From: a virus
Strand: one strand, 5' to 3'
Virus record (IMG/VR): IMGVR_UViG_3300033995_001164
Span: 245,178-309,177 of that record
Length of the DNA stretch: 64,000 nucleotides
Below, piece after piece: positions 1-64,000 of the stretch. The notes below the pieces were generated by a model. That model searched no databases, had not been told where the DNA came from, and was given only the letters and a program-made list of their open reading frames with translations. Each line of letters opens with the position of its first letter. Position 1 is the stretch's first letter. Both the position numbers and the translations under genes were made by a program.

Positions 1-743
1 TGAACGTAGGACAAGAATTTCAAAATTATTACACAAAACATTTAGGTAAACCATCTTTGGATTTACATAACTTCAACAATCACATTCAAAACTCGATGAC
101 TCCATATATTTTAGAGGAAAGAGAGATGAGAGTAACTCAAATGGATATTTTTTCTCGTTTGATGATGGATAGAATTCTTTGGGCTTCGGGTCCGGTTGAC
201 GATAGAATGGGTGATATTATACAATCACAACTTATCTTCTTAGATAATTTGGATAAGAAAAAAGATATCAATTTATATCTACAAACTCCGGGTGGTAGTG
301 TATTAAGTGGTTTAGGTATTAGAGATACTATGAACTTCATCAATGCCGATGTTGCAACCACAAATATTGGTATGTGTGCGTCCATGGGTTCGGTATTACT
401 ATCTTCAGGGGCAAAAGGTAAAAGGGAATCTTTAATTTTTTCAAAGGTTATGACTCACATGGTGTCTCACGGAACACAAGGGAATGTTCAAGACACTAGA
501 ATTGGTCAACTTGAAGCTGAAAAATATAACTACTTGTTATTTAAAATATTAGCTGAGAATTGTGGTAAAACATTTGAACAAATGTTAGAATCATCAAGAA
601 ATGACAAATGGTTTAATTCAGATGAAGCGTTAGAGTTTGGATTAATTGATAAAATTATCGGTGTTGAGAAAAATCAATCAATGACTGATATGATGATTGG
701 TTTTGATGAGTATTATGAGAAAGAAATTCTTAAAAGAAAATAA
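1..743 (+). CDS. ClpP-like serine protease (5' end just outside window)
   Basis: Peptidase of the ClpP (S14) family. The frame is open to base 3 and the codon before it ends in TG at bases 1-2, so the ATG probably lies one base outside the window; an internal TTG at 57 is not needed. The motif YLQTPGGSV matches the ClpP substrate-binding strand, the nucleophile is the Ser of CASMGSVLLSSGAKGKR (about residue 128) and the His lies in THMVSHG (about residue 153). Length (about 247) is close to bacterial ClpP with a longer N-terminus. In a phage it may degrade host proteins with host Clp ATPases, or act in head maturation; neither is shown. It converges with the late gene block downstream. Confidence 0.9.
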   Translation, partial: NVGQEFQNYYTKHLGKPSLDLHNFNNHIQNSMTPYILEEREMRVTQMDIFSRLMMDRILWASGPVDDRMGDIIQSQLIFLDNLDKKKDINLYLQTPGGSVLSGLGIRDTMNFINADVATTNIGMCASMGSVLLSSGAKGKRESLIFSKVMTHMVSHGTQGNVQDTRIGQLEAEKYNYLLFKILAENCGKTFEQMLESSRNDKWFNSDEALEFGLIDKIIGVEKNQSMTDMMIGFDEYYEKEILKRK

Positions 744-763
744 GAATAAGTGTTAAATGAAAA

Positions 764-793
764 AAGAAGGTATTACTACCTTCTTTTTTTTTT
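764..793. terminator. Bidirectional terminator between convergent genes
   Basis: An 8-bp perfect stem (AGAAGGTA / TACCTTCT, 765-784, loop of 4) is followed by a run of T and preceded by a run of A, so it can end transcripts from both sides. Confidence 0.85.
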
Positions 794-855
794 AGATAAG
801 ATAAACACCCCCTTGTTTTTAAAAATCTAATTTATATAATAGAGTTTTATATCTA

Positions 856-1512
856 TTATGTTGTAACCACAGGTTTAATTTTATTATAAACATCTGTCGC
901 TTTTTTGTTAAAACCATTAAACATTCCACAAACTATTCCGGATAATTGATTTTCTAAACTTGAGATAAATGCGGTGTCTTTAACGGCGCCTCCCAAAGCA
1001 TTTCTTAAGAATGAATACCCTTGACCTTCAAGTCCAGCTTTTTCTCCTAACATTTGAACAACCGCCTCAGATAATGATTCAGCAATTAATTTAGTTAATT
1101 CTTTACAATCTTTAAGAGCTAAAGCTAATCTTCTTGGGTCTGAAACTATAAATGATGTTATTGCATTTGTAAAAAAATTACTTAACCCTAACTTTCCAAC
1201 TAAAGATTTAACCATTGGTTCAACAACTGTTTGAGCAATTCCACTCAAAGCATTACTCCCAAATAATTTTCCTAAAACGTCCATCAATTGTTCGTTTAAG
1301 ATTTTATTCTCACTTAAAAAATTAATCTCTTCAAGAAGAGAATAAGCAATTTTTTCTTGTTTCTTTTTAGGTAATTTATTAAAATTTTTAATATTATCTT
1401 CCGATTCAACAATCATTAATATTCTACTTCTAACTAAATTCTCTTCAATTAAAGTTTTTTCTTGATTATCTTTCGCTTCTAATATCGCTCTTTTTATTTG
1501 TTTTTCTAACAT
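856..1512 (-). CDS. Putative virion-internal protein with leader ILEA
   Basis: Unknown 218-residue protein. It starts MLEKQIKRAILEAKDNQEK: an amphipathic leader with I-L-E, the form recognised by T4-like prohead proteases (I/L-x-E). The middle (about residues 85-150) is glycine-rich and hydrophobic, which suggests membrane or head-core association. It is the last gene of a tight leftward operon with the genes at 1523 and 2455 (gaps of about 10 bases). A structural or ejected role is inference from leader and context. Confidence 0.7.
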   Translation of the reverse strand: MLEKQIKRAILEAKDNQEKTLIEENLVRSRILMIVESEDNIKNFNKLPKKKQEKIAYSLLEEINFLSENKILNEQLMDVLGKLFGSNALSGIAQTVVEPMVKSLVGKLGLSNFFTNAITSFIVSDPRRLALALKDCKELTKLIAESLSEAVVQMLGEKAGLEGQGYSFLRNALGGAVKDTAFISSLENQLSGIVCGMFNGFNKKATDVYNKIKPVVTT

Positions 1513-1522
1513 AACTTATTGA

Positions 1523-2446
1523 TTATTTCAATCTCCATTTAGCGTCTTCACCATAAGATAATGGCCCACCCGTTCCACCTCTTAATGTTTTAATATAATT
1601 GTCAACAATACTAAAAACTCCACCCCATTTACCGTTAAATTGGTTGGCACAAGCCTGAACTTGAGATTTTAATGAATCAAATTGACTTTGAGGTATGTCT
1701 TCTCTTTTAGTTTTCCAATAATCATAATATTGTTTCACTTTATCTCGACACACTTTTTTATCTTGTTCTCCGGCAGCTGGTTTATACATGATTAAACCTC
1801 CAGGGAAATATTGTTCACTACCTTGAACATTAACTTTTTGATAAGTCCCAGATGCTAATTGTTCAGGGGTTAGTTTTTCAACATATCCTTCGTTTTTTAT
1901 CCATTGATTGATAAAAGCTTGTTGTTCCGGAGTATAACCACCTTGTTTTGCAGTATTAACCTTTAATTTATATAAATCGTATTTTGGATGTTTTTGGTAT
2001 AATTGAGAAAGTTCTGTATCTGTTACGGCAATGTCAGCTCTTTTTTTCCATCCGTATTGTTCCAATTCTCTTGCAATGTCAGTATCTACTGTTGCTTTTT
2101 GAGATGCTTGTGTCGCTTGTTGAGAATCCATTTGAGCAATCTTATCACATTTCCAATTACCACTTTTACTTCCATCTCTAAATTTATAAGTCATATCACC
2201 ATAAAAGTCGATTTCTTTACCACTTTTAGTAGTTGCACGATAAACAAATTTAGTTTTATCAGGATTTGTAAATAATTGACCATTAATTAAACATCCCGCA
2301 GCTTTAGCCTTTCTTAATATTTCTTCACCCGTGTTTGAAACTGGCGTGACAGGTACAATAGGTTGTATTTGTTCCTTCATCAATGATTTGTGCATTGATA
2401 AAATTTCATTCTTTTCGGATTCTTCTATAATATATCTTTTCTTCAT
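1523..2446 (-). CDS. Putative virion-internal protein with leader YIIEES
   Basis: 307 residues, family not recognised. The N-terminus MKKRYIIEESEKNEILSMHK matches the recurrent leader of this genome (YIIEE plus ExxEILxxH), followed by a Pro/Val-rich linker. A central part with NGQLFTNPDKTKFVYRAT and GNWKCDKI looks like a small beta domain. Its operon position between two other leader-bearing genes argues for a late virion protein. Confidence 0.7.
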   Translation of the reverse strand: MKKRYIIEESEKNEILSMHKSLMKEQIQPIVPVTPVSNTGEEILRKAKAAGCLINGQLFTNPDKTKFVYRATTKSGKEIDFYGDMTYKFRDGSKSGNWKCDKIAQMDSQQATQASQKATVDTDIARELEQYGWKKRADIAVTDTELSQLYQKHPKYDLYKLKVNTAKQGGYTPEQQAFINQWIKNEGYVEKLTPEQLASGTYQKVNVQGSEQYFPGGLIMYKPAAGEQDKKVCRDKVKQYYDYWKTKREDIPQSQFDSLKSQVQACANQFNGKWGGVFSIVDNYIKTLRGGTGGPLSYGEDAKWRLK

Positions 2447-2454
2447 TTTTAAAA

Positions 2455-3519
2455 TTAAGTATTAATCAATGATAATGAATCGTCCGCATCTGCTTGAACT
2501 GAGAATTCATCTGTTTGTGGTTTAACCGGTTGTTTAGATGCACAGATTTTTGTAACATCAGCATCAGTAAATGAGGTAAACCCTTTAGATGCTAACGCGG
2601 CTTTAGTCTTTTTACCAAATTTTCCGTCAGGAGTTAATCCTAAACATCCTTGAACTTTTGCAATTGTATTTGATTTACATCCATAGGAATAAGTTCCTGA
2701 ACATGGTTTGTAAGTACTTTTACCGGGTGTTTTACCACCTGTTTTATTACCACCTCCGCCACTACTAGTGTCTTTAATAGTTAATAAAGAATCCTCAACA
2801 CAATTTCTAATTGGTCTGTATATTTGTTTCCATTCAGACTCCGAATCAATGTCGATATCTAAATCATCAAATAAATCACCACTATCGGAATGTGCGTTAT
2901 AATATTTAACTAACGCACAGAAATCAGATGCAGTACCGGATTCTAATTTTTTGAATGCTCCAAATAATTTTTCTTCATCAGTTCCTCCTTGAAATCCGTA
3001 ACTATCATTAACAATTGCGTCTTCAATATCATCAGTAATTGAACGTAAATCAGTATCTTGTAATTTTCGTTGTAATTTGGCAATTTTAATACCCTCAGAT
3101 GAACACATTTCAAACATTTTTTTCACTTTGTTCATTCCCGTATCTTTTGTTACAAACCAATAAACTAATGGTAGTAACGCAAGTCCGGCTGCTCCTCCTA
3201 CAATTGCTCCAGCTGCTGTCGCCCCAACCCCAAGAGATGATAACGCACCTACTAATCCCGTACCTTGTGACGCGGCAATTGCAGTTGCACCAGCGATTTT
3301 AGGTAACGCAACCCCCGCAGCCCCTAAAGCACCCGACGCACCTAATCCTGCTCCCGCAGCGGCTCCTAATCCAGCTCCTGCAACGGTTGGTGACACGTAT
3401 TGTTCTTCAATAATTCCAATTTCTTTTTTATTTTCGTTCAGAGTTTTTGACATATCGTAAGACATCATCAATTTAACTCTTTCTAACGCCTCCGCCGGGC
3501 TATATTTTGGTTGTACCAT
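2455..3519 (-). CDS. Gly/Ala-rich membrane-active protein with C-terminal peptidoglycan-binding domain
   Basis: 354 residues. Order: leader with KTLNEN (about 25-31), a long Gly/Ala-rich hydrophobic stretch (about 47-125) ending in LALLPLVYWFVT, a charged helical middle, an acidic region, a Gly/Thr linker, and a peptidoglycan-binding-1-like domain (about 268-320, YGCKSNTIAKVQGCLGL and DGKFGKKTKAAL). Membrane-inserting and wall-binding parts together suggest an ejected or cell-puncturing protein; this is inference. First gene of the operon reading to 856; TATTTATA box upstream at 3537-3544. Confidence 0.75.
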   Translation of the reverse strand: MVQPKYSPAEALERVKLMMSYDMSKTLNENKKEIGIIEEQYVSPTVAGAGLGAAAGAGLGASGALGAAGVALPKIAGATAIAASQGTGLVGALSSLGVGATAAGAIVGGAAGLALLPLVYWFVTKDTGMNKVKKMFEMCSSEGIKIAKLQRKLQDTDLRSITDDIEDAIVNDSYGFQGGTDEEKLFGAFKKLESGTASDFCALVKYYNAHSDSGDLFDDLDIDIDSESEWKQIYRPIRNCVEDSLLTIKDTSSGGGGNKTGGKTPGKSTYKPCSGTYSYGCKSNTIAKVQGCLGLTPDGKFGKKTKAALASKGFTSFTDADVTKICASKQPVKPQTDEFSVQADADDSLSLINT

Positions 3520-3536
3520 CTTTAAAGTATTTTAAT

Positions 3537-3544
3537 TATAAATA
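3537..3544 (-). promoter_or_regulatory. TATTTATA start-proximal box (late type)
   Basis: Coding-strand TATTTATA, 18 bases before the ATG at 3519. The same box precedes most leader-bearing genes of the window. Confidence 0.55.
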
Positions 3545-3552
3545 TGTTGTTA

Positions 3553-3801
3553 TTACCAAATCTGATTAGCAGCACCTCGGGTTAATCCAGTTTGCCATTT
3601 TTGACCTGATTTCATTAGTGGATTTGCTTTACCTCGAGTTAATGTATATGTATCTTCCCATTTAGGTATTGACCCTCCACCACCTCCAGATGAGGGAGTT
3701 GATGCCGCAGCATCGTCTTGTTCTTCCATTTCTTCCCTTGGTTCACTATCTGAAGTGTATTTTTTAAAGAAGTCGATAAGTGCATTAATATCTCTAACCA
3801 T
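3553..3801 (-). CDS. Small Gly/Ser-linker protein
   Basis: 82 residues, unknown. A helical N-terminus (MVRDINALIDFFKKY) is followed by an acidic stretch, a poly-Gly linker near residue 40 and a basic C-terminus with two similar pieces, LTRGKANPLMKSGQKW and LTRGAANQIW. The linker and basic tail suggest a virion-associated peptide. A TATTTATT box lies upstream near 3826. Confidence 0.6.
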   Translation of the reverse strand: MVRDINALIDFFKKYTSDSEPREEMEEQDDAAASTPSSGGGGGSIPKWEDTYTLTRGKANPLMKSGQKWQTGLTRGAANQIW

Positions 3802-3833
3802 TTTTAATATTTTTTTGTTATTTAAATAAATAG

Positions 3834-4142
3834 TTAATAAAACTCATTTTTTGGTAATTGGAGTGGGTTAATTAAATAATATTCATTTAAGAATATGATT
3901 AGTTCATCTTCATCTAATTCGATTGTCTCATGTTCAAAAATTCCCCCTTCAAAATCGTCCTCATCATCTCCGAAAAAATCGAATGTTTCTGTGACAAGGT
4001 CAAATCCGTATTCCTCAACAATACTATAATCGATTGTGTCATTTCTTAACACATCTTCTTCATCATCTATAGTTCTAAATGATACCTCAATCATATTAGT
4101 CTCTCCGTTCAAATAATATGATATAATTTCTTTAATTTCCAT
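3834..4142 (-). CDS. Acidic hypothetical protein
   Basis: About 102 residues, strongly acidic in the second half (FFGDDEDDFEGG, ELDEDELIIFL). A longer frame begins at a TTG at 4160; the ATG at 4142 (MEIKEIISYYLNG) is preferred because a degenerate TTTATA box ends just before it. No family recognised; the charge suggests nucleic-acid mimicry or binding to basic partners, but nothing more can be said. Confidence 0.65.
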   Translation of the reverse strand: MEIKEIISYYLNGETNMIEVSFRTIDDEEDVLRNDTIDYSIVEEYGFDLVTETFDFFGDDEDDFEGGIFEHETIELDEDELIIFLNEYYLINPLQLPKNEFY

Positions 4143-4211
4143 AATAACTTTTATAAACAAATATGTTAAAATATCTCAAAAGACAATATTTTTATCACTA
4201 AATCGCATAAA

Positions 4212-4235
4212 AAACCCCTCCGGTTAGAGGGGTTT
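4212..4235 (-). terminator. Terminator of the 4248-5603 gene
   Basis: Stem AAACCCCTC / GAGGGGTTT with a 6-base loop; on the minus strand it ends in a T run. Confidence 0.85.
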
Positions 4236-4247
4236 ATTAAATTAGTT

Positions 4248-5603
4248 TTAAAGTTTAATATCACCACCAACATTAATCATTTTTCTTATTTCGTTTTCAT
4301 TATGTTTTTTAGATAATGGTGTTTGCATAATATTTAAATTTTCTCCCACACTTTTTAATTCACCAAAAGTCTTAATTGGGCAATTTTGGATAAATAAATT
4401 TTCTACCGATTCTAATTTCCCCAAAGACTTTAAATTAAGGCAATTCATAATTCTTATATATTTTGCCGATTTTATATTACCCAAAGATTCTAAATTAGGA
4501 CAATGTTGGATATCTATCATTTCGGCGAATGTTACAACACCTAAATTTTCAATTGATGTCTCAGAAATCACTAAAATATTTACATATTTTAACATATTTA
4601 ATGATTTTAAATTAGGACAATTACGAATTTCTAACGATGTAACACTTTTTAAGTTTTCTAAAGATTTAAAATTACAATTATTTAATACAAGTCTTCCATC
4701 AACTGATGTTAAATCACCTAAAGTATTGGTTGAGTTAAGAATTAAATCTCCTTTAGACCCATCTTTAATATATTTTTGTATTTTCTTTTGTTCAGCGATT
4801 TGATGATTTTTAGAACGTTCCCCAGTCGAACGTCTTGTAACAAATATATTATTTAGGTTTAGTATAGATATAAATGTTTGAATATCTTTAGAGTTAATTT
4901 GTAAATCTGACCCATTATAACCATCTATAGTTCCATTACTAAGTACCGCCAATGCCACTACTACCATCTTTTCCCATCGGTTAGGAAATGACTCTTTTAA
5001 CTTTTCAATCATTTGTGGTGATTTTACCTTAATATAGTAAAAAGTTACGTTATTTTTATAGTAATAGTCATTAAAGTGGTCAGGCGATTTAAAAGTTGTA
5101 CACCAAGCCGAATCTTTTTTACCGTTACCACAATCTCTAAAAGAGAAGTGAGATAACCCTAATTTTCTTGACGCCTCGTGTGTATGAGGTGACATAATTA
5201 GTAAATCTTCATTATTTACTACTGTGTCATAATCCGACTCTAAACCTTTATTTGAAACACCTTCACTTGATTGGTTTAAACCATCTACCTCAGAATATAA
5301 ATCTTTAAAAGTTTTAAACTGATTAATATCTTTTGTTTTAGTTTTACCTTTATTTAAAAAAACATCGTATTCCTCAATCGTATTTCTTAATTGGTCTAAA
5401 TCTGGTTGTTCACTCATCCATATTTTAGACATCCATCCAACATATTTATTTGTTTTAGATGGGTCAATAGATATTAGTTTTTCTAATATATCTTTAGGAA
5501 GTAGGTTTAATTCAACGTATTTTCTAGCTTGTTTAACATTTTCGATTAAAATATAGGAAGATAAAATGTCTTTTTTTTCTTGTTCTGTTATAACTATTCT
5601 CAT
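4248..5603 (-). CDS. Leader-bearing protein with WCTT domain and leucine-rich-like repeats
   Basis: 451 residues. The leader MRIVITEQEKKDILSSY matches the capsid-targeting-like motif. Residues about 45-115 (DPSKTNKYVGWMSKIW, INQFKTFKDLYSEVDGL) and about 140-205 (SAWCTTFKSPDHFNDYYY) match the protein at 18613, which has KTNKYLPLL and KWCTT at equivalent places. From about residue 285 there are degenerate leucine-rich-type repeats (SLENLKSV, SLGNIKSAK, SLGKLESVEN). A recognition module on a possibly packaged enzyme-like domain is plausible, but function is unknown. TATTTATA box at 5608-5615 and own terminator: a single-gene late unit. Confidence 0.75.
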   Translation of the reverse strand: MRIVITEQEKKDILSSYILIENVKQARKYVELNLLPKDILEKLISIDPSKTNKYVGWMSKIWMSEQPDLDQLRNTIEEYDVFLNKGKTKTKDINQFKTFKDLYSEVDGLNQSSEGVSNKGLESDYDTVVNNEDLLIMSPHTHEASRKLGLSHFSFRDCGNGKKDSAWCTTFKSPDHFNDYYYKNNVTFYYIKVKSPQMIEKLKESFPNRWEKMVVVALAVLSNGTIDGYNGSDLQINSKDIQTFISILNLNNIFVTRRSTGERSKNHQIAEQKKIQKYIKDGSKGDLILNSTNTLGDLTSVDGRLVLNNCNFKSLENLKSVTSLEIRNCPNLKSLNMLKYVNILVISETSIENLGVVTFAEMIDIQHCPNLESLGNIKSAKYIRIMNCLNLKSLGKLESVENLFIQNCPIKTFGELKSVGENLNIMQTPLSKKHNENEIRKMINVGGDIKL

Positions 5604-5607
5604 AATT

Positions 5608-5615
5608 TATAAATA
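5608..5615 (-). promoter_or_regulatory. TATTTATA start-proximal box
   Basis: Only 4 bases separate the box from the ATG at 5603, so a transcript starting at the box would have almost no leader. Confidence 0.55.
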
Positions 5616-5626
5616 TCTTTCAAAAA

Positions 5627-5660
5627 ACAAACAACCCCTCCGGTTAGAGGGGTTGTTTGT
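5627..5660 (-). terminator. Terminator of the 5662-6705 gene
   Basis: Perfect 14-bp stem (ACAAACAACCCCTC and its complement) around CGGTTA, followed on the minus strand by a T run. Confidence 0.9.
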
Positions 5661-5661
5661 T

Positions 5662-6705
5662 TTATTTAAATTTACTCATTCTGTTAAACATCTCCGAGAT
5701 TTTATTTTTTTGTGATGTGAAGTCTTCCATAATGTCTTCATCAATTTCACTCCAATCATCATCACCGGTGTGAGCTTTGATTTCTTCCCATGATTTATCT
5801 CTCGGGTCGAATTTATCAAGGTCTAAGTCAAATGAATCATCATCTTCGTCTTCGTCCTCATCACCATAATTAGCTCCTGGCCAAGTTGATGCATCATCTC
5901 CATCATAATCCATAAATTCATCTTCGTCGTCTTCATTATAACTGAATCTTTGGTATGGCCCCGCTTTACCTGGTCCTTCACTATCAAAGTCGTATGCTCT
6001 GTCCATATCTGCGTAGATTCCTTGGGAACCTGAAACATCTACTTCATCTATTTCTTCATCTGCCCACGCAGACTCCATTTTCTCATATTCAACTTCTTCC
6101 TCATCATCATATTCGTTAACCGGATAAACACTACCTGGCCCATTTGAGTCAAAATCATATGCAGGTTCAACTGAATCAACATTCATATCATCAGCGTTTC
6201 CACCTTGTTCGTCTAATTCATCTGTTTCTAATTCTTCATCTTCAAAACCATCATCATCAATAACATCGTCTTCTTTATATAGATTCTTATTTCTTCCTTT
6301 GAATGTGTCAACATTGTTTGATGAACCTTCAATGTAATCAAACCCTGCAGTTGGATTTAAATCTTCTTCATCATATATGTCATCCAAATGACCTGTTTCT
6401 TCTTCCATGTGTCCATAATTACATTCGGTACACATACCTTCAGTCATCATAGCTCCACATTCATCACAAACTTCTTTAGTTTCAACCTGTTCGTTGATTC
6501 CCATGTTTGTATATCTTTTAACTTCACCTTTATTATTGACAACAAGTCCGTGTTTATCACCTGCCGGGTCAAACACATATAATGGTTGAGTATTTGATAC
6601 TTCAGGTTGCATTGTTTGATAACCGTTGTATAAACTTTTGTGTTGGTCTAGTATGTCAGACTTTTCAGCTGCAGATAATTGACCTATTCCGTAATTTGTT
6701 CTCAT
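5662..6705 (-). CDS. Highly acidic protein with zinc ribbon
   Basis: 347 residues with long Asp/Glu runs. N-terminus IGQLSAAEKSDILDQHKSL is a variant of the late leader also seen at 41948-42109 (LSAEEKNSILEQH). A four-cysteine cluster, CDECGAMMTEGMCTECNYGH (about residues 79-98), suggests zinc binding. Two near-copies of a module (YDFDSNGPGSVYP / YDFDSEGPGKAGP) lie in the acidic part. Abundant acidic residues fit a scaffold or internal head protein; inference only. Confidence 0.75.
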   Translation of the reverse strand: MRTNYGIGQLSAAEKSDILDQHKSLYNGYQTMQPEVSNTQPLYVFDPAGDKHGLVVNNKGEVKRYTNMGINEQVETKEVCDECGAMMTEGMCTECNYGHMEEETGHLDDIYDEEDLNPTAGFDYIEGSSNNVDTFKGRNKNLYKEDDVIDDDGFEDEELETDELDEQGGNADDMNVDSVEPAYDFDSNGPGSVYPVNEYDDEEEVEYEKMESAWADEEIDEVDVSGSQGIYADMDRAYDFDSEGPGKAGPYQRFSYNEDDEDEFMDYDGDDASTWPGANYGDEDEDEDDDSFDLDLDKFDPRDKSWEEIKAHTGDDDWSEIDEDIMEDFTSQKNKISEMFNRMSKFK

Positions 6706-6718
6706 AAATTAGTTTTAA

Positions 6719-6726
6719 TATAAATA
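6719..6726 (-). promoter_or_regulatory. TATTTATA start-proximal box
   Basis: Precedes the ATG at 6705 by 13 bases. Confidence 0.5.
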
Positions 6727-6782
6727 CACAACATTTCCTTTTTTTTATATTTGACATAACGAAAATACATAATTATATTTGT

Positions 6783-6869
6783 AAGACACAAGTGAGGGGG
6801 TTAATAATTCATTTGATAGTTCACTGGTAATTTACTTTTCGCCTAACATTAACCCCACTTGTTTTTTTT
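6783..6869 (+). ncRNA. Candidate small phage RNA ending in its own terminator
   Basis: A complete Bacteroidota-type promoter (TTGACA at 6751-6756, TATATTTG at 6774-6781) is followed by about 85 bases without a reading frame. The ends pair: CAAGTGAGGGGGTTAAT (6789-6805) with ATTAACCCCACTTG (6848-6861), then eight T. An independently transcribed small RNA closed by a long terminal stem fits best. Its target is unknown; a leader of the 6914 gene is less likely because the terminator lies before it. Confidence 0.6.
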
Positions 6870-6901
6870 CTTCAAAATTTTTTTATTCCAATTTAATTTA
6901 A

Positions 6902-6909
6902 TATCTTTG
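6902..6909 (+). promoter_or_regulatory. Host-type promoter, TATCTTTG
   Basis: -7 element directly before the ATG at 6914; transcript nearly leaderless. Confidence 0.6.
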
Positions 6910-6913
6910 CCCT

Positions 6914-7576
6914 ATGATTAAGATAGAAAAACATAGAAAAGTTTGGATTGTATCCGACACTCACTTTGGACATAAGAATATATGTCGAGGTGTAACGGCA
7001 TGGAGATTACCTGATGGGTCAATTCCTGAAAGTCAAACAAGAGATTTTGAAACTATTGGACAGATGAACGACATTATTGTGAATAACATTAATAGTGTTG
7101 TTGGTCAAGACGATGTTTTAATTCACTTGGGTGATTGGAGTTTTGGCGGCTTTGAAAATGTAAAAATTTTTAGAGATAGAATTGTATGTAAAGAGATTCA
7201 CCTTATATTAGGGAATCACGACCACCACATTGAGAACAACCGAGAGGATTGTCAAGAAATGTTTGCAAGTGTAAATCACTACACAAAATTGATGTATAAA
7301 TTCGATACTTTGGTTTTAATGCACTACCCTATTGATTCTTGGGATGGATTAAACAAAGGACACATCCACTTACACGGACATTGTCATCTACCTCAACAAA
7401 AAGTATTTGGTAAAGGAAGGAGAATGGATGTTGGAATTGATGGTAATATGTTTTTTATGCCATACTCGTTAGATAATGTTATTAAGATTGTTAAAACGAG
7501 AGAAATTCTTTCTAATATGGATGATGACCACCACACAGATGAAGTAATGACCGATGAAGGTCGAAAAAGAAAGTAA
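6914..7576 (+). CDS. Calcineurin-like metallophosphoesterase
   Basis: 220 residues with all two-metal phosphoesterase motifs: DTHFGH (about 16), GDWSF (about 77), GNHDHH (about 100), MHYP (about 137) and HGHCH (about 153). The family hydrolyses phosphomono- or diesters in nucleotides, nucleic acids or proteins; the substrate cannot be read from sequence. It heads a rightward operon and has its own host-type promoter, so early or middle expression is likely. A second, different member lies at 23610 and a third at 61408. Confidence 0.9.
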   Translation: MIKIEKHRKVWIVSDTHFGHKNICRGVTAWRLPDGSIPESQTRDFETIGQMNDIIVNNINSVVGQDDVLIHLGDWSFGGFENVKIFRDRIVCKEIHLILGNHDHHIENNREDCQEMFASVNHYTKLMYKFDTLVLMHYPIDSWDGLNKGHIHLHGHCHLPQQKVFGKGRRMDVGIDGNMFFMPYSLDNVIKIVKTREILSNMDDDHHTDEVMTDEGRKRK

Positions 7577-7577
7577 T

Positions 7578-7841
7578 ATGTATAAAACAAGAATAGAAGA
7601 AAATCATTTTGATAAGGAAGGGAATTTAATTCCCAAACGAGTTATTATTGAAGTTCCATTAACTTATGAGATGATTCAGGATTGTTTTCTTTATAATGCC
7701 GTGGACGCCCCTTCAGAAATTAAATCAATGTTAATGGAAATTCTTGGTGAAACAATTGATAAAATTATTTTAGGGGAAAGACCGGATTATGTTAATGAAG
7801 AGTGGTTAATAGATAGATTAGATAAAGTTAAAATAACATGA
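7578..7841 (+). CDS. Hypothetical protein
   Basis: 87 residues, starting MYKTRIEENHFDKEG one base after the previous stop; an upstream in-frame ATG at 7554 lies inside the phosphoesterase gene. Contains IIEVPLTYEMIQDCFLYNA. Overlaps the next start by 4 bases (ATGA), so it is translationally coupled. No family recognised. Confidence 0.7.
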   Translation: MYKTRIEENHFDKEGNLIPKRVIIEVPLTYEMIQDCFLYNAVDAPSEIKSMLMEILGETIDKIILGERPDYVNEEWLIDRLDKVKIT

Positions 7842-8335
7842 AAGAAAAAATTTTAGAATTAATTCATAAAGAATTAGAAAATGTAGGTGGAGATAATATC
7901 TTCCACGATTGTGGTTATAGTTGGTATGATGGACCCCCCTATAAAAAAAATACTTTAGAAATTAAAAGTAATTGTGATAGTAAAGAAACAATTGATGTTG
8001 ATTTATTAGATTTTGCGTTAAAATTTGAGGATGGTGAACCAAGTATCAAAATATACACAATAACTAATTACACGGCTAAATTAGAACCATACAAGACCAA
8101 ATATTTTGGGTTTAAGAAATTTACATCAATAATCACGAGTTATATCTTTACAACAAAAATAACTTGTGGTCATATTTCATTTGATTTATCAGATGATGAA
8201 AACGCTGAGTTAATAAAATTAACTAAAGAGTCTTACTCAAAATATCTTTCATTAAAAGACAAAGCGAGAAATAAAGAAGTTTCCAAGAAAATTAAAAAAC
8301 GATTAAAAAAATATCAAAATAAATTAGGCAAGTAA
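7838..8335 (+). CDS. Hypothetical protein with basic C-terminus
   Basis: 165 residues. N-terminal MKEKILELIHKELENVGG, a short SWYDGPPYKKN loop, and a lysine-rich coiled C-terminus (KKIKKRLKKYQNKLGK). Start fixed by the ATGA overlap. No family recognised. Confidence 0.7.
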   Translation: MKEKILELIHKELENVGGDNIFHDCGYSWYDGPPYKKNTLEIKSNCDSKETIDVDLLDFALKFEDGEPSIKIYTITNYTAKLEPYKTKYFGFKKFTSIITSYIFTTKITCGHISFDLSDDENAELIKLTKESYSKYLSLKDKARNKEVSKKIKKRLKKYQNKLGK

Positions 8336-8347
8336 ATTTAAATGACT

Positions 8348-8355
8348 TACCTTTG
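8348..8355 (+). promoter_or_regulatory. Host-type promoter, TACCTTTG
   Basis: Lies 20 bases before the ATG at 8376 and drives the 8376-9754 cluster. Confidence 0.55.
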
Positions 8356-8375
8356 TCAAACAAAAATAAAAATAT

Positions 8376-8594
8376 ATGCAAACATTAGTTTTTAACACAA
8401 ACACCAAAACAGTTAAAGTAACTGAAGGTAGAACATCAGATTCAACAATCTTATATGAATTCGATAAGGTTCCGACAGTTCGAATCGCACCGGAGGGGTA
8501 TTACGAAGTAGTACAATCAATTGAATGGGGAGACACTCGAGTTCCTGTCGCAAGATTTCCAATTGCCAACACAAACATGACAATCATCAAATAA
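8376..8594 (+). CDS. Small hypothetical protein
   Basis: 72 residues, beta-rich (MQTLVFNTNTKTVKVTEG, VPTVRIAPEGYYEVVQ). First gene of a unit with the membrane protein and SPFH protein that follow, so a role at the same membrane complex is possible. No family recognised. Confidence 0.7.
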   Translation: MQTLVFNTNTKTVKVTEGRTSDSTILYEFDKVPTVRIAPEGYYEVVQSIEWGDTRVPVARFPIANTNMTIIK

Positions 8595-8595
8595 C

Positions 8596-8907
8596 ATGAA
8601 GAGAGTCGCAATCAGTATCGGATTAATTTTATTATTTTTAATCCTATGCCAAACAACCATAATGTCATTCCATTTAATCAATCAACCGGATACTTTTTCA
8701 TTGGGGGCTGGGTTAATTTTATTCGGGTCACAAATTTTTGGAATTATCACATTGGTTAATTACACTTACAATTTAATATCAAGTTGGAATAAACAACCTG
8801 AGATTGTACCGGAAGAAATTCCAACTGAAGAGGTTCAGACAGAAACACCTAAAAAAAAGAAAAAAAGTAAAAAAGAAAAAAATTTAAAACCAAAGAAAGA
8901 TGAGTAG
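8596..8907 (+). CDS. Two-helix membrane protein with lysine-rich tail
   Basis: 103 residues. Two hydrophobic segments (about 5-24 and 36-58), then a Pro/Glu stretch and a Lys-rich cytoplasmic-looking tail (KKKKKSKKEKN). It overlaps the SPFH gene by 8 bases, which suggests joint assembly in the inner membrane. Confidence 0.75.
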   Translation: MKRVAISIGLILLFLILCQTTIMSFHLINQPDTFSLGAGLILFGSQIFGIITLVNYTYNLISSWNKQPEIVPEEIPTEEVQTETPKKKKKSKKEKNLKPKKDE

Positions 8908-9754
8908 AATTTTAATTATTGTAGGAGTAGTGTTATTGTTTATTGTAGGAGTTAGTTCTTGTAAAATTGCGGACTCAGCGGAAGTCGCATTAGTAGTGAA
9001 TCAGATTGGAAACGACAAGGGGGTTCCAAATATTGAAATGGCGTCGGGTCTTATTATGTATTTCCCACCAACACAAGATGTGTATATGTATCCAACATCA
9101 GTTCAACATAAAGTATGGACATCATCAGTAGATGAAGATTCACCAACAGATGAACATATTGATGTAACTTCGGGTGATGGTGCCACTTTTGGATTGGATG
9201 TTGCAATTAACCTTCAATTAAAACGAGAATCAGCGACAATGTTATTCACAAAATATCGTGTAGGTATGGAAGAATTAATTGAAACAAGAGTTCGTAATAT
9301 TGTAAGAAAAGAATTATTAGATAATGCGGTTAGTTTCGCATCCGATAGTTTACTCCAACATAGAAATGTATATGAAGCAAATGTCACAAGAACTTTGGAA
9401 AAAGCATTAGAAAAAGAAGGGTTCATATTAAATAACATCGCAGTCTTAAAAATGGATATTCCTGCGTCTTATAGAAAGGCAATTGAGACTAAAATTAAAG
9501 TAATCCAAGAAACGGCAACGATTAAATCTCAAACAATTCAAGCAGAACAAACGGCACTTAAGAAAGTTGCGTTGGCGAAAGGTAATTATGAAGCGGCATT
9601 ATACGACGCCAAAACAAAAGAGATATTATCTCAACCTAAATTGTTAGAGTTATACAGAGCAGAAACTGAAAGAGTATGGGCTGAAAAAGGTAAATCTCCT
9701 TACGGACAAAACAATGTTTTTGGTTCTACATCCGGAATACTTCTTAATAGATAA
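8900..9754 (+). CDS. SPFH / prohibitin-like membrane protein
   Basis: 284 residues. A single N-terminal hydrophobic segment ends in VGVSSCK, which could be a lipobox or only an anchor. The SPFH/band-7 domain follows (about 25-200: SGLIMYFPPTQDVYMYPTSV, DVTSGDGATFGLDVAINLQL, MEELIETRVRNIVRKEL), then an Ala/Lys/Gln-rich coiled coil (about 190-250) typical of prohibitins. These proteins form large ring scaffolds in membranes and modulate AAA+ proteases. Role in infection unknown. Confidence 0.85.
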   Translation: MSRILIIVGVVLLFIVGVSSCKIADSAEVALVVNQIGNDKGVPNIEMASGLIMYFPPTQDVYMYPTSVQHKVWTSSVDEDSPTDEHIDVTSGDGATFGLDVAINLQLKRESATMLFTKYRVGMEELIETRVRNIVRKELLDNAVSFASDSLLQHRNVYEANVTRTLEKALEKEGFILNNIAVLKMDIPASYRKAIETKIKVIQETATIKSQTIQAEQTALKKVALAKGNYEAALYDAKTKEILSQPKLLELYRAETERVWAEKGKSPYGQNNVFGSTSGILLNR

Positions 9755-9773
9755 AAAAAAAATAAAATATTTT

Positions 9774-9803
9774 AAAAATCCCCATTTATTGGGGATTTTT
9801 TTT
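9774..9803 (+). terminator. Terminator after SPFH gene
   Basis: AAAAATCCCC / GGGGATTTTT with a 7-base loop and T tract, overlapping the next promoter. Confidence 0.85.
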
Positions 9804-9811
9804 TATATTTG
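9804..9811 (+). promoter_or_regulatory. Host-type promoter, TATATTTG
   Basis: Five bases before the ATG of the RNA ligase; it decides the start at 9816 over an upstream in-frame codon. Confidence 0.65.
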
Positions 9812-9815
9812 CATC

Positions 9816-10895
9816 ATGAAAATTGATATAGAAATAATAGACAGATACGTGAGTGAAGGATTGATTGAGAAAAACCCTCATCCAACACTTCCAATTGCAA
9901 TATATAATTACTCAAGACAAACTCAGTTTGAGGGTAAATGGGATAATATTACCAAAAATTGTCGAGGACTTGTTTTGGATAATGATGGTAATGTCGTTGC
10001 CAAACCATTTGGTAAATTCTTCAATATGGAAGAACATGACCCAAGTGAAATCCCAAATGAAACTTTTGAAGTGTTTGAGAAAATGGATGGGTCGTTAGGG
10101 ATTTTGTTTTGGTATGAAGGACAATGGATTTTTGCAAGTAAGGGTTCATTCACTTCAGACCAAGCAATTAGAGGTAGAGAAATATTAAAAAAATATGACA
10201 TCCAACCAGTTCCAAAAGGGTACACCACATTAGTAGAAATAATTTACAAAGAGAATCGTATTGTTTGTGATTATGGTGATGATGAAAGTTTGGTAGTACT
10301 TACTATGATTAGTAATGTTTCAGGAAAAGAATTTGATTATTCTTCTTTGATTCAAGTTTGTGAAGTTGTTGGGTTTCCGGTTGTTAAACGATATGATGGG
10401 ATTGATGATTATAAGACCCTCAAATCAATTATCAAGGATAATCAAGAAGGTTTTGTCATAAGATTTAGAAGTGGGTTTAGAATGAAAATAAAGGGAGAAA
10501 ATTATGTTCGTCTCCATAGAATCTTAACTGGGTTTTCGAATATTAATATTTGGGAAGTGTTGAAAGATGGTAAAGATATAAATGAATATTTGGATAGTGT
10601 TCCGGATGAATTTGACAAGTGGGTTAAAAATGTTGTTAAAGATTTAAGATATTCATACTTCCAAATTGGTGAAAGGGTTGGAAAAACATTTGACTACTAT
10701 ATGTATGGTAAATACAACGACAAAGAACCGGTTACCGACAGAAAATCATTCGCCGAATGGGTGATGACACAAGATAAATTTGCTCAACCAATTTTATTTA
10801 AAATGTTTGATAAAAAAGATTATTCTTCCTATATTTGGAATCTAATACGTCCAACATATAGTAAACCATTTTGGCAAAAAGATAGTGAGTCATGA
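9816..10895 (+). CDS. rnlA: T4-like RNA ligase 1
   Basis: 359 residues. Nucleotidyltransferase motif I is KMDGSLG with the adenylated lysine at 89; YTTLVEIIY is motif IIIa, EGFVIRF motif IV and MKIKGENY motif V. Length and order match T4 Rnl1, which reseals cleaved tRNA anticodon loops after host PrrC-type nucleases. The upstream region Y-SRQTQFEGKW-NITKNCRGLV is typical of the family. Together with the kinase and cREC genes at 33.5-34.3 kb it suggests an RNA-repair pathway against host RNA cleavage. Confidence 0.93.
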   Translation: MKIDIEIIDRYVSEGLIEKNPHPTLPIAIYNYSRQTQFEGKWDNITKNCRGLVLDNDGNVVAKPFGKFFNMEEHDPSEIPNETFEVFEKMDGSLGILFWYEGQWIFASKGSFTSDQAIRGREILKKYDIQPVPKGYTTLVEIIYKENRIVCDYGDDESLVVLTMISNVSGKEFDYSSLIQVCEVVGFPVVKRYDGIDDYKTLKSIIKDNQEGFVIRFRSGFRMKIKGENYVRLHRILTGFSNINIWEVLKDGKDINEYLDSVPDEFDKWVKNVVKDLRYSYFQIGERVGKTFDYYMYGKYNDKEPVTDRKSFAEWVMTQDKFAQPILFKMFDKKDYSSYIWNLIRPTYSKPFWQKDSES

Positions 10896-11155
10896 AACAA
10901 AAATTAGAAGAAATTTACGAATCAAATATTGTCCATAATTCATTTTTGGACAAAGAATCCATCATTAAATCGATGGTGGATTCTTATAATTTAGGTAAAT
11001 TGAATTCTAATGGATATAATGAGGAGGAAATGATTAAATCATCCAAATATGGATATGAATATCATCAAACAACTTCATTTCCGGAAAAGGACTTTGAATC
11101 AAACTGTATGAATAATTTTAAACAATGGTTACAATCTAAACAACACAAAAAATGA
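10892..11155 (+). CDS. Hypothetical protein coupled to RNA ligase
   Basis: 87 residues, start overlaps the ligase stop by 4 bases. Acidic-helical N-terminus and MNNFKQWLQSKQ at the C-terminus. No family recognised. Confidence 0.7.
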   Translation: MKQKLEEIYESNIVHNSFLDKESIIKSMVDSYNLGKLNSNGYNEEEMIKSSKYGYEYHQTTSFPEKDFESNCMNNFKQWLQSKQHKK

Positions 11156-11334
11156 CAAACGAAGAATTTATTTTTAATTTACTAATGGAAGCCGAATCAT
11201 TAGGGATTAGAAAAGAGGTTTTGGACTTATCTACCAAAATTAAGGAAGAAAACAGATTAATGGATATTAATACATCCATTGAAAAAGCATTTCATTACAT
11301 GAAATCCAAATTACAAGAATATAATAACGTATGA
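11152..11334 (+). CDS. Small helical hypothetical protein
   Basis: 60 residues, predicted all-helical; ATGA overlap on both sides places it in a translationally coupled string. Confidence 0.65.
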   Translation: MTNEEFIFNLLMEAESLGIRKEVLDLSTKIKEENRLMDINTSIEKAFHYMKSKLQEYNNV

Positions 11335-11477
11335 GCAACCTAAAATTCAATATTAGATTTCTAAAATGGCACTTTCAAGTGACAACTGAATGGAAGTGTT
11401 CTTGGACATATAATGATTATCACAAAAACTTGGACCATGGATGGTTTGACATATGTGAATTTAAACCTTTTAAATAA
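11331..11477 (+). CDS. Small Trp-rich hypothetical protein
   Basis: 48 residues, starting MSNLKFNIRFLKWHFQVTTE and ending FDICEFKPFK. Start overlaps the previous stop (ATGA) and its stop overlaps the next start (TAATG), which strongly supports it as a real coupled gene. Confidence 0.65.
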   Translation: MSNLKFNIRFLKWHFQVTTEWKCSWTYNDYHKNLDHGWFDICEFKPFK

Positions 11478-11689
11478 TGGGAAATTTTGAATTAAATGAA
11501 GTAGAAAAAGAGAATCAAAAAACAATAGTTGATTCAATTAAAGTATTATATGGTGATGATGTTGATTATAAAGTTCAATATCTTATCTCTCACACCGGAA
11601 TTGGACTTAATGTTGAGGTTGTAATTACAAGCCCAAAAAAAGTGTTTATGACAATAAGAAAAGACATAACAGATTATAATAGTTGGTAA
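11477..11689 (+). CDS. Small hypothetical protein
   Basis: 70 residues (MGNFELNEVEKENQ...). Start overlaps the preceding TAA. Alternating strand pattern in VQYLISHTGIGLNVEVVITS. No family recognised. Confidence 0.65.
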   Translation: MGNFELNEVEKENQKTIVDSIKVLYGDDVDYKVQYLISHTGIGLNVEVVITSPKKVFMTIRKDITDYNSW

Positions 11690-11690
11690 T

Positions 11691-12125
11691 ATGGATATAA
11701 GAGAAAAATATATTGAGTTTATGTTGGACAATATTATTGGTTCCAACATCCGAGTTCAGTTACCTGAACCTCAAAAAGATGGTAAACTTTTTTGGAATAT
11801 GTTAGGACCAACCGTTTATATGAATGTTGAGTTGGAAGTTATTGAAAAATATACCAGGTCAGTAAAATTTAACTTCAAATTTGATAAGTATAATGTTGAG
11901 AAAATTATCTTCATACCAATTGAATCAGCACCAATGAGTATTAAAGAAAAACTTGACAATACTCTTACAAATTTAGTTAGTAAAACTTTCATCGGTGATG
12001 GTAGACAAGATGATTTGAAAAAGATATACGATGAAAGAAGAAAGACAATGTTTTCCGGATTATCTAAAATGGTGGGTAAGGTTGTTGAGATTAAAGATAA
12101 TAACTCAAATAAAATAGTTGAATAA
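11691..12125 (+). CDS. Hypothetical protein
   Basis: 144 residues, mixed alpha/beta, one base after the previous stop. Contains VYMNVELEVIEKY and a C-terminal helical part. No family recognised. Confidence 0.7.
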   Translation: MDIREKYIEFMLDNIIGSNIRVQLPEPQKDGKLFWNMLGPTVYMNVELEVIEKYTRSVKFNFKFDKYNVEKIIFIPIESAPMSIKEKLDNTLTNLVSKTFIGDGRQDDLKKIYDERRKTMFSGLSKMVGKVVEIKDNNSNKIVE

Positions 12126-12355
12126 TGACATACGATGAATTAGAAATTTGGCAATCAGTCCAATACAGAATGGATGAAGAAGGTTTTGACTACTGCTTTG
12201 AAAGTTATTCCAATTGGGATGAAATTAAAGATGAGGAATTCCACAGATTAAGATTGGGGTTCTTACAACATATGAAAGAACTTCGTGAATACATTGATAA
12301 TAAAGTTGAAGAAGGTGAAAATTTTGAATTAGAGGGGGGATTTGATGATGAGTAA
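12125..12355 (+). CDS. Acidic small hypothetical protein
   Basis: 76 residues, rich in Glu/Asp and aromatic residues (DYCFESYSNWDEIKDEEFH). Stop-start overlap with both neighbours. Confidence 0.7.
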   Translation: MTYDELEIWQSVQYRMDEEGFDYCFESYSNWDEIKDEEFHRLRLGFLQHMKELREYIDNKVEEGENFELEGGFDDE

Positions 12356-12626
12356 TATAGACCCCAATATGGTTGAGACCATAGACCAAGTGTATGAATG
12401 TTATGAAGTAGAACATTCTATGGCAACCGTTCGGTGGCTTCATCCGATGTTTCAAAACGGAACGTTTAGTAAGGATAATTCCTGTCAACCACCTAATCCG
12501 GGTGAACTTCTAACAAAAGAAGAATTCTATAATGAGATGAACACAAATAGTGAATTGTATAAAGAGTGGGAGAAATCTATCACAACCCTTTATTTTTACA
12601 TATCAAAACAAAATAGAAATGAGTAG
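12345..12626 (+). CDS. Hypothetical protein
   Basis: 93 residues from the first ATG of an ATGATG pair; an in-frame TTG at 12342 is less likely. Contains YEVEHSMATVRWLHPMFQN. Overlaps the previous gene by 11 bases. Confidence 0.7.
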   Translation: MMSNIDPNMVETIDQVYECYEVEHSMATVRWLHPMFQNGTFSKDNSCQPPNPGELLTKEEFYNEMNTNSELYKEWEKSITTLYFYISKQNRNE

Positions 12627-12891
12627 AGATGAGAGGTTATTGGTGTTAAAAAATGCTCACCAAAAATATGTCGATTGGTGGCACCCAATGGATGTCGCCG
12701 CAGGTTCAATTATGGGTGCGATGTCTTGTCACAGGTTTTGTGAAACACTATTAACGTATAATGATGAATGGTATGATAGATGGATTGAGGATTCAATACC
12801 AAAGGATAAAAAACAACCCTTTAAAGTGGATATTTTAAGATTCATAATAGGGCATTACGGAAATATAATTGATTTAAATAAAAATGAATAA
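12619..12891 (+). CDS. Hypothetical protein
   Basis: 90 residues starting MSRDERLLVLKNAHQKYVDW. The longer upstream frame lies inside the previous gene; the ATG at 12619 fits the 8-base overlap seen throughout this block. HRFCETLL and WYDRWIEDSIP are visible; no family recognised. Confidence 0.7.
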   Translation: MSRDERLLVLKNAHQKYVDWWHPMDVAAGSIMGAMSCHRFCETLLTYNDEWYDRWIEDSIPKDKKQPFKVDILRFIIGHYGNIIDLNKNE

Positions 12892-13363
12892 TAAGAAAAA
12901 AGAACATATTGAAACAATCTCCGGGGTAGAAACAAACCCATGGTTAAGGTTTGTTGGCGATATACCAATCGACCAATTGATTGAGTTATTAATCAATTCA
13001 AGAAATAATGGGGTAAATTTGGGTTATGAAAACTTAAAAGTCCTTATTAAGGAAGACACTGGGATTATTGATATTGATTTATATGGTGAAAGACCATTTA
13101 ATGATGAAGAACTTCAACAAATGGATGAAATATCAGTTATTTCTCGACAAAAATCGATTAGTAATACCGGATTAAATAGAAATGAATTATTAGAAAGAAA
13201 TACAAAAATTATGGGAAAAAAAAGTAAAAGAATTGTAAAAATACTAACACAACAAGTTAGTGAGAAAATGACAGATGAAAATTATTTAAGAGGATTATTA
13301 GATTCCAATTTAATTTCAATGGAAGAGTTTTTAAAGATTACTATGTCTGAAAATGGAAAATAA
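12884..13363 (+). CDS. Hypothetical protein
   Basis: 159 residues, mostly helical and charged, overlapping the previous gene by 8 bases. No family recognised. Confidence 0.7.
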   Translation: MNNKKKEHIETISGVETNPWLRFVGDIPIDQLIELLINSRNNGVNLGYENLKVLIKEDTGIIDIDLYGERPFNDEELQQMDEISVISRQKSISNTGLNRNELLERNTKIMGKKSKRIVKILTQQVSEKMTDENYLRGLLDSNLISMEEFLKITMSENGK

Positions 13364-13493
13364 TTTAGAAGTAATTGACGATGAATTGTGGGACTATTAC
13401 AGCGGATTACCAAATCCAATGTGGTATCAACAAGTTAAAGAATTAGAAGATGATACTGATGATAGTACTGATACTTCAGTTACTACTGAATAA
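13353..13493 (+). CDS. Small acidic hypothetical protein
   Basis: 46 residues (MENNLEVIDDELWDYYSG... ending TDTSVTTE). Start lies in the last codons of the previous gene, as in its neighbours. Acidic Asp/Thr-rich tail. Confidence 0.55.
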   Translation: MENNLEVIDDELWDYYSGLPNPMWYQQVKELEDDTDDSTDTSVTTE

Positions 13494-13517
13494 AATAAAA
13501 CGAAAAAGAAAAAGTAT

Positions 13518-13691
13518 ATGGGATTTATAGGCACACTTTATGCGGTGTATGAAAAAGTACCAGCACACGGGAGTAAAGAACATAATGTAATCTTGGGTCC
13601 TTTCAAAACTAAAGAAGAAGCAGAACAAAGCAGAATTAAATATGGTTATAACACCGATAATTATTACGTAGATATTTTGAAATATGAATAA
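13518..13691 (+). CDS. Small hypothetical protein upstream of thyA
   Basis: 57 residues (MGFIGTLYAVYEKVPAHGSK...). The pattern LGPFKTKEEAEQSRI looks like a small beta-alpha fold. Overlaps the thyA start by 8 bases. Confidence 0.6.
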   Translation: MGFIGTLYAVYEKVPAHGSKEHNVILGPFKTKEEAEQSRIKYGYNTDNYYVDILKYE

Positions 13692-14517
13692 AGCTGATAA
13701 ATACTATAATGATAACCTCCGTAAAATTCTATCTGAAGGTTGTTTGGATGAAGACCCAAGACCAAAATATGTTGATGGAACACCGGCTCATAGTAAATTC
13801 ATCACCCAAGTTTTTGAGGAATATGATATTTCAAAAGGTGAGTTCCCAATAACAACATTACGAAACACAGCGATTAAGACCGGAATTAAAGAAATATTAT
13901 GGATTTACCAATCACAGGATAGTTCTTTGGTTACAGCAAGAGAAAAAGGTGTTTTATGGTGGGATGAATGGAATATTGGTGATGATACAATAGGTCAAAG
14001 ATATGGTGCGACGGTATCAAAATATAATTTAATGAATGATTTATTGGGTGGATTAAAAAATGACCCATTTTCAAGACGACACATCATAAATTTATATCAA
14101 TATCAAGATTTGAAAGACACCAAAGGATTACATCCTTGTGCGTATGAAACAATTTGGTCGGTTAGAAAAGTTAATGGTGTTATGTTTTTAGATATGACTC
14201 TAATCCAACGAAGTAATGATTATATTACAGCTGGTTTTATAAATAAAATCCAATATGTGTCATTTTTAATGATGGTTGCCGGACATTTGAATTATCAGGT
14301 TGGGAAGTTTTGTCATTTAACACAAAATTTACATATCTACGATAGACATTATGATGCGGCTAACGAGATATTAGATAGGGTTAATTTGGGTATTAACATC
14401 CAACCAAAAATAGAGTTAAAAGAAGTCAAAAACTTCTACAAGTATACAATTGATGATTTTATTATTTACGATAATATAGGTAAAAAAATAAATTCTCCAT
14501 TAGAATTGGCAATTTAA
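13684..14517 (+). CDS. thyA: Thymidylate synthase, ThyA type
   Basis: 277 residues. Makes dTMP from dUMP with methylenetetrahydrofolate. Seen: EFPITTLRNT (cofactor/substrate loop), HPCAYETIW with the nucleophilic Cys 152, QRSNDYITAGFIN (phosphate and base binding) and HIYDRHYDAANEIL. Asn 187 occupies the position that is Asn in dTMP synthases and Asp in dCMP hydroxymethylases, so thymidylate synthesis is favoured. The residue after the catalytic Cys is Ala where the family usually has His, an oddity. Supplies dTMP for phage replication. Confidence 0.88.
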   Translation: MNKADKYYNDNLRKILSEGCLDEDPRPKYVDGTPAHSKFITQVFEEYDISKGEFPITTLRNTAIKTGIKEILWIYQSQDSSLVTAREKGVLWWDEWNIGDDTIGQRYGATVSKYNLMNDLLGGLKNDPFSRRHIINLYQYQDLKDTKGLHPCAYETIWSVRKVNGVMFLDMTLIQRSNDYITAGFINKIQYVSFLMMVAGHLNYQVGKFCHLTQNLHIYDRHYDAANEILDRVNLGINIQPKIELKEVKNFYKYTIDDFIIYDNIGKKINSPLELAI

Positions 14518-14561
14518 TTAAAAAATATCCGTTGTTTTCTATACATTTACAAATATCGTGA

Positions 14562-14569
14562 TATTTATA
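14562..14569 (+). promoter_or_regulatory. TATTTATA box before HNH gene
   Basis: Rightward copy of the late-type box, 13 bases before the ATG at 14583. Confidence 0.45.
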
Positions 14570-14582
14570 TGTAAAGGACACG

Positions 14583-15332
14583 ATGGATTATATTAAAATT
14601 TATAATAAGATTACTGATAACGGAAAAGATAGATTATTAACCGGTTATACTGAAACTCATCACATAATACCTAAATGTATGGGTGGAACTAATGATAGTT
14701 GGAATTTAGTTAAATTAACCGCGAAAGAACATTTTATTTGTCATTTATTATTATGTGAGATTTATCCTAAAAACCGAAAATTAAGAATGGCGTTGTGGAA
14801 TATGTCTAATGTTAATAGAGATTATCAGGAAAGATATCAAGTATCGGGTAAATTATATGAAATTATTAGAAAAGAATACTCTGAAAGTATTAGTGGTAAA
14901 AATAATCCAAGATATGGGATAAAACTAACAGATGAGACCAAACAAAAAATAAGTAATAGTCGGATTGGTAAATATGGTGGTGATAAAAATCCATTTTTTG
15001 GTAAAACTCACACAGATGAAACAAAAGATAAATTAAGTGTTAGTAGTTCAAAAAATAAACATTCTGAAGAAACTAAAAAGAAAATGTCTTTAACCCGTAA
15101 AGGGAAACCATCAGGACGAAAAGGTAAAGTTAATTCTGAAGAACATAGAAACAAAATTAAAGAGAGTTTGAAAAAAGTAGGACACTCCAAACCATCTTCC
15201 AAAAAATGTAATATTGATGGGTTAGTTTTTAATTCGGCGGTCGAAGCTTCAAAATTTTTTAATATGCCTGATAGTAGTGTTAGAGATAGAATAAGAAATA
15301 AAAACTTCCCAACTTGGATTTGGTTGGAATAA
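14583..15332 (+). CDS. HNH homing endonuclease with NUMOD3 repeats
   Basis: 249 residues. HNH core ETHHIIPKCMGGTNDSWNLV and KLTAKEHFICH (about 21-55), then several NUMOD3-type DNA-binding repeats (GKNNPRYGIKLTDETKQKI, GDKNPFFGKTHTDETKDKL) and a C-terminal NUMOD1-like helix-turn-helix (FNSAVEASKFFNMPDSSVRDRI). A free-standing homing endonuclease that cuts intron- or gene-less alleles and spreads by repair. It sits just after thyA, a classic homing target in phages. Confidence 0.92.
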   Translation: MDYIKIYNKITDNGKDRLLTGYTETHHIIPKCMGGTNDSWNLVKLTAKEHFICHLLLCEIYPKNRKLRMALWNMSNVNRDYQERYQVSGKLYEIIRKEYSESISGKNNPRYGIKLTDETKQKISNSRIGKYGGDKNPFFGKTHTDETKDKLSVSSSKNKHSEETKKKMSLTRKGKPSGRKGKVNSEEHRNKIKESLKKVGHSKPSSKKCNIDGLVFNSAVEASKFFNMPDSSVRDRIRNKNFPTWIWLE

Positions 15333-15351
15333 ATGATATAAGTAATTAAAA

Positions 15352-15588
15352 ATGTTAATACATATTTCAACACAAGAATTAGAAAAAGATTTCATAAACC
15401 CTGTTAGAAATGGATTCGTATCCCAACCATCAATAGATTATCAAACAAATGCCGTCCATGCTCAATACGAAGGAAAAGATATTATCATCTTTAACTTCGA
15501 AAAGTATGGATGGTTAAATGACAACAGATTTAATACCTATAACCTATCATTAGGTTCCGCAGGTATAACAATTGAAATATTATTATGA
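15352..15588 (+). CDS. Hypothetical protein
   Basis: 78 residues, beta-rich, with an N-terminal MLIHISTQELEKDFINPVR. Overlaps the next gene by 4 bases. No family recognised. Confidence 0.65.
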   Translation: MLIHISTQELEKDFINPVRNGFVSQPSIDYQTNAVHAQYEGKDIIIFNFEKYGWLNDNRFNTYNLSLGSAGITIEILL

Positions 15589-15770
15589 GAATAGAAAAAG
15601 AAATTAAAGAGAAGTACGAAGAAATGTTGGAACATACTGAATTATTAATGGATAAAGTTAGAAATCCTGATAAATATGATGATGTAACTATTGAAAATAT
15701 TCAAGAACATATCCAAAACGAAAATGAACAACATCAAATGAATTCATTAATTAATTGGATTTTAAATTAA
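15585..15770 (+). CDS. Small helical hypothetical protein
   Basis: 61 residues, charged and helical (KEKYEEMLEHTELLMDKV). Coupled by ATGA overlap. Confidence 0.65.
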   Translation: MRIEKEIKEKYEEMLEHTELLMDKVRNPDKYDDVTIENIQEHIQNENEQHQMNSLINWILN

Positions 15771-15772
15771 TC

Positions 15773-16030
15773 ATGAAAAGTCCATTAACCGGAAAAGAAA
15801 TGAAACTAATGTCGGAACCATCCACATTGGATTATAAAGGTAAAACATATGATGTAATTCATCATTCTTACCTGTGTGAATTAACAAACGAAAAATTCAC
15901 AACAACAGAGTTGGATGAAATGAATTTATTAGAACTAAACAAACAAGTTAAACTTGATTTTTTAGAACAATTCATAGACACTGAAGGAAAAATTAACATT
16001 GATGCCATATTAGAAGGTAAAGATAGATAA
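15773..16030 (+). CDS. MqsA/YgiT N-domain-like small protein
   Basis: 85 residues from the ATG two bases after the previous stop. The pattern MKSPLTGKEMKLM ... YKGKTYDVIHHSYLCELTNEKF ... ELDEMNLLELNKQ resembles the YgiT-type zinc-ribbon domain of MqsA antitoxins in layout, but most zinc cysteines are replaced, so metal binding is doubtful and a regulatory role unproven. Confidence 0.6.
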   Translation: MKSPLTGKEMKLMSEPSTLDYKGKTYDVIHHSYLCELTNEKFTTTELDEMNLLELNKQVKLDFLEQFIDTEGKINIDAILEGKDR

Positions 16031-16038
16031 ACAATAGA

Positions 16039-16236
16039 ATGAAAGAATCAACAGAATTTGAAATGATGAGGTCTCTCCACACTTTATGGATGAAAGACCT
16101 AATAACTTGGGACCAAGTTGCGGAATTATTAATCGCGAGTACTCAATTAGAACTCACCTATCTAAATGAAGTAAGATTTGAAGCGGAATCGTTAGATGGT
16201 GATGTTATATACAAAATTGAAGGAGTGAGTTTTTAA
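16039..16236 (+). CDS. Small hypothetical protein
   Basis: 65 residues, helical first half (MMRSLHTLWMKDLITWDQVAELL). Last gene of the rightward block; its 3' end overlaps the convergent gene by 4 bases. Confidence 0.65.
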   Translation: MKESTEFEMMRSLHTLWMKDLITWDQVAELLIASTQLELTYLNEVRFEAESLDGDVIYKIEGVSF

Positions 16237-16838
16237 TAAAACTTCATATATAATTCGACTATTTTTGTAGATAATTTACGAATAACCCTATTAACAGTGT
16301 CTAATTCAATTTCCATACCTTTCGATTCCATCCATTTTATGGTTCCTCGAACCATTATGTCTTTAGCTTCTTCAGCACTATCTAACATTTCTTGGAAATT
16401 TTCATTGTCTTCATTATTTTCACCATAATATCGGTCAATCCATTCTTTACCCGAATATAAGAATGGGCCGGCTTGAAACATATTCACAGCACCGGACTTT
16501 TGGACTTTCTTAAGATATTCCCTCAAAAATTTCCAATTAAAATTTTCAAAAATCTCAGGATTTTTACTGAAAAAATCATATTCATTACTTCCGGTTTGTT
16601 CATCAAGTTGTTTTTCTTGTATTTTTTTCCAAGCATCAGTTGCACTAACCAACGATAACTTACTTCCGTTTTCCCAATTAACACTAATAATTAACGCATC
16701 ATCATCTGATTCAAATGGGTCTTTTTGAACTTTAGTTACAACCCCTTTTGTTCCCGGAGGAACACTTGTTTCATGTTCCATATGGAAACATACTATTTCA
16801 TCACCGGCTTTTAATGGCGTATTTAATGGTCCTTTCAT
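16233..16838 (-). CDS. Hypothetical late protein
   Basis: 201 residues, starting MKGPLNTPLKAGDEIVCFHM. A KOW/SH3-like beta N-domain (GTKGVVTKVQKD, ALIISVNWENGSKLSLV) precedes a helical C-domain. Start chosen because the TATTTATA box at 16842-16849 directly precedes this ATG; longer frames run through the divergent gene. Confidence 0.7.
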   Translation of the reverse strand: MKGPLNTPLKAGDEIVCFHMEHETSVPPGTKGVVTKVQKDPFESDDDALIISVNWENGSKLSLVSATDAWKKIQEKQLDEQTGSNEYDFFSKNPEIFENFNWKFLREYLKKVQKSGAVNMFQAGPFLYSGKEWIDRYYGENNEDNENFQEMLDSAEEAKDIMVRGTIKWMESKGMEIELDTVNRVIRKLSTKIVELYMKFY

Positions 16839-16841
16839 ATT

Positions 16842-16849
16842 TATAAATA
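16842..16849 (-). promoter_or_regulatory. TATTTATA box, leftward half of a divergent pair
   Basis: Three bases before the ATG at 16838. Faces a rightward TATTTAT box at 16859-16865; the 31-base gap therefore serves two genes. Confidence 0.6.
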
Positions 16850-16858
16850 TAATCAATA

Positions 16859-16865
16859 TATTTAT
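16859..16865 (+). promoter_or_regulatory. TATTTAT box, rightward half of a divergent pair
   Basis: Four bases before the ATG at 16870. Confidence 0.6.
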
Positions 16866-16869
16866 TATT

Positions 16870-17490
16870 ATGGAATTTTTAATCACAGAAGCACAGTTAA
16901 AGACAATTTTAACAGAACAAGACAAATCTAAAATGACTAACGACATGAAAGAACTATATTCTTTCACTGAAAACTTAGTTAATCGTGTCAAAGCAATTTA
17001 TGGAATAAACCTTAGGATGTTATTAACTTGGGGAACTTCGGTTGGTGGTCTTATCGCACCATTAGACGAATTTATTAAAACCGGTAATTTTAATTTAACC
17101 GAGGAACAGGGGATTTTAATCCTTGCTGCGGTGGCATCAATGCTCTTTTTTGAAAATAAAAGAGGTGTTAGTAAATTGATTGAAAAAATAAAAGAAGAAG
17201 GAGTTTTACCTCAATTTGAACAAATTTTATCGAAGGGCCATGAATTAAAATCGGCGTTTGTAGGGTTTTTAAGTTCTATTAACATAACAATAGGGTCACT
17301 TATGGAAGTAGCGGCTTATAGTTTTTTAATCCCAATTATTTTTGATATTACGGCAATTGCTGAATCTTCAACAAATTTAAGACAAAGTTCATTACAAATA
17401 GTTGAACGACTATTAGCATCTGGAGTTATTGGATTAAGTGGTCAAGCTTTGACTGTCACAATCAGAAAAATACTAAAAAAACTCAAATAA
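16870..17490 (+). CDS. Leader-bearing membrane protein
   Basis: 206 residues. Leader MEFLITEAQLKTILTEQDKS contains two possible I/L-x-T-E sites. Hydrophobic segments lie near residues 52-66, 82-97, 140-165 and 180-195. Membrane segments behind a capsid-targeting-like leader suggest a protein carried in the head and inserted into the host membrane at ejection; this is inference. Confidence 0.7.
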   Translation: MEFLITEAQLKTILTEQDKSKMTNDMKELYSFTENLVNRVKAIYGINLRMLLTWGTSVGGLIAPLDEFIKTGNFNLTEEQGILILAAVASMLFFENKRGVSKLIEKIKEEGVLPQFEQILSKGHELKSAFVGFLSSINITIGSLMEVAAYSFLIPIIFDITAIAESSTNLRQSSLQIVERLLASGVIGLSGQALTVTIRKILKKLK

Positions 17491-17491
17491 C

Positions 17492-18466
17492 TTATTTTTC
17501 AGAAAGTATTTTTTGAATCACTTTTTCTTCTTGTAATGGTGTTAAATTATGTTTATGAGGATATTTTTTAAACCAATTTCGAACCAAGGTTTCCATACTA
17601 TTTTTTTCTTGCCTTGCTCTTTTTTCAAATCCGGCTCTTTGAGCCCCTATTTCATATTTGTGTGTATAATATTTAAATGGGTTAGATTGTTCTTTAACTG
17701 TTCTTCTTCCACTATCGTATTGTAAAATATGTTCAATTTCGTGTCTAACAACTTCATTCAATTCACTAACCAGTTCATTAATAATCTCATTACCTGAATT
17801 AGGATTTACTATAATTTCAATATCTATCAGATTATCTTTGTAATATAAATCACCATCAACTTCAAAAGTTTTAACATCATCACTTTGTTTAATAGATAAA
17901 TTTAAACTAAATTCAATACCTAATTGCGGGTGATTATAATATGGTTCCGTTTCTCTCAAATCATCAGGTAATTGGTATTCCCCAAATGATTTTGTTTTGT
18001 ATAATGAAATAATATCATTAACTATTCTCCTAACAATATTATCATATTTTTTTTCCATAATTAAACTTTCGTTTATGTTTTTACTTGTTTCATTTACCAC
18101 TTTGGTACACATAGCAGGATTATTTAACCCCCAATACTGTAAAAATTTTTGTAATTGTACCGTAACTCTGTTAGTTAAGATATAAAAAGTTAAGTCCCCA
18201 TTACCCACTACTTTTTCTTTTTTACCGTCCATTAACATATTGGTAAGAGCGTCCATCATAGGATTAGAACCCTTAATGAATAAAGTGTAAGTGACATATA
18301 TCATTTCATCCCCCATTCTTATCATTTTTTTAGTTCCCGTAATTTGAACTTTAACATTGGCAAATACATCAGATGGCAAATAATCCCCCATAGGGTCTTC
18401 AACTATAAAATCATGTTGAGATAAAAATTTATTAAGTCGTTCTATTGGTAATTCTAATTCTTCCAT
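17492..18466 (-). CDS. Zincin-like metalloprotease domain protein
   Basis: 324 residues. RHEIEHILQYDSGRR (about residue 240) carries the HExxH zinc motif, and EIGAQRAGFEKRAR lies where a third ligand would be. KNINESLIMEKKYDNIVRR in the middle resembles the genome's leaders. TATTTATA box at 18471-18478. Late expression is likely. Substrate unknown. One of three unrelated HExxH proteins in the window. Confidence 0.75.
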   Translation of the reverse strand: MEELELPIERLNKFLSQHDFIVEDPMGDYLPSDVFANVKVQITGTKKMIRMGDEMIYVTYTLFIKGSNPMMDALTNMLMDGKKEKVVGNGDLTFYILTNRVTVQLQKFLQYWGLNNPAMCTKVVNETSKNINESLIMEKKYDNIVRRIVNDIISLYKTKSFGEYQLPDDLRETEPYYNHPQLGIEFSLNLSIKQSDDVKTFEVDGDLYYKDNLIDIEIIVNPNSGNEIINELVSELNEVVRHEIEHILQYDSGRRTVKEQSNPFKYYTHKYEIGAQRAGFEKRARQEKNSMETLVRNWFKKYPHKHNLTPLQEEKVIQKILSEK

Positions 18467-18470
18467 AATT

Positions 18471-18478
18471 TATAAATA
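18471..18478 (-). promoter_or_regulatory. TATTTATA start-proximal box
   Basis: Four bases before the ATG at 18466. Confidence 0.55.
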
Positions 18479-18612
18479 CTTGGTAAATGAGTTTGGTTCT
18501 TTCGTACAAATATACTATATTTAATCACACGAAAAAAATTAAAACGTTAAAATTTAATTCATTATTTGATTCGATGGAATAAAAAAATTATTATTAAAAA
18601 AAAAAATAACTT

Positions 18613-19785
18613 ATGTCAAAAATCACAGAAATTAAAAACCAATATCCTGAATTAAACATTTCAATAATTGACGTGTTTTTAAAAATGGATAATACAAAAA
18701 CAAATAAATATTTACCATTACTTTGTAAATTATTCTCTCATAGGTTTCAACCGGATAAACTATGGGGTAAAATGGACTATAAATCTGAAATAGAGCATAT
18801 TATAGAAAGAATGGAAAATTTAGGATTTGATTGTGGTAACATGTCAGATAATGAAATATATTCATATTATTTTTATACCGATGTTTTCAACAATGAAGAT
18901 ATTCGTGATGTAATTTCATTCCGTAAATATAATGAAAGAGGTTTAATTAAAAATAACGATATTACAACATATCAAACATTCGATGAAATTAGGTCGGCAG
19001 TAGGGTTGGCGTCGTTAAAAGAGGATGAAAAGATGATGAAATCCCAAATAATTAAGGAGTATGAAGATGATGTTTGGTTAGCATTAAGACCATTAACATT
19101 CGGTGCGTCATCAAAATACGGAGCCGCAACTAAATGGTGTACCACTTATCAAAATGATAAACAATATTTTGAACGATATTGGAATAGAGGTATTTTAGTT
19201 TATTTTATTAACAAAGTTACGGGATTAAAATTTGCATTATTTAAATCTCTTGATAATGAAAAAGAATTAAGTTTTTGGAACGCTGCCGATAGTAGAGTTG
19301 ATTTTTTAGAATTAGAAATTGAGGACTATATGTTTCCGATTGTTAAAAAGATTTTAAAATCGGATAAAACTAATAAAAATTTATGTTCAGTTAAAATTCA
19401 AATACAAGTTGAAATTGAATGTAGTAGGATTAGGTATAAAAAATCTCAAGTTCTTGGGGAAATATCGATGGAGGGCAATGAGGATAATATGGTAGAAGAA
19501 ATACCAATGCAGACAATGGAGATTGAAATGAACGAACCTGAGATAATAGAGAGACAAGTTATTCAATTAAGACCCAGAACGGTAAGAACAAGAGAACAAC
19601 TTGAGGAACAACTTAGAACCGAAGTTGCAATTTTGGGAGAAAATGCAGAAGTATCTCTTAGAAATCTTTATGGTGGAATCGATAGACTTGGAGAATCATT
19701 TGAGTTGGGAGTATCTACTCGAGGTAATATATCCGCCGAACCATATATTGATAATAATGAAGATTGTCAGGCCGGTGAAATATAA
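18613..19785 (+). CDS. WCTT-domain protein
   Basis: 390 residues. Shares a domain with the 4248-5603 protein: TKTNKYLPLLCKLF (about 28-41), TYQTFDEIRSAVGL (about 120-133) and SSKYGAATKWCTTYQNDKQY (about 172-191) followed by FERYWNRGILVYFINK. The C-terminal third is acidic then Arg/Glu-rich. Unlike its homologue it lacks the ITE leader and repeats. The conserved Trp-Cys-Thr and aromatic residues could form an active site, but I do not recognise a named family. Confidence 0.7.
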   Translation: MSKITEIKNQYPELNISIIDVFLKMDNTKTNKYLPLLCKLFSHRFQPDKLWGKMDYKSEIEHIIERMENLGFDCGNMSDNEIYSYYFYTDVFNNEDIRDVISFRKYNERGLIKNNDITTYQTFDEIRSAVGLASLKEDEKMMKSQIIKEYEDDVWLALRPLTFGASSKYGAATKWCTTYQNDKQYFERYWNRGILVYFINKVTGLKFALFKSLDNEKELSFWNAADSRVDFLELEIEDYMFPIVKKILKSDKTNKNLCSVKIQIQVEIECSRIRYKKSQVLGEISMEGNEDNMVEEIPMQTMEIEMNEPEIIERQVIQLRPRTVRTREQLEEQLRTEVAILGENAEVSLRNLYGGIDRLGESFELGVSTRGNISAEPYIDNNEDCQAGEI

Positions 19786-19789
19786 AATA

Positions 19790-19813
19790 AAAATACCCCG
19801 TTTGGGGTATTTT
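19790..19813. terminator. Bidirectional terminator
   Basis: AAAATACCCC / GGGGTATTTT with a GTTT loop between convergent genes. Confidence 0.85.
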
Positions 19814-19823
19814 TATTTTATAT

Positions 19824-20087
19824 TTATTCTTCTATTTCGACTATTAAAGTCCCTTCCCCTTTAATTACTCTGTGCCAAGTAAATTTTGGTATGTTAAATT
19901 CTTTAGTTTCAGATAATTTGATTGGTAAAAAATTCTCCATTTGGAATGACCACCCACCGTCTTCAACCACTGTAACTTTTCGGTCTTTAAGGTCTTGATG
20001 CCATTTTAATTCATCAGATTCAATATCAGGTGTGAATACTCTAATCATTTTTCCTGATTTAATGTATTGTTGAAATGGTAAATCCAT
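19824..20087 (-). CDS. Small cupin-like protein
   Basis: 87 residues from the ATG that overlaps the previous stop. A beta-rich pattern with FNIPKFTWHRVIKGEGTLIVEI resembles the second half of a cupin barrel. Function unknown. Confidence 0.6.
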   Translation of the reverse strand: MDLPFQQYIKSGKMIRVFTPDIESDELKWHQDLKDRKVTVVEDGGWSFQMENFLPIKLSETKEFNIPKFTWHRVIKGEGTLIVEIEE

Positions 20088-20713
20088 TACCAAGAATTTG
20101 AAGATGAAAGACCTAATTGTTTTGCATACCTTCCGATTGAGCAACTCCAATATCCAGCAGTTGTTCTATCTTTCTTTTGGTCACATTTATGACGAGCCCG
20201 GAATGATTTTGCCGCCACTTTATTACTGTTTTTGACTTTTAAATTAGGGTCACCAAAGGTAACTTTTTTAATACCACCACCAGGTGTTTTAACATAAACC
20301 GCAAATTTCTTAGGGCCTCCGGGAGTTCTTTTAGGTTTATTTAGTTCAACCTTTTTTCCTCTATGTATTGCCTCTTTTAAAATATCCTCTTCAGTCTCAG
20401 TTTCATAGATATAAGGGGCGTCCAAATAAACATATTCTTTACCTATTTTAACTTTAACCCCTAAATCAGATTCAACCATCATTTTATCTTCCTCATTAAG
20501 GTCTATTTTACCTTCATTCCATAAATTTCTAACCTCATTAACCAAATCAAAATATTTTTGAGAATAAGCCCTAAAGACATTGTCAGTTAATGATATTTTT
20601 TCAGTAATATGATAGGATAATGATTCGGAAATCACCACATCTTCTTTCAAAACCAAAGTTTTGTCTAAATGAGACTCCAAAGTCTCTTTTATTAATTCTC
20701 TTAAATTATTCAT
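20087..20713 (-). CDS. Leader-bearing phage structural-type protein
   Basis: 208 residues. N-terminus MNNLRELIKETLESHL is a helical leader. The C-terminus carries VTFGDPNLKVKNSNK, KSFRARHKCDQKKD and TAGYWSCSIGRYAKQ, a Cys-containing domain seen in many T4-like phages, including cyanophages, usually annotated only as virion or hypothetical. GTATTTATT box at 20729-20736. Confidence 0.75.
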   Translation of the reverse strand: MNNLRELIKETLESHLDKTLVLKEDVVISESLSYHITEKISLTDNVFRAYSQKYFDLVNEVRNLWNEGKIDLNEEDKMMVESDLGVKVKIGKEYVYLDAPYIYETETEEDILKEAIHRGKKVELNKPKRTPGGPKKFAVYVKTPGGGIKKVTFGDPNLKVKNSNKVAAKSFRARHKCDQKKDRTTAGYWSCSIGRYAKQLGLSSSNSW

Positions 20714-20728
20714 ACATTCTATTTTATA

Positions 20729-20736
20729 ATAAATAC
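20729..20736 (-). promoter_or_regulatory. GTATTTAT start-proximal box
   Basis: Sixteen bases before the ATG at 20713. Confidence 0.5.
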
Positions 20737-20792
20737 CCCCATAAAAACTAATAATCGCGCATCATTAAAAACTAATAATCACCCTGATAATA

Positions 20793-20800
20793 TATTTATA
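20793..20800 (+). promoter_or_regulatory. TATTTATA box before endolysin
   Basis: Lies 20 bases upstream of the endolysin ATG, consistent with late expression of lysis functions. Confidence 0.5.
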
Positions 20801-20819
20801 GTTATAAAAGTAAATTATT

Positions 20820-21632
20820 ATGACATTAAAAATTGGGTCAACCGGAGAAGAAGTGAAAAAACTTCAATTAAAATTGGGTACAACAGTTGATGGGTCTTTT
20901 GGTCCCGGTACTAAAAAATTGGTTAAAGAATGGCAAACTAAAAATGGATTAACTTCTGACGGAATTGTTGGTGAAGGAACTTGGAAAAAAATGTTTAATT
21001 CTGTGATTAAAGAAGATGTAGTTATCCCGACAGGGGGGTCAATCAATTTAGAAAAATTAAAAGGACATATTCCTGAATCAATAATTGCACAGATTCCTGA
21101 AGTTATTGAAAAATTCAAAATTAACACACCATTAAGGTTGTCTCATTTCCTTTCTCAGTGTGGTCACGAATCGGGGGGGTTCAAAGTATTCCAAGAAAAT
21201 TTAAATTATTCTGCGGATGGTCTTAAAAAAATATTCCCTAAATATTTCCCTGGTAATTTATCAGAATCTTATTCAAGAAACCCTGAAAAAATTGCATCAA
21301 AAGTATATGGTGGAAGAATGGGTAATGGTGATGAATCAACAAAAGAAGGGTTCAAATTTCGTGGCCGCGGTGGTATCCAGTTGACAGGAAAAGAAAATTA
21401 TATTGCGTTTGGAAAGGCAATTAATGAAGATTTGGTTTCTAACCCTGATTTAGTCGCTACTAAGTACCCAATATTATCAGCATCTTGGTTCTTTACAAGA
21501 TGTTTACCTAAATGTGATAGTGGTTCGTCAAGAGCCGTTGTTGAAAGTGTGACTAAATGTGTAAATGGCGGGTTGAATGGAATTGAGGACCGATATAAGC
21601 ACTTTGTAGAATATTTTAAGTTATTATCATAA
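20820..21632 (+). CDS. Endolysin: peptidoglycan-binding domain plus GH19 muramidase/chitinase-like domain
   Basis: 270 residues. Residues about 3-62 form a PG_binding_1 domain (GSTGEEVKKLQLKLG, DGSFGPGTKKLVKEWQ). From about 90 a GH19-type domain follows with the catalytic Glu in SQCGHESGGF and the conserved FRGRGGIQLTGKENY. Cleaves cell-wall glycan strands for lysis. No signal peptide, so it needs a holin; the two-helix protein at 25802 is the nearest candidate. Confidence 0.92.
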   Translation: MTLKIGSTGEEVKKLQLKLGTTVDGSFGPGTKKLVKEWQTKNGLTSDGIVGEGTWKKMFNSVIKEDVVIPTGGSINLEKLKGHIPESIIAQIPEVIEKFKINTPLRLSHFLSQCGHESGGFKVFQENLNYSADGLKKIFPKYFPGNLSESYSRNPEKIASKVYGGRMGNGDESTKEGFKFRGRGGIQLTGKENYIAFGKAINEDLVSNPDLVATKYPILSASWFFTRCLPKCDSGSSRAVVESVTKCVNGGLNGIEDRYKHFVEYFKLLS

Positions 21633-21682
21633 TTTTTTTATACTTTTTTATACTTTTTTACATTTCCATAATATTTATTAAT

Positions 21683-21820
21683 ATGGAAAGAAAAACTTTA
21701 ATAATTAGTAAAGAAACCCACCAAAAATTAAAGGAATATTGTAATAATAATTCTATTAAATTAAATGATTGGGTTGAAAAATTAATACTTAACGAAATAA
21801 AAAAGTATGATGGAAAATAA
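21683..21820 (+). CDS. Ribbon-helix-helix-like small protein
   Basis: 45 residues. MERKTLIISKETHQKLKEYC followed by LNDWVEKLILNEI has the strand-helix-helix pattern of Arc/MetJ/CopG repressors. Preceded by a TATTTATTA box ending 5 bases before the ATG. Overlaps the GIY-YIG gene, which it may regulate. Confidence 0.6.
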   Translation: MERKTLIISKETHQKLKEYCNNNSIKLNDWVEKLILNEIKKYDGK

Positions 21821-22463
21821 TTGGTATGTTTATAGACACATTAGATTGGACAAAACTGAGCCTTTTTATATCGGTATAGGTAATAAAAAAAATCACGCAA
21901 GAGCATATCAAACCAAACCTAACAGACGTAATGAAATTTGGAGAAAAATATCTAATAAAACCGATATTGAAATTGAGATTTTATTTGAAGGTTTAACTAA
22001 AAATCAAGCGTCTGAAAAAGAAAAAGAATTTATTAAATTATATGGTAGGAAAGATTTAAACACTGGGTGTTTATGTAATATGACGGATGGTGGTGATGGT
22101 ATATGGAATTGTGTTATGTCTGAAAACACTAAAGAAAAAATGAGACAATCCAAATTAGGGGATAAAAACCCCAATTTTGGTAAATCACCATCAAAAGAAA
22201 CCATATTAAAAAGAAGTAAATCTTTAACAGGCCAAAAAAGGTCTGAGGAAGAAAAACATAAACAATCATTAAGAACAATTAAATCAGGACAGGCAAAATC
22301 CACAGATGTTTACAACTTCAATAATAATGAGTATGTTGGGAGATTTCACTCTATTTCAGAAGCGTGTAGAATTTTAGGGTTTCACAAATCAAATAGTAAG
22401 GCTTGTTTAGTGGCTAAAGGTAAACGAAATCAAACTCACGGATATGTGTTTAAGTATGTTTAA
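21807..22463 (+). CDS. GIY-YIG homing endonuclease (Seg-like)
   Basis: 218 residues from an ATGATG pair. GIY-YIG core: WYVYRHIR ... PFYIGIGN (about 6-26), Arg in KKNHARAY and Glu in EKEKEFIKLYG. NUMOD3 repeats (GDKNPNFGKSPSKETILKR, EEEKHKQS) and a C-terminal NUMOD1-like part (HSISEACRILGFHKSN) bind DNA. Free-standing and probably mobile. Confidence 0.9.
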   Translation: MMENNWYVYRHIRLDKTEPFYIGIGNKKNHARAYQTKPNRRNEIWRKISNKTDIEIEILFEGLTKNQASEKEKEFIKLYGRKDLNTGCLCNMTDGGDGIWNCVMSENTKEKMRQSKLGDKNPNFGKSPSKETILKRSKSLTGQKRSEEEKHKQSLRTIKSGQAKSTDVYNFNNNEYVGRFHSISEACRILGFHKSNSKACLVAKGKRNQTHGYVFKYV

Positions 22464-22527
22464 CCCGTTGTGTGTTGGATTAAATAAAGATTTTTAATAA
22501 AGTTAATTTTTTTATAAAAAGAATACT

Positions 22528-22535
22528 TATCTTTA
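22528..22535 (+). promoter_or_regulatory. Host-type promoter, TATCTTTA
   Basis: Lies 13 bases before the ATG at 22549. Confidence 0.45.
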
Positions 22536-22548
22536 CAAAAAAAATAAA

Positions 22549-22812
22549 ATGGGGATTTCAACTAATTTAACATCAGCACTCAACGACTATAAATGGGTTG
22601 TTAGAATTTTAAATTCTTCTAAAACGAAGGAACATTTAGAATGCACTGAAAAATGTTTTAATCTTTGGGATAATAAATATTTTTCTTCTGATATCGTTGG
22701 TCTTGAAAATCGATTCTTAAGACGATTGAGAAATAATTTTTGGAGTAATTATCACCAAAAAAGAATTTCTATCACATTTAAAAAAAATTTGGTTTCCGTA
22801 GTAAAGAACTGA
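22549..22812 (+). CDS. Hypothetical protein
   Basis: 87 residues, basic in the second half (RFLRRLRNNFWSNYHQKRI). Own promoter and a hairpin region after it. No family recognised. Confidence 0.65.
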   Translation: MGISTNLTSALNDYKWVVRILNSSKTKEHLECTEKCFNLWDNKYFSSDIVGLENRFLRRLRNNFWSNYHQKRISITFKKNLVSVVKN

Positions 22813-22926
22813 ACTTTTTTTAAAATTTAATGTATTTATTTATTACACACCGCTCTTTGGAGTGTTCTCATATATTTTTTTTCCAAAAGACCCGATGATT
22901 TATTTTGTTGGGTCTTATTTTTTTAC

Positions 22927-22934
22927 TATCTTTG
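22927..22934 (+). promoter_or_regulatory. Host-type promoter, TATCTTTG
   Basis: Just downstream of a terminator-like hairpin (AAGACCC / GGGTCTT, about 22888-22916) and 15 bases before the ATG at 22950. Confidence 0.6.
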
Positions 22935-22949
22935 TAAAAAATATTAAAA

Positions 22950-23585
22950 ATGGAACCGGAAAAAGACATATTTGACGAATGGGCGGATGAAAGAGCCAAG
23001 AGACCTTGGATTATTAGAAAACTACAATACATTCCATCATGGTGGTATAATGATGGTAAGTACTTACACACAACTTTCAAAAGAGGAGTTAAAAGTGTTT
23101 GGTATTGGTTACCTATAATTTGGAAAGACCGTCATTGGGATTCTCACTACATCTTTGAGGTAATGAAACATAAAATCTCAGCTCAAGCGGATTATATTGG
23201 TGGTAATGATAGACATACTCGAGCACAATTAGATGCTAAAAGAATGAGATTGTGCGTCAAATTAATGGAATTGATACAGGAGGAATTTTATTCAACTGAA
23301 TACACCGATTATCATAAAACAAAACATTGGTTTGAACCTGTACCGGATAAACCAACATTATCATCTTGGGAATCACGATTATTAGAAGAAAATTTTGATG
23401 ATTATTTCAAAAAATACCCACTTATATACAAAAGAGTAATAAATGGTGAAGGTGTTTTTGGTAGAGACGGTCGTGAGGAAGATAAACAAATAATTGCAAT
23501 GAATATTGGACACATAAATCACGATAGAGCAAGAAAATTGTTATTCAAAATAATGGAGTCGGAAATTGAAAAATGGTGGGATTAA
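22950..23585 (+). CDS. Conserved-looking phage hypothetical protein
   Basis: 211 residues, Trp- and Tyr-rich (WWYNDGKYLHTTF, SVWYWLPIIWKDRHWDSHYIFEV). Charged helical second half. I recognise no enzymatic motif. Forms a unit with the phosphoesterase downstream. Confidence 0.7.
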   Translation: MEPEKDIFDEWADERAKRPWIIRKLQYIPSWWYNDGKYLHTTFKRGVKSVWYWLPIIWKDRHWDSHYIFEVMKHKISAQADYIGGNDRHTRAQLDAKRMRLCVKLMELIQEEFYSTEYTDYHKTKHWFEPVPDKPTLSSWESRLLEENFDDYFKKYPLIYKRVINGEGVFGRDGREEDKQIIAMNIGHINHDRARKLLFKIMESEIEKWWD

Positions 23586-23609
23586 ATTTAAAAAAAAAAA
23601 TAAAAAATT

Positions 23610-24311
23610 ATGAAGATTTCGCTAATCTCTGATACGCATAATAAGCACAAACAAATAACCGGAGATTTACCTGGTGGAGATTTACTACTTCATAGTGGTG
23701 ATATATCATCTATGGGATACGAACATGAAATCAGAGAGTTCTGTAAGTGGTTCAACAACATCGAAGGTTATACTCACAAGATTTTCATTGCTGGAAACCA
23801 CGATTGGGGATTCCAAGACAATGCTGATAAGGTGAAAGAAATTTTGGATTTCTACAGTGGAATTACTTATCTTCAAGATAGTGAAGTTAAAGTTAAAATT
23901 GGGGATGAAAGAGAAGTAAAAATCTATGGTAGTCCTTACCAACCAGAATTTCATGGATGGGCATTTAACTTACCTAAAAATGGAATTGAATTATCGGGTA
24001 AATGGGAAGGAATCCCTGATGACACTGATATCCTATTAACTCACGGACCTGCGTTTGGAATATTAGATACCGTTGAAGGTAGAAGACACGATAATTTGGG
24101 TTGTGAATTATTAGTTGAGAGATTACGAATTATAACCCCTAAAATTCATCTTTGTGGTCATATTCATACAGGTTATGGTTATGTTAGAAAAGGAGATACT
24201 CACCACTTCAATACTGCGGTTTTAAATGAAAGATATACTTATACTCAAAAACCAATGACCATCGATTGGAATCCTGATACTAATGAAGTTGAATTTCCTA
24301 GTATCGACTAA
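23610..24311 (+). CDS. Calcineurin-like metallophosphoesterase
   Basis: 233 residues. Motifs SDTHNKH, HSGDISS, GNHDWGF, LLTHGPAFG and CGHIHTGYG are complete and in order. Closer in layout to the MPPED/YfcE-like single-domain phosphoesterases than to the 6914 protein. Substrate unknown. Confidence 0.9.
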   Translation: MKISLISDTHNKHKQITGDLPGGDLLLHSGDISSMGYEHEIREFCKWFNNIEGYTHKIFIAGNHDWGFQDNADKVKEILDFYSGITYLQDSEVKVKIGDEREVKIYGSPYQPEFHGWAFNLPKNGIELSGKWEGIPDDTDILLTHGPAFGILDTVEGRRHDNLGCELLVERLRIITPKIHLCGHIHTGYGYVRKGDTHHFNTAVLNERYTYTQKPMTIDWNPDTNEVEFPSID

Positions 24312-24546
24312 ATAAAACTTGCCAAACAATCTGAGGTATTTTGGTAAATATTTCATCAGAACCTTCCTTACTTAAATTAGGGAGGTCTTTGATGTATTTT
24401 TGAAGATATTTTGGTTCCTGTCTTAATCTCGAAACAATCGAACTTTTTCGATATAATCTATCAGGATTATACTCATATTGTTCTTTTATTACCTTTTTAA
24501 TAATAAGGTTTAAATCATTCTCATTTATTTTTATTATATTTCTCAT
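24298..24546 (-). CDS. Leader-bearing small protein
   Basis: 82 residues from the ATG just after a GGTATTTATT box. The leader INENDLNLIIKKVIKEQYEY closely follows the pattern (R/I)xxEx(D/E)LxxLIxxVIxE. Overlaps the convergent gene by 14 bases. Confidence 0.65.
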   Translation of the reverse strand: MRNIIKINENDLNLIIKKVIKEQYEYNPDRLYRKSSIVSRLRQEPKYLQKYIKDLPNLSKEGSDEIFTKIPQIVWQVLFSRY

Positions 24547-24566
24547 AACAATAAATACCAAACAAA

Positions 24567-24869
24567 ATGAAAAACAAAAAAGATTTACTAATTTGTAGTT
24601 GTCATTCAACTGACCATCAATTAATTATACTATATGAAGAAGACGAATTAGACAATGGTGTAACATATCCTATGTGCTATTTTCACATACATCTAAAGAA
24701 ACGACCATTTTGGGAACGAGTTAAATATGGTGTTCAATACATATTTGGTAGGCAATGTAATTACGGGGCGTTCGATGAATTCATATTTAATCCGGATGAT
24801 GCCGATAAATTACAAGGATTAGTTGATTACTTAAAAAATCAAAAAAGTAGAATTAAAGGTGGTGAATAA
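24567..24869 (+). CDS. Hypothetical protein, CSCHSTDHQ type
   Basis: 100 residues with ICSCHSTDHQLIILYEED at the N-terminus and a following HIHLKKRPFWERVKYGVQYIFG. This arrangement looks like a phage protein common in flavobacterial phages; no function known. Its stop lies in the loop of the terminator at 24855-24878. Confidence 0.7.
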   Translation: MKNKKDLLICSCHSTDHQLIILYEEDELDNGVTYPMCYFHIHLKKRPFWERVKYGVQYIFGRQCNYGAFDEFIFNPDDADKLQGLVDYLKNQKSRIKGGE

Positions 24870-24878
24870 CCACCTTTT
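24855..24878 (+). terminator. Terminator overlapping a gene end
   Basis: AAAGGTGGT / ACCACCTTT stem with the stop codon in the loop. Confidence 0.75.
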
Positions 24879-24882
24879 GTTA

Positions 24883-24890
24883 TATTTATT
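24883..24890 (+). promoter_or_regulatory. TATTTATT start-proximal box
   Basis: Three bases before the ATG at 24894. Confidence 0.5.
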
Positions 24891-24893
24891 AAT

Positions 24894-25529
24894 ATGGCAA
24901 ACCAAAGTAACTTTTCGAGATTCCCAAAAAAACAATTAGTTTTTATCGCTAATAAACTTATTGAAGACGGATTTGAATGGGATGATATCACTCATAATTA
25001 TCAGGACATATATGATGATAATGAAGATATACTTAAACAAGTATCCTCGTATTTTAACGAATCAGTGGTCGAAGAGGATGTTCAGTTTTTTATTAAGTTT
25101 TTAGAAATTAATAGTGGTTTACTTTCTCGAATATCTAATGATGATAAGTCGATGATAGAACATCTTATAATCCCACAACCTAAAGATTATTTAGTTGAAT
25201 ATACCACCCAAGGTAGCTGTACATTTATCGAATATTATGAAACTCGTTTCTCATCTTACGATAAAGATTGGGTGATAGATTCTTTAAATATGCAAAGAAA
25301 CGATGGTAATTGGGATGTTTATTCCGGTGTTCTAAAAAATACCGAATATGATAATTGGGAAATGAATGATTGGGAAGTTGATGAGGTTAAAGAAGCTCCA
25401 AAAAATGTACAAGAATCTCGTAACCCACGAAAATTATTGGAGAATACCGAAAAACTTATCCCTAAATTAGATAAAGATACTCTTGTTAGTCTAAAATTTC
25501 TTATAGACAAACAATTAAGAAACCTTTGA
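24894..25529 (+). CDS. Hypothetical late protein
   Basis: 211 residues. Acidic; a Trp-rich stretch (DYDNWEMNDWEVDEV-like, about 155-170) and a C-terminal helical part. Overlaps the convergent gene by 15 bases. No family recognised. Confidence 0.65.
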   Translation: MANQSNFSRFPKKQLVFIANKLIEDGFEWDDITHNYQDIYDDNEDILKQVSSYFNESVVEEDVQFFIKFLEINSGLLSRISNDDKSMIEHLIIPQPKDYLVEYTTQGSCTFIEYYETRFSSYDKDWVIDSLNMQRNDGNWDVYSGVLKNTEYDNWEMNDWEVDEVKEAPKNVQESRNPRKLLENTEKLIPKLDKDTLVSLKFLIDKQLRNL

Positions 25530-25739
25530 TTTCCTTGTTATTTTTTTCGTTTCTTTAGTTAATTCCCCTAATGTTTTTTTCTTTGACGGGTCAGACCATT
25601 CATACCCCTTTTTATATCTAATTTCGACCTCTATGGGACCAAATGTTGATATAGATGAATCGTACTTCCAAATGGTTGTTGTTTCCTCGTCTTCGTAGAC
25701 TATTTGTCTTTTTGTGTTTTTTATAACTTCTATTGCCAT
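25515..25739 (-). CDS. Small hypothetical protein
   Basis: 74 residues, beta-rich N-terminus (RQIVYEDEETTTIWKYDSS) with lysine-rich C-terminus. Host-type promoter directly upstream. Confidence 0.65.
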   Translation of the reverse strand: MAIEVIKNTKRQIVYEDEETTTIWKYDSSISTFGPIEVEIRYKKGYEWSDPSKKKTLGELTKETKKITRKSKVS

Positions 25740-25743
25740 GACG

Positions 25744-25751
25744 CAAATATA
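25744..25751 (-). promoter_or_regulatory. Host-type promoter, TATATTTG
   Basis: Four bases before the ATG at 25739. Confidence 0.55.
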
Positions 25752-25773
25752 TAAAAAATTTTATTAAATAAAA

Positions 25774-25795
25774 AACCCCTCGTTTAGGAGGGGTA
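25774..25795 (-). terminator. Terminator of the holin-like gene
   Basis: ACCCCTC / GAGGGGT stem with T run on the minus strand. Confidence 0.8.
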
Positions 25796-25801
25796 GTTAA
25801 T

Positions 25802-26053
25802 TTACTCTTCAGTTTCTTTACTTTTGTTTTTATTAATCCATTTGTCTACCGAACCGATACCAAATGACCCTAAAACTAACCATGTAAAGGCGTTGAAAAT
25901 GAACTCGTTTATCATTAGGTTTTGACCTAAATAACCTGTGATAATATCCGCAACTGCGAAAGCTATCATCATGATGAAAGCTAAAAAGCCAACAACACTT
26001 TTCTCATTGATTGAGTTATCGTCATTGAATAACTCTCTAAAAAATTTTTTCAT
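25802..26053 (-). CDS. Two-helix membrane protein, holin candidate
   Basis: 83 residues. Two hydrophobic segments (about 20-42 and 50-70), short charged N-terminus (MKKFFRELFNDDNS) and a charged C-terminal tail (KWINKNKSKETEE), as in many class II holins. Preceded by a GATATTTATA box, so late. The endolysin at 20820 has no signal peptide and would need such a partner. Confidence 0.6.
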   Translation of the reverse strand: MKKFFRELFNDDNSINEKSVVGFLAFIMMIAFAVADIITGYLGQNLMINEFIFNAFTWLVLGSFGIGSVDKWINKNKSKETEE

Positions 26054-26118
26054 AGTATTTGGTAATTTACTTAATTATAAATATCAAAAAAACTACTATT
26101 TATTTGAAAAATCATAAC

Positions 26119-26268
26119 ATGGCAAAATCAAATACAAGTTCAAATTCATCTGTTAAATTAACCACTTCAAAAGTTAGTCGTCCGGGTGTTCATTCAAAAA
26201 AATCATCTAATATAAAGTCAAGTAAAAATTACAAAAAGCGTTATGCAGGTCAAGGAAGACGTAGGTAA
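26119..26268 (+). CDS. Small Ser/Lys/Arg-rich protein
   Basis: 49 residues starting MAKSNTSSNSSVKLTTS and ending KKRYAGQGRRR: basic and low complexity, suited to DNA binding in the head. A CTATTTATTT box lies upstream near 26090. Confidence 0.6.
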   Translation: MAKSNTSSNSSVKLTTSKVSRPGVHSKKSSNIKSSKNYKKRYAGQGRRR

Positions 26269-26524
26269 CTTTTATGTCTATGTACATAAAAGATAGGACA
26301 ATGATAAAATTTTTTATGTAGGTAAAGGTAAAAATAACCCGCAATACGGTAAAAAAAGAGTGCACACTAAAGAAACTTTACGTAAATTAAGACAAAGTAA
26401 TGGTACGTTAGTATGTGATACATATATGGGGATATTTTATAATTCTATGACTGAAATGTCAAATTCATTAGGTATTGAGAGAAAAACTATCGAATTTAAA
26501 AATAGAGTTCAAAGAATTACTTAA
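26266..26524 (+). pseudogene. Decayed GIY-YIG homing endonuclease
   Basis: One frame reads NFYVYVHKR, a TAG stop, then DNDKIFYVGKGKNNPQYGKK: the GIY-YIG core broken by a stop. The middle is deleted, and the frame continues into a NUMOD1-like C-terminal piece (MTEMSNSLGIERKTIEFKNR). No intact start. It follows the gene at 26119 directly, so it marks an old homing insertion. Confidence 0.7.
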
Positions 26525-26576
26525 AAAAAAAATTCAAGGGGTGAGATAACATTTTTTTTTTATTATATTTCTTATT

Positions 26577-26864
26577 ATGATAGATAAGAAACGCAGATTC
26601 TTTCGCTTAATCGAAAGTTACATCAATGATTTCCGTGGAGACGCGGTACAAGAGTTCTATGGTGACAAAGCAAGAATTAAAGTTCACTCGATGAATACCG
26701 GTGTGAAAGATAATTCTATTATGTTAGAGGTAGTTATTATTTTAGGGGATTCGATTAATGAAGACGTTATGAATGACGCACTAGCACATGTCCTAATCCA
26801 AGATTCTATGGTATATTTTTTTCCGGAATCTAAAATATTAACTTATACCAGATTCGATGTTTAA
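26577..26864 (+). CDS. Hypothetical protein
   Basis: 95 residues, starting MIDKKRRFFRLIESYINDF. Acidic-hydrophobic alternation in the middle (IMLEVVIILGDSIN). Distant similarity in length and shape to the small paralogue family of this window, without the leader. Overlaps the convergent gene by 4 bases. Confidence 0.65.
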   Translation: MIDKKRRFFRLIESYINDFRGDAVQEFYGDKARIKVHSMNTGVKDNSIMLEVVIILGDSINEDVMNDALAHVLIQDSMVYFFPESKILTYTRFDV

Positions 26865-27172
26865 TGAATCCTCGCCAATTTTAATGATTCATGAAGTTCA
26901 TTATTCTCTTTTTGTAAAAATTCAACTTTAATCGCTAATTGAGCCACAGATTCGGTTAATTTTAAAATAGTGTCTCTCATTGAGTCTTTTTCTTTACTAC
27001 TTTCCTGTAGTAAAACTTCTAATTTACCAATCCTATCTCTACAATCATGACGAACAAAATCTTCATCTTTTTCTTTTCTTACTGCTCTTTTTTCGTAATA
27101 TCTCCAAGCACTTGCAGAACCTAATACGGTTAATGCTGTGATTATAACTGTCCAAACTGATTCCTGAGGCAT
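26861..27172 (-). CDS. Membrane-anchored coiled-coil protein
   Basis: 103 residues: one N-terminal membrane helix (about 6-24, VWTVIITALTVLGSASAW), a basic stretch, then a long coiled coil (about 45-98). This topology fits a spanin-like or anchor protein. Late box GTATTTATT upstream near 27194. Confidence 0.65.
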   Translation of the reverse strand: MPQESVWTVIITALTVLGSASAWRYYEKRAVRKEKDEDFVRHDCRDRIGKLEVLLQESSKEKDSMRDTILKLTESVAQLAIKVEFLQKENNELHESLKLARIH

Positions 27173-27246
27173 ATTTTTAACTATTTTACAATAAATACAT
27201 AATTATTAATAAAATGTTACAAAAAATAAGAATAAAATTAAACTAT

Positions 27247-27483
27247 TTAAAGAAAATCTACACAACATTCAAGTCCTATATACGCTTCTAATGTTGATTG
27301 TATATTTTTTGGGAACTCTGATGTTTTTACTTGAATAAATAAAGTGAACGAATTAGGGACCCATTTAAATAATTCATCATCATATTTAAATGTTGGAGTC
27401 ATATCAAACTCGGTTATGGTCACCCCACTATATGATGTTTCTAATATCGTTTTACACAGTCGTTTTACTCTATCTTTATCCAT
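27247..27483 (-). CDS. Hypothetical protein
   Basis: 78 residues from MDKDRVKRLCKTILETSY; the frame can be extended to an ATG at 27531 inside the DUF2452 gene. The first Met near the neighbour's stop gives a 19-base overlap and is preferred. No family recognised. Confidence 0.6.
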   Translation of the reverse strand: MDKDRVKRLCKTILETSYSGVTITEFDMTPTFKYDDELFKWVPNSFTLFIQVKTSEFPKNIQSTLEAYIGLECCVDFL

Positions 27484-27848
27484 ATCATATCGGAATTTAA
27501 AGTAACTGAATAGATGTGTTTTTGTTTCCATGAGTTCGGTTCTATTAATGATAAGAACTTTCCACCTTTAATATTCTCATATAGGTGGTAAATTTGACCA
27601 ATAACGGGTTCAAAACGATAAGATGACTCATAGACCTCTTGGTTAATAATAAATGAATTATAAAGGTTCTCTGCGTCTCGCATTAATTCTTTATATTTCG
27701 TGTCATAAATTTTGTTCGCTTTATCAGTCCCATTTCTTTTAAATGATGATAAATCGATTGATTCTATTTTTGGTGACCCGACATGAGATGGATACGAAAG
27801 TAAATTCGCCCTCAATTCTACCTTATCGATGTGTGACTGTGTTGACAT
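27465..27848 (-). CDS. DUF2452-type phage protein
   Basis: 127 residues. The run YPSHVGSPKIE ... NLYNSFIINQEVYESSYRFEP ... GQIYHLYEN ... FLSLIEPNSW matches a protein family known in T4-like phages and some bacteria as DUF2452. Function unknown; its spread makes it a useful lineage marker. Confidence 0.8.
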   Translation of the reverse strand: MSTQSHIDKVELRANLLSYPSHVGSPKIESIDLSSFKRNGTDKANKIYDTKYKELMRDAENLYNSFIINQEVYESSYRFEPVIGQIYHLYENIKGGKFLSLIEPNSWKQKHIYSVTLNSDMIWIKIE

Positions 27849-27858
27849 AAAAAAAAAA

Positions 27859-27878
27859 GTGTCCCTAATGGAACACTA
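27859..27878 (-). terminator. Terminator of the 27909-28409 gene
   Basis: AGTGTTCC / GGACACT stem (minus strand) then a run of eight T. Confidence 0.8.
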
Positions 27879-27908
27879 ATTATAAAAGATATTTTTTAAA
27901 AGTTCAAC

Positions 27909-28409
27909 TTAACGACCTTTAATCATTGAAATCCCGTGTTTTAAGAATTCTTTTGCCCGCGGGGACACATGATTCATTAAATAAACCTTTTCAATGTCTT
28001 TAACTAATTCCTCCCCATGCTCATTTTCTTTATAAAGTTCAATAATTTTATCCATCGCTTTATTACATTCTTTTTTTGTTTCGTCAAAATAGTTGTAAGG
28101 TTTGAATGATTTAAGATGGTTCATGATTTCTGATGCCAGATGTTCACCACCATCAGAAACTTTTGGATGCAATCTAAGTGTTTTCAATAGTTCTAATCTA
28201 TCAACTAAACCATTAATACCGTTTTTCCTAATTGACACTCCCTCAATATAATCTTCCGCGTCGTCATCTCCCATAATCTCGTCTAATGACCTAACATTTC
28301 CACCATGGCAGAATTTTCTATCTTCTTTTTCTTCAGATTGTTCCATCATGTAAAGTTTTTTGATGGATTTAATTTCTGATTCTGTAATTGTAAATCTTTT
28401 AGTTCCCAT
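27909..28409 (-). CDS. Leader-bearing protein
   Basis: 166 residues. Leader GTKRFTITESEIKSIKKLYM contains the ITE motif. Charged, helical body without recognised domain. Late box TATTTATAG just before the ATG. Confidence 0.7.
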   Translation of the reverse strand: MGTKRFTITESEIKSIKKLYMMEQSEEKEDRKFCHGGNVRSLDEIMGDDDAEDYIEGVSIRKNGINGLVDRLELLKTLRLHPKVSDGGEHLASEIMNHLKSFKPYNYFDETKKECNKAMDKIIELYKENEHGEELVKDIEKVYLMNHVSPRAKEFLKHGISMIKGR

Positions 28410-28465
28410 ATCTATAAATATAATGATAAATATATCGTTACTTCGTAAGTTTAAAATTAAAATAA

Positions 28466-28490
28466 AATAACTCCTTGTTGGAGAGGTTAT
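28466..28490 (-). terminator. Terminator of the 28494-28685 gene
   Basis: AACTCC / GGAG-GTT imperfect stem with flanking A/T runs. Confidence 0.55.
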
Positions 28491-28493
28491 CTT

Positions 28494-28685
28494 TTAATAT
28501 AATTTTTGAGAATCATTGAAAAGTCTTTTCATTTTAGATTCAATTAAATTTATTTTTTCTTGGTCCGAGTCGGAAACTTCAAAATTCTCCGCCTTAATTT
28601 GTCTCACTTCTTCTTGCATTCTTTGATATCTCATTATCATATCATTATACAATCTTGCCTTTTCGTCTTGGGTTAAATTTGCCAT
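28494..28685 (-). CDS. Small coiled-coil protein
   Basis: 63 residues, almost all heptad-like (LYNDMIMRYQRMQEEVRQI). Late-type box about 20 bases upstream. Unknown role. Confidence 0.65.
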   Translation of the reverse strand: MANLTQDEKARLYNDMIMRYQRMQEEVRQIKAENFEVSDSDQEKINLIESKMKRLFNDSQKLY

Positions 28686-28731
28686 AGTTTTGTGTTTTTT
28701 TATAAATGTATAATTATTTCTTAAATTGTAA

Positions 28732-28941
28732 TTAGTTATTCTCTTTTTTATGTTTTTTCCATTCTAACCAAAACGCAACCATAACTAAAATATTCATTCC
28801 ACAAGATGCAATAATTTCATAAATGTCTTTATATAGATTCATTGTTAGATGAACGTGACCAACAACCCAAAATGGAACTGCCAAATTGGAACCTACCCAA
28901 ACAATAAGATATTTAAGGAATCTTATATTGTTATTTATCAT
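28732..28941 (-). CDS. Two-helix membrane protein
   Basis: 69 residues from the first ATG (a TTG at 28950 is the longer choice). Two hydrophobic segments (about 10-30 and 40-60), basic C-terminus (EWKKHKKENN). Overlaps the upstream gene. Confidence 0.6.
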   Translation of the reverse strand: MINNNIRFLKYLIVWVGSNLAVPFWVVGHVHLTMNLYKDIYEIIASCGMNILVMVAFWLEWKKHKKENN

Positions 28942-29263
28942 TTCGTTCAATTATATTAAAGTCAGTATCATACATTCTGTACCTAAAACCAGTATTGTCG
29001 TTATTGATACCAATATAAGGTAATAATTTTCTAATATGATGGTCAATTAAATAATATTGGTCTAATTGAAATTTATCCCAATAATTATCTCTATTTACTT
29101 CAGGGTCATTCAAATAAATGTCTAAAATTAACCAATCACTTGTAATACTACTTTCACTTTCAAAATAATGAACATCTATATTTCCAATAACAGGATATAT
29201 GTTTTTTATAATATCACTATTGAGTAGTTTTTGTAATGATTTTCTTTGATTTATATCTATCAT
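28931..29263 (-). CDS. Small-family protein without leader
   Basis: 110 residues with the layout of the window's paralogue family (helix, IDVHYFESESS strand region, LDQYYLIDHHIRKLLPYIGI). Coupled to the leader-bearing gene at 29260. Confidence 0.6.
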   Translation of the reverse strand: MIDINQRKSLQKLLNSDIIKNIYPVIGNIDVHYFESESSITSDWLILDIYLNDPEVNRDNYWDKFQLDQYYLIDHHIRKLLPYIGINNDNTGFRYRMYDTDFNIIERNDK

Positions 29264-29625
29264 ATGTAATATTCTATTGTGTTAACAGGTATCTTGAAAG
29301 TTTCAACAAACCATTCTTTAAATCCTTCTTTCCAATTATCATTAAAATAACCTTCTAATGAGTTAAGAAGTCCTTGGTCTTCAACATACAACATTGGACT
29401 TAATGGTTTTCGGTAATCTGATGCTCCGGTCCAATAGTCTTCACCATATAACCTGAACAATGTTTCATCATCCATATAATCACCTAAATAAAATTCAATT
29501 GCGTCTTGTTCCTGACCCCAATCATCAGTTAAACGAGTCCAATTAATATTTTCAATATCCAAAGTGTTGTTTAGGTAATTTTTAACCGTTTGATTTAATT
29601 TACTTTCTGTTATAATGTATTTCAT
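29260..29625 (-). CDS. MKYIITES-family protein
   Basis: 121 residues. Leader MKYIITESKLNQTVKNYLNN; ends with the family C-terminal motif GFKEWFVETFKIPVNTIEYY. Its ATG lies only ten bases after the last degenerate repeat of the 29.6-29.85 kb array, so array and start region are contiguous. Function unknown; the family is expanded to twenty or so copies here. Confidence 0.75.
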   Translation of the reverse strand: MKYIITESKLNQTVKNYLNNTLDIENINWTRLTDDWGQEQDAIEFYLGDYMDDETLFRLYGEDYWTGASDYRKPLSPMLYVEDQGLLNSLEGYFNDNWKEGFKEWFVETFKIPVNTIEYYI

Positions 29626-29852
29626 AATTTACTTAATTTGTATTGTTCCTCCACCAGACTTTTTTTTCCGAAATAAATCAATGTGGGTTGTTGTCACCTC
29701 CAATTTGTAATGTTCCTCCACCTTTTTCCTTTTTCGATGTAACGCAAAAGCGTTGTTGTCACCTCCAATTTGTAATGTTCCTCCACCAATAAACACGGCT
29801 CAAATATTCATCAATAGTTGTTGTCACCTCCAATTTGTAATGTTCCTCCACC
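29620..29852 (-). CRISPR. CRISPR-like array B, 3 identical 36-base repeats plus 1 degenerate
   Basis: Minus strand: repeats at 29817-29852, 29752-29787 and 29687-29722 are identical over 36 bases (start GGTGGAGGAACATTACAAAT, end GGTGACAACAAC). Unique spacers are 29, 29 and 31 bases. A fourth, truncated repeat ends the array at 29655 (21 recognisable bases, 29635-29655). The first repeat is the in-frame C-terminal codons of the 29759-30106 gene; the second is read in another frame and contains that gene's stop; the third lies outside any gene. Identity across frame change and stop points to selection or recent copying at nucleotide level. Confidence 0.65.
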
Positions 29853-30106
29853 CACGCTTTCGTTAGGTCTTCTATTTCCTCATTATTTAACTCAAAAAAG
29901 GATTTCAAAAATGACCAAATATGAGTATAAGAGACATGAGCAACCCCATTTTTTTCATTATAGTCAAACATAACTTCACCATCTTTCATAAAGAATATGT
30001 GGTTAGGGTATTCGTCTGTTTTATATGGTTTCAAATCACCATATTCGGTGTTAAGGTATTTGAGAATACCTCGATTTTTTTGACTTTCTGTTATAATGTA
30101 TTTCAT
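29759..30106 (-). CDS. MKYIITES-family protein running into array B
   Basis: 115 residues. Leader MKYIITESQKNRGILKYLN, core KDGEVMFDYNEKNGVAHVSY, then LTKAWVEEHYKLEVTTT, whose codons are the first array repeat. After a 29-base spacer the frame shifts relative to the repeat, giving the terminal WWRNITNWR. The homologous C-domain at 58160 ends in RWRNITN by the same shift. Confidence 0.75.
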   Translation of the reverse strand: MKYIITESQKNRGILKYLNTEYGDLKPYKTDEYPNHIFFMKDGEVMFDYNEKNGVAHVSYTHIWSFLKSFFELNNEEIEDLTKAWVEEHYKLEVTTTIDEYLSRVYWWRNITNWR

Positions 30107-30107
30107 T

Positions 30108-30377
30108 TTAATCTTCTAATAATTCCCAAGTCACACCTAACCAATAGTCGCGACCTTCTTTTAATCCGGTATATCCGGTAACCAATTCAATTATATTTTC
30201 CATATCGTATAGGTGGTTATAATTGTTTGCCTCATATACTAATTCAAAATAAGGATAATCACCATCATAGGTTGACCTCATTTCTTTTAAAATTCTAATC
30301 ACGGGATAAGGATGAACTGATGAATGTCCAAAAAAAGCATCTAATAATGATTCAACTTTTTTACTATCCTTATTCAT
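30108..30377 (-). CDS. Hypothetical protein
   Basis: 89 residues with the loose layout of the small paralogue family (YPYFELVYEANNYNHLYDMENIIELV) but no ITE leader. Two bases from each neighbour. Confidence 0.6.
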   Translation of the reverse strand: MNKDSKKVESLLDAFFGHSSVHPYPVIRILKEMRSTYDGDYPYFELVYEANNYNHLYDMENIIELVTGYTGLKEGRDYWLGVTWELLED

Positions 30378-30378
30378 A

Positions 30379-31077
30379 TTACGCTAAACCTGTTTGTCCT
30401 TTATCTCCTAATGATGCATAAATTGGTTGGGACATCTGACTAACTTGTGAGGATATTTTTTTAACCATATTTTCGTAGTCTTTACTTGACGCATATCTTT
30501 GACCTTTCACATTCACAAAATTATCAATTAGGTCTGAAGCGTTTTTCCCACCTGATAAATAATTTTTAGCCATTAAATCATAATATGATTGAATCCCACT
30601 TTGAACCGACCCATGACTAATATTAGGGCCTTTGTCTACATTACCAACATTAAATGGATTCTTTGTTCTAATTGGTCTTGCCTTTGGATTATTAGAAAAT
30701 CCTCCTTCCGCAGACAATTGGGATAATGCCAGTTCTGGTGGAACATATGATTTAAATTTATTATATGATTGTTTTGCTGCGTTTGCTAACATTTCACCGT
30801 TAATACCTAATAAGTTTGATGGTCTAGTATTTATAAATTTATCAGAAATATTTTTATATGCTTTAAACCCTTCAGGCGTGTTTAAATTTAATTCTGTGAA
30901 TTTATCACCTGAACTTAAAATAGGGTTTGTTAAGTCCCCATTACTTTTCGAAGTGTCTTTAGGTTTACCGGATAACATACCTTTCAAAATATCCATACTA
31001 TCCTGTCCGGACAATTGTTTTGTAATTAAATCTATTAGTTCTTGTTCGGTTAAACGAACTTTAATTTTCTTTCCCAT
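30379..31077 (-). CDS. Leader-bearing glucosaminidase/transglycosylase-like protein
   Basis: 232 residues. Leader MGKKIKVRLTEQELIDLITK. Residues about 125-215 resemble a flagellar/bacteriophage glucosaminidase fold: YVPPELALSQLSAEGGF, KNPFNVGNVDKG and SGIQSYYDLMAKNYL, with Glu in SAEGGF as candidate catalytic residue. A wall hydrolase packaged in the virion could open the wall on entry. Start set by GTATTTATCATC before the ATG. Confidence 0.7.
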   Translation of the reverse strand: MGKKIKVRLTEQELIDLITKQLSGQDSMDILKGMLSGKPKDTSKSNGDLTNPILSSGDKFTELNLNTPEGFKAYKNISDKFINTRPSNLLGINGEMLANAAKQSYNKFKSYVPPELALSQLSAEGGFSNNPKARPIRTKNPFNVGNVDKGPNISHGSVQSGIQSYYDLMAKNYLSGGKNASDLIDNFVNVKGQRYASSKDYENMVKKISSQVSQMSQPIYASLGDKGQTGLA

Positions 31078-31112
31078 GATGATAAATACTTGTATTAAAT
31101 AAATACAACAAA

Positions 31113-31133
31113 AAACCCCCATAGATGGGGGTT
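31113..31133 (-). terminator. Terminator after cyclophilin gene
   Basis: AACCCCCAT / ATGGGGGTT stem, T run on the minus strand. Confidence 0.85.
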
Positions 31134-31157
31134 TATATTACAATCTACACATTATTA

Positions 31158-31592
31158 TTAATCAATTATTGAGATTGAGTTTATTTTATCACCGGCACTG
31201 ATTGCGTCGATTACCTCTAACCCTTCATTAACTTTACCAAAACAAGTGTGATTACCATCTAAATGTTGGGTTCCTTGTCTGTTATGGCAAATGAAGAATT
31301 GTGACCCTCCTGTGTTACGTCCTGCGTGTGCAATTGACAATACCCCTCTATCGTGAAATTGTTTAGGGGCGGTAACTTCACATGGGATATTATATCCCGG
31401 ACCACCGGAACCTGTACCATTTGGACACCCACCTTGAATTACAAAATTAGGAATAACTCTATGAAAATTTAATCCGTCATAGAATTTTTTACCGATTAAG
31501 TCTTTGAAGTTGTTTACTGCGATTGGAGTCTCGTTGTCGTATAGTTCGGCAATCATATCTCCCTTGTCTGTAGAAATTTTTACTTTAGTCAT
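31158..31592 (-). CDS. Cyclophilin-type peptidyl-prolyl isomerase
   Basis: 144 residues. Complete core: FHRVIPNFVIQGG, GSGGPGYNIPCE, GVLSIAHAGRNTGGSQFFI and HTCFGKVNEGLEVID. Catalyses cis-trans isomerisation of prolyl bonds, as a folding aid. Cytoplasmic (no signal peptide). Uncommon in phages of ordinary size; probably acquired from a host. Confidence 0.93.
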   Translation of the reverse strand: MTKVKISTDKGDMIAELYDNETPIAVNNFKDLIGKKFYDGLNFHRVIPNFVIQGGCPNGTGSGGPGYNIPCEVTAPKQFHDRGVLSIAHAGRNTGGSQFFICHNRQGTQHLDGNHTCFGKVNEGLEVIDAISAGDKINSISIID

Positions 31593-31637
31593 ATTTTATC
31601 TTTTGAGAAGTATATGAAAAGTATCTTATATTGTCAA

Positions 31638-31904
31638 TTAAGAATCAATATCTGATTTCTCCATCATTATAACTTCAACATCTAAACCAATATAATTTTT
31701 TATTTTATTACGAATTAACGATTCATATTTTGCCCTTACCTTACTCATTAAATAATTTTTTAATGGAATTAAAACATATGTAGCACCAGTCGATGAAAAT
31801 ACAACATCGACTTTTATTGATAATGGGACTTTAATATCTTCGACTATTTCTTTAATTGCTGATTTTAATCTATCTTCTTGATTTTCACTAATAATTACCT
31901 TCAT
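31638..31904 (-). CDS. Leader-bearing small protein
   Basis: 88 residues. MKVIISENQEDRLKSAIKEI is a leader variant (IISE). Overlaps the upstream zincin by 4 bases. No domain recognised. Confidence 0.65.
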   Translation of the reverse strand: MKVIISENQEDRLKSAIKEIVEDIKVPLSIKVDVVFSSTGATYVLIPLKNYLMSKVRAKYESLIRNKIKNYIGLDVEVIMMEKSDIDS

Positions 31905-32323
31905 TCTAATCTGACTTTAATATTGTCAGTCATTTTTTTATTAAACTCAATACCATGTCTTTCCTTGAAATTATTTACAAGTAATTCAATTGGTTTATCA
32001 TATCCTTTATCTTGTAATAAAATATAGGCACCCAAATCAGCTTCTATCTCATCTTGTTCATTTCTTGGTCCATCATGACCTAATAATACATGAGTGACCT
32101 CATGAGCTTCAATAAATTTTAAAATGTCTTTGGCATCTGGCAGCCCAACTAATATTTCTCCATCAATTATAATTAAATTACTACCCGGAACCATAAACCC
32201 AAAACCATACTCATTAAAATAGTCTTTAACTTGTTCATATAGTGGGTCGTCTTCAAATACAACCACAACGGTAACACCATCCAAAAATTCACTTACGTAT
32301 TCTAATTGAGTTTTATTTATCAT
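31901..32323 (-). CDS. ImmA/IrrE-like HExxH protein
   Basis: 140 residues. AHEVTHVLLGHDGP (about residue 92) is an HExxH zinc motif followed by EIEADLGAYIL, where the Glu is a plausible third ligand, as in ImmA/IrrE-type peptidases that cleave repressors. Own host-type promoter, so probably not a virion protein. Target unknown. Confidence 0.75.
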   Translation of the reverse strand: MINKTQLEYVSEFLDGVTVVVVFEDDPLYEQVKDYFNEYGFGFMVPGSNLIIIDGEILVGLPDAKDILKFIEAHEVTHVLLGHDGPRNEQDEIEADLGAYILLQDKGYDKPIELLVNNFKERHGIEFNKKMTDNIKVRLE

Positions 32324-32341
32324 AAAAAATTAATTATTGGA

Positions 32342-32349
32342 CAAAGATA
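32342..32349 (-). promoter_or_regulatory. Host-type promoter, TATCTTTG
   Basis: Drives the ImmA-like gene; 18 bases before its ATG. Confidence 0.55.
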
Positions 32350-32392
32350 CGTAAAAAATATTATTTTGGCGACTTATTTTATAAATACTTAA

Positions 32393-33421
32393 TCAATCAA
32401 CATTATTTTTTAAATATTTTTCAACAAATTTTTCTTCATATCTTTTTGTAAAAATAATTTGTTTTGTTTCATACAATTCTTTTAATTTTTTAGACGATAA
32501 ATTAGGTGTATCTCTTAATTTGTATGTAAGATTATTTTCATCACAAAATTTAATTGCCGATATTTTTTTTCTAACCACCGAATCACTATACCAAAGTTTT
32601 TTTGGCTTAATTTCTATTAAATATTTGTTTTTTAATATAAAATCAGCGGTATAAGTTCTGTTATTACCTTTATAATCAGTATAATTTATCTGATACATAT
32701 TAGATTCTGCATTAATCCACTCAATGTTATTTTTTTCAATAACATTAATCATGTATGATAATTCTTTAATACTTCTAAAAAACCAATTATTATACCATCC
32801 TGACCAACCATTACCGGAACCAACAGGACTTGGTTTTCCAAACATTGGGTTATTCTCTCCCGAACTATTTTTAGATTGTTTTATTTTTAATTGTTCTAAT
32901 TTAACATTAGCAATTTCGGTTCCATATTTTTCAACCCAAACATCATAGACAGATTTTCCAAACATAGGGTTATTCTCTCCTGAAGTATTTTTAGATTGTT
33001 TTATTTTTAATTTTTTCATTTTTTCTTCCGCAACTTCAACTCCATATTTATCAACCCAATAATAATAATAAGTAGAGTCCCCAAACATAGTGACATTACT
33101 TAATGATAAAATTCTCATTTTTTCCCTAAATTCTTCTGTTTTATATACTGAAAAATCTTTTTTTTCTCTCATTTTTTGTTTGGTGTCTTCAGTATGTTTT
33201 TTATTAAAAAATGGATTTAACTCACCAAATTTTCCAAACATAGGGTTATTGTCGCCAAGAACTCGTTGTTTCATACGTTCTCTCCTATCTTCGGTTATAG
33301 TTAATTTTAACCCACAACTTTTACAATTACTATTTTTGTTATCCGCTTTTATCATATTGTATTTGTTAGTGTAACTTATTGTTACACCACAAATAGGGCA
33401 TTTTCTTGTGAGATTTGACAT
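32393..33421 (-). CDS. Homing endonuclease: zinc finger, NUMOD3 repeats and Vsr-like PD-(D/E)XK domain
   Basis: 342 residues. N-terminal zinc ribbon (CPICGVTI ... CKSCG), several NUMOD3-type repeats (GDNNPMFGKFGELNPFFNK, GENNPMFGK twice), then a C-terminal nuclease-like domain with YTADFILKNKYLIEIKPKKLW, the D-(x)-E-x-K pattern of Vsr-type enzymes. Encoded opposite to and just upstream of the broken kinase at 33522, a position that recalls T4 mobA next to the bypassed gene 60. Confidence 0.85.
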   Translation of the reverse strand: MSNLTRKCPICGVTISYTNKYNMIKADNKNSNCKSCGLKLTITEDRRERMKQRVLGDNNPMFGKFGELNPFFNKKHTEDTKQKMREKKDFSVYKTEEFREKMRILSLSNVTMFGDSTYYYYWVDKYGVEVAEEKMKKLKIKQSKNTSGENNPMFGKSVYDVWVEKYGTEIANVKLEQLKIKQSKNSSGENNPMFGKPSPVGSGNGWSGWYNNWFFRSIKELSYMINVIEKNNIEWINAESNMYQINYTDYKGNNRTYTADFILKNKYLIEIKPKKLWYSDSVVRKKISAIKFCDENNLTYKLRDTPNLSSKKLKELYETKQIIFTKRYEEKFVEKYLKNNVD

Positions 33422-33521
33422 TATTATTTTTTTTAATTAAAATTAATTATTATATTTGTCCCCTAATTAAGGGGAACCTCTTAATATAAATACACTAAAA
33501 AATAAAAAAAAAACATAAAAT

Positions 33522-33587
33522 ATGGATAATTTAGTTAAAAAAGTGAGCCCCCTGAAGGAACTATTCCTTTTAAGGGGGCTCCCGTAA
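33522..33587 (+). CDS. Upstream part of P-loop kinase, ending at TAA inside Walker A
   Basis: 21 codons starting MDNLVKKV and ending LFLLRGLP before TAA at 33585-33587. The sequence after the stop continues the Walker A motif (GSGKTT) in another frame from 33593. Hairpin arms 33545-33553 and 33573-33581 lie inside this piece. A Bacteroidota-type TATATTTG element lies upstream near 33451. It is either the 5' exon-like part of a recoded gene or a mutated start; see findings. Confidence 0.6.
   Translation: MDNLVKKVSPLKELFLLRGLP
33545..33581 (+). promoter_or_regulatory. Perfect GC-rich hairpin before the broken Walker A
   Basis: GAGCCCCCT (33545-33553) pairs fully with AGGGGGCTC (33573-33581) and AAGGAA (33555-33560) with TTCCTT (33564-33569). 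It ends on the codon before CCG-TAA. Such a stem in AT-rich coding sequence is unlikely by chance; a recoding signal or a small mobile hairpin are the options. Confidence 0.65.
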
Positions 33588-33592
33588 TACCA

Positions 33593-33949
33593 GGAAGTGG
33601 TAAAACAACATTAGCAGAATCACTAGGTGGAGTTCATTACGAAGCCGATATGTTTTTTATTAATCCGGAGACTGGTGTATATGAGTTTGTTCCATCCAAC
33701 ATTAAACACGCCCACGAGTGGTGTAAAATTAATGTAAGATATGAGATGGCTCACGACACGGAAAGAATTGTTATTTCCAATACATTCACCCAAGAGTGGG
33801 AAATGACGGAATATAATGAGATGGCGGAATACTTCGGATATAGAGTTTACTCTTTAGTTGTTGAAAATAGACACGGGGGAGTCAATGAACACGGAGTTCC
33901 TGAAGATAAATTGGAAATAATGAAGAATCGTTTTGAAATTTCACTTTAA
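33593..33949 (+). CDS. P-loop kinase, N4BP2-like (downstream part)
   Basis: From GGA at 33593 the frame reads GSGKTTLAESLGGVHYEADM (Walker A and following helix), then ERIVISNTFTQEWEM, YRVYSLVVENRHGGVN and HGVPEDKLEIMKNRFE, typical of AAA_33/N4BP2-type polynucleotide-kinase-like enzymes. The first Met in frame is at 33650, which would remove the P-loop, so the real start must be upstream through recoding. Together with cREC and RnlA it suggests RNA end healing. Confidence 0.75.
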   Translation, partial: GSGKTTLAESLGGVHYEADMFFINPETGVYEFVPSNIKHAHEWCKINVRYEMAHDTERIVISNTFTQEWEMTEYNEMAEYFGYRVYSLVVENRHGGVNEHGVPEDKLEIMKNRFEISL

Positions 33950-33966
33950 TTCCATACTTTTGTAGT

Positions 33967-34326
33967 ATGAAATTATTTTTAGACGACAATAGAACCCCTT
34001 ATGATGTATTTAAGAACACAATTGACCCCATTTATGAGGAAAATGATACTTGGGTAGTTGTAAGGGATTTTTATCAGTTTATTAACCTTATTCAACGATT
34101 TGGTATCCCGAAACTAGTGTCCTTTGACCATGACTTATCTCAAAACCACTATTTAACTGAAAATCAATCAAATATTGACTATAAAATGTTAAATGGTAAC
34201 ACCGGTTATGATGCTGCTCAATGGTTAATTAATTATTGTGAGAATAAAGAGGTAAAATTACCCGAAATTAGGGTACATTCATTAAATTTAGAAGGAAAAC
34301 AGAATATTGAGGAATTATTTCTCTGA
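33967..34326 (+). CDS. cREC-type receiver-like protein
   Basis: 119 residues. MKLFLDDNRTPYD, KLVSFDHDLSQNHY and NTGYDAAQWLINYC form the pattern of the cyclic-phosphate-processing receiver domain, predicted to act on RNA 2',3'-cyclic phosphates. Next to the kinase and with RnlA elsewhere, an RNA-repair role is plausible. Host-type TACTTTTG element about 8 bases upstream. Confidence 0.75.
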   Translation: MKLFLDDNRTPYDVFKNTIDPIYEENDTWVVVRDFYQFINLIQRFGIPKLVSFDHDLSQNHYLTENQSNIDYKMLNGNTGYDAAQWLINYCENKEVKLPEIRVHSLNLEGKQNIEELFL

Positions 34327-34902
34327 AACAAAAGCCCTAATCTTAACTTTATCCCAATTTTTGAGGTCTTCACCGTTATCACCAAGTTTTAATGATGACA
34401 TAGTTCTATGCCAACCTTCAACTAATTCATATTTACCATTTTTATGTTTAATTACGATAATTGGTTCATTTTTACCTGTTGAAGAGGCTAATTCTCGTTG
34501 AATATCCATTCTTTCCTTATCATTAGGAACCATATAGGCATCAACATTCCCAAATTCTCTTTCAATAAAAGCATTTATCGTATTTTCGGTAAAATCTTCG
34601 GGATTTACTTGAATTATTTGTAGTTTCCATGGACCTTTCAGGTAATTATATAACATTTTTCCAAGAAATGGTATTGGGTCACCAAAAAATTGATTCATTA
34701 CATCGTGAAATACTTCTTTATTACCACATAAAATATTTGTAGTAAATTCTCTTAAAATATATTCAGGAGTTTTTGGGAATTCACGTTTAAGCCTATCGTA
34801 GAATTTCTTACATTGTGACGATTTTGGGTTTGAAATTGGTATTGAGGTCACTATTTCATTTAAATAGTTTTTTAGTATGTTCCTAATTTGTTCTTTCATC
34901 AT
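34315..34902 (-). CDS. Leader-bearing ParB-like nuclease-fold protein
   Basis: 195 residues. Leader KEQIRNILKNYLNEIVTS (L-N-E). The C-terminal part EPIIVIKHKNGKYELVEGWHRTMSSL is a ParB/sulfiredoxin-like segment, as in phage ParB-domain proteins. TAATGATG overlap with the upstream stop; overlaps the cREC gene end by 12 bases. Confidence 0.7.
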   Translation of the reverse strand: MMKEQIRNILKNYLNEIVTSIPISNPKSSQCKKFYDRLKREFPKTPEYILREFTTNILCGNKEVFHDVMNQFFGDPIPFLGKMLYNYLKGPWKLQIIQVNPEDFTENTINAFIEREFGNVDAYMVPNDKERMDIQRELASSTGKNEPIIVIKHKNGKYELVEGWHRTMSSLKLGDNGEDLKNWDKVKIRAFVSEK

Positions 34903-35219
34903 TACATTATTGCTATCCCCACTTGAGAGGTAAATCCAAAATATGGAAGATATTGTTCTAAATCTTTTTCAATATCTTGTTTCTTTGGTTGGTTTTTCCA
35001 ACTCACCATTACAGTGGAATTAAACGGATGACCAATTTTAATGAAAATATTATATTTCCCTCCTGCGTATAAACTTTCACCGGCACCGGTAATTGTTTGG
35101 ATATCATCTAACTTAAACCAAATATCGTCTGAATATCGATGAGCAATCTCGAGACCTTTATCGGATTGTAGAAATTTCTCAAACATTTTGAGTGATTGGT
35201 TTACTTCTTCTCTTGTCAT
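34902..35219 (-). CDS. Hypothetical protein
   Basis: 105 residues, mixed alpha/beta (WFKLDDIQTITGAGESLY, GKYNIFIKIGHPF). Coupled to the ParB-like gene. No family recognised. Confidence 0.65.
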   Translation of the reverse strand: MTREEVNQSLKMFEKFLQSDKGLEIAHRYSDDIWFKLDDIQTITGAGESLYAGGKYNIFIKIGHPFNSTVMVSWKNQPKKQDIEKDLEQYLPYFGFTSQVGIAIM

Positions 35220-35226
35220 AAACGTA

Positions 35227-35796
35227 TTATTTTAATGTATTATATTCTAAATAATCATCCATTATTTTAATAATTTTGGGTGTCATATTGGGAACATTAC
35301 TAATATCGTACCCAAAACTTCGTAAGTAGTTATCACCTGAATCATAAATGTCGTTATCATTCCCGTAATATACGGAGTTCAAACCAAAATTATTTATATC
35401 ATTAATTAATTCCTCGTAATACTCCAAAGCAATCTCATCAGATTCAAAATTATAATTCAAAACATCATTAACATATTCCAAATCATCGTATTCGTTTCTT
35501 AATCTATGTAATGAATATATTTCATAAAAAGTTGGATTACCTGTAATACCTTTTTTAATTGGTATTGGGTGTCTTTGAACAATCACCATAGATGTTCCCT
35601 GATGATGTTGTTCCCACTCATGGACATCTCTAATAATACACCATTGACAATATGTGGCGTATTTACGTAACGCTCGATGTGTTAATGGGATAACGACCAC
35701 AACGTCCTCATTTCTATATAACTCAATTCGTTCTTCTCTTGGAACTCTAACTTCCATTAACAACTTATTTTGTTTTTCTGTAATAATATATTTCAT
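35227..35796 (-). CDS. MKYIITE-leader protein with QWC domain
   Basis: 189 residues from the ATG following ATATTTATTATT. Leader MKYIITEKQNKLLMEV. Residues about 35-75 (VVVIPLTHRALRKYATYCQW, then CIIRDVHEWEQHHQGTSMVI) resemble the KWCTT domain of the proteins at 4248 and 18613. A longer frame into 35898 is rejected because of the box. Confidence 0.7.
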   Translation of the reverse strand: MKYIITEKQNKLLMEVRVPREERIELYRNEDVVVVIPLTHRALRKYATYCQWCIIRDVHEWEQHHQGTSMVIVQRHPIPIKKGITGNPTFYEIYSLHRLRNEYDDLEYVNDVLNYNFESDEIALEYYEELINDINNFGLNSVYYGNDNDIYDSGDNYLRSFGYDISNVPNMTPKIIKIMDDYLEYNTLK

Positions 35797-35822
35797 AATA
35801 ATAAATATGATGATGAACAAAA

Positions 35823-35842
35823 AACCCACCTGTCGGTGGGTT
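35823..35842 (-). terminator. Terminator of the 35846-36007 gene
   Basis: AACCCACC / GGTGGGTT stem with TGTC loop, T run on minus strand. Confidence 0.85.
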
Positions 35843-35845
35843 CTA

Positions 35846-36007
35846 TTATTTTTCAGGATAATACTTTTTACCTTCAAATAAGATAAATTTGGTTCCAATG
35901 GTGTTTATCAAAGATTTGGATTCTTCCCAAATTTCTTCTTCACCCTCAAAAGGTTTTAATATAATCTTGTCTACTTCTACTAAAATTGTTCCTACAGTAT
36001 CTTTCAT
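35846..36007 (-). CDS. Small hypothetical protein
   Basis: 53 residues starting MKDTVGTILVEVDKIILKPF and ending FILFEGKKYYPEK; compact beta protein. Its stop meets the terminator at 35823-35842. No family recognised. Confidence 0.6.
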   Translation of the reverse strand: MKDTVGTILVEVDKIILKPFEGEEEIWEESKSLINTIGTKFILFEGKKYYPEK

Positions 36008-36047
36008 ATGTAATTATAAACATTCTTATAGAATAATGAATGGTTGA

Positions 36048-36431
36048 TTATCGAATTCCTCTCATAACTCTATTAGTTTGTTGTTTATAAGTTTCATTAA
36101 ACCATTGTAGTAATTCTTCTTTAAAATTCCCTATATAATTTTCTAATGACTCATATAAACTTGAATTGACATATAATCTAATACCTTCGTAAAGAGGTTT
36201 TGTTTCACCACCTTTCACATGATAAACCGGACCACCACTAACAACATGGAATAACACATCATTAGTTTTTGGGTTGAAAAATTTATATCCGTGGCCTAAA
36301 GTCATATTTCTAGTTTGTCTTTTTCTTAGTCTACCCATTTCAGGGAATTTTGTCTCCATGAAGGTTTGAACCAAATTTTTTCGTTGTTCAATTAATTTAC
36401 CATATTGAGATTCTGTTATAATATATTTCAT
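36048..36431 (-). CDS. MKYIITES-family protein
   Basis: 127 residues. Leader MKYIITESQYGKLIEQRKN and C-terminal LLQWFNETYKQQTNRVMRG. Paralogue of the adjacent 36434 gene (shared YxNPxxNxLxFxVV-type core and RLYVxxxxYxxxxxY), so a tandem duplication. Confidence 0.75.
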   Translation of the reverse strand: MKYIITESQYGKLIEQRKNLVQTFMETKFPEMGRLRKRQTRNMTLGHGYKFFNPKTNDVLFHVVSGGPVYHVKGGETKPLYEGIRLYVNSSLYESLENYIGNFKEELLQWFNETYKQQTNRVMRGIR

Positions 36432-36433
36432 AT

Positions 36434-36820
36434 TTATTCCATCACCTTTTTAAGAACAGAATTTACATTTTCATTATAAGTTCTGTTAAACCACCCCATT
36501 AAATCATATTCAAAATTCATCCCGTATTTTTTAATATATGCGTATATTTTTGGGGATACATATAGACGAATAAACTCATCTGAGTCAGAAGCACCAACAC
36601 CCGATTCCCAACTTGGTACTGTTTTAAAAACAACTCTAAAATAAAGTTCATTATTTTCCGGATTAATATATCTACGATGTGGACCTGAAACTACATTATT
36701 ACTTCTTTCCATTTTTAAATCGTTAATCTTTGGGAATCGTTTTGTTAGATAAGATTCAAAATCATTATCTTTATCTTCCGTCAATCTTTTGAATTGAGAT
36801 TCTGTTATTACATATTTCAT
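36434..36820 (-). CDS. MKYVITES-family protein
   Basis: 128 residues. Leader MKYVITESQFKRLTEDKDN and C-terminal LMGWFNRTYNENVNSVLKK. TATTTATAA box ends three bases before the ATG. Confidence 0.75.
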   Translation of the reverse strand: MKYVITESQFKRLTEDKDNDFESYLTKRFPKINDLKMERSNNVVSGPHRRYINPENNELYFRVVFKTVPSWESGVGASDSDEFIRLYVSPKIYAYIKKYGMNFEYDLMGWFNRTYNENVNSVLKKVME

Positions 36821-36846
36821 ATTTATAAATAGATTTATAATGAAAA

Positions 36847-36866
36847 AACCCTCATTCGTGAGGGTT
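36847..36866 (-). terminator. Terminator overlapping the 36865 gene end
   Basis: AACCCTC / GAGGGTT stem and T run on the minus strand. Confidence 0.8.
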
Positions 36867-37047
36867 ATTTTTTGGTTTGATTAAATTTTGGTTTTTCTGA
36901 TTTTTTTTCTTTCGGTAATTCAATCTCAGAACAAAGATTAGATTCCATTATAACCCCTAACGCTCTACGTAGATAATCGTCATACATTGAAGTATTATAA
37001 TAATTTGATAACTCTTCAACCAATTCTGCGAAATTTTCTTCTCTCAT
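36865..37047 (-). CDS. Small hypothetical protein
   Basis: 60 residues, helical with a lysine-rich end (PKEKKSEKPKFNQTKK). No family recognised. Confidence 0.6.
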   Translation of the reverse strand: MREENFAELVEELSNYYNTSMYDDYLRRALGVIMESNLCSEIELPKEKKSEKPKFNQTKK

Positions 37048-37073
37048 ATTTATTTTTTTTTGTTATTATTAAT

Positions 37074-37370
37074 TTACCAAAAAATTGGTGTTATTTCTTC
37101 TCTATTTTCTGTCAATTCTAAAATAAGTTCATGTTCCATCGTATATGTCATATATTCCCAATATATCCCACAAAAATCTGAAATTGTTTTTATATCCTCA
37201 AAAAATTCACTACCCCTACTAATTTCAAGTCTCCAAATACATTTGTTGTCCCGAATATATTGTGAATACGCAAAATTATTACTTTCTACGGTTAAAGATA
37301 ATCTTGACCTTTGTTTATATGACGGTACAAGACATTTTAAAATATATTCAAATTGTTCCCACTTATTCAT
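37074..37370 (-). CDS. Hypothetical protein
   Basis: 98 residues with the loose layout of the small paralogue family (FEYILKCLVPSY, CIWRLEISRGSEFFEDI). No leader. In one unit with the 37373 gene. Confidence 0.65.
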   Translation of the reverse strand: MNKWEQFEYILKCLVPSYKQRSRLSLTVESNNFAYSQYIRDNKCIWRLEISRGSEFFEDIKTISDFCGIYWEYMTYTMEHELILELTENREEITPIFW

Positions 37371-37372
37371 AT

Positions 37373-37816
37373 TTAAATGTTTTCAATCATTACAAATCCA
37401 ACAAGACCTTCAATGTATTTTACAATTTCTTCGTTCGTGCAGGAAATAAGGGGTTTGAATTCGATTGTATTTTCATCGTCATTTGTGAATGGAATAAATC
37501 TTAAATCTTCTAATGACTTTCTATTGTTTATTTCGATTCGGTCTTTTTCCATCGTCGGGTCCAAGATAACATCAATATTACTAATAAGTTTTTTTCTATG
37601 GTCATCATAAGAATCAGGATGTAATAATATCTCAAGGTCGGGATGAAGAATTATTGTATCAGCACCACCTCGTCTTGATGATTGATGTATTTTATTTGAT
37701 ATCAACATTATTTTACTAAGGAGAGTCTTATTCCACTCTCGTTGTGCGTACGGTGTTGGTTCCTCAACTCCCATCCACCCTCTTAAATCCCATTCTACAA
37801 TATGTGAGTTTTCCAT
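37373..37816 (-). CDS. Hypothetical protein
   Basis: 147 residues. HQSSRRGGADTIILHPDLEI resembles the way phage capsid-like proteins write this region, but the protein is too short to be a capsid protein and has a host-type promoter, so no function is assigned. Confidence 0.65.
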   Translation of the reverse strand: MENSHIVEWDLRGWMGVEEPTPYAQREWNKTLLSKIMLISNKIHQSSRRGGADTIILHPDLEILLHPDSYDDHRKKLISNIDVILDPTMEKDRIEINNRKSLEDLRFIPFTNDDENTIEFKPLISCTNEEIVKYIEGLVGFVMIENI

Positions 37817-37831
37817 GAATTATCTTTTGGG

Positions 37832-37839
37832 TAAAGATA
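37832..37839 (-). promoter_or_regulatory. Host-type promoter, TATCTTTA
   Basis: Sixteen bases before the ATG at 37816. Confidence 0.5.
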
Positions 37840-37860
37840 TAAAATATTTTTCAAATAAAA

Positions 37861-37881
37861 AACCCTTCGAGGTGAAGGGTT
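37861..37881 (-). terminator. Terminator of the 37892-39307 gene
   Basis: AACCCTTC / GAAGGGTT stem with flanking A and T runs. Confidence 0.85.
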
Positions 37882-37891
37882 ATATTTTTTT

Positions 37892-39307
37892 TTAACATTC
37901 TGATTTTACTCTGTGGATTGCTGTCGAGACTTCGAACATATTATAAATCTCATCCCATGTATCATCAACTAAATCATCTGAATCATCTTGAGTGTGAGGT
38001 TCATTTTGATTAACCCAAATTCTAATTAAGTATTCATCGTTATTTACAAGTCGAACAACTTGTGCTTTACAAATAAGTTTATTTCCCGGAACTAATACAT
38101 TATCTAAATATTTTTGAATTAATTTAACTTTTCTCCCATCGTCATCGGTGTTAAGTTCACTCTCAATTACAATTGGTGTATTTTTTATTTTATGATATAA
38201 ATCCCAATTAATTATTGATTCATTTGTTTCTTTGTTCTTATCCAAAATAGAGTATAGTTTATGAATTTTTTTTATTAAATCATATGATGTTCGTTTAAAC
38301 ATTTTTTCTTCGTTTCTAAAGAAGTCATCAGTATTATCATATTTTTGAATTTTTTTAACGTAATTTCTAAATACTTCTTCTTTTTTACCTGAAAATCCCA
38401 TCATCTCCTCAAAAAAATTAGTGGTCAAATCTTGTTTTAATACGGTTCCTTTACCATTTACCAAATTAATCCTAAGTAAATCTAAAACAGTGTTAACTAA
38501 TTCTTCATTATCCTCCGGAATAATATCTATTCCACTTTGTTCTAATCTCTCTCGAATTATATTCACATGATTTAGTAATTCTTTTTTGAGTCCCTCATAT
38601 GTAAAACTATTAATCTCTTTTAATTTTTTATAAACTCGATTATTTTTTAAAAACACTAAAAATCCTTCTTTGTTAATACTACCTGATTTTAAATCCGCAG
38701 CAATTTCACTTGGTCTCACAATATTCTCAATTGAATGAATAAAATATAAATTATGTAAAAAGTCGTCAATTGGGTCAATACCAAATCTAATATTTTTATA
38801 AGCTTCATAATCAGCTCTTTGTGATGGATTTGATATCGGTTTTTTAAATTTATCATAAGAGTGCATTAACTCATGACTAAGAGAACTAATAGACATTTCT
38901 TTTTCGTTTTCGAGTTCCTGAACCACGGAATTTAAATCCCCATCTTCCGGAATAGCAACTGATACTGATAATTCAATTTTCTTTTTAGTTGGTTGGTGAA
39001 TTACTTTAAAGGTATTATTATCCAATCTCGATTTAAAGTTAAACGACATTCCCACAAGCGTTCCTTTATCTACTTGGTCTGTTCGTATAATTTCTAAGGT
39101 TAAATCGATTTTTTTAAATTTGTAATCTGATATTTGATAATCACCATTTAAACGAAAATGAAGTTTCTCATCGTCTTCACTTATCGAATTGAGAGACTTA
39201 AGTTCACTCATTAATTGACCGTAAACCAATTCAGCAGTTTCAACAATCCCTTCAGGAATGCCAACAGCCTCCCTTAATACTTTCTTTATGATTTTATTTA
39301 ATTCCAT
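37892..39307 (-). CDS. Leader-bearing zincin-like protein
   Basis: 471 residues, the largest late gene here. Leader MELNKIIKKVLREAVGIPEG. SISSLSHELMHSYDKFKKPI (about residue 145) carries HExxH, and RPSEIAADL some 55 residues later offers a Glu ligand. The remaining 250 residues are helical and charged. A metalloprotease carried in the head for action in the new host is possible; substrate unknown. GTATTTATA box upstream near 39315. Confidence 0.75.
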   Translation of the reverse strand: MELNKIIKKVLREAVGIPEGIVETAELVYGQLMSELKSLNSISEDDEKLHFRLNGDYQISDYKFKKIDLTLEIIRTDQVDKGTLVGMSFNFKSRLDNNTFKVIHQPTKKKIELSVSVAIPEDGDLNSVVQELENEKEMSISSLSHELMHSYDKFKKPISNPSQRADYEAYKNIRFGIDPIDDFLHNLYFIHSIENIVRPSEIAADLKSGSINKEGFLVFLKNNRVYKKLKEINSFTYEGLKKELLNHVNIIRERLEQSGIDIIPEDNEELVNTVLDLLRINLVNGKGTVLKQDLTTNFFEEMMGFSGKKEEVFRNYVKKIQKYDNTDDFFRNEEKMFKRTSYDLIKKIHKLYSILDKNKETNESIINWDLYHKIKNTPIVIESELNTDDDGRKVKLIQKYLDNVLVPGNKLICKAQVVRLVNNDEYLIRIWVNQNEPHTQDDSDDLVDDTWDEIYNMFEVSTAIHRVKSEC

Positions 39308-39327
39308 ATGTTATAAATACCAAGAAA

Positions 39328-39591
39328 TTAAATAACTTCCTTTACATTATATTTGTTACTAATCTTAAACCATTTTGAAATAAGATTGAAATAATTATTC
39401 TCAATAAATTTTGCGCCGAACCGTTTCCCTAATTCAAGTTTAACTTTATCCGAACTATAAATTGTTTCTGTCTTAATATCAAACAGAAAATAATTATTAG
39501 TCCAAGTTTGCTCCGCCTTATCGTATGTCATGTAGGGATAACCATATTTATCCTCAATCATTTTTACAATTTCTTTTTCAATTTTTGTCAT
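39328..39591 (-). CDS. Small-family protein
   Basis: 87 residues: EKEIVKMIEDKYGYPYMTYD at the start and LISKWFKISNKYNVKEV at the end, matching the paralogue family (KW-F-x(4)-Y-x-V) without the ITE leader. Overlaps the upstream gene by 14 bases. Confidence 0.65.
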   Translation of the reverse strand: MTKIEKEIVKMIEDKYGYPYMTYDKAEQTWTNNYFLFDIKTETIYSSDKVKLELGKRFGAKFIENNYFNLISKWFKISNKYNVKEVI

Positions 39592-39967
39592 CTAATATGA
39601 ATGAATTTATTTTTACTTGTCTAAACTCTCCTTTGGTTAACGTGCTATTAAATTGATATTCATCAGTTATTACATCATAAAACATTTTCCCTAAACTTCT
39701 TATCTCTTCAACAAGTAAATCTTCGGGGTCCGGGTTGGGATAAAATAAATTACCAAGTCTCCAAAATTCATTCCAATTATTATCTACTTTTTGTTTAAAA
39801 CATTTTTCAAGTTTTAACTTACTCATTATCAATTTAATTGTAAATAATGTTGAATATTCTTCAAAATCTCCAATATTAGGAGACGCTCCGATAATATAAG
39901 GGTATTCTTTACTTAAAATTTTAACCATCATATCTAACCCTTTTTGTTGGTCTTCAGTTAATCCCAT
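39578..39967 (-). CDS. Hypothetical protein
   Basis: 129 residues, starting MGLTEDQQKGLDMMVKILS. Host-type promoter at 39984. Length and general pattern recall a larger member of the small family. No function known. Confidence 0.65.
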   Translation of the reverse strand: MGLTEDQQKGLDMMVKILSKEYPYIIGASPNIGDFEEYSTLFTIKLIMSKLKLEKCFKQKVDNNWNEFWRLGNLFYPNPDPEDLLVEEIRSLGKMFYDVITDEYQFNSTLTKGEFRQVKINSFILDDKN

Positions 39968-39983
39968 TATTATTTATTTTTCA

Positions 39984-39991
39984 CAAAGATA
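39984..39991 (-). promoter_or_regulatory. Host-type promoter, TATCTTTG
   Basis: Seventeen bases before the ATG at 39967. Confidence 0.55.
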
Positions 39992-40047
39992 TGGAATTGA
40001 ATTATTATTTACAAAAAAAAATAGGAAATAATGTGGTATTTATTATT

Positions 40048-40317
40048 ATGGAACAAGAATTAAAAATCGTGCGTAAATTATTAGATAACTTCATACTTCC
40101 CAAATTTGAAGATGTTGTTGAATACGAATTAAAACATCGAAAAGACATTAACGGAGATAAAGTTCAAATTGAATTTTTAATGGACGGAACCGAACAAGAT
40201 ATTGAAGAGGAAATAGTTGAGGAATGTTATAACCTTTTAAAATATTATGATTTACCAAATCTCCGACTCGGTCTTAGATTTACAACCGATGGTGAGAATT
40301 TTTACGAATACAATTAA
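40048..40317 (+). CDS. Hypothetical late protein
   Basis: 89 residues from the ATG that follows GTATTTATTATT. The longer frame from 39991 is rejected. MEQELKIVRKLLDNFILPKF is helical; the middle is acidic. No family recognised. Confidence 0.65.
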   Translation: MEQELKIVRKLLDNFILPKFEDVVEYELKHRKDINGDKVQIEFLMDGTEQDIEEEIVEECYNLLKYYDLPNLRLGLRFTTDGENFYEYN

Positions 40318-40318
40318 A

Positions 40319-40350
40319 AAAACCCTATCAATTATGATAAGGTTTTTTTA
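40319..40350. terminator. Bidirectional terminator
   Basis: AACC-TATCA / TGATA-GGTT stem with A run before and T run after, between convergent genes. Confidence 0.75.
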
Positions 40351-40467
40351 TTAAAGTTCTTTTTTTAAACGACTAAGAATTTCATTGTTCTTATTCATTC
40401 TTTTTAAATCTTTTAGAGTGTTTGCTCTGTTCTTTTTTGGTTTCCCGGGTTTTCTTGATTTTGACAT
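40351..40467 (-). CDS. Small basic protein
   Basis: 38 residues, starting MSKSRKPGKPKKNRANTLKD. Strongly basic and preceded by a GGTATTTATTG box, so a likely late DNA-binding peptide. Confidence 0.6.
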   Translation of the reverse strand: MSKSRKPGKPKKNRANTLKDLKRMNKNNEILSRLKKEL

Positions 40468-40492
40468 GATTAGTATTTGACAATAAATACCA

Positions 40493-40798
40493 TTAAGGTA
40501 CAATTAATTCTCTACTTCCCATATCTTCATGAATCTCACGACAAATACTAATAATCTCTTTTGTATTGAGTCCCAAATAAGTAAATAGGTTAAACATTTT
40601 ATCGGAGGTACCCATAACACGAGAATAATAACCATATTCTCTATCTATTAAAAGTCTGATGGGTAATTTATCCATAAATTTGTTCCTCTCCGTGGGGTTC
40701 AATATTAACTGAATTTTATCGATGTTTCGGTATTTAATACCAATAATGGTGGCACTCTCCACTTCAAAAAAGGTTAAAAATAATTCTTTATTTGTCAT
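40493..40798 (-). CDS. Small-family-like protein
   Basis: 101 residues from MTNKELFLTFFEVESATIIG. An upstream extension would overlap the neighbour by 110 bases; the ATG at 40798 gives the usual 11-base overlap. Similar in layout to 42864 and 43218 (helix, strand, YLGLNTKEIISICREIHED). Confidence 0.6.
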   Translation of the reverse strand: MTNKELFLTFFEVESATIIGIKYRNIDKIQLILNPTERNKFMDKLPIRLLIDREYGYYSRVMGTSDKMFNLFTYLGLNTKEIISICREIHEDMGSRELIVP

Positions 40799-41030
40799 AT
40801 CCAATTTCTTTACCGAATCTTTTGATAAACCAATCATGTATGACCCGATAATAATTACCAGGGCCAAACCAAGCAAATAAATCCGACTCAACATCAATAT
40901 ACCATCTTAATTCTTTTTCCAATATATTATAATCAAATAAATCATTAAGGATATAATCATTTCGTTTCTTAGTTAGAGATAAACTACCATACTTATCTTC
41001 CAAATATTTTTCTATTAAATCTATATTCAT
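40788..41030 (-). CDS. Small-family protein
   Basis: 80 residues; MNIDLIEKYLEDKYGSLSL at the start and VIHDWFIKRFGKEIGY at the end fit the paralogue family. Host-type promoter immediately upstream. Confidence 0.65.
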   Translation of the reverse strand: MNIDLIEKYLEDKYGSLSLTKKRNDYILNDLFDYNILEKELRWYIDVESDLFAWFGPGNYYRVIHDWFIKRFGKEIGYDK

Positions 41031-41034
41031 GGGA

Positions 41035-41042
41035 CAAAGATA
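41035..41042 (-). promoter_or_regulatory. Host-type promoter, TATCTTTG
   Basis: Five bases before the ATG at 41030. Confidence 0.6.
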
Positions 41043-41050
41043 GAAAAAAA

Positions 41051-41073
41051 AATCCCACCGGCAATGGGTGGGA
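41051..41073 (-). terminator. Terminator of the 41088 gene
   Basis: ATCCCACC / GGTGGGAT stem with T run on the minus strand. Confidence 0.85.
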
Positions 41074-41087
41074 TGAATATTTTTTTA

Positions 41088-41354
41088 TTAATATTGTTGG
41101 GGGTCGTAAAAAAAAGTGTTTTCTAACCATTCATTTTTACCTAAAACATATTTTGATAAATTCTTAATTTTATCTTTTAATATGTTTTCGTCAGTTTTAT
41201 TAAGATTTAGTAAATCGTTATGTTTCATACCAATACCTACCCGATATACAATAAAATCACCAAGGTCAGATGGTTCTACTACAATATCTTTAATCTGAGG
41301 ATATTCATCCTTCAACATTGTAAGTAATAATTTTTTTAACGAAGTTTCAATCAT
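41088..41354 (-). CDS. Small-family protein
   Basis: 88 residues (MIETSLKKLLLTMLKDEYPQ ... NDLLNLNKTDENILKDKIKN). Same general layout as 52525 and 54773 (N-terminal LKDEYPQIKDI). GTATTTATA box upstream. Confidence 0.65.
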   Translation of the reverse strand: MIETSLKKLLLTMLKDEYPQIKDIVVEPSDLGDFIVYRVGIGMKHNDLLNLNKTDENILKDKIKNLSKYVLGKNEWLENTFFYDPQQY

Positions 41355-41377
41355 ATATATAAATACCGTTAATTGGA

Positions 41378-41731
41378 TTAATCTTCATCAATTGTCAAGC
41401 AAAGTATTACAAATAGATATCCTAAAAATAATAATCTAAAAAACATTTTTGTTGGTCCATCTATTGGACTATCATTTCCTTTAGGAACACTCCAAGTCAC
41501 AAAAATAGTGCCTAAATAAAGAATTAGTAATAGAAACCCAATGATTAAGAACCCTCCAATAAAATTACGGATGTATCGATACATGAAAGTTTCCTTTATA
41601 TTTTCAAATGATATATTATCAAATGGGAACATTGAGGACGTTACCGATTCAAATACGGTTTTTACAGTTTTTTTACTGGTGTCAATCACTTTTTTTTCCT
41701 CAGGAGTCCATCCTTTTTTATAAGTCGCCAT
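41378..41731 (-). CDS. Two-helix membrane protein
   Basis: 117 residues. Hydrophobic segments about 59-81 and 95-114, basic N-terminal domain. Host-type promoter (TATATTTG). Function unknown. Confidence 0.65.
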   Translation of the reverse strand: MATYKKGWTPEEKKVIDTSKKTVKTVFESVTSSMFPFDNISFENIKETFMYRYIRNFIGGFLIIGFLLLILYLGTIFVTWSVPKGNDSPIDGPTKMFFRLLFLGYLFVILCLTIDED

Positions 41732-41745
41732 AGATTATTTTTTGA

Positions 41746-41753
41746 CAAATATA
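41746..41753 (-). promoter_or_regulatory. Host-type promoter, TATATTTG
   Basis: Fourteen bases before the ATG at 41731. Confidence 0.55.
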
Positions 41754-41797
41754 TGAAAAAGTTTTTATATAAAAAAATTCAATCAATATTTATCAGT

Positions 41798-41932
41798 ATG
41801 ACAGTAGAAGAAGCAAAATATTATTTAAGTAATATGGGTTTATCATCTTGTTCCTGTGGATATGGTGGAGTTCAAGAGATGATTGAAGTTGCTATTCTAT
41901 TGAGAGATGGGGATAAAAAAACCCACCTTTAA
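41798..41932 (+). CDS. Small Cys-containing protein
   Basis: 44 residues starting MTVEEAKYYLSNMGLSSCSC. CSCGYGG may bind metal. Box ATATTTATCAGT ends at the ATG. The stop lies inside the following hairpin. Confidence 0.55.
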   Translation: MTVEEAKYYLSNMGLSSCSCGYGGVQEMIEVAILLRDGDKKTHL

Positions 41933-41944
41933 TGGGTGGGATTT
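41920..41944. terminator. Terminator between convergent small genes
   Basis: ACCCACC / GGGTGGG stem with A and T flanks. Confidence 0.75.
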
Positions 41945-41947
41945 AGA

Positions 41948-42109
41948 TTATTTTTTCTTAGATTTTTCTTCCACTAATGGTTTTGAATCTCCAAGTTTTG
42001 AATTAATCAATTTAGAGAAATTCTCGGTCATGACTTTCATTCCTCCGGTGTGTTGTTCAAGGATACTATTTTTCTCCTCAGCAGATAAATTATTTAATAT
42101 GTGTTTCAT
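41948..42109 (-). CDS. Small leader-only protein (LSAEEK type)
   Basis: 53 residues: MKHILNNLSAEEKNSILEQH then HTGGMKVMTENFSKLINSKL and a lysine-rich end. The first half matches the leader of the 5662-6705 protein (LSAAEKSDILDQH). A protein that is almost only leader could be an internal head peptide. Confidence 0.65.
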   Translation of the reverse strand: MKHILNNLSAEEKNSILEQHTGGMKVMTENFSKLINSKLGDSKPLVEEKSKKK

Positions 42110-42226
42110 TTGTTATTTTATTATAAGTATCTTGTTATAATGGAAAATATTTGCTCAGTGTCTGGTTATAATAGAAAATAAAGGACAATTATACTTAATT
42201 TTCTCTTTTTAGTGGAAAATATAGAC
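42110..42226. repeat. Short noncoding spacer with three GGAAAATA-type repeats
   Basis: TATAATGGAAAATA, TATAATAGAAAATA and TAGTGGAAAATATA recur within 90 bases (near 42137, 42166 and 42213). No gene. Possibly regulatory binding sites. Confidence 0.4.
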
Positions 42227-42538
42227 TTATGAGAAACGCTCAATTCTAAATCGAATAACTTTTTGATTATATTTTTCATTAAACCATTTCATCACAAGAC
42301 CACTAATTATTCCTTCTTTTTCTATTCCAAATAAATCTATCATAGAATTAAAAAGTTTCTCAGTCATAATTAGATTCTCCGAATTTGGGCTGACAGAAAA
42401 AATAACGGTTATGTCGTCTTCAGATGGGACATATAATCTATATCCACCCATAACCGCACTTACCAAATTACCGTAATTATCACTCAACCAATTTTCAATT
42501 ATTGAGGTTAATCTACTTTCAGTTATAATGTATCTCAT
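42227..42538 (-). CDS. MRYIITES-family protein
   Basis: 103 residues. Leader MRYIITESRLTSIIENWLSD, core YGNLVSAVMGGYRLYVP, end LVMKWFNEKYNQKVIRFRI. Coupled by overlap to 42535. Confidence 0.75.
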   Translation of the reverse strand: MRYIITESRLTSIIENWLSDNYGNLVSAVMGGYRLYVPSEDDITVIFSVSPNSENLIMTEKLFNSMIDLFGIEKEGIISGLVMKWFNEKYNQKVIRFRIERFS

Positions 42539-42861
42539 GATTCACAAGGTAATGGACTTACATAATGTCCAACAAACATATAAATTCCCAAATAATTGTT
42601 TATTTTTTCTTTAAGTTCCTTTGCATATTTACGAATTTTAGCGTTTTTTAAATCTTTTTCAATAGGGTTTTTAGTATACCAATCCTTATCGATAATTAAA
42701 TAACAATGAAAATTGTTATCTTCCTCGTCATATCCAACATCTAACTCACAAATACCTTCCATATCCATGGAATTATAGAATTTTCGCACCATTCTGATAA
42801 TGGAACCGGGGTTATTTGTCTGAATTGTGGAGAATTGAGACTCTGTTATAATATATTCCAT
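42535..42861 (-). CDS. MEYIITES-leader protein
   Basis: 108 residues. Leader MEYIITESQFSTIQTNNPGS; the body is only loosely like the family (helix pair, NNFHCYLIIDKDWYTK strand). Overlaps 42227 gene by 4 bases. Confidence 0.7.
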   Translation of the reverse strand: MEYIITESQFSTIQTNNPGSIIRMVRKFYNSMDMEGICELDVGYDEEDNNFHCYLIIDKDWYTKNPIEKDLKNAKIRKYAKELKEKINNYLGIYMFVGHYVSPLPCES

Positions 42862-42863
42862 AA

Positions 42864-43184
42864 TTATTTATTTTTTAATGAATTATAAATTGGTGACCTC
42901 AATATGACTGTTGAATCAAATTTATCCGCGGCATATTCTTTACATATGTTTGCAAACTCTGAAGTAGTGAATCCTAACATATTCAATGCAGTATAAAAAT
43001 CCTTATTATTAAAATTTAATATTTGAGTAGAAGTATCGAATTTAAATGCGACATTACCATCCTCATTTTTATATTCAAATAAAACATTTGGTGACTCCAT
43101 GGTTACCGGTCTACGCATGTGTTTTTTATAATCGGAATATATCATATCAAAATATTTAAATACCAATCGTTTCTTTTTATTCAT
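42864..43184 (-). CDS. LVFKYFD-type protein
   Basis: 106 residues. KRLVFKYFDMIYSDYKKH pairs with KNLVFKYFDTFCY of the 43218 gene, marking two paralogues; NFNNKDFYTALNMLGFTTSEF follows. GTATTTATCATT box upstream. Confidence 0.65.
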   Translation of the reverse strand: MNKKKRLVFKYFDMIYSDYKKHMRRPVTMESPNVLFEYKNEDGNVAFKFDTSTQILNFNNKDFYTALNMLGFTTSEFANICKEYAADKFDSTVILRSPIYNSLKNK

Positions 43185-43217
43185 AATGATAAATACTTAA
43201 AAGGTTAAAAAGAGTAA

Positions 43218-43478
43218 TTATAAAACCATCGAAACCGGTAATTGATACCGGTGTTCAAACCACTCACCCAAAAGTTCTCTAAATTCAGTTCTACCAACAC
43301 TAAACATCGAATAGATGTTATGTTGTAGTAATTCGTTATAAAAAATCTGATTACACTCTGTTGAATACCCGAAAGCGTCCGAAAGGTTATCGGGTTTAAG
43401 CCAATTTTTGTGTTCTACATCCTCACACAGTTCCCCGTAACAAAAAGTATCAAAATATTTAAATACCAAATTTTTCAT
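43218..43478 (-). CDS. LVFKYFD-type small-family protein
   Basis: 86 residues ending in LLGEWFEHRYQLPVSMVL, the family C-terminal motif. Host-type promoter upstream, unlike its paralogue. Confidence 0.65.
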   Translation of the reverse strand: MKNLVFKYFDTFCYGELCEDVEHKNWLKPDNLSDAFGYSTECNQIFYNELLQHNIYSMFSVGRTEFRELLGEWFEHRYQLPVSMVL

Positions 43479-43482
43479 CCAA

Positions 43483-43490
43483 CAAAGATA
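43483..43490 (-). promoter_or_regulatory. Host-type promoter, TATCTTTG
   Basis: Four bases before the ATG at 43478. Confidence 0.6.
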
Positions 43491-43497
43491 ATAAAAA

Positions 43498-43521
43498 AAC
43501 CCTACCGATTAGAGTAGGGTT
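43498..43521 (-). terminator. Terminator of the 43531 gene
   Basis: AACCCTAC / GTAGGGTT stem, T run on minus strand. Confidence 0.85.
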
Positions 43522-43530
43522 GTTATTTTA

Positions 43531-43812
43531 TTAAGTTAATATAGTAAAAATTAAAGAAACCAATAAACCCGAAAGAAATCCAACTAATACCCCAACAAAA
43601 AAACCATAATTTTTAGTCGGTTCCGGTATAATCTCAATAGTTTTTGGTTTATTATATTTCTTTCGATAGTAAGGTTTTTTCTTTTTAACCGGTTTAGGTT
43701 CAACATTTTCTTGTAATTTTACTCTTTGTTCAGGAAACACAGTTGGTATATCCCTTTTTTCTTTATCGAAGAGCTCATCTTCGATGTGTTTGCTTAATTT
43801 TCTTGTCATCAT
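43531..43812 (-). CDS. Basic protein with C-terminal membrane anchor
   Basis: 93 residues. Lys/Tyr/Pro-rich middle (KPVKKKKPYYRKKYNKPK) and one hydrophobic helix at about 70-92 (FFVGVLVGFLSGLLVSLIF). Tail-anchored topology. Unknown function. Confidence 0.65.
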   Translation of the reverse strand: MMTRKLSKHIEDELFDKEKRDIPTVFPEQRVKLQENVEPKPVKKKKPYYRKKYNKPKTIEIIPEPTKNYGFFVGVLVGFLSGLLVSLIFTILT

Positions 43813-43828
43813 TTATTTTAATTTCTTT

Positions 43829-44014
43829 TTATTTTTCACATTTACACACACCATCACCACCTTTATCGGGGTCACATACACATTCCTGTTTTGGGGTTCC
43901 AGTTTTTAAAGTGTAATCGGGGAATAATGACATTATTGATTTAATCTCATCAACTTTACCCGCACTATCAAAAATTGTAATAGTTTTTTCTTCTTTATTA
44001 ATTTTATATTCCAT
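43829..44014 (-). CDS. Small Cys-rich-tail protein
   Basis: 61 residues. Beta N-terminus (MEYKINKEEKTITIFDSAGK) and a C-terminal ECVCDPDKGGDGVCKCEK with four cysteines, a likely metal site. Confidence 0.6.
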   Translation of the reverse strand: MEYKINKEEKTITIFDSAGKVDEIKSIMSLFPDYTLKTGTPKQECVCDPDKGGDGVCKCEK

Positions 44015-44030
44015 AATATTTTTTTTTTAT

Positions 44031-44321
44031 TTAACCAATAATGAATAGTCTATTAAATTCTTTATCGTGTATTGACATGTAATATTTTATAAAGTCTTTT
44101 AATGTTTCTTCATTTAAACCAAATAGTGAAACAAGATAATCTATCATTATTGAACTAACTCGTAGTTCACCATTAGGAATTAATCTCATTCTTGCGGCAT
44201 ATCCATCATACCAGACCCAATGATTATCATTGGTATATTCAATACTGTATTTGTCATCCAAGAGATTTGAAATTATCTTAAATAATCTTTCTTGTTGGGT
44301 TTCTGTTATTATTATCTTCAT
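44031..44321 (-). CDS. MKIIITET-family protein
   Basis: 96 residues. Leader MKIIITETQQERLFKIISN, core WVWYDGYAARMRLIPNGELR, weak C-terminal motif (DFIKYYMSIHDKEFNRL). GAATATTTATTG box before the ATG. Confidence 0.7.
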   Translation of the reverse strand: MKIIITETQQERLFKIISNLLDDKYSIEYTNDNHWVWYDGYAARMRLIPNGELRVSSIMIDYLVSLFGLNEETLKDFIKYYMSIHDKEFNRLFIIG

Positions 44322-44361
44322 TCCAATAAATATTCATGAATCGGAGTTTCCTTAGGTAGGT

Positions 44362-45315
44362 CTAATTAATTTTAACACCCTTCTCAAGTGTTTCCTCAAG
44401 ATAATCTATAAAAGCTTTTGTTCTATCTTCTTTACCGTGATAATAATTACCATAACCTATTAGTTCTCCACTTTGGTCTGGTAATGGTTTTATTTCTTTT
44501 ACACCATTCTCAATTATATCACCAATCCAATCAACAACGACCTCATTCAATTTTTTTGTTTTTTTAACTCCATTTTTAATCACACCATCAATTCTTCCTT
44601 TGTGTTGATATACATCATAGTAAGTTTCATTAACACCCTTGTCAATCACCTTATCAATTATGTCTTCTCCCACATATTGTCGTGGGTTAGAACTTTTAAC
44701 ACCATTTTCAAGTGCATCATCAATGTCTCCGGTATATTCACGAGATTCTAATTTTGAAGTCATTTTCACTCCATCTTGTATGACAATTTCAATAACACAA
44801 GAACCATCCATTTGTAATGATTTGTTGGTTAGTTTCACCCCTTTAGTTTTCTTCACACCATCTTGTATGATGTCATCAACCTCACCTTCAGTAATGTTCA
44901 TTTCCAAACAGGTTTCTTTTACTCCGCCTTTAATAACATTTTCAACCCAACTTGTATTATCTTCCGGGTTCCAACAAGTTTCTTTAATCCCATTCTCAAA
45001 AACCTCCATCAGATTATATGATGGTGTTTGAGATGGTGACGCGGTATTCTTAGAACCATTCATTACATTATCTTCTACCCATTTTGTGATGAGGTGTTGG
45101 TTTTGAACAACCTCCAATGAGGCATACCCAAAAAGATTTTTAAAGAAATTAAAATTATACCACAGGGTTTTACTTTCAGTTAATTCTATCACCCATTGTT
45201 TGGACTCCGTAAAGATTAACCAAGTGGAACCATTATGATTATATGTGTCAACACCTTGGACAGAAGAATTAATTAAGGTGTTTATTATTTTTCCCATAAT
45301 CTTTTTATTAGACAT
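44362..45315 (-). CDS. Repeat protein, diverged 22-residue units
   Basis: 317 residues from MSNKKIMGKIINTLINSS (box ATATATTTAAAAATA before it). The N-terminal 90 residues share SxxWxI, WVIEL, LWYNFNFFKNLF and LITKWVE with the array genes at 62683-64000. Then about eight diverged units follow the pattern (I/V)(E/D)xx(I/L)xxGVKxT, mostly 22 residues apart. Here the DNA of the units has diverged while the protein pattern is kept, which argues that the repeats are translated and selected as protein. Confidence 0.75.
   Translation of the reverse strand: MSNKKIMGKIINTLINSSVQGVDTYNHNGSTWLIFTESKQWVIELTESKTLWYNFNFFKNLFGYASLEVVQNQHLITKWVEDNVMNGSKNTASPSQTPSYNLMEVFENGIKETCWNPEDNTSWVENVIKGGVKETCLEMNITEGEVDDIIQDGVKKTKGVKLTNKSLQMDGSCVIEIVIQDGVKMTSKLESREYTGDIDDALENGVKSSNPRQYVGEDIIDKVIDKGVNETYYDVYQHKGRIDGVIKNGVKKTKKLNEVVVDWIGDIIENGVKEIKPLPDQSGELIGYGNYYHGKEDRTKAFIDYLEETLEKGVKIN
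44365..45084 (-). repeat. Diverged 66-base coding repeats
   Basis: Units such as ENVIKGGVKETC, VIDKGVNETYYD, VIKNGVKKTKKL and DIIENGVKEIKP recur at 22-residue spacing (some at 23, 29 and 42). The DNA is not conserved enough to look like CRISPR. Confidence 0.65.
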
Positions 45316-45589
45316 TATTTTTAAATATATTTGGTTGAATCTCAGCATCTTCAAAAGATTCTGTGGATACAAACTCACTTTTCAAATAATTAATTACATG
45401 TTCCATCATCTCGTAATCTTTAAAATCTCCGTTTTTATGTCCAGCCTTCATTAATAAAGACATACCCGCAGCCAACATCATTGTTGATTCCTTAACAGAT
45501 AATGCCTCTTGGTCTTTTGGGAATCCAATGTCAAAGTAGTTTCTATCGTTTTCACGTCTCCACGTTACACCAATTGTTAATCCATCCAT
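45308..45589 (-). CDS. Hypothetical protein
   Basis: 93 residues, MDGLTIGVTWRRENDRNYFD ... MLAAGMSLLMKAG. Host-type promoter. Overlaps the repeat-protein start by 8 bases. Confidence 0.65.
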   Translation of the reverse strand: MDGLTIGVTWRRENDRNYFDIGFPKDQEALSVKESTMMLAAGMSLLMKAGHKNGDFKDYEMMEHVINYLKSEFVSTESFEDAEIQPNIFKNNV

Positions 45590-45608
45590 TTGTTTCTTTT
45601 TTATTTGA

Positions 45609-45616
45609 CAAAGATA
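45609..45616 (-). promoter_or_regulatory. Host-type promoter, TATCTTTG
   Basis: Lies 20 bases before the ATG at 45589. Confidence 0.55.
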
Positions 45617-45622
45617 CGAATA

Positions 45623-45766
45623 TTATTTTATATTTCCAAAAAAGTATGAGCAATAAAAAACCCACTGATTTGTGATAGGATTAATAATCCAATAAGATTC
45701 TTTGTATTCATAGCACACAAATCCCTCAATGGAATTATTTAGAACTTTATTAATTAACTTTTTCAA
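45623..45766 (-). pseudogene. Truncated copy of the repeat-gene N-terminal domain
   Basis: About 47 codons: KKLINKVLNNSIEGFVCYEY, ESYWIINPITNQWVFYCSYF, then stop. It matches the first half of the 44362-45315 and 62683-type proteins (KIINTLINSSVQG, STWLIF) and ends before the WVE repeat would begin. Only a TTG start exists, overlapping the upstream gene. Probably a fragment. Confidence 0.5.
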
Positions 45767-46127
45767 ACAGTTCAAAGAATTTATCCTTATTGTTTTTTTC
45801 AGGGGGGAATATAAATGACTGAACATGGAATGATACAAATCCCATCTCACTACCGTAAGTCATTTTAAAATAATCATTAATCTCCGTACTATATTCATGT
45901 TTACTTTTCTTCATTCCATTGTGGTTATCAAAATGGATGTCAACTCCAACCAAATATTTATATATCGGGGAGAAGTTTATTGGGTCATATATAATTTGTT
46001 CCCTATATCCTGTGGAAACAACATCAATAATCTCGGGGCACATCTTCAGTATGACAACCTTTAATGTATCGGGGACTTCAATTTTCTTATCGTTCGGGGA
46101 TGGAAATAAAGTATCTTCATTTTTCAT
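45750..46127 (-). CDS. Hypothetical protein
   Basis: 125 residues, VVILKMCPEIIDVVSTGYRE ... YKYLVGVDIHFDNHNG. Layout similar to the 52525 protein (LxxxYPxIxDV... then long strand). Host-type promoter. Confidence 0.65.
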   Translation of the reverse strand: MKNEDTLFPSPNDKKIEVPDTLKVVILKMCPEIIDVVSTGYREQIIYDPINFSPIYKYLVGVDIHFDNHNGMKKSKHEYSTEINDYFKMTYGSEMGFVSFHVQSFIFPPEKNNKDKFFELFEKVN

Positions 46128-46141
46128 ATACTACTTTTTTA

Positions 46142-46149
46142 CAAAGATA
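46142..46149 (-). promoter_or_regulatory. Host-type promoter, TATCTTTG
   Basis: Fifteen bases before the ATG at 46127. Confidence 0.55.
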
Positions 46150-46176
46150 TAACAAAGATTCCACATAACCAAAAAA

Positions 46177-46241
46177 AGGGTTGGGATTCCATCGAACGAA
46201 GTGAGTGACCGGACGAAGTGAGTGACCGGACGAAGTGAGAC
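46177..46241 (-). repeat. Terminator element copy 1, with 17-base tandem repeats
   Basis: Contains the shared core GGGATTCCATCGAACGAAGT plus the 17-base unit ACGAAGTGAGTGACCGG at 46196-46212 and 46213-46229 and a partial third. On the minus strand the hairpin is followed by T7. Lies just after the cupin-like gene. Confidence 0.65.
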
Positions 46242-46648
46242 TACTCCCGCCCCCACCCATAATGAACCACCTCCCCATCAATATATTCCTTCCAAGTTTT
46301 ATTCCATGGACCGGAAAACAATACGGTCATACATCCGTTACTATTAGAAATCCGGTGATATGAATCCCGGGGAAAATAAACCAAGACTTTCTCCCTACGA
46401 ACAATACGATATTCTCCACTAACCTCATCATCCAAGATTTGTTCATCATACTCACCAAACAGTTTCACAGACCACGCATTAAAAGCGTGGGTATGAAACC
46501 GGTCCTGACTACCAAGAGATTTATGAAAATAAAAAAAGATGATGGAGAATAACCACTTACACTCAAAGACCACGAATTGACTAACGACCTGTTCCCCGAA
46601 CTCGAACTTATTGTATTTTAGAAATGAAATTGTTTTTGTTTTTACCAT
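46241..46648 (-). CDS. Cupin-like protein
   Basis: 135 residues. DRFHTHAFNAWSVKLFGEYD holds the HxH...E cluster of cupins, and VYFPRDSYHRIS the second histidine motif; LFSGPWNKTWKEY is typical of phage cupins of this kind. Metal-binding beta barrel, substrate unknown. Located between the array and terminator copy 1. Confidence 0.7.
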   Translation of the reverse strand: MVKTKTISFLKYNKFEFGEQVVSQFVVFECKWLFSIIFFYFHKSLGSQDRFHTHAFNAWSVKLFGEYDEQILDDEVSGEYRIVRREKVLVYFPRDSYHRISNSNGCMTVLFSGPWNKTWKEYIDGEVVHYGWGRE

Positions 46649-46708
46649 AATGAATATACCTTATGGAATAAAAGTATAATTCTAATTTATGGTTATGTCA
46701 AATAAAAA

Positions 46709-46737
46709 ACCCCAAATCTAATTAAAGAAATGGGGTA
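46709..46737. terminator. Hairpin between cupin gene and array
   Basis: ACCCCA / TGGGGT stem with a 16-base loop and A-rich flank. Confidence 0.5.
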
Positions 46738-46760
46738 TGTTTAAAAACATATTGGTAACA

Positions 46761-47058
46761 TTTTTTTTTTGTGTTTAAATTGTAATGATTCCCAACTTGC
46801 TCCCCTGTTAGAGTTAAAATGTTATGTTGTGACTATCTTTCAAATTGTGATGATTCCCAACTTTGAATTTCGTTGAGGCTAACTTACAGCGGTTGCGACT
46901 ACCTTTCAAATTGTGATGATTCCCAACTCAAAATGTTATTCAATTGGGGATTTTATGTTGTAACTACCTTTCAAATTGTGATGATTCCCAACCCTATTAA
47001 CGAGGTTTATATCGGTGTCCTCGTTGTGACTACCTTTAAAATCGAGACACATCCCAAT
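46761..47058 (-). CRISPR. CRISPR-like array A: 5 repeats of 36 bases, 4 spacers of 29-30 bases
   Basis: Minus strand. Full repeats at 46957-46992, 46892-46927 and 46826-46861 (start GTTGGGAATCATCACAATTT, end GGTAGTCACAAC, with 1-base changes); degenerate end copies at 47023-47058 (5' part decayed) and 46761-46796 (3' part decayed). Spacers 30, 29, 30 and 29 bases, all different. No gene covers it. A host-type promoter at 47262-47269 points into it through about 200 bases of leader. From memory the 3' half resembles type VI-B (Cas13b) repeats, which are also 36 bases with 30-base spacers and this orientation. No cas gene is adjacent except TnpB. Confidence 0.8.
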
Positions 47059-47255
47059 AATGGCTTTTCAAATGAAATTGTGATAGTCTATCCGTTCTCG
47101 GATAATGAGGTTTTGAGACCCCTAGCCGCCTAACCGTTCCGGCAATCACACGTTGACCGTGTTCTTTTACCCGGGTTATATCTGCATACAGTGTTTTAAC
47201 CTTTTAACGTGTTACACACACGCGAGTTACCAATATGTTTAAGAACTTTTTTATT
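47059..47255 (-). ncRNA. Predicted leader transcript between tnpB and array A
   Basis: About 197 noncoding bases between the promoter at 47262-47269 and the first repeat. It holds a diverged repeat-like stretch (CTATCACAATTTCATTTG, about 47067-47084 on the minus strand) and GC-rich pairing potential near 47110-47160. Could be an array leader, a tracr-like RNA or the 3' omega RNA of TnpB. Confidence 0.45.
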
Positions 47256-47261
47256 ATGATA

Positions 47262-47269
47262 CAAAGATA
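47262..47269 (-). promoter_or_regulatory. Host-type promoter pointing into array A
   Basis: TATCTTTG on the minus strand, six bases past the tnpB stop codon; no gene starts downstream, so it must serve the leader and array. Confidence 0.6.
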
Positions 47270-47274
47270 AGTAA

Positions 47275-48477
47275 TTATTCTCTAACTAACAAACTTTCTC
47301 TGATATTTTTTGCTGCGTTTATATCTCTATCGTGGTGTTCCTCACAAGACTTACAGGTCCATTCCCTTTGGGATAACTTTAACTCAGTATTTATATCCCC
47401 ACAGTTAGAACAAGTCTTACTTGTATTACGGGGGTCAATCCTATTAAATTCAATTCCTTTTGAATTACAAACACTTCCCAAATAATCGACAAATGAACGA
47501 ATCCCGATTCTTGCAGTGGATTTAGCCATATGTTTATTCTGTAACATAAATGACAAACGAATATCCTCAACTTGTATTTTAGAAAACTTACCTTTAGTTA
47601 AAACACCAACAACATATCTGTGATATTCTTTTCTAATATTATTTAATTCATTCTGTAATCTACCCTTCTTCTCAATTACTCTCCAATAATTTTTGGATTT
47701 AGGTTTACCCTTGTTTAATCTGTTCTTACGAGATATACTCTTTTGAATAATTGAAATCTTATCTTCCAATTTTTTAATCCTCTCAATTGGTACCTGATAT
47801 TTAAGTCCTTCGGATGTAATTGCCATATCTTTAATACCTACATCAATTCCCAATGATTTACCCGAACTATTAATCTTAACAATTTCAGTATCCTTTAAAT
47901 CCAATGTTAAAGATAAATACCAATTACCATCAGACTTCCTATGGATTGACATTAACTTTGGTGTAGACCCTTTGAATTGTTTATGAAACTTACATTTTAT
48001 AATTGGATTTATCCCAACTTTTTTAAGTAAAGTAGGAGCAAACCTAATTTCATTATTATCCCAATCCAAACTTAAACTTCCACGACTAATACTATTTGAA
48101 TTAGTCGTTAATTTCAATATATTCGTTTTTTTCTTATACGAAGGTTTTCTTGATTTTGGTTTTTTTCTGAAATTTTTAATTGATGTGACCAAAGATTCAG
48201 AAACATATTCCCTAAATATTGATGGAACATTATCAAACCAATTAATCGTTGAAAGATAATTAGAGAAAAGAGATTTACTCTTTAAGTTCGGAGCAGGAAA
48301 GTCCTTAAAATCTTTCCCATCAATAAATTCACTAACCAAAAGATTATATCCCCCTCTTAATTTATTACCAATATCAAATAACCATCTCTTTTGTTTATCA
48401 TCCGGGTATATCCTATACTCAACTGATACTCCAACATAAGATGGACCCTTTTTTCTTTCAACCAAAAAATGATTCAT
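47275..48477 (-). CDS. tnpB: TnpB-family RNA-guided nuclease (IS200/IS605 OrfB type)
   Basis: 400 residues from the ATG behind a TATATTTG promoter at 48497. RuvC-I Asp 212 in LGIDVGIKD, RuvC-II Glu 304 in IQVEDIRL, zinc finger Cys 356/359 and 375/378 (CSNCG, CKSC), RuvC-III Asp 385 in DRDINAAKN: all catalytic residues present. The family makes a guide RNA from the 3' side of its gene and cuts matching DNA; Cas12 nucleases descend from it. No tnpA is nearby. A CRISPR-like array follows at 197 bases on the same strand, which is unusual. An active RNA-guided nuclease is likely; whether it uses the array is open. Confidence 0.9.
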   Translation of the reverse strand: MNHFLVERKKGPSYVGVSVEYRIYPDDKQKRWLFDIGNKLRGGYNLLVSEFIDGKDFKDFPAPNLKSKSLFSNYLSTINWFDNVPSIFREYVSESLVTSIKNFRKKPKSRKPSYKKKTNILKLTTNSNSISRGSLSLDWDNNEIRFAPTLLKKVGINPIIKCKFHKQFKGSTPKLMSIHRKSDGNWYLSLTLDLKDTEIVKINSSGKSLGIDVGIKDMAITSEGLKYQVPIERIKKLEDKISIIQKSISRKNRLNKGKPKSKNYWRVIEKKGRLQNELNNIRKEYHRYVVGVLTKGKFSKIQVEDIRLSFMLQNKHMAKSTARIGIRSFVDYLGSVCNSKGIEFNRIDPRNTSKTCSNCGDINTELKLSQREWTCKSCEEHHDRDINAAKNIRESLLVRE

Positions 48478-48496
48478 ATATAATTTATTTAGAAAG

Positions 48497-48504
48497 CAAA
48501 TATA
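48497..48504 (-). promoter_or_regulatory. Host-type promoter of tnpB, TATATTTG
   Basis: Twenty bases before the ATG at 48477; it decides the start against a longer frame from 48606. Confidence 0.6.
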
Positions 48505-48540
48505 AAACAAAGAATTCAAATCACCAAATATATAATGAAA

Positions 48541-48590
48541 AAAAGGAATGGGATTCCCTCGAACGAAGTGAGAAACCGGACGAAGAGCAC
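48541..48590 (-). repeat. Terminator element copy 2
   Basis: GGGATTCC-CTCGAACGAAGTGAG core and CCGGACGAAG tail shared with copy 1; with it, brackets the cupin-array-tnpB block. T7 on the minus strand. Confidence 0.65.
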
Positions 48591-48598
48591 TATACGAA

Positions 48599-48877
48599 TT
48601 ACTCATCAGCAGGGATATTATTTAACCAATTATTAAAATATTGTGAAGTATCCACATGATTTAATCCAAATAGTTTTCTTATACTATTGTATAACTCAGA
48701 CTTCATAGATATTTTACTAACACTATGTGGTCTCGAACCAACCTTAACTCCATTCACAATATAATAATAACTAAACATCTTAAACGCCCTCTCAAAATGG
48801 TTACTCTCTTTCGATACCGATAAGGTGGGGTTATCACCAACAATAGAATTAAGATATTCATGAACCAATTTTTCCAT
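48599..48877 (-). CDS. Small-family-like protein
   Basis: 92 residues: MEKLVHEYLNSIVGDNPTLS, YYYIVNGVKVGSRPHSVSKI, LYNSIRKLFGLNHVDTSQYF, then FNNWLNNIPADE. The order helix-strand-strand-helix-FNNW agrees with the paralogue family. Confidence 0.65.
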   Translation of the reverse strand: MEKLVHEYLNSIVGDNPTLSVSKESNHFERAFKMFSYYYIVNGVKVGSRPHSVSKISMKSELYNSIRKLFGLNHVDTSQYFNNWLNNIPADE

Positions 48878-49053
48878 TATGTTGTTTCATTAATATCGGA
48901 CATCACATAACCTTCAGGTGGAAAATGAACCAAACATCTTCCACTCTCTTTATAACAAGTACAATCCAATTCATCATCAATCTCAAATGAAGCACTGCTC
49001 ACCTTATCTTCGTAATTTGTGAAGAAATCATTAAAGATTCCCGTAATGGTCAT
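48877..49053 (-). CDS. Small Cys-containing protein
   Basis: 58 residues from ATG (a GTG at 49065 is possible). DCTCYKESGRCLVHFPPEG has three cysteines and a His. No family recognised. Confidence 0.6.
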   Translation of the reverse strand: MTITGIFNDFFTNYEDKVSSASFEIDDELDCTCYKESGRCLVHFPPEGYVMSDINETT

Positions 49054-49070
49054 TTTCTTTTTCACCTTAC

Positions 49071-49394
49071 TTATTTTTTGAATAGTGAAACCCTTTGAGG
49101 GTCTATTGTTATCACAATGTTATTACTTGAATCCGCATACGAAGCAATGTCATCATCCAATAACATTTTATGGATATTATCATCATAATAAATCACCACA
49201 TCATTGTATGAGTAATGTGGGTAATGATTTTTGATTGGTTCCAATAGAACAACATCAGTACATTGACTAATGGCACCGTCCATAATGGATTTAATTAGTT
49301 CATAATAATATTGATTTCGGTTTTTCTTATACTCGTTCAATATATCAATTCGAGATAAGGGTTCAGTTGTTTTTGGTTTGGAGTTCCACATCAT
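49071..49394 (-). CDS. Hypothetical protein
   Basis: 107 residues, Tyr-rich (NQYYYELIKSIMDGAISQCT, HYPHYSYNDVVIYYDDNIHK). Unknown. Confidence 0.65.
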   Translation of the reverse strand: MMWNSKPKTTEPLSRIDILNEYKKNRNQYYYELIKSIMDGAISQCTDVVLLEPIKNHYPHYSYNDVVIYYDDNIHKMLLDDDIASYADSSNNIVITIDPQRVSLFKK

Positions 49395-49409
49395 TTTTTA
49401 CTATTTCTA

Positions 49410-49505
49410 TTAATTTTTTAAGACATTACATATTAAAGCTAACAATGGTAATGATAAGAGTAATAATGAAATTACTAACCCCCAATAATCTTTTATTTTT
49501 TGCAT
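49410..49505 (-). CDS. Single-helix membrane peptide
   Basis: 31 residues, MQKIKDYWGLVISLLLLSLP and ten more: one hydrophobic helix. Fits tightly between two genes, so probably real. Confidence 0.5.
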   Translation of the reverse strand: MQKIKDYWGLVISLLLLSLPLLALICNVLKN

Positions 49506-49512
49506 ATTTCTA

Positions 49513-49929
49513 TTAATTTTTTAAGTTTTGCTTCTTAACAATTTCTATCAACTTGACCAAACATTCAAGTTCTGCTTCTTCGTAAGTTTGAAAAAAAGTA
49601 TCCCATATTAATCCGCCTATTCTAAAATCACTATTATATTCAGTGATATTATCTTGGATATACCAACAATAAGGTTGTTGATATTTGTTTTCTTTAGTAA
49701 TCCAACTATCTAAATTATACTTCTCTCTAAACCATCTAAATGCTTGTTGGTAAAGTGGTGCTACAAATGTTGTTTTAGATTCTAATCTAAATTGAAAAGG
49801 AGCAGATATAGTTTCATTTGATATATAAACCTCTCTATCTTTACCTACATAATATCCTAAACAAGGTTCATCAAATCCTAATTCTTTTAAAGCTAATGCT
49901 TGTTCGTAAGGTATAAATTCTTTTTCCAT
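49513..49929 (-). CDS. Conserved flavobacterial phage protein
   Basis: 138 residues. EFIPYEQALALKELGFDEPC, APLYQQAFRWFREKYNL and EEAELECLVKLIEIVKK form a pattern I recognise from many Bacteroidota phages and prophages; function unknown. Host-type promoter. Confidence 0.8.
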   Translation of the reverse strand: MEKEFIPYEQALALKELGFDEPCLGYYVGKDREVYISNETISAPFQFRLESKTTFVAPLYQQAFRWFREKYNLDSWITKENKYQQPYCWYIQDNITEYNSDFRIGGLIWDTFFQTYEEAELECLVKLIEIVKKQNLKN

Positions 49930-49947
49930 AATTTTTTATTTAGAAAG

Positions 49948-49955
49948 CAAAGATA
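49948..49955 (-). promoter_or_regulatory. Host-type promoter, TATCTTTG
   Basis: Nineteen bases before the ATG at 49929. Confidence 0.55.
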
Positions 49956-49993
49956 TAATAAATTTTTTATTCCACCAAATATATAATAAAAAA

Positions 49994-50041
49994 AAGGGTT
50001 GGGATTCCATCGAACGAAGTGAGTCCGAACTGGGAGAGACC
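49994..50041 (-). repeat. Terminator element copy 3
   Basis: Core GGGATTCCATCGAACGAAGT plus GAGTCC. Stem GGATTC / GAGTCC around TCG-AA-CGA; T8 follows on the minus strand. Confidence 0.7.
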
Positions 50042-50081
50042 ATAATTTGTTAATCCCAAAATTATTCCATATATTTAACCC

Positions 50082-50564
50082 ATGAATTTATATGAACAAT
50101 ACGAGAACTCGAAAACGGAGGGGATAGATGATAAAATTAAAACTATCACTAACCTTATAACCGAATATCCAAAAATCACGGATTACCTTTATAATAGAAT
50201 TGACACTTGTTTCGGGAAACACATCGTATATGTTGTTCATATGAAAGTGGATGGTATAGACATGATTAAAATTGGTTATACCAAAAACTCAGTAACCGGA
50301 AGATTCTCAGAAAAAAGATGGACCGACCACCATAAGATAGAAATAATCGAAGTTCTAAGAGGAAACACATTACAAGCAAAAGGAGCGGTGGATTTCGAAA
50401 AACAACTTAAATCAGTATGTTCAATCTTTACAATAGAGTCCAACCTAAAACTCCCGGGAAAAAATGAATTTATGAATATCAAGAATCTTAATGAGATACT
50501 AATCCAATACGATACCTTATTCCCAAAATATCAAAACATCATAGGTCTTAAATCACCTAATTAG
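50082..50564 (+). CDS. T5orf172 / GIY-YIG-like nuclease-domain protein
   Basis: 160 residues. HIVYVVHMKVDGIDMIKIGY followed by TKNSVTGRFSEKRW is the T5orf172 (MUG113-like) variant of the GIY-YIG fold; FEKQLKSVCSIFTIE continues it. The phage members are possible homing or DNA-modifying nucleases. Flanked by terminator copies 3 and 4. Confidence 0.75.
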   Translation: MNLYEQYENSKTEGIDDKIKTITNLITEYPKITDYLYNRIDTCFGKHIVYVVHMKVDGIDMIKIGYTKNSVTGRFSEKRWTDHHKIEIIEVLRGNTLQAKGAVDFEKQLKSVCSIFTIESNLKLPGKNEFMNIKNLNEILIQYDTLFPKYQNIIGLKSPN

Positions 50565-50567
50565 ATT

Positions 50568-50690
50568 CTAAAAAAAAAGGGGATGGGATTCCATCGAACG
50601 AAGTGAGTCCGGACTGGAAGGTATACGAATATCCCCTCCAATTAAAATATTAATCAAATCACCTTCAGTAAGTCTAACAATATTCCCCAT
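50568..50690 (-). CDS. Small leader peptide (RLTEGDL type)
   Basis: 40 residues: MGNIVRLTEGDLINILIGGD then codons supplied by terminator copy 4. The first 20 residues match the leader of the 30379-31077 protein (VRLTEQELIDLI). GTATTTATAAT box upstream. Either a decayed late gene cut short by the terminator element or an internal head peptide. Confidence 0.5.
   Translation of the reverse strand: MGNIVRLTEGDLINILIGGDIRIPSSPDSLRSMESHPLFF
50579..50628 (-). repeat. Terminator element copy 4
   Basis: Same core as copies 3 and 5, extended by CCGGACTGGAAGGTATA; T9 on the minus strand. Lies inside the small frame at 50568. Confidence 0.7.
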
Positions 50691-50738
50691 ATTAAATTTA
50701 TTTATTATAAATACTCAACAATTAGGGTATTTATTAAT

Positions 50739-51050
50739 ATGGAAATAATATTAACAGAGATTCAATATAAAAAATTACTATCAAATAAACCTCCAATAGA
50801 TTTATTACGAAGATTTGATTTAATAAAATCAACAATACCAAAAGTTATTAAGTATTATGATGTTGATGAATACAATAGAGAGGATTTTATTGATGAGGTT
50901 CTTCATCAACTATACGACGAAATTGATTATTATGGTATCGACAATTTTTTTGATTATGTTAAACCATTATTCTATGATGATATTGGGAACATATATGATA
51001 GGAAAGTGGGTTATAGATTAAAAAGAAGAAAACAAAAAACCCCACCTTAA
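50739..51050 (+). CDS. Leader-bearing small protein
   Basis: 103 residues. Leader MEIILTEIQYKKLLSNKPP (I-L-T-E). Acidic-aromatic core and a basic end (RLKRRKQKTPP) whose last codons form the terminator stem. GTATTTATTAAT box touches the ATG. Confidence 0.7.
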   Translation: MEIILTEIQYKKLLSNKPPIDLLRRFDLIKSTIPKVIKYYDVDEYNREDFIDEVLHQLYDEIDYYGIDNFFDYVKPLFYDDIGNIYDRKVGYRLKRRKQKTPP

Positions 51051-51058
51051 GGGTGGGG
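51040..51058. terminator. Terminator between convergent genes
   Basis: CCCCACC / GGTGGGG stem with TTAA loop, A run on one side. Confidence 0.8.
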
Positions 51059-51061
51059 GTC

Positions 51062-51334
51062 TTATTCTATTCCGTCAATTCTTATATCAGGAAATTTCTC
51101 CCTTAAATAAGAAAGTAATAATTCATCAGTAAGTTCCCCAAACATTTGATTCAAAGTATACTCCGTTGAATAATCAACATAGTCAAATTGATAATATAAT
51201 ATCATAAACCCAAATATATCCCCGTTCTTATCCACAAACTCCCGAGGTGAACTATCATATGTTAAATCATATTGGGAGTCCATATAATTATTAAACATTC
51301 TTTCTAATCTACTTTCACTTATAACATATCTCAT
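51062..51334 (-). CDS. MRYVISES-family protein
   Basis: 90 residues. Leader MRYVISESRLERMFNNYMDS; core KNGDIFGFMILYYQF. Start set by GTATTTATCAAT before the ATG; the longer frame runs through terminator copy 5. Confidence 0.7.
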   Translation of the reverse strand: MRYVISESRLERMFNNYMDSQYDLTYDSSPREFVDKNGDIFGFMILYYQFDYVDYSTEYTLNQMFGELTDELLLSYLREKFPDIRIDGIE

Positions 51335-51360
51335 ATTGATAAATACTTGACTATCAAAAA

Positions 51361-51410
51361 AGGGCTGGGATTCCATCGAACGAAGTGAGTCCGGACTGGA
51401 AGGTATATGA
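51361..51410 (-). repeat. Terminator element copy 5
   Basis: Nearly identical to copy 4 over about 48 bases, including the upstream GGACTGGAAGGTATA. Confidence 0.7.
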
Positions 51411-51431
51411 ATAACCCCGCCCATTATAATA

Positions 51432-52052
51432 TTAATCAAATCGAATTATTCGATATTCATTAGTGTTAGGATAGAATTCCACATTCTCATCATATTGTTC
51501 CTGAGTCAATTCCCGACACTTATCCAATATGTCCTTTATCCCACCATTACAGATGGTATATCCTTTCTGTATATATTTCTGAACTCTTCTCAAAGAATCA
51601 AAGACAAATAATGGTTCAAGATGATTTATAATAATCCTCTTATGGTAAACATCCAATAAACCGGAGGGGTTACATATAACCTTCTCCCCATCAAACATAA
51701 ACTGACATACCGTAAAATCAAATGAATCAATAATATCCGTTAATTTATCATATTCCCTATATATAATCTGAACCTTAATCTTACCCTTTCTATAAGTCCT
51801 CAAGTTCTCATTGAAATAAACCAATTTATAACCATTACCCTTAGATAGATTCAACTTAACAAATAAATCCAAATCCTCTTTAGTTAATCCAAAGATGTCT
51901 ATATCACTATACTCATCCCCAAATAAACTATCCCGGACGGCTCCACCGGCAATTACAACATTCATCCTGTCCTTTTTCTCATCATCCCTAATAAAATTGA
52001 AATTAGGTAATTTAGTTAATAAAGAATCTTTCGGTAATTCACAATACTCCAT
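51432..52052 (-). CDS. Nucleotidyltransferase (Pol beta fold, CCA-adding-like head)
   Basis: 206 residues. VVIAGGAVRDSLFGDEYSDI followed by DIF has the GG-x(n)-DxD signature of class II tRNA nucleotidyltransferase heads (GGAVRD ... DIDIF). The C-terminal half lacks a clear full CCA-enzyme body. Could extend or repair RNA 3' ends, or transfer nucleotides to protein. Host-type promoter at 52067. Confidence 0.75.
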   Translation of the reverse strand: MEYCELPKDSLLTKLPNFNFIRDDEKKDRMNVVIAGGAVRDSLFGDEYSDIDIFGLTKEDLDLFVKLNLSKGNGYKLVYFNENLRTYRKGKIKVQIIYREYDKLTDIIDSFDFTVCQFMFDGEKVICNPSGLLDVYHKRIIINHLEPLFVFDSLRRVQKYIQKGYTICNGGIKDILDKCRELTQEQYDENVEFYPNTNEYRIIRFD

Positions 52053-52066
52053 AAGTTATTTTTCTA

Positions 52067-52074
52067 CAAAGATA
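52067..52074 (-). promoter_or_regulatory. Host-type promoter, TATCTTTG
   Basis: Fifteen bases before the ATG at 52052. Confidence 0.55.
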
Positions 52075-52079
52075 TAACA

Positions 52080-52476
52080 TTTCCTAATTCCTCACAAATT
52101 TTCCAAAAATTTTTTTTATCGTTGAAGGGACATTTAAAAAAGAAGGGGTCGTGTTTACGGAACGATAGTGTAGTACGTGTTCCCCCGTCAATACCCCACC
52201 CATTAGGTAGGGTTAAGATAAGTTCTAATTTCCGGACAGAGTTATTCCCCCATTAAAGGGTGGGGGATTTATTCCCCCGACCATCTAACCGGAGGGGTAA
52301 ATTTTTCCCCAAAAATTATTTTATTTGATTTAGGGGATTATCCCCCCTATATGACATTCTGACAGTATAGTAAGGGGGGATACCGCAGGGAGGGGGGGTG
52401 TACCCCGCCCCACGAGGGAGTATGGACCCCACCCATAAGTTATTAACATGACACCTCCCCTCCTTGTTAATAAAAA
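52080..52476. other. Noncoding, G/C-tract-rich spacer
   Basis: About 400 bases without a credible gene. Many runs of C or G (CCCCACCC, GGGGGG) and several complementary segments (TAGGTAGGG with CCCACCCATTAGG-like sequence). Base composition differs from the flanking AT-rich genes. Nothing more can be assigned. Confidence 0.5.
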
Positions 52477-52518
52477 ACCCCCACCATTCATAACAGTATG
52501 TTATGGTGATGTGAGGGT
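52477..52518 (-). terminator. Long terminator of the 52525 gene
   Basis: AACCC-CAC-CATAAC pairs with GTTATG-GTG-GGGTT around AGTAT, with A run giving T6 on the minus strand. Confidence 0.8.
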
Positions 52519-52524
52519 TATATG

Positions 52525-52977
52525 TTAGTAAGTATCTTCTTCAATGTCTTCATCCGGTTCAGGTTCCGGGACAGTCAAACCTTTTACAGTAAAAAAACTT
52601 CCTACCGTGAATCTTGCTTCAGGCATTCTCATCTCGGGTGGAATGGCGGGGGACTGTTGTACATCTTCAATGGTTGTGTTAACATCATTCTTTAGTTCCC
52701 TCATATCTTCAGTTGACCCCACAAAGAATAATGATAAGGACGTGGACTCATATTGTTCCCCTTGTTCTACTGACCTATCAATCCACCGGGCCACATCCCA
52801 CTCCTGTTCTTTCCCCAACTCATATGGGTCAATGAATATGTCCAAGAAGATAACATAAGTAAAGTTCTCTAATCTTGGGACATCTAATTGGACATCCTTT
52901 ATCCATGGGTACTCTCTCATTAGTACCTTCCTAACTATCTTGTAGGTATAATTGTTTTCTACTTCTTCCTGTGTCAT
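52525..52977 (-). CDS. Hypothetical late protein
   Basis: 150 residues: VLMREYPWIKDVQLDVPRLE then NFTYVIFLDIFIDPYELG, a mixed middle, and an acidic Pro-rich tail (PEPEPDEDIEEDTY). Start follows an ATATTTATTATC box. N-terminal half resembles the 41088 and 54773 proteins. Confidence 0.7.
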   Translation of the reverse strand: MTQEEVENNYTYKIVRKVLMREYPWIKDVQLDVPRLENFTYVIFLDIFIDPYELGKEQEWDVARWIDRSVEQGEQYESTSLSLFFVGSTEDMRELKNDVNTTIEDVQQSPAIPPEMRMPEARFTVGSFFTVKGLTVPEPEPDEDIEEDTY

Positions 52978-53013
52978 GATAATAAATATATAATCTTATG
53001 TTAAATACGTCAG

Positions 53014-53031
53014 AGAATATTTTTAATATTC
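53014..53031 (+). repeat. Covarying hairpin 1
   Basis: GAATATT / AATATTC inside CAGAGAATATTTTTAATATT. Its counterpart at 53234 has a compensatory change. Confidence 0.55.
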
Positions 53032-53057
53032 CGTTTGGCGGGGTTATTATAATGTTG

Positions 53058-53065
53058 TATCTTTG
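53058..53065 (+). promoter_or_regulatory. Host-type promoter without downstream gene
   Basis: TATCTTTG with TTTG at 53034-53037 as -33 element. No reading frame starts after it, so a noncoding transcript is likely. Confidence 0.5.
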
Positions 53066-53071
53066 TACCAC

Positions 53072-53200
53072 TGAATCGGTAATCAACCCGACAGGGGGCG
53101 CAACAAGGGTTGGGGAGAGTGGACGGAGCAGCGCTCATACTTGACCTTTAGGTTAAGTTATATTTTTATATAAACCCCGCCCATTTGGTGATGACCGGAA
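53072..53200 (+). ncRNA. Candidate noncoding RNA
   Basis: Downstream of the promoter at 53058. CAACCC (about 53083) pairs with GGGTTG (about 53107), and ACCTTTAGGT is a second hairpin. No open frame. 3' end uncertain. Confidence 0.35.
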
Positions 53201-53233
53201 ACAAAAAATTCCCACACGTAATGGACACGACAG

Positions 53234-53251
53234 AGAAGATTTTTAATCTTC
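53234..53251 (+). repeat. Covarying hairpin 2
   Basis: GAAGATT / AATCTTC inside CAGAGAAGATTTTTAATCTT; differs from hairpin 1 by a T-A to G-C pair exchange with both sides changed. Confidence 0.55.
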
Positions 53252-53435
53252 CATTTGGTCCGGGTGTCGTAGACCGACACGCTAGTGGAGTAGGATAATG
53301 AATAGTTATATGTGGTTGTCTATAATTCCAAACTTTACGTCCCTAAGGTACTGAGTGGTTAATCCCCTACTGTGGGGGACAATCATATTCCATTATAAAT
53401 ATAGTTGATTATATGTAAAATCAAATATTAATCAT

Positions 53436-53443
53436 TATCTTTG
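53436..53443 (+). promoter_or_regulatory. Host-type promoter, TATCTTTG
   Basis: Nineteen bases before the ATG at 53463. Confidence 0.55.
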
Positions 53444-53462
53444 TGGTTAATTAAATAATCAT

Positions 53463-53552
53463 ATGAGAACATTACTAAAATTCTTATTCCTTGGGTGGTT
53501 AGTCACCATAATATATAACCTATTTACCGGTGGGGACAAACGAAGATATTAG
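53463..53552 (+). CDS. Single-helix membrane peptide
   Basis: 29 residues, MRTLLKFLFLGWLVTIIYNL then FTGGDKRRY: one membrane helix with a basic end. Own promoter supports it. Its 3' end overlaps the convergent gene. Confidence 0.5.
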   Translation: MRTLLKFLFLGWLVTIIYNLFTGGDKRRY

Positions 53553-53786
53553 TTCCTGACACTTGTTTAAGATGTCGAGTGAGGAATAATCCCCTCCCAT
53601 CTCATATAGTCCTTCTATCTTGGCGTCCACACACGCCCAAGAGTTCATGCTTATTGGTTTCCTATTAAACCCCGCCTTTACCTTCTCGAAGTATAGAACC
53701 CCTTTCTGATTCACATTGTTGTCTGAGATGACCACTCGAATCACCTTCTCATCTATATAATCTATGTTGAATATTAAATCTTCCAT
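53520..53786 (-). CDS. Hypothetical protein
   Basis: 88 residues (MEDLIFNIDYIDEKVIRVVI ... ILNKCQELISSFVPTGK). Codon use is GC-richer than in the flanking genes, like the surrounding noncoding stretch. Unknown. Confidence 0.6.
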   Translation of the reverse strand: MEDLIFNIDYIDEKVIRVVISDNNVNQKGVLYFEKVKAGFNRKPISMNSWACVDAKIEGLYEMGGDYSSLDILNKCQELISSFVPTGK

Positions 53787-53789
53787 TGT

Positions 53790-54755
53790 TTTCTTGTCCG
53801 GATAATACCGTATACAGTTAAATATAGTTATGGAACATATAAAAATAAAGTTATTAACAGGCGGGGAATGGTCCTGACGCTATGTCAGTTGATAAAAAAA
53901 AGTGTAGTTGTTGATAAGTTTGGGGGTAAATTATTAGGATTTGTCAAAATGTCAGTCGAGGTTTCGATAAGGGATAATCCCTTTCCCCGCCTTTGAGGTG
54001 TTAACAAGTGGGTAGTCCTCCCACATTTTACCACCATATCCTGTGTGGTTATAGTGTAAAGACCACTTTTTCCCCTCTCACGACCCCTACAGGACCAGTT
54101 TTTTACTATATATAAAACCTGGCAAAAACAGTAGTGAGTAGTACAAGAGGCGGGGAGTTCCCTTTAGGGAACCTATAATAGGACATTTATAACCTCAACG
54201 AGGGAACCGATACCCCTTAGTGAACCATTCTACGCCCCTGTCGGTAGACCGACCAAAGGGAGTTCGAAGGAAGACAAGTCGTAGGTGGTTATGTAATAAC
54301 CCCGACCATCGGGAGGTGGTAAGTCGTTAAAAGTTACTATTCATATCACTCATGTGAGTTTTAAACTGACTACACTGATACAAAACATAACTTATTATAC
54401 GGTTATGGATGGATTATACCTTAAGGGGTGTAATTGTTTACCGAAGGTATTGTCTTATACCCTAATAGGTATAATCCCCTCATTAACTACTAATACCACC
54501 TCATCATTGTCTTGTCGTTAGGTGGGGACAATACATTCAGGCGGGGAATTGTATATATTGTGAGTAAAACAATTATTATCGGGTTATTGGTAGTAATAAG
54601 GTTATGGACCGATAATGATTATAAGAAATAGTGAAGAATGAAACTATGAGTGAATCCGGAGTGGAGAGAGAACTGACCGACAGGGAAGTGGAACGGAACA
54701 TAGGTATGAACGAATGGTTTTAGTCTTTAGTATTTCTTTGTTATGTAAATCTTTA
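53790..54755. other. Long noncoding, hairpin-rich region
   Basis: About 965 bases without a credible gene, GC-richer than the window. GGCGGGGA recurs at about 53861, 54150 and 54541. Clear hairpins include AAGGGAT-AATCCCTT (about 53969), GTTCCC-TTTA-GGGAAC (about 54157), GTCGGT-AGACCGAC (about 54240) and TACCCTAATAGGTA. A long structured RNA or a replication/packaging region are the options; no promoter is obvious at either end. Confidence 0.5.
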
Positions 54756-54759
54756 TTAT

Positions 54760-54767
54760 TATCTTTG
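54760..54767 (+). promoter_or_regulatory. Host-type promoter, TATCTTTG
   Basis: Five bases before the ATG at 54773. Confidence 0.6.
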
Positions 54768-54772
54768 TGATT

Positions 54773-55039
54773 ATGAATAAACCCACCCATCCTGAAATTA
54801 TTGAGAAAGTATTGCTTCGTCTTATTAGAACGGAGTATCCTTCCGTGGAGGGAACAAGGATTGTTCATATATTTGGTAAGGGCTACAGTAAATATCATGT
54901 TTATGTTGGGGTGAGTTATACGGATGTTATTAGAAATAATTACTCTGAGTTTATACCATATGTTAATAACTTAGGTAAATACATTTTACCTCATCCGGAT
55001 ATTATTAAAGTCGTGGGATTTTATACTATATCTGAGTAA
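54773..55039 (+). CDS. Small-family-like protein
   Basis: 88 residues: KVLLRLIRTEYPSVEGTRIV, YSKYHVYVGVSYTDVIRNNY. Shares the RxEYPxxxxxxxV N-terminal pattern with 41088 and 52525. Start set by the promoter. Confidence 0.7.
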   Translation: MNKPTHPEIIEKVLLRLIRTEYPSVEGTRIVHIFGKGYSKYHVYVGVSYTDVIRNNYSEFIPYVNNLGKYILPHPDIIKVVGFYTISE

Positions 55040-55040
55040 T

Positions 55041-55090
55041 CTATTATATGGTCCGGGGCGTTAATCCCCAACCCCTTATATTTATTTAGT
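55041..55090 (+). promoter_or_regulatory. Recurrent leader element, copy 1
   Basis: CTATTATATGGTCCGGGGCG, then TTAATCCCCAACCCC and TATATTTATTTAGT directly before the ATG at 55091. GGGG-CGTTAAT-CCCC forms a hairpin. Copies 2 and 3 at 55416 and 59691. Confidence 0.65.
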
Positions 55091-55414
55091 ATGAAATATA
55101 TTATACCCGAAGAAAAACTTAAGAAACTAATTAAGTCATACATTATGTCTCGTTACAATTCAGTTAGTAAGGTTTACTTTACAAAAAGAAATGTTCATAC
55201 ACCGAGTTTTTTTGAAGGTAATCCCGTTCGAAACATTACTTTAACAATTATTAATATTGAGTTTAATTCCGGTGAGATGGTTCACGGTTATTTAAGTGCA
55301 TCACCATCCCGAACTTTAAGAACAATTCAAAACGATATTAATTCCATGTTTAATCTTGGTATTGGTGACGGCCCCTATTCTTTATGGGATGTTGATGGAA
55401 CTGTGGTTCATTAA
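55091..55414 (+). CDS. MKYIIPEE-leader protein
   Basis: 107 residues. Leader MKYIIPEEKLKKLIKSYIMS; core NITLTIINIEFNSGEMVHGY. Box TATTTAT in the leader element upstream. Confidence 0.7.
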   Translation: MKYIIPEEKLKKLIKSYIMSRYNSVSKVYFTKRNVHTPSFFEGNPVRNITLTIINIEFNSGEMVHGYLSASPSRTLRTIQNDINSMFNLGIGDGPYSLWDVDGTVVH

Positions 55415-55415
55415 T

Positions 55416-55465
55416 CTATTATATGGTCCGAGGCGTTAATCCCCAACCCCTTATATTTATTTAGT
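55416..55465 (+). promoter_or_regulatory. Recurrent leader element, copy 2
   Basis: Differs from copy 1 at one base in its first 30 (CCGAGGCG for CCGGGGCG). Confidence 0.65.
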
Positions 55466-55825
55466 ATGAAATACATTATAACAGAAAACCAATTAGATAG
55501 ATTCATTAGTAAATGGTTATCCAAGGAATATGCAGATTTGGAAATTTATGACCACGATAATCAACTTTGGTGTTTATATGTTGATAAAGATGGTGAGGTA
55601 ATATTTCTTTATCATACCAAAGACAATGAGTTGTATGTCTCAAAGGATGTTATGAAATTTTTAATCGATATGTTTTCCATTGATGTCGAACAGACTAAGG
55701 ACATACTTAGAGAATGGTTTGAAAAGTACACCGGTTTGAATTCTTATAAGGTTTTATCTTGGGATTTTTTTGATGCGGATTGGAAAAAAATTGTTAGATG
55801 GGAAACAAAAAAACGATTATCTTAA
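55466..55825 (+). CDS. MKYIITEN-family protein
   Basis: 119 residues. Leader MKYIITENQLDRFISKWLSK, core YVDKDGEVIFLYHTKDNELY, ILREWFEKYTGLNSYKV, then a charged extension. Close paralogue of the array genes at 29759 and 60093 but without repeats. Confidence 0.75.
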   Translation: MKYIITENQLDRFISKWLSKEYADLEIYDHDNQLWCLYVDKDGEVIFLYHTKDNELYVSKDVMKFLIDMFSIDVEQTKDILREWFEKYTGLNSYKVLSWDFFDADWKKIVRWETKKRLS

Positions 55826-55831
55826 ATTAAA

Positions 55832-55855
55832 AACCCCCACCGTTAAGTGAGGATT
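55832..55855 (-). terminator. Terminator between convergent genes
   Basis: AACCCCCAC / GTG-GG-TT imperfect stem; a near-copy lies at 57560. Confidence 0.65.
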
Positions 55856-55864
55856 TTCTTTTTG

Positions 55865-56497
55865 TTACAAACAATCTTTACAATATTTCCATTCTATAAC
55901 TCTCTCACCATCCTCAAAAGTTTTACTACCATTATATGAACACCATTTGTCGTCAGCATAATAAACAACCTCATACCATTCAGAAACACCTAAATCATTT
56001 ATATGAGTTATTTTAGCCAAAACAGAATCTAATTCAGTAGGTGTTTCTTGTTTCCCAACGTGAGTAATTGTAATACCTCTTTCAAGCTCTTGTTTAGGTT
56101 CTTCTTTTGGAATGATGATTTTGTATATCCAAGTGTGATATATGGTTTTATAACTATCAATCTTAACCATCTCACAACTTGGATTTTTAACAAACCATTC
56201 TAAAAACTCATTATCAATAGCTTGTACACCATCATTGATTAATTCTTGGTCTGTTGTTAGGATGATTTTTTTGGCACCATTAAATTTTGTAAAAATTTTA
56301 TCAGTTTCTTGTTTATAAACAACATTATGTTTATCAATACACCAATCTCCATATTTAATATCTTCATCAGAAGTGATGTAGATGTGTTGTCTATTAGATA
56401 AATTATAAATATCAGAACAAAATGTTAGTTCTTCTTTTGATGTAGATTTTGATAACCTACTTGGTTTATCTGTTGGTATTACGTGTATGTTTTTCAT
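55865..56497 (-). CDS. HLIPTDKPSRL-type protein
   Basis: 210 residues. MKNIHVIPTDKPSRL at the start, IYITSDEDIKYGDWCIDK, KKIILTTDQELINDGVQAID and LEWFVKNPSCEMVKI: a pattern I know from flavobacterial genomes and phages, function unknown. Second of a tandem pair; overlaps the upstream paralogue by 4 bases. Confidence 0.8.
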   Translation of the reverse strand: MKNIHVIPTDKPSRLSKSTSKEELTFCSDIYNLSNRQHIYITSDEDIKYGDWCIDKHNVVYKQETDKIFTKFNGAKKIILTTDQELINDGVQAIDNEFLEWFVKNPSCEMVKIDSYKTIYHTWIYKIIIPKEEPKQELERGITITHVGKQETPTELDSVLAKITHINDLGVSEWYEVVYYADDKWCSYNGSKTFEDGERVIEWKYCKDCL

Positions 56498-57486
56498 AAC
56501 TTTATTTTCTTTTTAAATTGTTCAAACCATTTTTTCAAAGTTACAAATGTCATAATACTTTTTTCATCTTCTTTGATATATTCCATTGCATTTTGATTGA
56601 AATTTTGTAGTAATTCTAATACTTCTTCCTCACTATAACTTCTTTTTTCAAGTTCAGAAATATATCTCAATACACTGATTGGAACTTTCATATAATCTTC
56701 TTCGGCATTAGCTCTGTAATATGTTAAATCTTTAGTTTCTTCAAAATCTTCCAAATTCCATTTAGAAGTGTTAATTACAAATTCTCTTTTAACTCCAATA
56801 CCTTTTTTTAAAGATTTATTTAAGAAATCAACTTCTGTTAATTGTTGCATATCCTTAAAAGGTTTAGGTTCTTGTTTAGGTTTCACTAACTTGTTTGCAG
56901 TTTCTCTTACTTTTTGTTTAATAGATTCAGGTGTTTCATAAAGGATTCTATCTTTAGTTGATTGTTTAGGTTTACCAACTACCATATCTATTTTACCTTT
57001 AGGTATTCCTCTTAATTCCTTTTTATGTTCGCATTTATCACAACCATAGAAGGCACCACAACATTTCCATTCTTCTTTTGGAATGATGATTTTGTAATCA
57101 TATAATTCTGAAGTAAAATGTTTGTATTCTTTTTCAATTTCAACCTCCTCACAATTTGGATTCTTAACAAACCATTCTAAAAAATCATTTGGAATAGGTT
57201 GTACACCATCTTTAATAAGGTCTTGGTCTGTTGTAAGAATGATTGAAAAATAATTAGTATATACAGGAGTTCTCATTTTCATAAATTCTCTGTATTTGTA
57301 AACTTTACCTTCCCAAAAAACATAACCTTCTTCTTTAATTTCTTCATCAGAAGTGATGTAGATGTTTACATTATTTCCTAATGCTTCTTTGATAGGTTTT
57401 ATATCGTGACATCTTGTTAGATTACCTAATTTAGTCATCCAAAACCTACTTGGTTTATCTGTTGGTATTAAGTGTATGTTTTTCAT
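56494..57486 (-). CDS. HLIPTDKPSRF-type protein, larger paralogue
   Basis: 330 residues from MKNIHLIPTDKPSRF (host-type promoter at 57503). Same blocks as 55865, then a zinc-like CCGAFYGCDKCEHKKE and a helical C-terminal extension. A recent duplication with added domain. Confidence 0.8.
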   Translation of the reverse strand: MKNIHLIPTDKPSRFWMTKLGNLTRCHDIKPIKEALGNNVNIYITSDEEIKEEGYVFWEGKVYKYREFMKMRTPVYTNYFSIILTTDQDLIKDGVQPIPNDFLEWFVKNPNCEEVEIEKEYKHFTSELYDYKIIIPKEEWKCCGAFYGCDKCEHKKELRGIPKGKIDMVVGKPKQSTKDRILYETPESIKQKVRETANKLVKPKQEPKPFKDMQQLTEVDFLNKSLKKGIGVKREFVINTSKWNLEDFEETKDLTYYRANAEEDYMKVPISVLRYISELEKRSYSEEEVLELLQNFNQNAMEYIKEDEKSIMTFVTLKKWFEQFKKKIKL

Positions 57487-57502
57487 AACCTTATTTTTTT
57501 TA

Positions 57503-57510
57503 CAAAGATA
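57503..57510 (-). promoter_or_regulatory. Host-type promoter, TATCTTTG
   Basis: Seventeen bases before the ATG at 57486; sets that start over the longer frame to 57513. Confidence 0.6.
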
Positions 57511-57559
57511 CAATTATTTTTCACCCCACCAAACAATTAATAACTTTTTTATAATTAAA

Positions 57560-57583
57560 AACCCCCACCGTTAAGTGAGGGTT
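57560..57583 (-). terminator. Terminator of the 57590 gene
   Basis: AACCC-CAC / GTG-GGGTT stem, near-copy of the 55832 terminator. Confidence 0.75.
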
Positions 57584-57589
57584 GTTATA

Positions 57590-58153
57590 TTAATAGAATG
57601 TTTTTAATTTCATGTATGGTTCCAAATTATATTTGTCTATAATCTGCTTGAAGATTTGTTGTCTGTTTCTTAAACCCAATATGTTTTTTTTACTAATAAA
57701 TCCATAACCGAATCCTGAATCACCACTTAACCCCACAACTTTATAATATGTTTGGTCATGAAGGTTTGTCGGATATAATCTTGCTGTAAACTTGTAAATC
57801 ATATTGTCTTTTGACCCGAATCTAAAATCCCCTAATTCTTTTTCATCACGATGTAGTGGTCGTGAATTATTGTTTAGTCCAAGTTTTTCAACCAACGCGT
57901 CATGTATATATAACGCCATTTTGTCTGTCGACATATAAACAAGTGGTGTGTGAGTATCCTCACTAAACCCCATAATATCACCATCATAAAGAACCTTTAT
58001 TAAATTATCAATCCCGCCCATTAGTTTGGATGTAACCGCCATCCCTGATTGTTTTAACATGGATTTTAGCGCATCTTTTTTTAATTCGGACTGTTCGTTA
58101 ATAACCCCGCCCATTATCTCGTGTATCCTATGTATGTTCTCTTGTAAGTTCAT
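57590..58153 (-). CDS. Leader-bearing protein (LQENIHRI type)
   Basis: 187 residues. N-terminus MNLQENIHRIHEIMGGVINE is repeated almost exactly inside the upstream protein (LQENIHRIQSMMGVINES). The body is unknown. Its ATG lies just after the end of array H. Confidence 0.7.
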   Translation of the reverse strand: MNLQENIHRIHEIMGGVINEQSELKKDALKSMLKQSGMAVTSKLMGGIDNLIKVLYDGDIMGFSEDTHTPLVYMSTDKMALYIHDALVEKLGLNNNSRPLHRDEKELGDFRFGSKDNMIYKFTARLYPTNLHDQTYYKVVGLSGDSGFGYGFISKKNILGLRNRQQIFKQIIDKYNLEPYMKLKTFY

Positions 58154-58159
58154 ATTATC

Positions 58160-59515
58160 TTAATTTGTAATGTTCCTCCACCTAATTAAAACGGTATAAA
58201 ATCCATAGTTTGTTTCCGTTACCCTTAAATTATAATGTTCCTCTATCCATTCCTTTGTTAGGTCCCGAATTTGTTTCCATTCCATACCAAACATTGATTG
58301 TAAATATGACCAAATCTCATCATAACTAACATAAACCTCCCCATTTTTTTTATTGTAGTCAAAAACTACTTCATCACCTTTTCTATAATAAATAAAATTG
58401 CGATGTTTTTTAGTTTCAAATGGTATTAAATCACCATACTTATCGTTTAACCATTTCTTGGCAATGTTATTTAATTTACTTTCGTTAATAACCCCCATCA
58501 TCGATTGGATTCTATGTATATTCTCTTGTAAACCCGGTTGTTTTAAATGATTGAATTTAAACTCTATCTTCGCCCCTTTTGGGTCTTGTGGTGTCCATCT
58601 AAATCTCTTACCGATATAATCTTTTAATTCACCCCTCATTTTGATTTTGATTGCGTCTTCCACCTTGGTTGGATTAAGATTAGGGATTTCCCCCTTTAAG
58701 TAGTTCTGTGGTGTATATACCTGTGTGTTGTTTTCTCTTTTAAATACATCATACACATCTATATTAACAATGGCGTTATCATCACCCACCTCTATATTCC
58801 TTACTTTGAACTTTATGTTTGTGTTTGGAACCATTTGTTCCGGGTCTTGATTCCAATAATTGTATGTCTTGGCTGTCTTCTTTCTCTTTGTTAAATCAGG
58901 TTCGATTGTTTTTAATTTCTTTACCTTATTCTTCATTATATCATCATGACTATATCCCCGCTCCAATAGTTTCATCTCATCAGGAGTTAATGTATATACA
59001 CTATCGAATGTATCATCACCCCATCCCACAGGATTGGCATTACTTATTTGTCTACTTGTGGATGAAGAATAATTTTTTGTTACCTCATACCATTTATCAT
59101 CTTTGAATATGTAAATAGGGTACCACCCGTATGATACAACTTTATAGTATGGAGTTCCTTTTGGGTCTTCGGACCAATATCCCTCTAAATTTGAACCTCT
59201 GAATGGTAATTGAGCTATTGTGTATAGTTTCGCCTTTGGATTTGATATAACCTTCCCACTTTGTTTTCTTGGGTCAACAAAGTTTTCCTTCGTTAAGTTT
59301 GAGTAGTCCCCATCTTTTCTAAAGTTTAATACATACAACTCCAAAATATATTGCTCGAATCCTTTAGGTATTCCCATATATGGCGCAAAATTCTTGATGG
59401 CTTCTAATAAAGATGCTCTTGTTCTATTCTTTTTCTTCTCCACATCTAACAACTTGAATAATTTGGAAATTACTCTTAGTGATGGCTCATTGGATTGTTC
59501 TGCTAATCTTATCAT
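58160..59515 (-). CDS. Two-part late protein with internal leader and family C-domain
   Basis: 451 residues from MIRLAEQSNEPSLRVISKLF (TATTTATCAAT box). Residues about 1-325: unknown domain rich in Trp/Tyr. At about 327 LQENIHRIQSMMGVINES, a leader motif, then a complete small-family domain (KWLNDKYGDL, RKGDEVVFDYNKKNGEVYVS, LTKEWIEEHYNLRVTET). It ends RWRNITN through the frame-shifted second repeat, like the 29759 gene. The internal leader suggests gene fusion. Confidence 0.75.
   Translation of the reverse strand: MIRLAEQSNEPSLRVISKLFKLLDVEKKKNRTRASLLEAIKNFAPYMGIPKGFEQYILELYVLNFRKDGDYSNLTKENFVDPRKQSGKVISNPKAKLYTIAQLPFRGSNLEGYWSEDPKGTPYYKVVSYGWYPIYIFKDDKWYEVTKNYSSSTSRQISNANPVGWGDDTFDSVYTLTPDEMKLLERGYSHDDIMKNKVKKLKTIEPDLTKRKKTAKTYNYWNQDPEQMVPNTNIKFKVRNIEVGDDNAIVNIDVYDVFKRENNTQVYTPQNYLKGEIPNLNPTKVEDAIKIKMRGELKDYIGKRFRWTPQDPKGAKIEFKFNHLKQPGLQENIHRIQSMMGVINESKLNNIAKKWLNDKYGDLIPFETKKHRNFIYYRKGDEVVFDYNKKNGEVYVSYDEIWSYLQSMFGMEWKQIRDLTKEWIEEHYNLRVTETNYGFYTVLIRWRNITN
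58162..58248 (-). CRISPR. CRISPR-like array H: two repeats, one spacer
   Basis: Minus strand: diverged repeat 58213-58248, spacer of 30 bases or 29 if the repeat is taken as 37, and a 3'-truncated repeat ending GGTGGAGGAACATTACAAAT (58163-58182). Same organisation as the end of the 29759 gene. Minimal; named only by comparison with array B. Confidence 0.45.
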
Positions 59516-59690
59516 TATTGATAAATATATGGTCAATAGAAAACCTCCTCGTCGATAATAAGGTTCCGGACTTATATTGTGGGTTTATAAGTCTCAGGAC
59601 TTATATGGTTTTTATCATATAATGAGGAATATATGTCTTTTATCATATATTACACATTTTGGTAATATTATGAAGAACACTTATTATAAT

Positions 59691-59730
59691 CTATCATATG
59701 GTCCGGGGCGTCAATCCCCTACCCCTTTTT
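59691..59730 (+). promoter_or_regulatory. Recurrent leader element, copy 3
   Basis: CTATCATATGGTCCGGGGCG then TCAATCCCCTACCCC; here followed by a host-type promoter instead of the TATTTAT box. Confidence 0.55.
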
Positions 59731-59752
59731 TTGTTTATTCATTTCTTTTTTA

Positions 59753-59760
59753 TATCTTTG
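59753..59760 (+). promoter_or_regulatory. Host-type promoter, TATCTTTG
   Basis: Lies 17 bases before the ATG at 59778 and serves the unit that includes array C. Confidence 0.6.
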
Positions 59761-59777
59761 CCGACAAATATAATACT

Positions 59778-60080
59778 ATGGATGACGTCTCTATTGATAA
59801 AATGATGAAACCTTATTGGGATAGTAAGTTTAATGATACATATATCGGTAGTAAGATATTAGGCGATATTCCTTGGAGTGGTCTTATGATGGATTACGGT
59901 AATGGTAATAAAGATATAGTCATTGGCCATACTGATAATGATAGATATGATTGGTATTATGATGGTGAAGTGTTTGATAATCATTTTAGTTACTTTAATG
60001 TTACTCTTTCGGAATTTAATCATTCCATGAAACGATATTTGATTAAAACATATCATCTTGAGATTGAATCCATTATTTAA
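59778..60080 (+). CDS. Small-family protein
   Basis: 100 residues, MDDVSIDKMMKPYWDSKFND, WYYDGEVFDNHFSYFNVTLS and MKRYLIKTYHLEIESI at the end. Start set by the promoter. No ITE leader. Confidence 0.7.
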   Translation: MDDVSIDKMMKPYWDSKFNDTYIGSKILGDIPWSGLMMDYGNGNKDIVIGHTDNDRYDWYYDGEVFDNHFSYFNVTLSEFNHSMKRYLIKTYHLEIESII

Positions 60081-60092
60081 TCTCACCCACTT

Positions 60093-60641
60093 ATGACAGA
60101 TAAACTAAAGCATAGAATCATTAACTACCTAAATAAAGAATATTCCGGGATTGTTGATTATGAAACGGATGATTGGAAAGAGCATATATTCTTTATGAAA
60201 GACGGGAAAGTTCTTAATTATTACAGTAAAATAAATGGGGTTGTTTATATCTCTTATTCTAAAATTTGGTCATTATTAGAAACCTTTTTTGGATTAAATT
60301 ATCAGGAAGTACAAGACCTAACAAAAATATGGGTGGAGGGGCATCACAGATTTAAGGTAACAACAACGGTCGAAGAAAGAGGAGAATTGATTGACTTGGT
60401 GGAGGAACATCACAGATTAAACGTAACAACAATCGTGCCGAATTGCTTTGTTCACTGGGACAAGGTGGAGGAACATCACAGATTAAACGTAACAACAACA
60501 AGACATGACCGTTATGGAAATGTTACACCGGAGGAACTTCACAAATTAAAGTCAACAACAACCTTCGGTTGTTTTATCGTTGATTTACCTTTGGTAGAAA
60601 ACCATTACAAATTAAACTACCCCGCTAACGGTGAAATATGA
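60093..60641 (+). CDS. Small-family protein with 22-residue C-terminal repeats (array C)
   Basis: 182 residues. MTDKLKHRIINYLNKEYSGI, FMKDGKVLNYYSKINGVVYI, LTKIWVEGHHRFKVTTT, then repeats VEEHHRLNVTT twice, EELHKLKSTTT and VENHYKLNYP, spaced mostly 22 residues. The repeats are the translation of array C. No leader of the ITE type; host-type promoter two genes up. Confidence 0.75.
   Translation: MTDKLKHRIINYLNKEYSGIVDYETDDWKEHIFFMKDGKVLNYYSKINGVVYISYSKIWSLLETFFGLNYQEVQDLTKIWVEGHHRFKVTTTVEERGELIDLVEEHHRLNVTTIVPNCFVHWDKVEEHHRLNVTTTRHDRYGNVTPEELHKLKSTTTFGCFIVDLPLVENHYKLNYPANGEI
60332..60628 (+). CRISPR. CRISPR-like array C inside a gene
   Basis: Repeats of 36 bases at 60332, 60398, 60464, 60527 and 60593; the second and third differ only in the last base (start GGTGGAGGAACATCACAGAT, end CGTAACAACAA). 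Spacers 30, 30, 27 and 30 bases, all multiples of 3, so the gene frame stays open. First and last repeats are diverged, as is common at array ends. Confidence 0.55.
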
Positions 60642-60725
60642 TTATTAAGTGAGTAAATCTTTGCCATTAGTACCTTTTAATGGTACTTTGAGCATAAATT
60701 TACTCTTAATGATTTCTTTGTATTT

Positions 60726-61430
60726 ATGGATATGATAAAAAACAAATTAACTATTGTAATCCCCTCTAAGAATGAGAGTGAGATTATAGACAAAACACTT
60801 ACATTAATTAATAAACAATTTGGTATTTATAAAACTCGTGTGATTATTGCTGATTGTTCTGATGATAATACCCGGGACATTATACTATCAGGTAAATACC
60901 CAAGATTAAGGATTGAAATCATTGATGGTGGACTACCGAGTGTTGCAAGGAATAACGGAGCTGAATTAGTTAAAACTCCTTATGTTTTATTCTTGGATGC
61001 TGATATCTTTTTAATGTCCCCATTCATAATATCTAACACATTTAACACCATTAAAAGTAAAGACCTATATCTTCTTACCACTAAGTTTAGAGTTGAAGGA
61101 GTTTATTCATTTGTCTTCCCGGTGTTTGAGTTCTTTAGGGATTTAACAATTAAGACATCCCCTTGCGCTATTGGTGGATTTATGTTATTTAAAATGTCTG
61201 AATTTAATCTTCTTGGTGGTTTTAATAATGATGATAAGTTTGCTGAAGATTTTCATCTTAGTATGAAAGTTAATCCCCTCCGGTTTGGCGTGTCTAATGA
61301 GAAAGTATATACAACCGATAGACGATTTAAAAAGAAAGGATTATGGTATATGATTAAAATGGCGTATCTCTCTAATAAAAATAAACATAACCCCGACTTC
61401 TTTAAAGATGACCACAACTATTGGATATAA
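60726..61430 (+). CDS. Family 2 glycosyltransferase
   Basis: 234 residues. KLTIVIPSKNESEIIDKTL at the start, RVIIADCSDDNTRDI, ARNNGAELVKTPYVLFLDAD (DxD-type metal site) and a C-terminal CAIGGFMLFKMSEFNLLGGF, then EDFHLSMKV. Transfers a sugar from a nucleotide sugar. A Met two codons later (60732) is possible. Paired with the LpxH-like gene, it may alter the host surface glycolipid or phage receptor. Confidence 0.88.
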   Translation: MDMIKNKLTIVIPSKNESEIIDKTLTLINKQFGIYKTRVIIADCSDDNTRDIILSGKYPRLRIEIIDGGLPSVARNNGAELVKTPYVLFLDADIFLMSPFIISNTFNTIKSKDLYLLTTKFRVEGVYSFVFPVFEFFRDLTIKTSPCAIGGFMLFKMSEFNLLGGFNNDDKFAEDFHLSMKVNPLRFGVSNEKVYTTDRRFKKKGLWYMIKMAYLSNKNKHNPDFFKDDHNYWI

Positions 61431-62127
61431 ATGCGTTGTACTATCCGACTTACATTTAGGTATGGTCGATAGTAAACCTAAAAAGATTCTTGAGTTCCTT
61501 GAGTCTATTGAAACTGACCTTCTTATCCTTAACGGAGATATTGTTGATATTGATGCCATTAATCGTGGGAGTAAATGGAAGAATAAACATATGAAGGTAA
61601 TCATTAAACTATTGGATATGTCCCGCAATACCGAGATTATCTATATTAGAGGGAACCACGATAATGATGTAAAAGACCTATATTCTTCCGGACTTGGGAA
61701 CATTAAGTTTATGGATGAATATATCTATAGTGTTGAAGATAAAAAGTATCTTGTCTTTCACGGTGATAAAATTGATATCACAACCAAATATAAATTTCTT
61801 ACACAGATTGGTTCCATTGGATATGACTTCGCTCTTCGTCTTAATACTTGGTACAACAAGTATAGAGAACTCACCGGAAAACCATACTATAGTATCTCTA
61901 AAGTAATTAAAGAAAACTTTAAGAAAGCTCTGTCATTTATAAATGACTTTGAGATTAATGCCTGTGATTATGCAAGTACTCTTAATTGTGATGGTGTCAT
62001 CTGTGGTCATATTCATATCCCGGGCATTAAAGAAATAAACGGAATCAAATATTATAACTCCGGTGATTGGGTTGAGAACTTCTCCGCTCTTGTTCTTACT
62101 AAGGACAATGAATGGAAATTAATCTAA
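61408..62127 (+). CDS. LpxH-like metallophosphoesterase
   Basis: 239 residues. SDLHLGM, LNGDIVDID, RGNHDND, FHGDKID and CGHIHIPG are complete; layout matches UDP-2,3-diacylglucosamine pyrophosphatase-like enzymes. Overlaps the glycosyltransferase by 23 bases, so the two are co-translated. Third phosphoesterase of the window and the only one with a likely envelope link. Confidence 0.88.
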   Translation: MTTTIGYKCVVLSDLHLGMVDSKPKKILEFLESIETDLLILNGDIVDIDAINRGSKWKNKHMKVIIKLLDMSRNTEIIYIRGNHDNDVKDLYSSGLGNIKFMDEYIYSVEDKKYLVFHGDKIDITTKYKFLTQIGSIGYDFALRLNTWYNKYRELTGKPYYSISKVIKENFKKALSFINDFEINACDYASTLNCDGVICGHIHIPGIKEINGIKYYNSGDWVENFSALVLTKDNEWKLI

Positions 62128-62159
62128 TAGTATTTCTTTGTATTATAAATTATTCTTTA

Positions 62160-62167
62160 TATCTTTG
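62160..62167 (+). promoter_or_regulatory. Host-type promoter, TATCTTTG
   Basis: Four bases before the ATG at 62172; drives the array cassette. Confidence 0.65.
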
Positions 62168-62171
62168 CCTC

Positions 62172-62696
62172 ATGGAAATAGATTTATCAAAATATAGTAT
62201 TGGGGAACTTATTGAATTACAGGACAAGATTGATAATACAATACATAACTACAAGGATGGTTATTTGTATATCTGTAATGTTCGTTCATATGGTCACAAT
62301 TGGAGAGACAATTGTATTCATAACATTCATACTCTTCAGCGACTTTGTCATAAGTATGGTGGTGAGGATGGTATTGTTGATGTCTATTCTAATAACCCCG
62401 ACCTTTCTATGATTGAGAACTATGGTGACCTTATGTATATCGTCTCCGAGTCCGACTATACTAAGTGGAAAGATTATGAATATCTTAAAGGTTTTATCCC
62501 CACCATTTCTAAACGATTGGATGAATGGGAGAATAGAGATAATATTCCTTTTCACTCTCGACCATCGTTTGCTCCGATGTATAGTAGAGAAGAGTTAAAT
62601 AATATGGTGGAAAAACTTGCTCACTATGATATGTCTTTTGTTGCTCCCACCCCTTATAAACCGAATGAAAATTTAGACACAGATGATTACAGATAA
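62172..62696 (+). CDS. Hypothetical protein
   Basis: 174 residues from MEIDLSKYSIGELIELQDKI; the promoter excludes the longer frame from 62112. Ends in PTPYKPNENLDTDDYR. The DNA of this end is repeated before the next array gene at 63235-63290, without the rest of the gene. Overlaps the first array gene by 14 bases. Confidence 0.7.
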   Translation: MEIDLSKYSIGELIELQDKIDNTIHNYKDGYLYICNVRSYGHNWRDNCIHNIHTLQRLCHKYGGEDGIVDVYSNNPDLSMIENYGDLMYIVSESDYTKWKDYEYLKGFIPTISKRLDEWENRDNIPFHSRPSFAPMYSREELNNMVEKLAHYDMSFVAPTPYKPNENLDTDDYR

Positions 62697-63207
62697 ATTT
62701 AAAAGAACAATTTTTGATAAATTAACCGATGACCTATCTCATGTGGAATTGATTTTCTACAATGACTCCCTTTGGTTTATTAACCGAGAAAAGAAGTATT
62801 GGTATTTGGAATTAGAAAAATCAGGTAAATTATATTGGAGATGGCAATTCTTTACTAATTTTTTCTCTCCATTCACAATGGAACGAAATGAATATGAACC
62901 ACTTATAAAAGAATGGGTAGAGTCAGCATTAAATTGCGGGGTTACAACAACAGTAAACAAGGATTCAATCGCCGGATGGACGGTAGAGTCAGCATTAAAT
63001 TGCGGGGTCACAACAACTCAAATAGGCACCATCAAAAAACTGAAATGGGTAGAGTCAGCATTAAATTGTGGGGTGACAACAACGTTGTTGATGAAATTCC
63101 ACCAAAAACTATTGGTAGAGTCAGCATTAAATTGTGGGGTGACAACAACAGTACCATCTAAGTTATCCGTTGCAATAAAGGTGGAGTCAGTATTAAATGG
63201 ATTATAA
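62683..63207 (+). CDS. Array gene 1: ITDKFKRTIFDKL-type protein with 22-residue repeats
   Basis: 174 residues. N-domain: MITDKFKRTIFDKLTDDLSH, SLWFINREKKYWYLELEKSG, LYWRWQFFTNFFS, then KEWVESALNCGVTTT, followed by three more VESALNCGVTTT units separated by 10 variable residues, and a degenerate last unit. First of three tandem paralogues reaching the window end. Confidence 0.75.
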   Translation: MITDKFKRTIFDKLTDDLSHVELIFYNDSLWFINREKKYWYLELEKSGKLYWRWQFFTNFFSPFTMERNEYEPLIKEWVESALNCGVTTTVNKDSIAGWTVESALNCGVTTTQIGTIKKLKWVESALNCGVTTTLLMKFHQKLLVESALNCGVTTTVPSKLSVAIKVESVLNGL

Positions 63208-63210
63208 TCT
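62916..63210 (+). CRISPR. CRISPR-like array D inside array gene 1
   Basis: Repeats of 36 bases at 62916, 62982, 63048 and 63114 (start GGTAGAGTCAGCATTAAATT, end ACAACAAC), and a degenerate fifth at 63180. Four unique spacers of exactly 30 bases. Differences among the four repeats are confined to third codon positions (TGC/TGT; GTT/GTC/GTG), so protein is conserved exactly. Confidence 0.55.
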
Positions 63211-63272
63211 CTTATTTATCCCGAGGAGTTATATCCCCACCCCTTATAAACCGAATGAAAATTTAGATACAG
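63211..63272 (+). repeat. Duplicated junction before array gene 2
   Basis: CCCCACCCCTTATAAACCGA and the bases after it copy 62647-62700 (end of the 62172 gene and start of array gene 1). A GGAG-to-CCCC hairpin recalls the recurrent leader elements. Marks a tandem duplication. Confidence 0.65.
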
Positions 63273-63734
63273 ATGATTACAGATAAATTTAAAAGAACAA
63301 TTTTTGATAAATTGAGTGAAGATTTATCCCATGTTGAGATAATATCATACCGTGATTCCTTTTGGTTTATTAACCGAGAGAAAAAATATTGGTATTTGGA
63401 ATTTAAATCTTCAGGCGAACTATATTGGAGATGGCAATTCTTTATTGAATTTTTTGAATTATTCACGATGGAGAGAAACCAATTCGAGCCAATCATATTA
63501 GAATGGGTAGAGAAAGTATTAAACCATGAGTTAATAACAACTGAAATCAATATTGGTAATCATGTAGGTATCGAAGAAGTCCTAAATGGCGGAGTGAAAA
63601 CATCGTATAGAGCAAATAAAGACGGATTTTTGGTGAGTTATATATTAAAGAAAGGTGTCACGGCAACCATTAGTAATCATATACGTGGTCTCAAATGTGT
63701 GGAGGAAATATTAAATAATGGAACAACAATATGA
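63273..63734 (+). CDS. Array gene 2: paralogue with diverged repeats
   Basis: 153 residues. MITDKFKRTIFDKLSEDLSH, SFWFINREKKYWYLEFKSSG, LYWRWQFFIEFFE, EWVEKVLNHELITT, then diverged units EEVLNGGVKTSY, YILKKGVTATIS and VEEILNNGTT at 21-22-residue spacing. Stop overlaps the next start (ATGA). Confidence 0.75.
   Translation: MITDKFKRTIFDKLSEDLSHVEIISYRDSFWFINREKKYWYLEFKSSGELYWRWQFFIEFFELFTMERNQFEPIILEWVEKVLNHELITTEINIGNHVGIEEVLNGGVKTSYRANKDGFLVSYILKKGVTATISNHIRGLKCVEEILNNGTTI
63506..63734 (+). repeat. Diverged 63-66-base repeats of array gene 2
   Basis: Four units recognisable mainly at protein level. Sequence decay without frame loss argues for maintained translation. Confidence 0.55.
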
Positions 63735-64000
63735 TTACAGATAAACTAAAACAATTTATTTTTAATAAATTAACCGATGACCTATCTCATGTGGAATTGA
63801 TTTCATATGAAGATTCCTTTTGGTTCATAGATAGAGAAAACAAATATTGGTATTTGGAATTTCAAAAGTCCGGCAGATTATATTGGAGATGGGGATTTTT
63901 TTCCAATTTTTTCCAATTATTTTGTATGGAAAGAGATGAATATGAACCACTTATCACCGAATGGGTGGAGTCAGTCCTAAATGGTGGGGTAACAACAACA
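63731..64000 (+). CDS. Array gene 3, cut by the window end
   Basis: 90 residues visible: MITDKLKQFIFNKLTDDLSH, SFWFIDRENKYWYLEFQKSG, LYWRWGFFSNFFQLF, EWVESVLNGGVTTT. Third tandem copy; start overlaps the previous stop. Continues beyond the window. Confidence 0.75.
   Translation, partial: MITDKLKQFIFNKLTDDLSHVELISYEDSFWFIDRENKYWYLEFQKSGRLYWRWGFFSNFFQLFCMERDEYEPLITEWVESVLNGGVTTT
63964..64000 (+). CRISPR. First repeat of a further array, cut by the window end
   Basis: GGTGGAGTCAGTCCTAAATG ... GGGGTAACAACAAC at 63964-63999 has the repeat form of array D. Only one repeat is visible, so the array itself is a prediction. Confidence 0.4.

What the first reader, a model, noticed from the sequence alone, without database searches (positions are those of the whole stretch)
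47059..48477. TnpB beside a CRISPR-like array: possible intermediate RNA-guided system
A complete 400-residue TnpB with intact RuvC residues lies 197 bases upstream of array A, same strand. TnpB guide RNAs come from the 3' side of the gene, exactly where the leader and array lie. No tnpA is present. Inference: either a domesticated nuclease that uses array RNA (as in type V CRISPR origins) or chance insertion next to an array used by a host effector.
Basis: partly seen in the sequence, partly recalled or inferred. Interest (0 to 1): 0.85.

Follow-up and report, generated by a model that had tools for sequence, protein, structure and literature searches.

The report
Ordinary phage TnpB beside unusual repeat array
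A giant phage of Bacteroidetes carries an intact but ordinary TnpB (an RNA-guided DNA-cutting enzyme) whose own guide RNA appears to end just before the neighbouring CRISPR-like array, so the two are probably separate; the array is the stranger part, because in this phage and its relatives such arrays start inside the end of a small gene and are often translated into protein.

Summary
There is an intact 400-aa TnpB at 47278-48477 (minus strand, stop to 47275), with RuvC acids and zinc ribbon present and no tnpA. A 36/30-nt repeat array lies 216 nt past its stop on the same strand. The headline reading, an intermediate TnpB-array system, is not supported: (1) The predicted omega RNA ends at 47080 (hairpin plus ..ATCAC, a layout seen in five of seven homologues read here). 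Its 16-20-nt guide (47079-47060) stops before the first repeat (47058). (2) No anti-repeat (tracrRNA-like) is found near the array. (3) Three more arrays of the same family in this window (B, C, D), and arrays in six related phage records, stand without tnpB. (4) tnpB is absent from 17 of 18 related records searched. Array A itself was seen only in near-clonal copies that also carry tnpB, so its own history is unresolved. The unexpected part is the arrays: most begin in the 3' end of a small paralogous gene (first repeat = VEEHYKLxVTTT codons), several are translated in frame (12 fixed + 10 variable residues), orthologous arrays share almost no spacers, and a ~30-nt spacer length holds even in untranslated arrays. 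No cas1, cas2 or Cas13-like effector was found in the phage.

The parts
47275..48477 (-). tnpB, 400 aa, intact RuvC residues and zinc ribbon, IS200/IS605 type without tnpA
48497..48528 (-). Bacteroidetes-type promoter (TTTG-N-TATATTTG) about 20-50 nt before the tnpB start, in a leader 84% identical to the one before ORF 49513-49929
   Evidence: (family D6)
47262..47293 (-). possible separate promoter (TTTG-N-TATCTTTG) at the end of tnpB that could drive the omega RNA
   Evidence: pattern match only; 19 matches in the window against about 4 in shuffles
47080..47255 (-). predicted omega RNA scaffold: G+C-rich (42% against 31% for the window), ends in hairpin UAUCCG-AGAA-CGGAUA (47104-47089) plus GACUAUCAC
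   Evidence: the 5' end is a guess; one search shows no significant overall folding (z -1.4)
47060..47079 (-). predicted TnpB guide AATTTCATTTGAAAAGCCAT, ends before the first repeat
   Evidence: layout of relatives; 19 of its bases found only in the same phage
46761..47058 (-). array A: diverged first repeat, three repeats GTTGGGAATCATCACAATTTGAAAGGTAGTCACAAC (each with one change), truncated last repeat; four spacers of 29-30 nt; not translated
46705..46742 (-). hairpin followed by T run (terminator-like) just after array A
29620..29852 (-). array B at the 3' end of a small gene, three full repeats 100% identical, spacers 29/29/31, no tnpB near
60332..60625 (+). array C, in frame with the gene before it (VEEHHRLNVTTT repeats)
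62916..63209 (+). array D, in frame with the gene at 62683 (VESALNCGVTTT repeats)

Best explanation
Two separate things sit side by side. TnpB is an intact, resident phage gene that most likely works like other TnpBs: it binds an omega RNA made from its own 3' flank and cuts copies of the site that lack it, which keeps or spreads the tnpB cassette in mixed infections. The omega RNA scaffold is predicted to end at 47080 and its guide at about 47060, before the first repeat. Array A belongs to a family of 36/30-nt repeat arrays that these phages carry, mostly at the 3' end of a small paralogous gene, with or without tnpB. Shown: intact TnpB, single copy, no tnpA, array family without tnpB, no anti-repeat found nearby. 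Inferred: the exact omega RNA end, DNA cutting, and the homing-like role.
For: TnpB is intact and typical. Its G+C (30%) and codon usage match the phage, and its leader with a Bacteroidetes-type promoter is a phage leader found elsewhere in the window. In five of seven homologues read, the 3' flank shows a last hairpin followed within about 10 nt by TTCAC or CTCAC; here the hairpin at 47104-47089 is followed by GACTATCAC, ending at 47080. ISDra2 omega RNA is about 150 nt with a guide of about 16 nt (PMC8612924). No anti-repeat in or near the leader. tnpB is absent from 17 of 18 related records; the 18th has a 28%-identical TnpB beside a resolvase (IS607 type) and no array. Arrays of the family stand without tnpB in G005-G009 and G018. 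The only changes among the three good array A repeats fall in the 3' part (positions 26, 31, 32) that would have to act as scaffold end.
Against: The omega RNA end rests on layout, not on close relatives (none exist outside the same phage). Array A was never seen without tnpB. The block from tnpB to the array end is missing as a whole in the relatives. The end of the array A repeat (GGTAGTCAC) does look like the usual TnpB scaffold end (GTAGTTCAC). tnpB and array probably share a transcript.
Confidence: 0.75

Rival explanations
1. TnpB draws guides from array A, as an evolving type V system: either the scaffold runs into the first repeat so that spacer 1 is the guide, or the leader acts in trans on every repeat.
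For: Same strand, 216 nt apart, probably one transcript. The first repeat has diverged, can form a short hairpin, and is followed by GGTAGTCAC, close to the usual GTAGTTCAC scaffold end. TnpBs near arrays are reported in landfill phages (PMC12607003).
Against: A scaffold end that fits the relatives' spacing better lies before the first repeat. No anti-repeat. The candidate scaffold end is the only part that varies among the three good repeats. The same kind of array lives without tnpB in this genome and in six related records.
Confidence: 0.07
2. Array A is a phage mini-array processed by a host CRISPR effector (for example Cas13b, type VI-B, or a 36-bp-repeat type II-C system), used against rival phages or as a decoy.
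For: 36/30 geometry; F. columnare VI-B and II-C repeats are both 36 bp (PMC8092290). Array A repeat matches 26 of 36 positions of a Cas13b repeat recalled from memory. Phages with arrays but no effector are known (PMC7162821).
Against: Repeats lack the Cas13b hairpin (z +0.7 against -3.4 for the recalled repeat). They differ between arrays of one phage. The B/C-type repeat pair is not in 84,980 species genomes. Arrays C and D are translated. Two array A spacers had no match among 50,697 phage records.
Confidence: 0.12
3. The arrays are only coding tandem repeats of a phage protein family, copied by recombination, and array A is a decayed, no longer translated copy. (This concerns the origin of the arrays and can be true together with the best explanation.)
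For: C, D, L091, L093 and L094b are in frame and free of stops, which shuffled spacers seldom are (fractions 0.003 to 0.07 each). Array D repeats differ mostly at silent third positions. Coding tandem repeats are a known source of false CRISPR calls (PMC5294841).
Against: Tandem duplication would copy the spacers too, but spacers within an array are unrelated. Untranslated arrays (A, B, L063) keep near-identical repeats and 29-31-nt spacers.
Confidence: 0.35

Closest known systems
TnpB of IS200/IS605 elements (ISDra2 and relatives; PDB 8iaz, 8h1j, 8bf8)
   Same: Size, RuvC acids, zinc ribbon, omega-RNA-like 3' flank with final hairpin and ..TCAC end
   Different: No tnpA, phage promoter directly before the gene, closest relatives only 27-32% identical outside the same phage
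Phage TnpBs near CRISPR arrays (landfill phages, PMC12607003)
   Same: TnpB of about 400 aa close to a CRISPR-like array in a phage
   Different: Here the array family is shown to occur without tnpB and mostly to start inside genes
Type V-F/V-U CRISPR-Cas (Cas12f)
   Same: Cas12f profiles match the protein; array nearby on the same strand
   Different: No anti-repeat or tracrRNA found, no co-occurrence with arrays in relatives
Phage mini-arrays that exploit host CRISPR (reviewed in PMC11656645)
   Same: Short arrays in phages without effector genes
   Different: Mini-array repeats equal the host's; the B/C-type repeat pair was not found in any species genome searched, and some of these arrays are translated
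Coding tandem repeats mistaken for CRISPR (PMC5294841)
   Same: Arrays C, D, L091, L093, L094b are translated in frame
   Different: Spacers unrelated to each other; untranslated arrays keep near-identical repeats and spacer length

Membership tests
TnpB (IS200/IS605) | RuvC D-E-D and zinc ribbon | tested here: met
   D212, E304, D383/D385, C356/C359/C375/C378 invariant
TnpB (IS200/IS605) | omega RNA from the 3' end and right flank, guide from the next DNA | tested here: inconclusive
   Layout fits; folding not significant; no close relatives for covariation
TnpB (IS200/IS605) | RNA-guided DNA cutting | not testable with these tools
   needs experiment
Type V CRISPR-Cas effector | effector and array inherited together | tested here: not met
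   arrays of the family without tnpB (array A itself was seen only with tnpB)
Type V CRISPR-Cas effector | tracrRNA anti-repeat (Cas12f-like guide) | tested here: not met
   best anti-repeat scores no better than shuffles in all five stretches
CRISPR array | near-identical repeats with unique spacers of fixed length | tested here: met
   40 spacers, 36 of them 29-30 nt, one shared pair
CRISPR array | spacers match other mobile DNA | tested here: inconclusive
   no clear protospacer in 0.8 Mb of mostly related DNA; two spacers also without match in 50,697 phages
CRISPR array | cas genes in the same genome | tested here: not met
   no cas1 or cas2; no large ORF with two HEPN motifs except a 421-aa one of another kind (motif count only; ORFs cut by 20-kb piece borders not examined). 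A host could supply them
Type VI-B (Cas13b) | repeat folds into a stable hairpin | tested here: not met
Type VI-B (Cas13b) | 36-nt repeat with 30-nt spacer | tested here: met
Coding tandem repeat | repeats and spacers in one open frame | tested here: inconclusive
   met for C, D, L091, L093, L094b; not met for A, B, L063

The most novel reading that the evidence does not exclude
These phages use the 3' end of a gene family as a site where ~30-bp pieces of DNA are added together with a copied 36-bp repeat, as in CRISPR spacer uptake, probably by a host Cas1-Cas2-like integrase. Where the frame is kept, the result is translated into a protein with interchangeable 10-residue segments. Array A would be an untranslated example that ended up beside tnpB.
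Probability: 0.25. Interest if true: 0.88.

Novelty: new variant of a known kind. Interest (0 to 1): 0.5.

Why it matters
As a TnpB-array system it would have been a living step in the origin of type V CRISPR; the evidence is against that, which spares a wrong annotation. The arrays matter more: CRISPR-like unit addition inside translated genes would be a new way for a phage to vary a protein, and it can be tested directly in lake metagenome time series.

Tried and rejected
Cas13b membership: repeat A resembles a Cas13b repeat recalled from memory, but the hairpin is absent, and the paper library could not confirm the remembered repeat. tracrRNA: none. Rfam: nothing at the curated cut-offs, only chance-level matches below them. 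Relatives of tnpB by protein in viral and genome collections: only the same phage plus a 32% relative. Omega RNA motif and predicted guide as DNA patterns: only the same phage. Array pattern in 84,980 species genomes: none. Spacer searches: nothing convincing; the best is one 19/20 match of L091 spacer 5 in L038, E 0.003 with 40 queries. First repeat as scaffold end (GGTAGTCAC) was considered and judged weaker than the site at 47080. Structure prediction was not run because sequence matches to solved TnpBs already settle the fold.

Full report
What is there. The window is the last 64 kb of a 309-kb IMG/VR phage record. On the minus strand, 47278-48477 encodes a 400-aa TnpB (Pfam TNB domain 2.1e-20; solved TnpBs among the PDB matches). 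RuvC acids and zinc cysteines are intact. It is the only OrfB_IS605 match in the record and has no tnpA. 216 nt past its stop, on the same strand, lies array A: a diverged first repeat, three near-identical 36-nt repeats, a truncated last repeat, and four spacers of 29-30 nt.

Is tnpB a phage gene or a fresh insertion? Its G+C and codon usage match the phage. The ~90 bp before it, with a Bacteroidetes-type promoter, are 84% identical to the leader of another gene in the window. So it is probably expressed like other genes here. A published group of lake phages of Bacteroidetes with genomes up to 331 kb (PMC9723584) looks similar in size and likely host; kinship was not tested, and the Bacteroidetes host is inferred from promoter type only.

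Where does the omega RNA end? In ISDra2 the RNA is about 150 nt and the last ~16 nt come from DNA outside the element (PMC8612924). I read the 3' flanks of TnpB genes from Alistipes, Macrococcus, Staphylococcus, Fusobacterium and Calditerrivibrio plasmids, a Lactobacillus phage and L011. The five plasmid genes show a last hairpin followed within about 10 nt by TTCAC or CTCAC; the Lactobacillus phage and L011 do not show that ending clearly. Here the hairpin UAUCCG-AGAA-CGGAUA (47104-47089) is followed by GACUAUCAC, which ends at 47080. A 16-20-nt guide then covers 47079 to 47060-47064, and the first repeat starts at 47058. This is inference from layout; no close relative exists to test covariation, and the stretch does not fold significantly better than shuffles (z about -1.4). 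The guide region was found only in the same phage.

Could the array still serve TnpB? A Cas12f-like arrangement needs an anti-repeat. None was found in the leader, the gene, or the flanks on either strand: scores are no better than shuffles. The array A repeat does end in GGTAGTCAC, like the common scaffold end GTAGTTCAC, but the three good repeats differ from one another only at positions 26, 31 and 32, inside that very part.

Do tnpB and arrays travel together? Three other IMG/VR records carry the same tnpB and the same array with identical spacers; they are the same phage or near-clones. The gene after the array (46241-46648) has 30 further relatives; none of those 30 loci carries tnpB within the fetched flanks. 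In L026 the genes on both sides are kept, but tnpB and array A are replaced by a small ORF and an HNH-like gene. In 18 related records searched whole, only G012 has a TnpB (28% identical, next to a resolvase) and it has no array by the pattern used. Array A's repeat was not seen in any of them, so array A's own history with tnpB is unresolved. Many of these records are fragments, so absence is not proof for each one.

The arrays are a family of their own. B, C and D in this window have different but related repeats and no tnpB near. A DNA search brought in arrays in G005-G009 and G018, all without a TnpB match. B, C, D and the arrays in those records start in the last codons of a small gene: the first repeat encodes VEEHYKLxVTTT or a like motif, and the last repeat is mostly cut short. 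Array A lacks such a gene; tnpB and its flank stand in that place. Arrays C, D, L091, L093 and L094b stay in frame; shuffled spacers would be stop-free with fractions of 0.003 to 0.07 each. A, B and L063 are not in frame, yet their repeats are nearly identical and spacers are 29-31 nt. Of 40 spacers only one pair is alike, L091 spacer 7 and L094b spacer 3, near the far end of orthologous arrays; this hints at change at the gene side but is one case. No cas1 or cas2 was found in the 12 records searched, and no Cas13-like ORF in this phage by motif and size. The array pattern of B/C type is absent from 84,980 species genomes. Two array A spacers had no match among 50,697 phages.

Verdict. TnpB: an ordinary, intact member of its family. 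Its pairing with array A is most likely neighbourhood, not partnership. The arrays are CRISPR-like in form, but not shown to be CRISPR; whether they arise by spacer-like uptake or by recombination of coding repeats is open and testable.

Noticed in passing
window 29620-29852, 60332-60625, 62916-63209; L063 530-815; L091, L093, L094, L095: Gene-terminal 36/30-nt repeat arrays, several translated in frame, with unrelated spacers and one shared spacer between orthologous arrays.
   Followed up: partly
window 44362-45378: 338-aa protein built of degenerate repeats (GVKxT motifs with variable linkers of about 8-20 residues); looks like an older relative of the array-coded repeats; the related gene in L026 has 66-69-nt periods.
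   Followed up: no
window 46165-46240, 48532-48585, 49983-50036, 50567-50620, 51349-51402: A repeated intergenic element (AAAGGGNTGGGATTCCATCGAACGAAGTGAGTCCGGA) separates many gene cassettes here and in relatives L026 and L045.
   Followed up: no
L026 2235-3353: HNH-like 372-aa gene occupies the place of tnpB and array A in a related phage.
   Followed up: no
window 63274-63999: Two further paralogues of the array D gene follow it, and the record ends inside another repeat, so the assembly may have broken in these repeats.
   Followed up: no
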